DNA from: a virus | Reading direction: 5' to 3' (one strand) | DNA length: 20,635 nucleotides | Virus record (IMG/VR): IMGVR_UViG_3300018044_000005 | Coordinates: 1-20,635 of that record | In this document: positions 1 through 20,635 of the stretch, piece by piece | Position numbering within the stretch: the stretch's first letter is position 1 | How the letters are laid out: every line of letters begins with the position of its first letter | Made by a program: the position numbers and the translations under genes | The notes under the pieces: generated by a model | Told to the model about the DNA's origin: nothing | Databases searched by the model: none | Seen by the model: only the letters and a program-made list of their open reading frames with translations

Positions 1-121
1 AATCCGATGGATTTCCATGATCCAGCCACCATTGATAACCTTCTTCGCAAGCGTGATTATCTATCAAAAATTTTTTTGTGATTTCCATATCGGCTCCTTT
101 TTTAATTTCAATGGATTCCAT
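1..121 (-). CDS. Small phage protein, N-terminal part only (cut by window edge)
   Basis: The reading frame begins at 121 on the minus strand and is still open at base 1, so only the first 40 residues are visible. They read MESIEIKKGADMEITKKFLI and continue with an acidic/aromatic stretch containing ACEEGYQWWLDH. A good ribosome binding site (AGGAGA, complement of 128-133) precedes the start. A second in-frame ATG at 88 has its own AAAGGAG six bases upstream and would give a product starting MEITKKFL, which matches better the way small phage proteins of the 'ACxEGxxWF' type usually begin. It lies 15 bases downstream of the 65-residue gene on the same strand, so the two are probably co-transcribed. 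I recognise the motif as one seen in small uncharacterised phage proteins, but I assign no function. Confidence 0.6.
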   Translation of the reverse strand, partial: MESIEIKKGADMEITKKFLIDNHACEEGYQWWLDHGNPSD

Positions 122-136
122 TTTATTTCTCCTTTA

Positions 137-334
137 TTAATCCTTGTGCAGTCTTGTTAAGTCAATCCACTGTTCGCCCGATCCTTCAACCGGCGTAACC
201 TTTACATCATCCCTGCCGTAAGATTTGCGAGCGTCAACAACTTTAACTTTGATTTTCATTTTGTCAAACTGGATAAAACCTTCACCGTTAGTTGTTCGCC
301 GCTCAATCGCTTCGTGTTGCTCTTGTAATGTCAT
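137..334 (-). CDS. Small hypothetical phage protein (65 aa)
   Basis: The protein starts at an ATG with a strong AAAGGAG site eight bases upstream and has 65 residues. It is charged, with no membrane segment or recognisable motif. The middle (FDKMKIKVKVVDARKSYG) and the end (GEQWIDLTRL) have alternating hydrophobic/charged patterns that suggest a small beta-rich fold. It is the first gene of a leftward unit that continues into the partial gene ending at base 1. Upstream it faces a candidate promoter with an overlapping dyad. Its orientation, opposite to all virion genes, suggests that it belongs to the early or regulatory part of the phage rather than to the late operon. Function unknown. Confidence 0.65.
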   Translation of the reverse strand: MTLQEQHEAIERRTTNGEGFIQFDKMKIKVKVVDARKSYGRDDVKVTPVEGSGEQWIDLTRLHKD

Positions 335-367
335 TTTGTTTCTCCTTTCGTTTCTTTATTTGATATT

Positions 368-396
368 AACTTACGCTTACTAGTTACTATTGTCAA
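368..396 (-). promoter_or_regulatory. Candidate leftward promoter for the minus-strand genes, overlapped by a dyad
   Basis: On the minus strand a perfect TTGACA (-35; plus-strand TGTCAA at 391-396) is followed after 17 bases by TAAGTT (plus-strand AACTTA at 368-373), a weak -10 hexamer. The first gene starts 34 bases further on. The spacer and -10 are covered by the dyad TAACT-N10-AGTTA (367-386) and by repeated CTTAC/TTAC words. A repressor bound here would block the promoter. The -35 match is exact, but the -10 matches only three of six positions, so confidence is moderate. Confidence 0.45.
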
Positions 397-485
397 GGAT
401 TATTTTAACAAATATGAAAATAAATTTCACAGCGCCGGGTATTTTCCTGATATAAGGAAAAAAGGTCCAGCCGATCTATAAGGCC

Positions 486-536
486 CCCGGGTAAAAATGG
501 ATTACAGGGCATTTTAGAGGCATCGTTTCACCCGGG
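486..536. repeat. Inverted repeat CCCGGGT...ACCCGGG upstream of the terminase block
   Basis: CCCGGGT at 486-492 is the exact reverse complement of ACCCGGG at 530-536. After one mismatch the pairing continues for three further A-T pairs (494-496 with 526-528). The loop is about 29 bases. A further direct copy of the CCGGGTA core lies at 435-441. The position, 90-140 bases before the probable small terminase gene, suits a regulator site or a packaging recognition site. That is inference from location. Confidence 0.4.
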
Positions 537-626
537 AATGCAAAAAAAGCTTGACAATTTCATTTTTCAGGTTCAAAAGGAAATCAAACAGCGTCATTTT
601 TAACCAAAACAGAGGGGAATTATAGA

Positions 627-1097
627 ATGCCGCATCTACCAGACACCGCCAAGAAATTAAAAAGTAATGATCATCCCGGCCAGCTTGATAAGTTAATTGA
701 TAAAAATTTTTTATCCGAAATATTCAAACTTCGCTTCAAAAACAAACTTACTTTTAAGGAAATTGGCAAGATTTATAGTGTGAGCCCCCAAGCAATACAT
801 CAAAGAATCAAATCTCTTATTAAATTATTAAATAATCCAGAACTTGATCAAGCTTATGCTGATAATAGGGTTGACTTATTGAACAGCGCGGAGCGAATTC
901 TACTCTCAACTCTTATTGAATCGGACAAACTAAAAGATGCCAGCCTCAATAACGTAGCGTATTCATTGAAACAAATCCATGATATGAGGCGGATAAACGC
1001 TGATTTGTCAACAGGCAATGAGGCCATAAAGATAGAAGTAGTGCAATTCCATAGCCAGCCCATAGGCGATAATTCAAGCGAGGATGCGCCACAATGA
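627..1097 (+). CDS. HTH DNA-binding protein, probable terminase small subunit
   Basis: This 156-residue protein is the first gene of the rightward late block and starts after an AGAGGGGA site. Residues 41-66 (LTFKEIGKIYSVSPQAIHQR and onward) form a clear helix-turn-helix of the sigma-70-region-4 type, followed by a helical part (residues 80-130) that could be an oligomerisation domain. The last 25 residues are polar and probably disordered. Small terminase subunits bind the packaging site through such an N-terminal HTH and assemble into rings. This, together with the large terminase 860 bases downstream, is why I favour that role. It could instead be a late-gene regulator. Its stop overlaps the next start as ATGA. 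Confidence 0.55.
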   Translation: MPHLPDTAKKLKSNDHPGQLDKLIDKNFLSEIFKLRFKNKLTFKEIGKIYSVSPQAIHQRIKSLIKLLNNPELDQAYADNRVDLLNSAERILLSTLIESDKLKDASLNNVAYSLKQIHDMRRINADLSTGNEAIKIEVVQFHSQPIGDNSSEDAPQ

Positions 1098-1267
1098 AAG
1101 TTAATCTTAAGCCATTGAATCACAAAGGGAAAGCACAGAACAAAAGCGAGGGGGGCAGTTCCCGGGGAATTAAGGGGTATTCTAAAGGGAGTTCCGAGGC
1201 CGGTGGCCTGACCATTTGCGAGCCGGCGTACGCGGTTCGTGAACCTACCCCCAAACAAAAAATATAG
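1094..1267 (+). CDS. Small ORF coupled to the HTH gene (57 aa)
   Basis: An ATG overlaps the stop of the preceding gene (ATGA at 1094-1097) and opens a 57-residue frame ending at TAG 1265-1267. The product begins MKVNLKPLNHKGKAQNKSEG, is Gly/Ser/Lys-rich in its first half, and ends in YAVREPTPKQKI. It has no recognisable domain and would be largely unstructured. The coupling geometry and the lack of any other gene in the gap support translation. The unusual G-run-rich DNA beneath it (1150-1189) leaves open that the DNA itself is the functional element. Confidence 0.4.
   Translation: MKVNLKPLNHKGKAQNKSEGGSSRGIKGYSKGSSEAGGLTICEPAYAVREPTPKQKI
1150..1189 (+). other. Cluster of four G-tracts (G-quadruplex-capable)
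   Basis: G-runs lie at 1150-1155, 1164-1167, 1174-1177 and 1187-1189, with loops of 8, 6 and 9 bases. This meets the usual pattern for a possible G-quadruplex. It lies within the 57-residue ORF just after the probable small terminase gene. Whether it folds is unknown. Confidence 0.35.
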
Positions 1268-1279
1268 GAGTAAAGAGCC

Positions 1280-1474
1280 ATGAAATCCAAGGAACGCATC
1301 ACACAGCTTGAACGGGAGAACGAATTACTGAGGCAAATCATCAAGTTGCACGAAGCGAAAGAATCCTTAGAGTCCAGACCTATTGAGGCGGCTCCGGTTT
1401 ATATTCCGCAGATGGGCTCTGGAATGATAGGGACTTGGCCGGGATTCCCCAACAATTGCACTTTTTTAACGTAG
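1280..1474 (+). CDS. Small coiled-coil protein (64 aa)
   Basis: The start at 1280 has AGGAG nine bases upstream. The first 35 residues (ITQLERENELLRQIIKLHEA and flanks) show a regular heptad pattern with leucines and isoleucines at a/d positions, as in a leucine-zipper-like coiled coil. The rest is Pro/Gly-rich (PVYIPQMGSGMIGTWPGFPN) and ends FLT. It sits between the HTH gene and the gene before the large terminase, so it may be a packaging accessory. I do not recognise a family. A 66-base gap follows, holding the next gene's extended ribosome binding site. Confidence 0.5.
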   Translation: MKSKERITQLERENELLRQIIKLHEAKESLESRPIEAAPVYIPQMGSGMIGTWPGFPNNCTFLT

Positions 1475-1513
1475 CATTATTATTGAAGTAAATGACAACC
1501 GTCCACGGGGCGG

Positions 1514-1529
1514 ATAAAACTCTGGGAGG
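1514..1529 (+). promoter_or_regulatory. ATAAAA-N-TCTGGGAGG translation-initiation block, copy 1
   Basis: ATAAAAC followed by TCTGGGAGG stands just before the gene at 1541. Very similar blocks precede the genes at 9839 and 12929, so the shared part extends beyond a plain Shine-Dalgarno sequence. Confidence 0.5.
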
Positions 1530-1540
1530 AGGAAATTTTT

Positions 1541-1960
1541 ATGAAGAAGAAGTTTGAGATCAGCGAGAGGTCATGGAGGAATCTTAGGCGTAGAGTATTA
1601 AATCAGACGGTGGAAATCAGCAATCTAAAACAATATATTAGTTCATATGACCTCCCTGAAATCGTCCGGAAGGTCGAGGAGCTGAAGAAGGAAATGACCG
1701 ATTTCTGGATAAAACAGCGGAACGCGGAAAAGGGAAAGGAACTTGCACCTGAATATCAGGAGACAGCGGCTTATGTTGGTGAGGCTGCCCGGAAGATAGC
1801 GAAGGATTTAAACTTGGCCACCGATTTTGTAAAGGGCAGGTTCCTGATCATTGATCAGCAGACGGGAAACAACTATCGGAGCAGAAAGGATTTTGATGCG
1901 GAATTTGCCCATGAAATAGAGGTTATGACGCAAACCAAGGAACTTAAGGAAGTTAAATGA
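1541..1960 (+). CDS. Hypothetical helical protein upstream of large terminase (139 aa)
   Basis: A very strong purine-rich site (TCTGGGAGGAGGAA) precedes the ATG. The 139-residue product is mostly helical and charged. Residues 1-55 carry a basic start and heptad-like leucines and valines. The centre has DFWIKQRNAEKGKELAPEYQ, and the end is acidic. Its stop overlaps the large terminase start as ATGA, so the two proteins are probably made in linked amounts. Position alone would allow it to be the terminase small subunit, but it has no visible HTH, so I prefer the 627-1097 product for that role. Function unknown. Confidence 0.6.
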   Translation: MKKKFEISERSWRNLRRRVLNQTVEISNLKQYISSYDLPEIVRKVEELKKEMTDFWIKQRNAEKGKELAPEYQETAAYVGEAARKIAKDLNLATDFVKGRFLIIDQQTGNNYRSRKDFDAEFAHEIEVMTQTKELKEVK

Positions 1961-3318
1961 AAGAACTGCGCGTGCCATATCTATACGAACCGAGATTGTA
2001 CCAGATACCCGTCTGGGAGGCTTTCCAAAGCGGGTTCCTGCGTTTCTGCCTTGTGTGGCATCGGCGCGCCGGGAAGGATAAGACCGCTTTTAATATCATG
2101 GCGACGGATGCCGTTCAACATATCGGAATCTATTACTATTTCTTCCCGACGTATTCTCAGGGGAAAAAGATTCTCTGGGATGGGATAGACCCCCGGACCG
2201 GCATGAAGTTCTTAGACCACATCCCCAAGGAGATTCTGGCTAAGAAGCATGAGGCCGAAATGAAGCTCACCCTCACCAACGGCTCCATCATCCAGTTAAT
2301 CGGTACGGATAATTATGACTCCATCGTGGGAACGAACCCCCGGGGATGCGTCTTCTCTGAATATTCCCTTCAGGACCCGATGGCGTGGAAATATATTCAA
2401 CCTATCCTCGCGGAAAATAAAGGCTGGGCAATGTTTGTATATACTCCCCGGGGTCGGAACCATGCGTGGGAATTGTACGAAATGGCCAAGAATTCCCCGG
2501 ATTGGTACAATGAATGCCTGACGATCAGAGACACCGCCCGGATAGACGGGTCTCCGGTTATCTCCATTGAGGAGATCGAGAAGCAGCGGGCGGAGGGAAT
2601 GGGCGATGAACTGATCGAGCAGGAATATTTCTGTTCCTTCGAAGGATTTGTGCAGGGAGCTTACTATGTCAAACAACTCAGAGAGGCAAGACAGGCTGGT
2701 AGAATATGCCCTGTTCCTCATGCAACAGGACACGAAGTATATACTTTTTGGGACTTGGGGATTGATGATTCCACTACCATATGGTTTCTTCAGGTTATCG
2801 GAAGGGAGTTTCGATTTATCGATTATTACGAAAATAGCGGAGAGGGGTTCGAGCATTATGCTAAGGTGCTGAAGGGTCAGGAGCCGAAAAGCGAACATCG
2901 GAAACACTACGTTTATGGCGATCATTATATGCCGCACGACGCCGCCCAGCGCCAGATGGGCAAAGAAGCGCAATCCAAAAAGGACATCGCGGAAGAATGC
3001 GGGATTTACCCGGTTCTTACCGTGGACAGGCCGAGAGACACGCAGGCCGTTATGACCGGCATCGCCCTTGGCAGGAATATTCTTTCGCAATGCTATTTCG
3101 ACAGGAAACGATGCGAGAGGGGCATCATGGCCCTTGAAGGCTACCAGACCGAATATGACGAGGAAAAGAAGAAAATGGGCAACCATCCTCTGCATAATTG
3201 GTGTTCCCATGGCGCGGATGCCTTCAGAACCTTTGCGGTGGGCTACGTTCCGAAAGTCGTCCATCGGTCCGTAACCGATCAAATGAACTTGATGAATCAA
3301 AGCGCGGGGTGGGGATAA
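1957..3318 (+). CDS. terL: Terminase large subunit (packaging ATPase-nuclease)
   Basis: This 453-residue protein carries both terminase activities. In the ATPase half, a Walker A-type loop HRRAGKDKT lies at residues 35-43, the Walker B strand CVFSE at 131-135 (with the catalytic Glu), and the coupling motif YTPRGRN at 162-168. In the C-terminal RNase-H-like nuclease, the acidic residues are seen in FWDLGIDD (264-271), FIDYYE (287-292) and HGADAF (418-423). The lengths and motif order fit the phage terminase family (Terminase_6 type). It pumps DNA into the prohead through the portal encoded just downstream and cuts the concatemer. The start is fixed by the ATGA overlap with the preceding gene, and its stop overlaps the next start as TAATG. 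Confidence 0.95.
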   Translation: MKELRVPYLYEPRLYQIPVWEAFQSGFLRFCLVWHRRAGKDKTAFNIMATDAVQHIGIYYYFFPTYSQGKKILWDGIDPRTGMKFLDHIPKEILAKKHEAEMKLTLTNGSIIQLIGTDNYDSIVGTNPRGCVFSEYSLQDPMAWKYIQPILAENKGWAMFVYTPRGRNHAWELYEMAKNSPDWYNECLTIRDTARIDGSPVISIEEIEKQRAEGMGDELIEQEYFCSFEGFVQGAYYVKQLREARQAGRICPVPHATGHEVYTFWDLGIDDSTTIWFLQVIGREFRFIDYYENSGEGFEHYAKVLKGQEPKSEHRKHYVYGDHYMPHDAAQRQMGKEAQSKKDIAEECGIYPVLTVDRPRDTQAVMTGIALGRNILSQCYFDRKRCERGIMALEGYQTEYDEEKKKMGNHPLHNWCSHGADAFRTFAVGYVPKVVHRSVTDQMNLMNQSAGWG

Positions 3319-3524
3319 TGCCTGACAATGGATTTGAAAGAGTAACGTGTTATTTCAGATATGGAAATGGAGTCCTGAATGTCACGCTGGAAAATTCAGT
3401 CGGCATTGAGGATTTTAAGGACGGATTTTATCTGGATGAAAATTTTAAAATCCCGACAAAAGAATTCGGCGCGATAAAATATTGGATTCCGCCAAGCGCC
3501 ATCGTTTACATCATGTTTGGATAA
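3318..3524 (+). CDS. Hypothetical small protein between terminase and portal (68 aa)
   Basis: The frame is open further upstream (from 3198) inside the large terminase gene, but the natural start is the ATG at 3318, which shares one base with the terminase stop (TAATG). The G-rich GGGGTGGGG just before it can serve as a ribosome binding site. The 68-residue product begins MPDNGFERVTCYFRYGNG and looks like a small beta-rich domain with alternating hydrophobics (VLNVTLE, IKYWIPPSAIVYIMFG). No known motif is seen. Its location suggests a packaging or portal accessory, but that is not shown. Confidence 0.6.
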   Translation: MPDNGFERVTCYFRYGNGVLNVTLENSVGIEDFKDGFYLDENFKIPTKEFGAIKYWIPPSAIVYIMFG

Positions 3525-3536
3525 TAAAGGGGATTT

Positions 3537-5870
3537 ATGCCAAAAAATAAAGACGAAAAGCCGAAATCCGAAGTGAAGCCCGATAAGAACACGTCGGACT
3601 TTCTCGAACTTGCCAAGAAAAGATTGAAGCGATGTGTGGATGCGGACACGCATAACAGGCAGGCCGCCATAGAGGATTTGAAGTTTTCCATCGGCATAGA
3701 CCAATGGGACCCCGCCGACAAACAGCGGCGCGCCCAGAGAGGCCGCCCGACCATTCAGGTCAACCTCCTGCCCAAATATATTAAGCAGGTCACAGGAGAA
3801 ATGCGGCAGTCAAGGGGACGCGTGGATGTGAAGCCCGTTGATTCCAAGGCCGACCCGCATTTAGCCAGAATCCGGAAAGGAATCATTCACAACATCGAAT
3901 ACCTTTCCGATGCCGAATCCATCTACGATCAGGCCGGGAAGATGGCCACTACCTGCGGCTATGGCGCGTGGCGAATCCTGACCCGATACACGGAGGAAGA
4001 CCCCTTCGTTCAGGAAATTTACATGGAGTACGTCAAAAATCCTTTTCTCGTCTATCTGGACCCGGCAGCCAAAGATCAGTTCGGAGCCGACGCGGAATAT
4101 GGATTTGTTCTCCGGAAAATCCCCCGGGAGGAATTCGAGGAGGAATATCCCGATCAGGAAATGCCCGGGGAAAATATGAAGGTGGATGTCGGCCTCTCCG
4201 CCGAGAATTGGTACGACAAAGACACCGTGACCATCGCTGAATATTTCGTCAGGAAGAAAGAAAAAAAGAAGATGGTGCAGCTCGAAAACGGCGAAGTCCT
4301 CACGCAAGAAGAACTGAAAAAGCTTCAGGATGAATGGGACGAAAAAGAAAAAGTCTATAAAATCACCCTGTTAGATATGCAGCAAAAAGCTCAGGCACAG
4401 CAGGCTCAAATGGCGCAAGCCGCGCAGCAGCAACAAGGCGGTGTCCCGCCTCAGGGGCAGCCGCCCGGAAATCCCTCACCCGTACAGGGTATGCCTCCGG
4501 GCGGCCAGCCCCCTTCCCCCATGCCCGAACCGCCAAAGGAACTGGAACCGCGCCCGAAGGCGAAGAAAGAAAGGGAAACCGAGGAATGGAGAGTGAAGCA
4601 ATACAAGATCACCGCCAATTCTATCCTTGATGGACCCAACGACTTCCCCGGCAGGTTTATCCCTATCGTGTTGGTAAAGGGCGAGGAAACCAACATCGAA
4701 GGGAAACCGTACAATGAGGGCCTGATAAGGCAGGCAAAAGACCCCCAGCGGCTCTTTAATTACTGGACAACTTCGGCTGCGGAGACCATCGCGCTCGCGC
4801 CGAAAGCCCCATGGGTAGGGACTGCCAAGCAGTTTGAAGGCTACGAAAAAGATTACATGAACGCGAATGTGGAGAACTATCCGTATTTGCTCTATAATCA
4901 GGACGGGAACGCTCCGCCTCCCCAGAGGCAGCACGCCGGCGACCCGCCTGTGGCCATCTTTACGCAAATTGCTCAGGCTCAGGAAAACATCAGGCAGACG
5001 ATAGGGATGTATAAGGCCGACGTGGGAGAAGACACCCCCGAAAGAACCGGCGCTGCGGTGATCAATAAGCAGATACCCGGCGACACGGCCACCTACGTTT
5101 ACCCCGACAATTTAAGAAAAGCGCGGGCTCATAGCGGGAAGATCATACTCTTTATGATTCCTGAAATCTATGATTCCGAAAGAGACGTGCGGCTCCGGGA
5201 CGTTGACGATTCGGAGACTACTGTCCCGATCAATACGACTGCGGGAGCCGCCTTAAAAATGCTTCAGGAAAACCCAGAGAAGTTCCCCGGAATCAACATC
5301 AAGGAAATGAAGCAGATCATCCGGGAACACGGCAGGGAATCCATTTACAACGACATGAGCGTTGGGAAATATGATTTAGTCGTGACCAATGGGCCGAACT
5401 TCGCCACGGAGAGACAAGAAACTTCCGAATCTATGCAAAGAATTGTCCAAGCCTATCCAGAAATAATGAAGATCGGCGGAGACATCATCATTGGAAACCT
5501 CGACATCAAGGATGCTGATAAGCTCTCCAAGAGAATTGAGAAGACCCTGCCCGTCCAGTTAAGGGAGCAAAAGGAAGGCGAGCCTCCGCCTGTACCGTTG
5601 CCTCCGCCTCCGCAGGTCCAGCTCATGATCGAAAAGGCGAATACCGAAAAAATAAAACAGCAGACCCAGAATATCAAAACAAAGGTCGAGCTGATAAAAT
5701 TATATAAAGAGTCTCAGGAAACCGAAGCGGAATTAAGAAAAGAAATCTTGAAGGTTCTGGCAGAATTAACCGGACCCCAGCACCCCGCAGATCAGCTTTT
5801 GCAGCAACGCCAGATGCAGGGAGGAGGGCAACCGCCAATGCCTCAGAATCCTCAACAAACTTTAGAGTAG
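3537..5870 (+). CDS. P22-type portal protein
   Basis: At 777 residues this is the long class of portal, close to the 725 of P22. The N-terminal part (residues 20-240: FLELAKKRLKRCVDADTHNR, GRPTIQVNLLPKYIKQVTGE, CGYGAWRI, NPFLVYLDPAAKDQFGADAE) has the blocks typical of P22-like portals. Residues about 282-340 are a Gln-rich then Pro/Gly-rich linker that looks like an insertion. The clip/wing part resumes at 350, and the end (690-777) has a Pro-rich stretch, a long charged helix and a Gln/Pro tail, which may form the barrel seen in P22. The dodecamer is the DNA channel at one capsid vertex, to which terminase and tail factors dock. The ATG has an AAAGGGGA site. Confidence 0.92.
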   Translation: MPKNKDEKPKSEVKPDKNTSDFLELAKKRLKRCVDADTHNRQAAIEDLKFSIGIDQWDPADKQRRAQRGRPTIQVNLLPKYIKQVTGEMRQSRGRVDVKPVDSKADPHLARIRKGIIHNIEYLSDAESIYDQAGKMATTCGYGAWRILTRYTEEDPFVQEIYMEYVKNPFLVYLDPAAKDQFGADAEYGFVLRKIPREEFEEEYPDQEMPGENMKVDVGLSAENWYDKDTVTIAEYFVRKKEKKKMVQLENGEVLTQEELKKLQDEWDEKEKVYKITLLDMQQKAQAQQAQMAQAAQQQQGGVPPQGQPPGNPSPVQGMPPGGQPPSPMPEPPKELEPRPKAKKERETEEWRVKQYKITANSILDGPNDFPGRFIPIVLVKGEETNIEGKPYNEGLIRQAKDPQRLFNYWTTSAAETIALAPKAPWVGTAKQFEGYEKDYMNANVENYPYLLYNQDGNAPPPQRQHAGDPPVAIFTQIAQAQENIRQTIGMYKADVGEDTPERTGAAVINKQIPGDTATYVYPDNLRKARAHSGKIILFMIPEIYDSERDVRLRDVDDSETTVPINTTAGAALKMLQENPEKFPGINIKEMKQIIREHGRESIYNDMSVGKYDLVVTNGPNFATERQETSESMQRIVQAYPEIMKIGGDIIIGNLDIKDADKLSKRIEKTLPVQLREQKEGEPPPVPLPPPPQVQLMIEKANTEKIKQQTQNIKTKVELIKLYKESQETEAELRKEILKVLAELTGPQHPADQLLQQRQMQGGGQPPMPQNPQQTLE

Positions 5871-5883
5871 GGAGGAAACAATC

Positions 5884-6723
5884 GTGGGAAATGATAACAC
5901 GCTCGCCGCAAATGCAGTCCCGGCAACTGCGAATGGAACAGCAAATGTAACAGCAAATCAAGTGGCTACGCCGGCCAACGAAACGGCCAATGCAACACCC
6001 GTAGCCAACGAAACGGCAAATGTGGTCTCAAACGAAACTGCCAATGTGGCGGCAAACGAAGAACCAAAGCCCCGCAGGAGCGCGCAGTCTCGTATAGATC
6101 AGTTAACGGCAAAACAGAGGGACGCTGAAAGGGAAGCGAGGTATTGGAGAGAGCTTGCGCTGAAAAATCAGAATCAGCCGCAGGACCAGAAACCCCTGCC
6201 TCCGAAAATTGAGGATTTCCAGAATTACGACGACTTTCTGGTGGCGAAAACCAGATTTGCGTTGAGTCAGGATTCGGTAGAAACCAATGTGCAGAGATCA
6301 ACCGAGGCACAGATCGCGGCGATCAATGAAACTTTTAACGCCCGCATCGAGGAAGCTACCGCGCAATACCCTGACATTTTGGACATCGTCAATGACACCA
6401 CTCTCCCGATCAGCCCTGCGATGGCAGCCGTGATTAAAGATAGCGAATCCGCGCCGGAAATATTGGTTTATCTCGATGAACACCGCGACGAAGCTATTAA
6501 AATCAGGAATATGTCCCCTGTTAGAGCCGCTAAAGAGATCGGAAAGCTGGAATTGAAGCTCTCCGAAAAACATAAACCACCTACAAAAAAAGTGTCCACG
6601 GCTCCGGAGCCCGTTACACCTGTGGAACCTAAAGGGCCGCAGGTCGTGGATATGGACAAGATTCCCATGGAAGACTTTGTAAAAAGACGGAATCAGGAGC
6701 AGTTTGGCGCTAAAAGGAGATAG
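5884..6723 (+). CDS. Probable scaffolding protein with N-terminal NETAN repeats
   Basis: Position between portal and coat, as in P22 (genes 1-8-5), and composition point to the scaffold. The start is GTG at 5884, set by GGGAGGA eight bases upstream; no in-frame ATG is nearby. Of its 279 residues, 15-58 are an Asn/Ala/Thr low-complexity repeat (ANETANATPV, ANETANVVS, NETANVAANE). Residues 66-115 are a basic helix, 115-235 are helical and acidic, and the C terminus (245-279) is basic (FVKRRNQEQFGAKRR). A basic C-terminal helix is how P22-type scaffolds touch the coat. Sequence identity to known scaffolds is not evident, so the call rests on order and architecture. Confidence 0.7.
   Translation: MGNDNTLAANAVPATANGTANVTANQVATPANETANATPVANETANVVSNETANVAANEEPKPRRSAQSRIDQLTAKQRDAEREARYWRELALKNQNQPQDQKPLPPKIEDFQNYDDFLVAKTRFALSQDSVETNVQRSTEAQIAAINETFNARIEEATAQYPDILDIVNDTTLPISPAMAAVIKDSESAPEILVYLDEHRDEAIKIRNMSPVRAAKEIGKLELKLSEKHKPPTKKVSTAPEPVTPVEPKGPQVVDMDKIPMEDFVKRRNQEQFGAKRR
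5926..6057 (+). repeat. Degenerate tandem repeat coding ANETAN units
   Basis: Within the scaffold-like gene, the DNA word resembling gccaacgaaacggccaatg recurs three times around 5974-6045, with weaker earlier copies, giving repeated Ala-Asn-Glu-Thr-Ala-Asn peptides. The copies differ at several codons, so the array is old or selected at the protein level. Confidence 0.6.
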
Positions 6724-6726
6724 TAA

Positions 6727-7995
6727 ATGCCCAACACATTATTGACACCCACCATGATTACGCGGGAAGCCTTGCGGATTCTCCACAATAATCTGGTTTT
6801 TGTTAAAGGTGTTAATCGGCAATATAGTTCAGAATTCGCCATATCAGGAGCCAAAATAGGTTCGGTGATAAATATTCGCAAGCCGAATAAATATTACGTC
6901 AGAACGGGTCCGGCGATGCAGGTGCAGAACACCGCTGAAACCAGCGTGCCTTTAACCCTTAATAGGCAATGGGGCGTTGACGTGAATTTTACGTCCGCAG
7001 AATTAACGCTTTCATTGGATGATTTTTCCAAGAGAATATTGAGTCCTGCCATGGCGAAGATTTCTTCCCAGATAGACTTTGAAGGTCTTTCGCAGTTCGT
7101 CAATGTTTATAATCAGGTCGGCACTCCGGGAACTGCCCCGGGCGCAGGCGCGAGTAACGCGACCATTCTTTCGGCTTATCAGGTTCAGCCGGCTCTTAAT
7201 GCCGGAATGATGCTGGATTTGAATGCCGCCCCGAGGGACGAAAACCGCCGAGTGGTTTTGAATCCTTCCGGCATGGCATCCTTGGCAGGGTCTTTGACAG
7301 GTTTGTTCCAAGACTCCGGCCTGATCGCGGAGCAGTATAGAAAAGGTGTTTTGGGAACGGCGCTCGGTTTCGAGTTTGCCTTAGACCAGAACGTAAACAA
7401 CATTACCTGCGGTTCAAGGGCTGGAACCGTCGTGGTCAGCGGCAATAACCAGACCGGCTCGACAATTTCTCTGAGGGGCTTCACGGCCAATACGACCCTT
7501 AACCAAGGCGAGATTTTCAACATCACCAACGTCAACGGCGTAAACCCTGAAAACCAGCAGCTATGGAATTGCCCGGTGGCGACTTCCAACGGCAATATCA
7601 ATTTCGTCGTGACAGCGACCACCACGGCAGATGCCAACGGCAATATGCTGTCTCTGCCTATCTATCCGTCTATCACCTTGGCGGCGGCAGGACAGGCAAA
7701 CGGCACAGTCAATGCTCTGCCCGTAGATGGCGCGGCGGTCACTTTCGGTTCGGGAACTGCCAATACATCATACCCGATGTCGCTTGCTTATCATCAGGAC
7801 GCTTTCACTCTGGCAACTGCCGATTTGGAATTGCCTCAGGGCGTGGACTTTGCGGCGAGAGAAACTTACGACGGTATCTCCATGAGAATCGTCCGGGCGT
7901 TTGATATTACAAACGACCAATTCCCCTGCCGTATTGATGTTCTCGGTGGCTGGGCAACCCTGAGGCCGGAACTGGCTTGCAGGATTACGGGTTAA
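6727..7995 (+). CDS. P22-type major coat protein
   Basis: The 422-residue product is nearly the length of the P22 coat (430). The start MPNTLLTPTMITREALRILH, the blocks RQYSSEFAISGAKIGSVINI and QWGVDVNFTSAELTLSLDDF, and the SPAMAKISSQID segment are the usual opening of the P22 coat family (HK97 fold). The middle (residues about 225-340) is rich in Asn, Thr and Gly and corresponds to the region where the inserted domain of this family lies. The end returns to conserved text (DGISMRIVRAFDITNDQFPC and RIDVLGGW). An AAAAGGAGA site precedes the ATG. Many copies form the capsid shell around the scaffold. Confidence 0.92.
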   Translation: MPNTLLTPTMITREALRILHNNLVFVKGVNRQYSSEFAISGAKIGSVINIRKPNKYYVRTGPAMQVQNTAETSVPLTLNRQWGVDVNFTSAELTLSLDDFSKRILSPAMAKISSQIDFEGLSQFVNVYNQVGTPGTAPGAGASNATILSAYQVQPALNAGMMLDLNAAPRDENRRVVLNPSGMASLAGSLTGLFQDSGLIAEQYRKGVLGTALGFEFALDQNVNNITCGSRAGTVVVSGNNQTGSTISLRGFTANTTLNQGEIFNITNVNGVNPENQQLWNCPVATSNGNINFVVTATTTADANGNMLSLPIYPSITLAAAGQANGTVNALPVDGAAVTFGSGTANTSYPMSLAYHQDAFTLATADLELPQGVDFAARETYDGISMRIVRAFDITNDQFPCRIDVLGGWATLRPELACRITG

Positions 7996-8007
7996 GGAGG
8001 AAAAACT

Positions 8008-9786
8008 ATGCCTTTAAAAATATTAACAGACGGTAATCCGGATGGTTCCTTGATCGGAGGTTCCGCTTCAGAAAAGATCGGTTTCTATGGAGCTGTCCCC
8101 TCGGCGCAACCGACAAATCCTTTTGAGGCTCAATCCGGAGCTTTCGGATTTGGTTCGGTTGTAACTTATTCGTCAAATAACTGCCCTTTAGCGAATATCG
8201 CAGTCAGCACTACCGCTAATCAGGCCAATTTGACGATTGAAAACTTTAACGTAGCCGGCGCGGTAGGTGTGAATGCCACACAGGAATTCATTGTCGGAAT
8301 TTCCAAAGCCACTACCGCAGCTAACGCCACAAACAATGTCGGCCTTTGCGGATGGAGACCTTCAGCGGCCAATACCGTTGACCTTCAGTTCGCCAATCCC
8401 AGCGGCGCTAACGGGAATATCGTTGCCAATGAGGTTCAATGGACGGTGGCAACGATAAGAGGCTTCCAGAATGCGATTCAGGTTGTCGCTTGCAATGCAA
8501 ACGCCAACTGCCCGACAAACGGCGCAAACTACGGAACCGTGGAAGTGATTTACACCCTCGTCGGTTCCGGCGCAACGGCAGTCGCCAATGTTTCCGGCAG
8601 CGGCCAGATAACAGGAATTCAGGTCACGAATTCCGGCTCCGGATATTTCACCGTCCCGACAGTTATAATCACAGCCCCGGCGAATGCGAATTACTCCGGC
8701 GTCACGGCAAACCAGCCGACCCTCCTGACAGGCACAGCGCTTCCATTCCCTGTTCCTGCCAATGGAACCGGCGCAACGGCGGAAGCGATTGTGAATTCCT
8801 CAGGCCAGATCATCAGCATTGTCGTTACAGACCCCGGCTCCGGGTATTTGGCGAGCGCGCCGCCGACTGTGACCTTCGGCGCGGCAACTTCGATTGCTCC
8901 GGGTCAGTTTGTCACCGGGCAGCCCAACGCCTACACCGCAGGTCTCGGCATCGGGAATATGCGCGTGGCCGGCAAGAACCAAATTGCAGTCCAGTATTTC
9001 AACTGCACAGGTGCCAACATTGCCATCCCCGCCGCGAACTATGCCTTTGTGGGATTGAGTTCGATGCCCGCGATAAGCCCGTTTATTACTATCCGGGCGA
9101 ATGTCACCGCCGCCAACACGACTGCGGCTGGCTCCGCTGCAAACTCAACCAACTACACGGTTCCCGGTTTGATGGCAAATGATGTCGGCATCGCTTCTTA
9201 TTCCGCCGCGATTCCGGCAGGCGCGAATGGGACAGCTTATATCCAGCAGCCCCCGGTTGCGGCGGCGAACGCATTTGCGGATGTCTATGTCGGTTCAAAC
9301 GTCGCCTCCAATAAAGCAGCCGGCGTTTATAGCTGGGTATTCATGCGCCAGCAGGCAAATGCTCCGATGATCGTGTTTCAGGCTTTTGTTTCCAACGCGA
9401 CAGCAGTCACCGCAGGAAACACGTCGGAACAGGTTTTCACCTTGCCTTCCAACATTACTTTAAGCTCCTCGAATAATGCGACGAATTTCAATGTCATTAA
9501 TTGCAACAAACCGTCGCACACTCCGGGGCTTTCGGTTGTCGGTTGCAGGGCAAACTCGAATACGCAGGTGGCCATTACGTATATGAACACTTCCAGCGTG
9601 AGCATCACGCCTCCGAATGAAATGTATACGTTTGCGTACTTCCCGACTCCGGCAGCAACCATTTCGGCAAATGTTTTGGCGTACCAGATTGTCCATCAGG
9701 CCGGCCCGACCTACTCGCAGCTCTGGCAGTTAGTCACAGAATTGCAGCAGTCGGCTCAGTTAATGGGCTTGATTAAGGGGTACTAA
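8008..9786 (+). CDS. Large Asn/Ala/Thr-rich beta-repeat virion protein (possible head decoration or fibre)
   Basis: This 592-residue protein follows the coat gene after a strong GGAGG site. It opens with DGSLIGGSASEKIGFYGAVP, a beginning seen in small phage virion proteins. Two copies of a beta module (GATA-V--GSGQI--I-VT--GSGY----PTV) lie at about 188-222 and 255-290; this module recurs in tail and head fibre proteins of many phages. A second type of repeat is visible at about 121-150, 323-352 and 518-547 (for example NQIAVQYFNCTGANIAIPAA against TQVAITYMNTSSVSITPPNE). The C-terminal 30 residues (SQLWQLVTELQQSAQLMGLI) are helical and may trimerise it. It has no signal peptide. I infer an external virion protein; its exact site on the particle is unknown. 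Confidence 0.7.
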   Translation: MPLKILTDGNPDGSLIGGSASEKIGFYGAVPSAQPTNPFEAQSGAFGFGSVVTYSSNNCPLANIAVSTTANQANLTIENFNVAGAVGVNATQEFIVGISKATTAANATNNVGLCGWRPSAANTVDLQFANPSGANGNIVANEVQWTVATIRGFQNAIQVVACNANANCPTNGANYGTVEVIYTLVGSGATAVANVSGSGQITGIQVTNSGSGYFTVPTVIITAPANANYSGVTANQPTLLTGTALPFPVPANGTGATAEAIVNSSGQIISIVVTDPGSGYLASAPPTVTFGAATSIAPGQFVTGQPNAYTAGLGIGNMRVAGKNQIAVQYFNCTGANIAIPAANYAFVGLSSMPAISPFITIRANVTAANTTAAGSAANSTNYTVPGLMANDVGIASYSAAIPAGANGTAYIQQPPVAAANAFADVYVGSNVASNKAAGVYSWVFMRQQANAPMIVFQAFVSNATAVTAGNTSEQVFTLPSNITLSSSNNATNFNVINCNKPSHTPGLSVVGCRANSNTQVAITYMNTSSVSITPPNEMYTFAYFPTPAATISANVLAYQIVHQAGPTYSQLWQLVTELQQSAQLMGLIKGY

Positions 9787-9793
9787 GTTTCCA

Positions 9794-9815
9794 AAGGGGG
9801 GAGCAATCCCCCCTT
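9794..9815 (+). terminator. 9-bp hairpin with GCAA tetraloop after the beta-repeat gene
   Basis: AAGGGGGGA (9794-9802) pairs perfectly with TCCCCCCTT (9807-9815) around the loop GCAA, a GNRA tetraloop. The hairpin lies 8 bases after the stop at 9786. The bases that follow (CAATAAAATT) are AT-rich but hold no U-run, so it may be a weak terminator, an attenuator that lowers expression of the sugar cassette, or an mRNA 3'-end stabiliser. Confidence 0.65.
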
Positions 9816-9817
9816 CA

Positions 9818-9833
9818 ATAAAATTCTGGGAGG
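9818..9833 (+). promoter_or_regulatory. ATAAAA-N-TCTGGGAGG translation-initiation block, copy 2
   Basis: ATAAAAT followed by TCTGGGAGG lies six bases before the glycosyltransferase ATG and directly after the GCAA-loop hairpin. Confidence 0.5.
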
Positions 9834-9838
9834 AAGAT

Positions 9839-10570
9839 ATGAAGAAGACGATTTACACTTTGGCATTGAAGGGCTACGCACCGGATTTAATAGCCGTAAC
9901 ATTTCAACTCATGAGGGCTTATGCCCGAAAAATCGAGGCGGATTTTGTGGTCATAGAAGAACGGAAATATCCCGACAGATACCCGACCTACGAGAAGTTT
10001 CAGATATGGGACTTAATGAAAACCAGAAATGATGATTGGTCTATCTTTTTCGACGCGGACACCATGATTCATCCGGATTTCGTTGATGTTACCGCTATGC
10101 TTCCGAGGGACACCACCTGCGCGGGTTATTCCAATGACTTTACGCCCATGCGGTTCCGGCCTGACGTTCCGTTTTTGAGGGACGGAAGATTTATCGGGAA
10201 AGGCACATGGTTTATTATTTGTTCCGACCTGACGAGGGATATTTGGCAGCCGGTGGAGCTTTCAGACCTGACTTACGAGCAATGCGTGGAAAATATTTTC
10301 CCGACCAATGACGAGATTGTTAAAATCAAAAAGACTCCGGAGAGTCTGATTGATGATTACGTCGTTTCGAGAAACATTGCAAGGTTCGGCCTGAAGCACA
10401 CCGTCCTCTCGGAGCTGTTTCCGAAATTTAACTGCCCGATAGGAATTGAAACCGTACAGGCCACGCAGAAAATTATCAGCCCGTTCCTTCAGCATGACTA
10501 CAACCGGCCTCTCGATCAGAAATTGATCTGGACGGAGCAGATTTTAAGGATGTGGGGGGTGACGCTATGA
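9839..10570 (+). CDS. Glycosyltransferase-like protein with DxD motif
   Basis: The 243-residue product shows the pattern of GT-A-fold transferases: an N-terminal beta-alpha unit, KYPDRYPTYEKFQIWDLM (residues 43-60), and then DWSIFFDADTMIHPDF (66-81), where D72-A-D74 is the DxD metal/nucleotide-sugar site. A following FIGKGTWFII resembles acceptor-domain strands. No membrane segment is seen, so it would be cytosolic. It is preceded by the TCTGGGAGGA site and its stop overlaps the next gene as ATGA. The next two genes are a nucleotide-sugar SDR and a radical SAM enzyme, supporting a role in making a glycan or decorating a protein. The sugar and acceptor cannot be told from the sequence. Confidence 0.75.
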   Translation: MKKTIYTLALKGYAPDLIAVTFQLMRAYARKIEADFVVIEERKYPDRYPTYEKFQIWDLMKTRNDDWSIFFDADTMIHPDFVDVTAMLPRDTTCAGYSNDFTPMRFRPDVPFLRDGRFIGKGTWFIICSDLTRDIWQPVELSDLTYEQCVENIFPTNDEIVKIKKTPESLIDDYVVSRNIARFGLKHTVLSELFPKFNCPIGIETVQATQKIISPFLQHDYNRPLDQKLIWTEQILRMWGVTL

Positions 10571-11442
10571 AGATACTAGTCACCGGACACAACGGTTTTA
10601 TCGGGAAGGCGCTCATAAAGGCGCTGAAAAACGGACTTTTAGCAGATCATCATGCCATCCTTGATGATACGGACATAGTAACCCTTCCCTGCGATGTCAG
10701 GGATATTGATGTGGACAACGTGAAATTGAAAGTGGACAGGATTTATCATCTTGCCGGCACTCCCTCGCCTGTGAAATACAAGATCAATCCGACCAAAGTT
10801 TTGATGTCGAGCATTCAGGGGACCTATAAAGTTCTCGAACTGGCCAAAAAATGCGGCGCAAGGGTGCTTTTCACGTCCACAATCAACACGGACGCCTATT
10901 ACCCGTCGAGAAATTCTCGTTCCTGCTATGTTGACGGGAAAAAGGTTGCCGAAGATTTGTGCTATCTTTACAGCAATGAGGTTGACGTGAGGGTGGCCAG
11001 ATTGTTTTCGACCTACGGAGTCGGCATGAAGCTCGATGACGGGAGGGTTATCCCTAATTTTATCGTGAAAGCTCTCAAAAATGAGGAAATTACGATTTTC
11101 GGGGACGGAACACAGGTGGATTCTTTTTGCTACATTAACGATATGGTTCAGGCCCTACATTCCTTCATGGAAACCGAGGACAATCCGAACCGACCTATCG
11201 AGCTAGGAAACGCCTTGGTTACAGGGGCAAAAGGCATTACCACGATCAAAGACCTTGCCGAACAGATAATCGAGCTTTGCGAATCGAAATCGCCCATCAA
11301 CTACGTCTCTTTCTCGGGATTAGATAAGGAACGAATCCCCAATGTGGCTTATGCTTCCAAGATTTTAAAGTGGACGCCCGGGGTCTCGCTTTCTGCGGGA
11401 TTGAAGGAAACGATTTGTTCCTTCAGGGAGGCGATGCTATGA
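10567..11442 (+). CDS. Extended SDR, UDP-glucuronate decarboxylase-like nucleotide-sugar enzyme
   Basis: I take the ATG at 10567 (ATGA overlap) rather than the ATG at 10552, because it puts the beta strand MKILVTGHNGFIG at the N terminus. GHNGFIG (residues 7-13) is the NAD-binding glycine motif. YHLAGTPSPVKYKINPTK (60-77), ARLFSTYG (144-151), LDDGRVIPNFIVKAL (156-170) and SFCYINDMVQ (186-195) closely follow UDP-xylose synthase-like enzymes. The catalytic pair is Y121 and K125 (YVDGK). The position that is Glu in TSTSEVYG of that family reads TSTIN here, so the usual decarboxylase/dehydratase acid seems to be missing and the exact reaction is uncertain. Length is 291 residues. It is coupled to the genes on either side. 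Confidence 0.8.
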   Translation: MKILVTGHNGFIGKALIKALKNGLLADHHAILDDTDIVTLPCDVRDIDVDNVKLKVDRIYHLAGTPSPVKYKINPTKVLMSSIQGTYKVLELAKKCGARVLFTSTINTDAYYPSRNSRSCYVDGKKVAEDLCYLYSNEVDVRVARLFSTYGVGMKLDDGRVIPNFIVKALKNEEITIFGDGTQVDSFCYINDMVQALHSFMETEDNPNRPIELGNALVTGAKGITTIKDLAEQIIELCESKSPINYVSFSGLDKERIPNVAYASKILKWTPGVSLSAGLKETICSFREAML

Positions 11443-12422
11443 GAACTTTGGTCAGCATGGACACGATTCAGATTGAAATAACGAATGCCTGCCCGAGAAA
11501 CTGCGCGAACTGCACCCGTTTTGTCAATCACACCCCGAAGCCCTACATGATGGACTTTGAAACTTTTAAACAGGCCGTGGATTCGATGGTCGGTTATCCG
11601 AAAATGACAGGAGTTATGGGAGGCGAGCCCTTACTACATCCTGAGTTTGAAAAGATGTGCAATTACCTGCACTCTAAGATTCCTCCCAGACAAACCGGGT
11701 TGTGGACTTGCCTCCCTCCCAAAAAAGAGCATTACCGGGACGTGATCGTGGAGACCTTCGGCAACATCTTTATCAATGATCATTCCCGGGACGACATCAT
11801 GCACCATCCGTTTCTGGTTTCCGCAGAGGAAATTAAGGACATTGACCGATGGGTTAAGTGGATAATGATTGATTCATGCTGGGCGCAGCTCTCTTGGAGC
11901 GCTTCGATCAATCCCCATGGAGCGTTTTTCTGCGAGATCGCGGCGGCGCTTTCCATGCTTCTCAATAAAAATGCGAAGGATGGCTGGAAAGTAGAGCCCG
12001 GATGGTGGATTCGGACGCCTAAGGACTTCACCGGCCAGATGGAAAAGTATTGTATGCTCTGCGGCGGTGCAATGCCCCTGAAAAAGAGGGTTTCTACGTC
12101 AATAAAGGACGAAATCAGCCCTTTAATGCTGAAAAAGATCAGGAATTATTCGCCAAAAGTAAAAAGAGGGGAATATGACGTTTCTGAATGCGTTTTATGT
12201 CAGGACGATTCTCCCATGGCGACTTACAAAGACCCGAGATACAGAGAAGCCATCGCTGCGAGATACGGACTCTATACGATGGAAAACGATTTGCATTTTT
12301 TAACACCATTTTTATCAAAATCTTGGAAAGGAGGACAGAAAAATGACTTGGAACAGTCCTACTCCGGCGAACCAGCGTCCGGGGAACAAAAAGGGGAATG
12401 CCCCGCACCCTGCGAACACTAA
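11439..12422 (+). CDS. Radical SAM protein with extra C-terminal cysteines
   Basis: The start at 11439 overlaps the previous stop (ATGA) and has AGGGAGG upstream; a longer frame from 11370 lies inside the previous gene and is rejected. CPRNCANC (residues 18-25) is the CxxxCxxC site that holds the SAM-cleaving [4Fe-4S] cluster, and MGGEPLLHPEF (60-70) is the GGEP motif. Further cysteines at 147, 165, 205, 208, 251 and 254 could bind an auxiliary cluster, as in SPASM or Twitch proteins. The blocks WSASINPHGAFFCEIAAAL and YCMLCGGAMP resemble radical SAM proteins found in polysaccharide gene clusters. 327 residues. The last 27 residues are read from DNA that also encodes the next gene. Target unknown; a sugar or protein modification is likely. 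Confidence 0.85.
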   Translation: MRTLVSMDTIQIEITNACPRNCANCTRFVNHTPKPYMMDFETFKQAVDSMVGYPKMTGVMGGEPLLHPEFEKMCNYLHSKIPPRQTGLWTCLPPKKEHYRDVIVETFGNIFINDHSRDDIMHHPFLVSAEEIKDIDRWVKWIMIDSCWAQLSWSASINPHGAFFCEIAAALSMLLNKNAKDGWKVEPGWWIRTPKDFTGQMEKYCMLCGGAMPLKKRVSTSIKDEISPLMLKKIRNYSPKVKRGEYDVSECVLCQDDSPMATYKDPRYREAIAARYGLYTMENDLHFLTPFLSKSWKGGQKNDLEQSYSGEPASGEQKGECPAPCEH

Positions 12423-12504
12423 AAAAGGGTTTGATCAGGGTTATGGCTATGCTGAGTTTTCAAAAACAAAAGTCGGCATCGGCAAAGACAAAAAGAAAAG
12501 CTAA
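12343..12504 (+). CDS. Small basic Asn/Pro/Lys-rich protein overlapping the radical SAM gene (53 aa)
   Basis: A near-ideal AAAGGAGG site lies seven bases before the ATG at 12343, inside the end of the radical SAM gene but in the +1 frame. The 53-residue product begins MTWNSPTPANQRPGNKKGNA, has the middle FDQGYGYAEFSK, and ends KDKKKS. It is basic, without Cys, and probably flexible. The 80-base overlap with the upstream gene is long for phage genes. It opens a run of tiny basic genes. I see no known family. A peptide substrate for the radical SAM enzyme is conceivable, but nothing supports it beyond adjacency. Confidence 0.6.
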   Translation: MTWNSPTPANQRPGNKKGNAPHPANTKKGFDQGYGYAEFSKTKVGIGKDKKKS

Positions 12505-12548
12505 CTTAAACGGGGGGACGCATCCTTGATAAACACGCACCATTTAAA

Positions 12549-12698
12549 ATGATACCTAAATTTTTATGCTGGCTTTTCGGGCACGATAAAGAAAAAATAT
12601 CAGAACCGTATAAGCACAGGCACGCTATATTGAAAGACAGGCATTGTTCAAGATGCAAGGTTCGGCTCGGATATATTATCGTAAAGTGGCCAGCATGA
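12549..12698 (+). CDS. Tiny Cys/His protein, possible zinc-binding (49 aa)
   Basis: The ATG at 12549 opens a 49-residue frame. The start MIPKFLCWLFGHDKEK and the later DRHCSRCKVRLGYI resemble a family of very small phage proteins with an N-terminal CxLFGH and a C-terminal CxxC. C7, H12, C33 and C36 could bind one zinc ion. No clear ribosome binding site is seen just upstream; a G-run (12512-12517) lies too far away. A TTG-initiated eight-codon frame (12526-12552) ends in a TGA that overlaps this ATG, so translation could be coupled. The product looks real, but expression is less certain. Confidence 0.55.
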   Translation: MIPKFLCWLFGHDKEKISEPYKHRHAILKDRHCSRCKVRLGYIIVKWPA

Positions 12699-12707
12699 GG
12701 AGATGAA

Positions 12708-12911
12708 ATGCAGCTAAAAAAAGCGCAGAAAAAAAAGAAAATAAAGATAGAGTCCACTAAAATCTCGCACAAGAACCAGCCGGGGCATCATACGCACATG
12801 GCCTTGGCGAAACATCAGGGTTTTGTGAAAAAGAAGCTGGCGAAGAAACTCGAAAAAACAGAAAAGTGGATTAAAAAAAGGAATTACGGCGAAGCAAAAG
12901 ACGTAAAATAA
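12708..12911 (+). CDS. Very basic Lys-rich small protein (67 aa)
   Basis: The ATG at 12708 has GAGGAG a few bases upstream; a nearby ATG at 12703 leads to only four codons. The 67-residue protein has about one third lysine, starting MQLKKAQKKKKIKIESTKIS, with a His-rich HKNQPGHHTHMALAKH in the middle and a helical KKLAKKLEKTEKWIKKRN tail. Such a charge pattern suits nucleic-acid binding or packaging with DNA in the virion. No family is recognised. It belongs to the run of small basic genes ahead of the gp4-like factor. Confidence 0.6.
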   Translation: MQLKKAQKKKKIKIESTKISHKNQPGHHTHMALAKHQGFVKKKLAKKLEKTEKWIKKRNYGEAKDVK

Positions 12912-12924
12912 AAAATCTGGGAGG
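12908..12924 (+). promoter_or_regulatory. ATAAAA-N-TCTGGGAGG translation-initiation block, copy 3
   Basis: ATAAAAAA followed by TCTGGGAGG lies four bases before the ATG at 12929. Together with the copies at 1514 and 9818 it marks genes that begin a new translational block rather than ones coupled to an upstream stop. Confidence 0.45.
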
Positions 12925-12928
12925 TCAT

Positions 12929-13288
12929 ATGAGCAACATTTATCCGAGGATGATGTATAAATACGATGGCTCAAGAGCTTATCGTGTTGTTGAGAGCCAT
13001 CAGGAGGCAGAGAAATATGCTGCCATGGGGTATGGATTTGAACGATGGGAGGCTCACGAAGGGAAGGTAAAGCCCGTAAAGGAACCTTTGCCCATGCCTT
13101 CTACGGAAGCCCCTAAAAAGGTGAACAAAAGAAAGAAACCGCATCACAAAAGCGTTTTGAGGAGACCGAGCAATGCCAGCAAAAAGCAAGAAACAAAGGC
13201 AGATGATGGCCATAGCGGAGCATCACCCGGAAAAGCTCAACAAGAAAAACAAGGGAGTGCTGAAAATGAGCAAAAATCAGCTCCATGA
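12929..13288 (+). CDS. Hypothetical phage protein with disordered C terminus (119 aa)
   Basis: A TCTGGGAGG site precedes the ATG. Residues 1-50 (MYKYDGSRAYRVVESHQEAE, KYAAMGYGFERWEAHEG) form a small domain that recurs in phage structural regions, where a short beta hairpin reads 'Y-DG---RVV-S-EEA---GYGFERW'. From residue 50 on it is Pro/Lys-rich and then Gln/Ser/Glu-rich and probably disordered. The last 38 codons overlap the next gene in another frame, which may explain the odd composition there. The role may be structural; I assign no function. Confidence 0.65.
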   Translation: MSNIYPRMMYKYDGSRAYRVVESHQEAEKYAAMGYGFERWEAHEGKVKPVKEPLPMPSTEAPKKVNKRKKPHHKSVLRRPSNASKKQETKADDGHSGASPGKAQQEKQGSAENEQKSAP

Positions 13289-13382
13289 TTTTGCTAAGAC
13301 CAAGGAAAAGGGACTTGTAAAAGGCAAGGAACGGAAAGAATCAATCGGCGCATTTATGAAGCGCCGGAATAAAAAGAGGTAA
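13173..13382 (+). CDS. Small basic 'MPAKSKKQ' phage protein (69 aa)
   Basis: The ATG at 13173 follows GAGGAGA at a good distance and is in the +1 frame relative to the gene it overlaps by 116 bases. MPAKSKKQRQMMAIAEHHPE, then KMSKNQLHDFAKTKEKGL and a basic end, is the pattern of a widespread family of 60-70 residue phage and bacterial proteins of unknown function (the 'MPAKSK...MS--QL-DFA-TK-KGLP' type). The family match makes this frame more secure than its length alone would. Four bases separate its stop from the gp4-like gene. Confidence 0.75.
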   Translation: MPAKSKKQRQMMAIAEHHPEKLNKKNKGVLKMSKNQLHDFAKTKEKGLVKGKERKESIGAFMKRRNKKR

Positions 13383-13385
13383 CTT

Positions 13386-14123
13386 ATGTCTTTTTTAACC
13401 AGCGCCGACATCGTAAAGTCGGCCATGCGGATAATCGGAGCCATCGGGAAGTCTGAAGTCCCGACCAACGATGAAATGATGGACGGGTTGCAGGCGTTAA
13501 ACCTCATGCTCGAACTATGGTCTGCCCGGAGATTGATGGTTAGAGGCACGATTCAATTTTCCAATATCCTTACGGCTGGGAAATATTCTTACACGATAGG
13601 GACAGGCGGGAATTTCAATACGCTGAAGCCGGTGGACATCACTTCCGCCTTTCTCCGGGACGCCAATAATATTGATACGGGTCTGGACATCATTTCGAGG
13701 GAAGAATACGATTCTTATGGAGACAAGATGATCACGTCTTCGAGACCGATTGCCCTCTGCTATGACGCCGGAGCCGCGCAGCAGGCGTCTCAGATGGGAA
13801 CGGTTCTGTTTTACTATACCCCGGACGCTTCGATTGCCTATACCGTATTTATGCAGATGCAGGTTCAGCTCACCGACTTTTCAAATTTAACTTCGCAGGT
13901 CACTTTTGAAGCCAAGTATGGCGAGGCCATGAAGTACGAGCTGGCGATCAGGTTGTGGCGGGAATACCATGAATCCGACAAGCCTATCCCGGAGGATATA
14001 AAAGTTCTCGCGGCAAGGGCGATGTGCGTCATCGAAAAGACAAATCATGAACTGCCGAGGGCTCAGGTCGAAGTGCCTCCGAGAAAGAGCGTGTTTAATA
14101 TTTATACGGGAGATTATCAGTAA
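13386..14123 (+). CDS. P22 gp4-like tail accessory / head-completion protein
   Basis: The 245-residue product has the hallmarks of the P22 gp4 family: an N-terminal helix MSFLTSADIVKSAMRIIGAI, the DEMMDGLQALNLMLELWSAR block (residues 29-48) and the C-terminal FEAKYGEAMKYELAIRLWRE helix, ending with NIYTGDYQ. P22 gp4 is the first factor added under the portal after packaging and starts the tail platform (166 residues in P22; this form is longer by a beta-rich insertion, residues 55-160, common in distant relatives). It shares one base with the gp10-like gene (TAATG), matching P22 gene order 4-10. Confidence 0.88.
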   Translation: MSFLTSADIVKSAMRIIGAIGKSEVPTNDEMMDGLQALNLMLELWSARRLMVRGTIQFSNILTAGKYSYTIGTGGNFNTLKPVDITSAFLRDANNIDTGLDIISREEYDSYGDKMITSSRPIALCYDAGAAQQASQMGTVLFYYTPDASIAYTVFMQMQVQLTDFSNLTSQVTFEAKYGEAMKYELAIRLWREYHESDKPIPEDIKVLAARAMCVIEKTNHELPRAQVEVPPRKSVFNIYTGDYQ

Positions 14124-16351
14124 TGAGGATTCCTTTCATCGGTCCTACATACGCTTCCCGCAGCAATAATATTGCCGTGGATAGGAGCATAAATTTCTAT
14201 CCTGAAATTAATCAGGAAGATTCAAAGGATGTTGTCTCCCTGATCGGGACGCCGGGGACTCAGTATTTTACAGGGACGGGGGCTTCCGTGGTCAGGGAAA
14301 TGCACGCCTTTAACGGATTGATGTATGTCGTGATCGGGAATTCTCTTTATTCGGTGAATACCGGGGGAGTTTATTCAGTCGTCCTCGGAACTTTGCAGAC
14401 CTCAATTGGCAGGATTTCCATGGCGGACAATGGGCTTGCTTCCAACGGGCTTGGAGGGAATCAGCTCGCCATTGCGGATGGAACCGCTTTTTATATCTAC
14501 AATGTTGTCTCAGGAGTTTTTTCTACAACGCTAACCACGATTTCGGCTCCATGGACGGGCGCGCCGACCCATGTTATTTTTCTGGATGGGTACTTTATCG
14601 TGACGATAGGCAATTCCATGATCTCCTACGCTTCCAATCTTTTCGACGGGACGACATGGGGTTCTCTGGCTTACGCGCAGGCGACTTCCTCAAAAGATAA
14701 TCTGAAGACTGTGGCTGATCTGTCAGAGCAAATCTGGTTCATAAAGCAGAACACGTCGGAGTGCTGGTACAATAACGGCGTGGCCACCGCAGTCGGATTC
14801 CCTTATTCGAGAGTGGCCGCAGGCGTCATTGACGCGGGGACTCCCGCCGAGTGGTCTGTGGCAAGGATGCAGAGCAGTCTCTATATGCTGGGGTGCGTGA
14901 GGAATAACGAGCAGGGAGAAATGATCGGGATTTGTCAGTTAACAGGCGGCTCAATCAGCGTGGTTTCCCCGGTGGCGATAAATTATCAAATTAGCCAATG
15001 GCCGAGGCTTGACGATGCGTTTGGGTATTGTTATTCGGAAGGCGGGCATAGTTTTTACGTTCTGACATCGCCCTCTGCAAACCAGACCTTTGTTTATGAC
15101 GCCACTACCCAGATGTGCCACGAAAGATCAACTTATTCCAATAATCCTTACCAGATAAACAGGCACATCAGTAATTGTTATTGTTTTTTCAACAACAATC
15201 ACTACGTCGGAGATTGGCAAAGCGGAAATATCTATAATATGTCTTCGAGCATTTACACGGACAATGGGCAGCCGATTATCAATATCAGGCAGGCGCAGCA
15301 TATTTCAGATAAGAAATCCCTGAACAATCTGTTTTTCAGTCGGCTTATTATTGACGCTGAAGGCGGCCCGCCCGGAGTGACCGGAACCGGAGGCTTTTAC
15401 AACATCAACATCCCGGCTTATAATTCAGACCCTTACTTGGCTTTCTTGGCTCATTTTGACGGGACAAACGGGCAAACAACGATGACTGATTCATCATTTA
15501 ACAACTATCAAATAACTCCGGTTGCCAATGCTCAGTTAGGTACGGCATGGAAGGAATTTGGGACAGCATCGCTACTTTTAAATGGCTCAACTGATTATGT
15601 TTATATCCCTGCCAATGCTGTAAATGTAGGTACAAACGATTGGACGATTGATTATTGGATGTACCCAAAAAGCATATCGGCCAATATGTCCATGTTTTCA
15701 CAGGTTCTTAATTCAGGGAATCATGTTTCTTTCTATTGCCAAGAAACAGGCACAAAGGGTCTTTATTTCAATTCTAACACAGGCGGTTTGCCCGGTCCTT
15801 ATTATGGCTGGCCTTGCACAATAGCCGTGAACAATCCTTACCATGTCGCTTTTGTTTGCCATAATGCGAGTTTGCTGGCTTTTTTAAATGGGAATTTACT
15901 AACTCCAAATATATATCAATTCTATATATCATCGGTTTTTTCAAATGCCTCTTTCTTAATAGGAGGCGGCGACAGCGTTTACGGTCTTTTGCCATTCAAC
16001 GGGAACATTGACGAGTTCCGAGTTTCTCTTGGCATCGCCCGGTGGACTGCAAACTTCACTCCGCCGACCTCCGCCTATCCCTATACGTACAATGCGCCCT
16101 ATACGGAAACCTTACAGACCACGACCAACACTCCGTACTGGCTGAATTCTCAGGCTCAACTTTCATGGTCGAATGATGGAGGGCATACTTGGTCAAACGA
16201 TTATCAGGCGTCGGTGGGAGCAATCGGACAATACAAAACACGTCTCATTTGGAGGCGGTTAGGCTATGCCAGAGACAGGGTTTTTCGGGTGGCTTTCAGC
16301 GAGCCGACAAAAACGGTTCTGATCGGAGCAGTTATGGAGGGCGGAGAATGA
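14123..16351 (+). CDS. P22 gp10-like DNA-stabilisation tail protein with inserted LamG-like domain
   Basis: The N-terminal 435 residues follow the P22 gp10 family (MRIPFIGPTYASRSNNIAVD, RSINFYPEIN, IGTPGT, FLDGYFIV, IWFIKQNTSECWYN, SVARMQSSLYMLG, WPRLDDAFGYCY), with beta-propeller-like repeats. The typical C-terminal block is also present (LSWSNDGGHTWSNDYQASVG, then YKTRLIWRRLGYARDRVFRV) at 680-732. Between them, at about 436-652, sits a concanavalin/LamG-like domain (LAHFDGTNGQTTMTDSS, LLLNGSTDYVYIPA, WTIDYWMYP, FNGNIDEFRVSLGIARWTAN). P22 gp10 has 472 residues; this has 742, and the difference matches the insert. gp10 binds below gp4 and closes the channel after packaging. The LamG part probably binds sugars. 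The stop overlaps the next start as ATGA. Confidence 0.9.
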   Translation: MRIPFIGPTYASRSNNIAVDRSINFYPEINQEDSKDVVSLIGTPGTQYFTGTGASVVREMHAFNGLMYVVIGNSLYSVNTGGVYSVVLGTLQTSIGRISMADNGLASNGLGGNQLAIADGTAFYIYNVVSGVFSTTLTTISAPWTGAPTHVIFLDGYFIVTIGNSMISYASNLFDGTTWGSLAYAQATSSKDNLKTVADLSEQIWFIKQNTSECWYNNGVATAVGFPYSRVAAGVIDAGTPAEWSVARMQSSLYMLGCVRNNEQGEMIGICQLTGGSISVVSPVAINYQISQWPRLDDAFGYCYSEGGHSFYVLTSPSANQTFVYDATTQMCHERSTYSNNPYQINRHISNCYCFFNNNHYVGDWQSGNIYNMSSSIYTDNGQPIINIRQAQHISDKKSLNNLFFSRLIIDAEGGPPGVTGTGGFYNINIPAYNSDPYLAFLAHFDGTNGQTTMTDSSFNNYQITPVANAQLGTAWKEFGTASLLLNGSTDYVYIPANAVNVGTNDWTIDYWMYPKSISANMSMFSQVLNSGNHVSFYCQETGTKGLYFNSNTGGLPGPYYGWPCTIAVNNPYHVAFVCHNASLLAFLNGNLLTPNIYQFYISSVFSNASFLIGGGDSVYGLLPFNGNIDEFRVSLGIARWTANFTPPTSAYPYTYNAPYTETLQTTTNTPYWLNSQAQLSWSNDGGHTWSNDYQASVGAIGQYKTRLIWRRLGYARDRVFRVAFSEPTKTVLIGAVMEGGE

Positions 16352-17199
16352 AGCTTGTACCGATTTCTGATATTTCAATCATAAAAACGCTTTTAGGGAA
16401 TGCCGATGTAGCCAATCTTTCCGTAAGGGAACAGATAGACGTTATCGAAAAGTCCATGCTTCAATATCCACAAGAGGAAATCCCTGTGAAGCATAGTTTT
16501 TCCAGCGGGATTTACGCGAGAGAAATTTTAATTCCTAAAGGAACGCTTTTGATCAGCAAATATCATAAATTTGAGCAGATAGATTTCATGCTCTATGGTG
16601 ATCTCTCAGTCGTTACAAGCAACGGCCTTTTAAGAATTAAAGCGCCTTTCGTCGGAGCGTCCCATCCGGGAATGAAAAGATTAGGTTATGCCCATGAAGA
16701 TACTCTATGGATTGATGTCCGGGCTGTAAATGAAACAAATATAGAGCATCTTGAAAAAATCATGTATTGCGACACGTTTGAGGAACTGGAAGAATTTGAA
16801 AGCAGAAACCAGAGGCTTGATTTTGAAAAAATGCTTATCGAATACAACGTCCCCTTCAGCTTGGTTCAAGCTCAATCGAACAACACGGAGGATTATGTGG
16901 AAATGCCTCTGGATAAGGTGAAAATTATTGATTCAAAGATAAGCGGCAAGGGGCTCTTTGCCGTAAAACCTATTAGAGATCAAGAAATTATTATGGCGGC
17001 GAGAGTAAAAGAAATGAGGACGCAGGCCGGTAAATTCACAAATCATTCGTCCAATCCTAATGCCCAGATGGAAATTAGAGAGGACGGAAATATCTATTTG
17101 GTGGCGATAAGAAACATTTTTAAAGAGGAAATAACCGTTAATTACAGACAATGCCTCGAATTATTGGGGGTAAAAAAGGAGTTATTATGTCAGCAATAG
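16348..17199 (+). CDS. Cupin-like and SET-domain fusion, probable protein lysine methyltransferase
   Basis: The ATG at 16348 overlaps the gp10-like stop (ATGA), with GGCGGAG upstream; the longer frame from 16189 lies inside that gene. The 283 residues form two parts. Residues 45-130 (YAREILIPKGTLLISKYHKF, LYGDLSVVTSNGLLRIKAPF) look like a cupin barrel. Residues 193-270 carry the SET signatures: SKISGKGLFAVKPI (196-209, SAM-site glycine motif), FTNHSSNPNA (230-239, NHSxxPN) and EEITVNY (260-266, with the catalytic-type Tyr). SET proteins transfer methyl groups from SAM to lysine. The DNA is more AT-rich than its neighbours, which suggests acquisition. The target is unknown: virion protein or host protein. 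It overlaps the next gene by 13 bases. Confidence 0.8.
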   Translation: MKLVPISDISIIKTLLGNADVANLSVREQIDVIEKSMLQYPQEEIPVKHSFSSGIYAREILIPKGTLLISKYHKFEQIDFMLYGDLSVVTSNGLLRIKAPFVGASHPGMKRLGYAHEDTLWIDVRAVNETNIEHLEKIMYCDTFEELEEFESRNQRLDFEKMLIEYNVPFSLVQAQSNNTEDYVEMPLDKVKIIDSKISGKGLFAVKPIRDQEIIMAARVKEMRTQAGKFTNHSSNPNAQMEIREDGNIYLVAIRNIFKEEITVNYRQCLELLGVKKELLCQQ

Positions 17200-17885
17200 C
17201 AGCGGCCATCATCGGCGGAGCAGTCATTGGAGCAGGTGTCGGTATCTATTCCTCGAATCAGCAGGCATCGGCGTCTGAATCCGCAGCTCAGACAGCAGCA
17301 GGCGCACAGAATAATGCGGCACAGCTTCAATATAATATGTTTGAGCAGCAGTTAAACCAGCCTCAGAATGTCGCTTTGCAGAAAGCCGCCCCCGGGGCGA
17401 TCAACACCTTGTCAGGCGGCTACACCATGAACCAGTTTCAAAATTCTCCCGCCTATCAGTCTATGCTTGGAGCCAATCAGCTCTTGATGCAGAACGCCCC
17501 GGCTCAATATGCGGCTTCGGGGATGCTGGGAAGTGGCAATATGCAGTCAGGATTACAGCAGCAGGCTCAATTAAACGCCCTTCAGGCCGAGGGACAGGGT
17601 TATAGCCAATGGTATCAACCTTTGAGCGCAGTTGCGGGTCTCGGTCAGGCACAAGCCTCTGGTAATCAGCAGGTAGGCGCGCAGACAGCACAGAGCATGG
17701 GAAACAATATCGTTGGAGCTGGAAATGCTCTGGCTGCCGGACAGGTGGGAGCTGCAAACGCATGGTCAACCGGGCTTTCAAATATGGGAAGTTCTCTGAA
17801 TAGCGGATTAACGAATGCTCTCATGTATAGTAATTTGAACAACAGCGGATTCGATTGGTCAAATGCCGGCTGGGCTGTTTACTAA
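17187..17885 (+). CDS. Glycine-zipper ejection-type protein (P22 gp7-like position)
   Basis: I choose the ATG at 17187, after AAAAAAGGAG, over the frame-open 17151. The product has 232 residues. Its first 20 (MSAIAAAIIGGAVIGAGVGI) form a hydrophobic small-residue segment with GxxxG spacing, as in proteins that enter membranes. The rest is rich in Gln, Ala, Asn and Gly (for example QQQAQLNALQAEGQGYSQWY) and probably helical, with the middle PAYQSMLGANQLLMQNAPAQ. After gp10, P22-like phages encode DNA-ejection proteins gp7, gp20 and gp16, which leave the capsid and form a conduit through the host envelope. Composition and place fit the first of these. Direct sequence identity cannot be judged by eye. 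Confidence 0.7.
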   Translation: MSAIAAAIIGGAVIGAGVGIYSSNQQASASESAAQTAAGAQNNAAQLQYNMFEQQLNQPQNVALQKAAPGAINTLSGGYTMNQFQNSPAYQSMLGANQLLMQNAPAQYAASGMLGSGNMQSGLQQQAQLNALQAEGQGYSQWYQPLSAVAGLGQAQASGNQQVGAQTAQSMGNNIVGAGNALAAGQVGAANAWSTGLSNMGSSLNSGLTNALMYSNLNNSGFDWSNAGWAVY

Positions 17886-17899
17886 AAAAGGAGAGTTTT

Positions 17900-19315
17900 A
17901 TGAGCGAATATGATTTTATCGCACATCCGGAGAAACCGAATCAAGTATGGCAACCGTCTATGCAGGACATCATGGCATTGGTTACAGGGCCAACGCAGGT
18001 TTTAGCAAACAGAATCGCCGTTGAAAACGCTCTTGCCCAGCGGAATATTGATATCGGGAAGATGAATGCTTTTTTAACGCCTCAGCAAAAGCAACTTCCT
18101 CCGGCACAGCAGCAGCAGGCTTACGGTCAACAGCAGGGACAAATGGCGCAGCAGGCGGCAAAGGCAGAGCAGGAAACTAAAGCAGCAGACCTTGTTCTAA
18201 AACTGAAACAGGCATTCGGCACTAAAGTTTTAAAGGAAAACTGGTCGGAGGTTCAATCGCTAGACCCTCATTTTGCCCATATAAAACCTGAAGACATAAC
18301 CGACGATGGGATTATGGTCAACGACCCGACAACGGGGAAGCCTGTGGGGATGTTTGTTACTGACCCGGCAGGGAAAGCTCGTTTCGTAAAAATCGGGAGC
18401 GATACAAAAACCGCCTTTGAAGCTCTTGAAACTTCTATGCCGAAACTCCCCGGGGAATCTGAAGCCCAGCATCAGCAAAGAATTTATACTAAATATCAGA
18501 AAGATCAAGCAGCCCTGACAGGCGCAAAGGCTACCGCCACGGCTCATGCCTACGATCAACAGGTTCAGGAAATTGGCGATGCTATGATTGCCGGGAAACA
18601 ACCCCCGGAAATATCAGGTTTCGGCATGGCAAAGATCGCCGCGCCCTTAAAAGCCTATCTCGCAGAAAAAGGCTTCGATTTGACAACGGCAAATCTGGAT
18701 TATATCGCCCAAAAGAAATACATGGCAACGCTGAACGGAGCGCAGCAGGTCAGATTAAGACAGGCCACAGATTTTGCGTATAGTTCTCTTGATAAGGTGG
18801 AGGAGCTGGCGAAATTATGGCAAGGCGGAAATTACGCGCCTCTCAACAAAGTAAATCTTATCGCGGCTAAAAACGGAGCCTACGGACCGGAAGCCGCCTC
18901 TATCGCAACCAGACTTGACACCCAGATTGCGGATTTAACCAGCGAACTTGGAACCGTTTACAAAGGCGGCAACAGTTCCACAGACGAATCTTTAAAACTG
19001 GCCGCCAAGAATCTCCAAAGCGATTGGAGTGAAAAAGTAATTTTGGATGTGGTTCCCTTGATTCGGTATAATCTTGACATCAGGAAAAACTCCCAGAAAT
19101 TCGCGGGGGCGGCTACCTCACAAAATCCCAGAGAACCGGAACCTTCGGACAAAAAGAAGGAAAAAAAGATTGACCCAAAAGACGTTATAAGCATCAAAGG
19201 CCCTTCAAATTGGGTTGAGATAGTGGATGGCAAAAGAGTAGAATACAAAGGCATCCCTCAGGATAAGGCGGCAAGATTTTATGAGCTTCATCCTAACGCT
19301 ATGAAGGCGGAATAA
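17900..19315 (+). CDS. Gln-rich probable internal virion/ejection protein (471 aa)
   Basis: The start at 17900 follows AAAAAAGGAGAG; an upstream frame from 17855 is within the previous gene. The 471-residue product has a Gln-rich helix at residues 58-95 (LTPQQKQLPPAQQQQAYGQQ), a small beta-type domain at about 110-170 (DGIMVNDPTTGKPVGMFVTD), a long helical middle (200-410), and a charged Lys-rich linker (SDKKKEKKIDPKD) before a C-terminal segment KGPSNWVEIVDGKRVEYKGI. No catalytic motif is evident. Gene order suggests the gp20-like member of the ejection set, but that is inference. The next gene starts one base after the stop codon. Confidence 0.65.
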   Translation: MSEYDFIAHPEKPNQVWQPSMQDIMALVTGPTQVLANRIAVENALAQRNIDIGKMNAFLTPQQKQLPPAQQQQAYGQQQGQMAQQAAKAEQETKAADLVLKLKQAFGTKVLKENWSEVQSLDPHFAHIKPEDITDDGIMVNDPTTGKPVGMFVTDPAGKARFVKIGSDTKTAFEALETSMPKLPGESEAQHQQRIYTKYQKDQAALTGAKATATAHAYDQQVQEIGDAMIAGKQPPEISGFGMAKIAAPLKAYLAEKGFDLTTANLDYIAQKKYMATLNGAQQVRLRQATDFAYSSLDKVEELAKLWQGGNYAPLNKVNLIAAKNGAYGPEAASIATRLDTQIADLTSELGTVYKGGNSSTDESLKLAAKNLQSDWSEKVILDVVPLIRYNLDIRKNSQKFAGAATSQNPREPEPSDKKKEKKIDPKDVISIKGPSNWVEIVDGKRVEYKGIPQDKAARFYELHPNAMKAE

Positions 19316-20635
19316 ATGGCTGACGAATTCGATCAATACATCGTTAAAACATCCCCCAATAAATTAGGGGGGGATGAATTTGAGCAGTATAAGGTGAAAG
19401 CGCCGCCGCCAGCTAACGGCACGCCCTCCAACGCTTCTTGGAGAGAAAAAGGATTTTTTGACCGATCATGGCGCGATCTCAACAAACGGGCTGACGAACT
19501 ATTTTACGGCCCCTCGATGCCTGCCGATGCCATGGGCGTTCATATTTTAGGACAGGCAGCCGGAGGGCTAATGGATGTGGGCCTTGAAGGGGTAAAAAGC
19601 ACCTACAAAACCGTGGTTCCCAAGCAGGTGCAGGAAGACATCGTAAACCCTGAGGGCTTGATTGTGCAATTTGGGAATAAGATTGCTCAGTCGCCTATCG
19701 GGCAGGCCGGATTAAGCGCAGCCCGTCAGGGAGAAAAATACTGGCTTGTCTTTAAAAAAACCCATCCTGACGCCGCCCGCATGATCGAGGACGTTTTAAA
19801 TATCGCTTCTCTTTTCCCGGGAGAAAAGGCGATCAGTATGGGAAAGGAAGCCGGGAAAGCGACGGTGGTCCCGGTTGCCAAGGAAGGCGGAGCCATCATC
19901 AGCGATCTGGCGAGAATTGCCACCACCAAGAACGAGCAGGAAGTGGAAGCCATTATCAATAAGGGCGTGACGAAATCCGTTCTCTCCGGCAGAGGCATAG
20001 AGACCGATAAGGAAATGCAGAAATTAATCCAAAGCGGCAACGAATCCACTAAAGACATCATCAAAAACTATGACAATTTAACCTACCTTGATATAGATAA
20101 AAATGTCACTAAAGGCCACGCTCCAAGGGATTTGGGAGAGTGGCGGCAGGCCATCGCACAAAGAAAAGTGGCGATCTGGCAGCAGGTGAAAGATATAAAT
20201 AAAGCGGCAGGGCAACAGGGTTTTAGAATCCCTCTGGATGGAGTGATCAAAGACCTCGAAAAATTTGCAGCCGAGCCGGCTCACATCGCTGAAAATCCGG
20301 AAGCGGTCAAATACGCCAAGGAAAAAATAAAAGTCTATAAAAAACTGAAGTCGTTTTCCATTGACGACGCTCAGGATGCGCTTGTCGCCCTGAACGCAAA
20401 CTTTGAGGAATGGGTAAAGACGGGCTCCACCAAAAAACTTGTGGATGTTATTTCCGGAAATTATATCCGGAATATGCTTGATACGACCATGGAAAAACTT
20501 GCCGGGAACAAAGATTACGAAGCATTAAAGAAAGCCTATGGCGCGCACACCAACATTGAGAGCTATGTCACCAAGAAATCCTTGCAGGAAGCGGCGAAGA
20601 TCAAAAAACCTCAATGGCTGGACGTTCTGGCCGGC
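19316..20635 (+). CDS. Large probable ejection/internal virion protein, C terminus beyond window
   Basis: The ATG at 19316 lies directly after the preceding TAA (TAAATG), with GGCGGAA as a weak ribosome binding site inside the previous gene. The frame stays open for 440 codons to the window end. It begins MADEFDQYIVK and repeats GGDEFEQYKVKAPPP about 17 residues later, a duplicated N-terminal tag also met in other large phage virion proteins. Residues 70-190 have amphipathic small-residue helices (VHILGQAAGGLMDVGLEGVK), and 200-440 are charged and helical (DKEMQKLIQSGNESTKDIIK). No peptidoglycan-hydrolase motif is seen in the visible part. It occupies the gp16-like slot of P22-type phages. 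Functional call by position and composition only. Confidence 0.65.
   Translation, partial: MADEFDQYIVKTSPNKLGGDEFEQYKVKAPPPANGTPSNASWREKGFFDRSWRDLNKRADELFYGPSMPADAMGVHILGQAAGGLMDVGLEGVKSTYKTVVPKQVQEDIVNPEGLIVQFGNKIAQSPIGQAGLSAARQGEKYWLVFKKTHPDAARMIEDVLNIASLFPGEKAISMGKEAGKATVVPVAKEGGAIISDLARIATTKNEQEVEAIINKGVTKSVLSGRGIETDKEMQKLIQSGNESTKDIIKNYDNLTYLDIDKNVTKGHAPRDLGEWRQAIAQRKVAIWQQVKDINKAAGQQGFRIPLDGVIKDLEKFAAEPAHIAENPEAVKYAKEKIKVYKKLKSFSIDDAQDALVALNANFEEWVKTGSTKKLVDVISGNYIRNMLDTTMEKLAGNKDYEALKKAYGAHTNIESYVTKKSLQEAAKIKKPQWLDVLAG

Follow-up and report, generated by a model that had tools for sequence, protein, structure and literature searches.

Glucosylation of host O-antigen by gtrABC-type phage systems needs a membrane flippase and enzymes that supply a polyprenyl-linked donor. 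Few cases of glycosylation of the virion itself are known in tailed phages, and glycosyltransferases encoded by phages are usually assigned, by default, to DNA or O-antigen. The nearest phage precedent is O-glycosylation of mycobacteriophage virions, in which a phage-encoded enzyme has been demonstrated to act on capsid and/or tail proteins (Freeman 2023, cited in PMC11652166); the description as cited there includes no radical SAM or SDR partner. Among eukaryotic viruses, PBCV-1 encodes A064R, a glycosyltransferase of the chlorovirus major-capsid glycan pathway whose glycosyltransferase domains are joined to a sugar-methylating domain (PMC9614988). Radical SAM cassettes are mentioned in a study of pelagimyophages, whose glycosyltransferases were assigned to the O-chain (PMC7029224). 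Our literature search returned no description of a virion module that pairs a glycosyltransferase with a radical SAM enzyme. We regard the cassette described here as a putative variant of phage virion glycosylation.

The DNA we analyzed (the window), a virus record of 20.6 kb, encodes a morphogenesis module of the P22 type. The three cassette genes lie exactly where the first-pass annotation had placed them:

9839..10570, + strand: GT, predicted GT-A fold glycosyltransferase, 243 aa; ATG at 9839, TGA at 10568-10570, Shine-Dalgarno GGGAGG
10567..11442, + strand: SDR, predicted extended nucleotide-sugar SDR, 291 aa; ATG at 10567, TGA at 11440-11442
11439..12422, + strand: rSAM, predicted radical SAM enzyme with a twitch-type auxiliary cluster domain, 327 aa; ATG at 11439, stop codon TAA, Shine-Dalgarno GGGAGG

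As that annotation also reported, the GT/SDR and SDR/rSAM junctions each consist of an ATGA overlap, indicating a coupled operon. Earlier GTG starts are listed at 10552 and 11370, but alignments with homologues begin at the ATGs instead. Upstream, the gene order in the window is TerL, portal (PF16510), scaffold (phrog_8865), coat (PF11651), and a 592-residue protein, p592. Downstream of the cassette come small ORFs and a gp4-like gene, then a gene for a head-closure protein that contains a Laminin_G_3 domain, and genes of the ejection type. The portal, scaffold, and coat matches, in that order, confirm a P22-like head module. Three of these genes define the site that the cassette occupies:

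6727..7995, + strand: P22-type coat gene, 422 aa (PF11651, E 1.2e-35; phrog_283, E 7.9e-78), the anchor of the insertion slot and a candidate acceptor
8008..9786, + strand: p592, 592 aa, a Ser/Thr/Asn-rich beta-repeat protein with weak PHROG virion matches, the main candidate acceptor
13386..14123, + strand: gp4-like head-completion gene (phrog_12985, E 1.2e-33; a weak match to phrog_637 head-tail adaptor), the far border of the slot

We compared the locus with its relatives, which are fragmentary metagenomic contigs recovered in pattern-seeded searches. All counts are among the matches listed and refer to related contigs (kin), not independent events. The cassette had been described as interrupting the normal coat-to-gp4 gene order, and the comparison bears this out. 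Both of these genes are visible in 62 P22-like contigs; in 43 of them, neither GT nor a full-length p592 is present and the coat-gp4 gap has a median of 369 bp. The cassette is an insertion at this site. The remaining slots contain p592 and GT together (11 contigs), p592 only (3), or GT only (5). The association between p592 and GT is strong (odds ratio 31.5; Fisher p 2e-6), with a p value that is uncorrected for kinship and too small, since several of the contigs are kin (L005 and L006 are nearly identical). Thus, the expectation that the cassette travels with the beta-repeat protein holds as an association, while the five slots with GT and no p592 rule out obligate pairing. Of the three slots with p592 only, two contain GT2 enzymes unrelated to GT (L183 and L185), in one case together with a hexapeptide transferase. 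This pattern suggests that glycan enzymes have been acquired next to p592 more than once. The description of p592 as an Asn/Thr-rich neighbor was also correct. No other protein in the window contains as much Ser+Thr (18.1%) or as much Asn (10.3%), and the coat protein is likewise rich in these residues (16.1% and 9.0%, respectively).

GT had no family match in Pfam, PHROG, or NCBIfam, and searches of PDB sequences with GT or a GT profile found no relative. The isolated phage records that we searched yielded one partial match, at 31% identity. A structural model, made from an alignment of 84 viral relatives, had a mean pLDDT of 96.3. The model gave 122 PDB matches at E<=0.001, and those listed are GT-A enzymes. 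Foldseek ranked PBCV-1 A064R (2p6w) first (E 3.5e-6, TM 0.50) and STIV A197 fifth, followed by many GT-A enzymes, and the matches in BFVD were phage GT34/GT8-type proteins. As the TM-scores are about 0.45-0.5, these matches give the class of the enzyme and not orthology. With regard to CAZy family GT34, the fold matches to A064R and a xyloglucan xylosyltransferase reach only TM 0.50-0.51, and there is no Pfam match. The alignment includes a conserved motif:

10052..10060, + strand: GT DxD motif, D72-A-D74, predicted metal/nucleotide-sugar site; D72 and D74 are present in 84/84 relatives

Further polar residues are also invariant in all 84. Together, the alignment and the model identify GT as a glycosyltransferase of the GT-A type, predicted to be soluble, whose DxD motif is the same in all 84 relatives. 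A064R, its best fold match, is likewise a virus-encoded soluble GT-A enzyme with a DxD motif and, by analogy, appears to be its nearest functional parallel. A064R is joined to a sugar methyltransferase, as are many phage relatives of GT: thirteen are fused to a Methyltransf_24 domain, with no rSAM in their neighborhoods. This parallel favors the virion reading. The two proteins differ in that A064R comes from a eukaryotic virus that builds a many-sugar N-glycan with no radical SAM enzyme, and identity between them is about 10% at a TM of about 0.5.

Outside the P22-like group, the upstream neighbors of GT belong mostly to major head protein families. We recognized a capsid gene in 22 of 50 non-P22-like records and none in the other 28. 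Among the 22, the distance from GT to the major capsid gene is at most 5 kb in 20 records (8.3 expected) and at most 2.5 kb in 16 (4.9 expected), and GT is downstream of the capsid gene on the same strand in 19 (combined p 0.003). Several phages have the coat gene followed by GT with nothing between, and in some contigs GT precedes Gly_rich_2 or tail-fibre-like proteins. GT genes are thus tied to virion genes across phages. Random placement with no tie to virion genes, which would have counted against a virion glycosylation system, is contradicted: GT sits near the capsid genes of several unrelated lineages or beside tail-fibre or Gly_rich_2 genes. This neighborhood could reflect late transcription rather than the substrate of the enzyme.

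Late transcription is also how an alternative would account for the location. The cassette may alter the LPS, capsule, or envelope glycan of the host against superinfection or re-adsorption, with the late position serving expression only. Published authors have assigned phage glycosyltransferases to O-chain change (PMC7029224), and in two CPR bacterial chromosomes GT-Methyltransf_24 fusions lie inside polysaccharide-type clusters. These two chromosomal loci support glycan chemistry, and they imply that the family can serve cell-surface glycans, which counts against a virion role. Other observations argue against host-surface modification. The three proteins appear soluble, with maximum 19-residue hydropathies of 0.98 (GT), 0.80 (SDR), and 1.29 (rSAM) and no value above 1.8 among the 84 GT and 72 rSAM relatives; we found no transmembrane helices in these relatives, and no gtr-type polytopic membrane protein, flippase, or polyprenyl-linked partner in the cassette. 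Like gtrABC-type systems, the cassette is a phage-borne glycosyltransferase module; unlike them, it lacks flippase and polyprenyl enzymes and sits in a capsid slot. An enzyme set directed at the host surface would not be expected to insert beside the capsid genes of several lineages that are unrelated, or to be associated with p592. Both GT and rSAM are also rare in sampled host genomes: the GT family occurs in 211 viral contigs among the matches listed versus 8 contigs of an 84,980-species genome collection, and the genes on several of these 8 look phage-like; rSAM was found in 1/380 and 0/369 sampled bacterial genomes. We consider host-surface modification unlikely, while giving it more weight than the other alternatives discussed below.

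The third gene of the cassette matches the radical SAM family (PF04055, E 4.6e-7; 30.6 bits over a cutoff of 29.5). No match to rSAM was found in isolated phage records. Among 72 relatives, seven cysteines in all are invariant (72/72):

11490..11513, + strand: rSAM CX3CX2C motif (C18, C22, C25), predicted ligands of the SAM cluster
11877..11933, + strand: rSAM C147 and C165 (CX17C), predicted auxiliary-cluster cysteines
12051..12062, + strand: rSAM C205 and C208 (CX2C), predicted auxiliary-cluster cysteines

A later CX2C in the window protein (C251, C254) is not conserved among the 72 relatives. The SPASM domain is defined by a seven-cysteine motif for two auxiliary clusters (PMC6231123). Because only four auxiliary cysteines are invariant and the later CX2C is unconserved, SPASM membership is ruled out and, by the published definition, rSAM is a twitch enzyme. 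The model (pLDDT 92.6) agrees, with SpeY as the best Foldseek match (E 4.9e-8), followed by BtrN (1.3e-5). Conservation and model thus establish rSAM as a twitch enzyme with one predicted auxiliary cluster on four invariant cysteines.

SpeY is named in its PDB entry as a twitch radical SAM dehydrogenase, and BtrN, which has a four-cysteine auxiliary cluster, oxidizes an aminocyclitol alcohol to a ketone (PMC9012708). Both have the twitch fold with a SAM cluster and one auxiliary cluster, as predicted for rSAM. Both dehydrogenate sugar-like rings in antibiotic pathways, and their identity to the phage enzyme is 14-16%. Purely by analogy with these folds, our favored reaction for rSAM is dehydrogenation at a sugar carbinol, which may yield a ketone. 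A different substrate must be considered, since many SPASM/twitch enzymes act on peptides (PMC6231123) and the substrate of rSAM could be a protein. It could oxidize, epimerize, or cross-link a virion polypeptide that GT glycosylates, in which case the sugar would not be its substrate. GT-linked and GT-less enzymes separate in the rSAM tree. In 13 of the GT-less members the preceding gene encodes 300-340 aa, and a PF19821 capsid gene, where resolved, follows rSAM directly. This position is consistent with action on a polypeptide, and it is also a further tie to the virion. Yet the nearest folds, SpeY and BtrN, are small-molecule carbohydrate dehydrogenases rather than sactisynthases, the model of the 327-aa protein shows no apparent additional domain for recognizing peptides, and one member of the GT-less branch (L150) adjoins a GT2 gene. 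We judge action on a polypeptide to be quite improbable.

The first-pass annotation called the middle gene UXS-like, which fits its fold family and not its catalytic residues. SDR belongs to the NAD-dependent epimerase/dehydratase superfamily (PF01370, E 2e-31), and the closest solved family by sequence is UXS (profile versus human UXS1, 4gll, E 2.9e-76). The NAD motif is kept (TGHNGFIG). Two further sites distinguish what is shared with UXS1 from what is not:

10927..10941, + strand: SDR catalytic Y121-x-x-x-K125, retained in the alignment and in a survey of relatives
10885..10887, + strand: SDR N107, which aligns with the UXS signature residue Glu120 and replaces it

Glu120 (human numbering) is common to UXS, ArnA, UAXS, and the archaeal UXS Mth373 (PMC12820599). 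In the cassette SDRs of relatives, this position is N, D, R, H, K, or others, with L108, which keeps Glu, as the clear exception; the off-cassette viral SDRs L164, L166, L167, and L169 also retain Glu. A QxR to QxD change is likewise real in cassette SDRs. Arg277 of UXS1 sits in KRKPD, and as the window equivalent, KERIPN, is kept, we did not count Arg277 against UXS. Because Asn107 replaces Glu120, UDP-xylose synthase activity is ruled out. By its sequence, SDR is predicted to be an SDR of the nucleotide-sugar type.

Of the three proteins, SDR has diverged the most between close relatives: window and L006 share 54% identity in SDR, compared to 86% in GT and 80% in rSAM. The idea of a fixed three-gene set did not survive the comparison: GT and rSAM form the core, and in contigs with GT the third place holds an SDR or a Methyltransf_24 protein, holds the two together, or is empty. 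rSAM is nearby in 51/87 contigs with GT, and in all 55 contigs with both it lies downstream of GT on the same strand, in most cases as the next gene or the next but one. Sequence distances among the GTs correlate with those among the rSAMs (Mantel r 0.43, p 0.0005; after thinning 0.29, p 0.001), implying that the two were partly inherited together. From gene order and co-occurrence, GT and rSAM make up a linked, phage-enriched, mobile unit beside capsid or tail-surface genes. Calling the set a complete pathway was an overstatement, as no gene in the window supplies an activated sugar.

This pairing bears on whether the cassette is a moron that makes a soluble sugar metabolite or modifies nucleic acid, with no relation to the virion. 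Phages do carry nucleotide-sugar SDRs outside such cassettes, and phage glycosyltransferases can glucosylate DNA. However, the T4 DNA glucosyltransferases have the GT-B fold whereas GT is predicted to be GT-A, and both the persistent pairing of GT with rSAM and its capsid or tail-fibre location would be unexpected. We regard a moron of this kind as very improbable.

The best explanation, which we hold at slightly better than even confidence on the basis of sequence comparisons and models, is glycosylation of a virion protein with a tailored, possibly keto, sugar; we infer such a system from genes, gene order, and models. GT would work in the host cytoplasm at a late stage of infection, taking its sugar from a nucleotide sugar that the host makes and transferring it to a virion surface protein, either onto Ser/Thr (or Asn) side chains or onto a first sugar. 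The acceptor would most likely be p592, given its Ser/Thr/Asn-rich composition, beta repeats, and association with GT, and otherwise the coat protein, since several phages have coat and GT with nothing between. The exchangeable enzyme would tailor the sugar before or after transfer. SDR may do so by oxidation/reduction (epimerization or keto chemistry), with the nucleotide sugar as a likelier substrate than the bound sugar, and a methyltransferase may take its place elsewhere. Either before or after transfer, rSAM would abstract a hydrogen from a sugar carbinol and pass an electron to the auxiliary cluster, giving a keto sugar by the route that BtrN takes when butirosin is made. Particles decorated in this way might escape recognition or have altered adhesion.

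A more speculative extension, to which we attach only tentative belief, is that tailed phages of several unrelated capsid lineages share a mobile module for glycosylating virion proteins, in which rSAM oxidizes the bound sugar to a keto sugar and the SDR or methyltransferase individualizes the glycan. If true, radical chemistry would be used in building the glycan of a virus particle. If rSAM oxidizes the sugar, virions would bear a keto group that is reactive and that hydrazide labeling could reveal directly. The module offers an argument from gene order and co-occurrence, across many uncultured phages, that the substrate is a virion protein. An unclassified glycosyltransferase family gains a high-confidence model, and radical SAM becomes a likely glycan-tailoring partner.

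Finally, the slot itself might be all that is meaningful, with the cassette genes being accessory genes that share no function and were collected at a tolerant coat-gp4 site. Mobile genes do reach this site: HNH endonuclease genes occupy the slot in L192, L211, and L230, and in another contig a GIY-YIG endonuclease breaks into the cassette. Against mere tolerance, dN/dS for GT and rSAM is 0.03-0.08 (window versus relatives L006 and L007, where dS is measurable), and the cassette genes are under strong purifying selection where it can be measured. The operon order is conserved, glycan enzymes were repeatedly and independently acquired there, and the catalytic residues are intact throughout the GT and rSAM relatives. 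We find this the least credible of the explanations.

A possible regulatory element separates the structural genes from the cassette:

9787..9836, + strand: G+C-rich RNA hairpin between the p592 stop and the GT start, -20.6 kcal/mol, z -2.24

The hairpin was not flagged by a terminator scan, and the scan for promoters and terminators gave nothing clearly above shuffles. It is possibly an attenuator or terminator that splits structural from cassette genes, and may lower expression of the cassette relative to the structural genes. Hairpins of different sequence occur at the same place in two close relatives, L006 (-24.8 kcal/mol, z -2.85) and L007 (-15.4 kcal/mol, z -1.39).

Among the compared contigs, five (L037, L035, L053, L102, and L108) have the glycosyltransferase (GT) and radical SAM (rSAM) genes of the sugar cassette separated by a GIY-YIG-type gene. 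In L037 this gene (2512-3321) gave a Pfam match to GIY-YIG homing endonucleases; the other four contigs contain ORFs related to the L037 gene, with the Pfam match itself shown for L037 only. HNH_3 endonuclease genes lie immediately downstream of the coat gene in three P22-like contigs (L192:9251-10144, L211:6893-7624, and L230:1787-2542). Thus, the gap between the coat and gp4 genes, an insertion slot for p592 and the GT, is also a site of endonuclease genes.

At the 3′ end of the window's rSAM gene, a 53-aa ORF (12343-12504) preceded by a strong Shine-Dalgarno sequence starts within the gene in a different frame. The overlapped rSAM tail is predicted to be disordered in the structure model. 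L004 also has this ORF. Because the rSAM match in L004 (5631-6857) is ~246 nt longer than that of the window, the L004 copy appears to carry an insertion or frame disruption close to its C terminus.

A distant rSAM branch, represented by 13 contigs within L127-L149, lacks the GT. In this branch, one flank is a 300-340 aa gene (phrog_3742) with a weak protease-like match and the other, where resolved, is a PF19821 capsid gene. The phages that carry it have a PF12236 head-tail connector, and some fragments contain GT2 genes. Relatives of the GT occur as GT-Methyltransf_24 fusions in two contigs from CPR bacterial MAGs, L173 and L176. In L176, genes for a UDP-GlcNAc 2-epimerase and GT2 are nearby, and L173 has three consecutive GT copies followed by a Gly_rich_2 protein.

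The window's virion module contains, together with the sugar cassette, a lectin-type domain: Laminin_G_3 (residues 487-634, E 8.2e-15) within the Hc3-like head-closure protein (14123-16351). A 336-aa protein (16189-17199) matches PHROG "tail fiber adhesin" entries, and its C-terminal third, judged by eye, may resemble a SET-type domain (GKGLFAVKPI...NHSSNPNA...EEITVNY).

L170, a 3.2-kb contig from a betaproteobacterial MAG, is ~98% identical at the protein level to L006, a close phage relative of the window. This match hints weakly at a betaproteobacterial host group; possibly, the contig's presence in that MAG reflects binning contamination.
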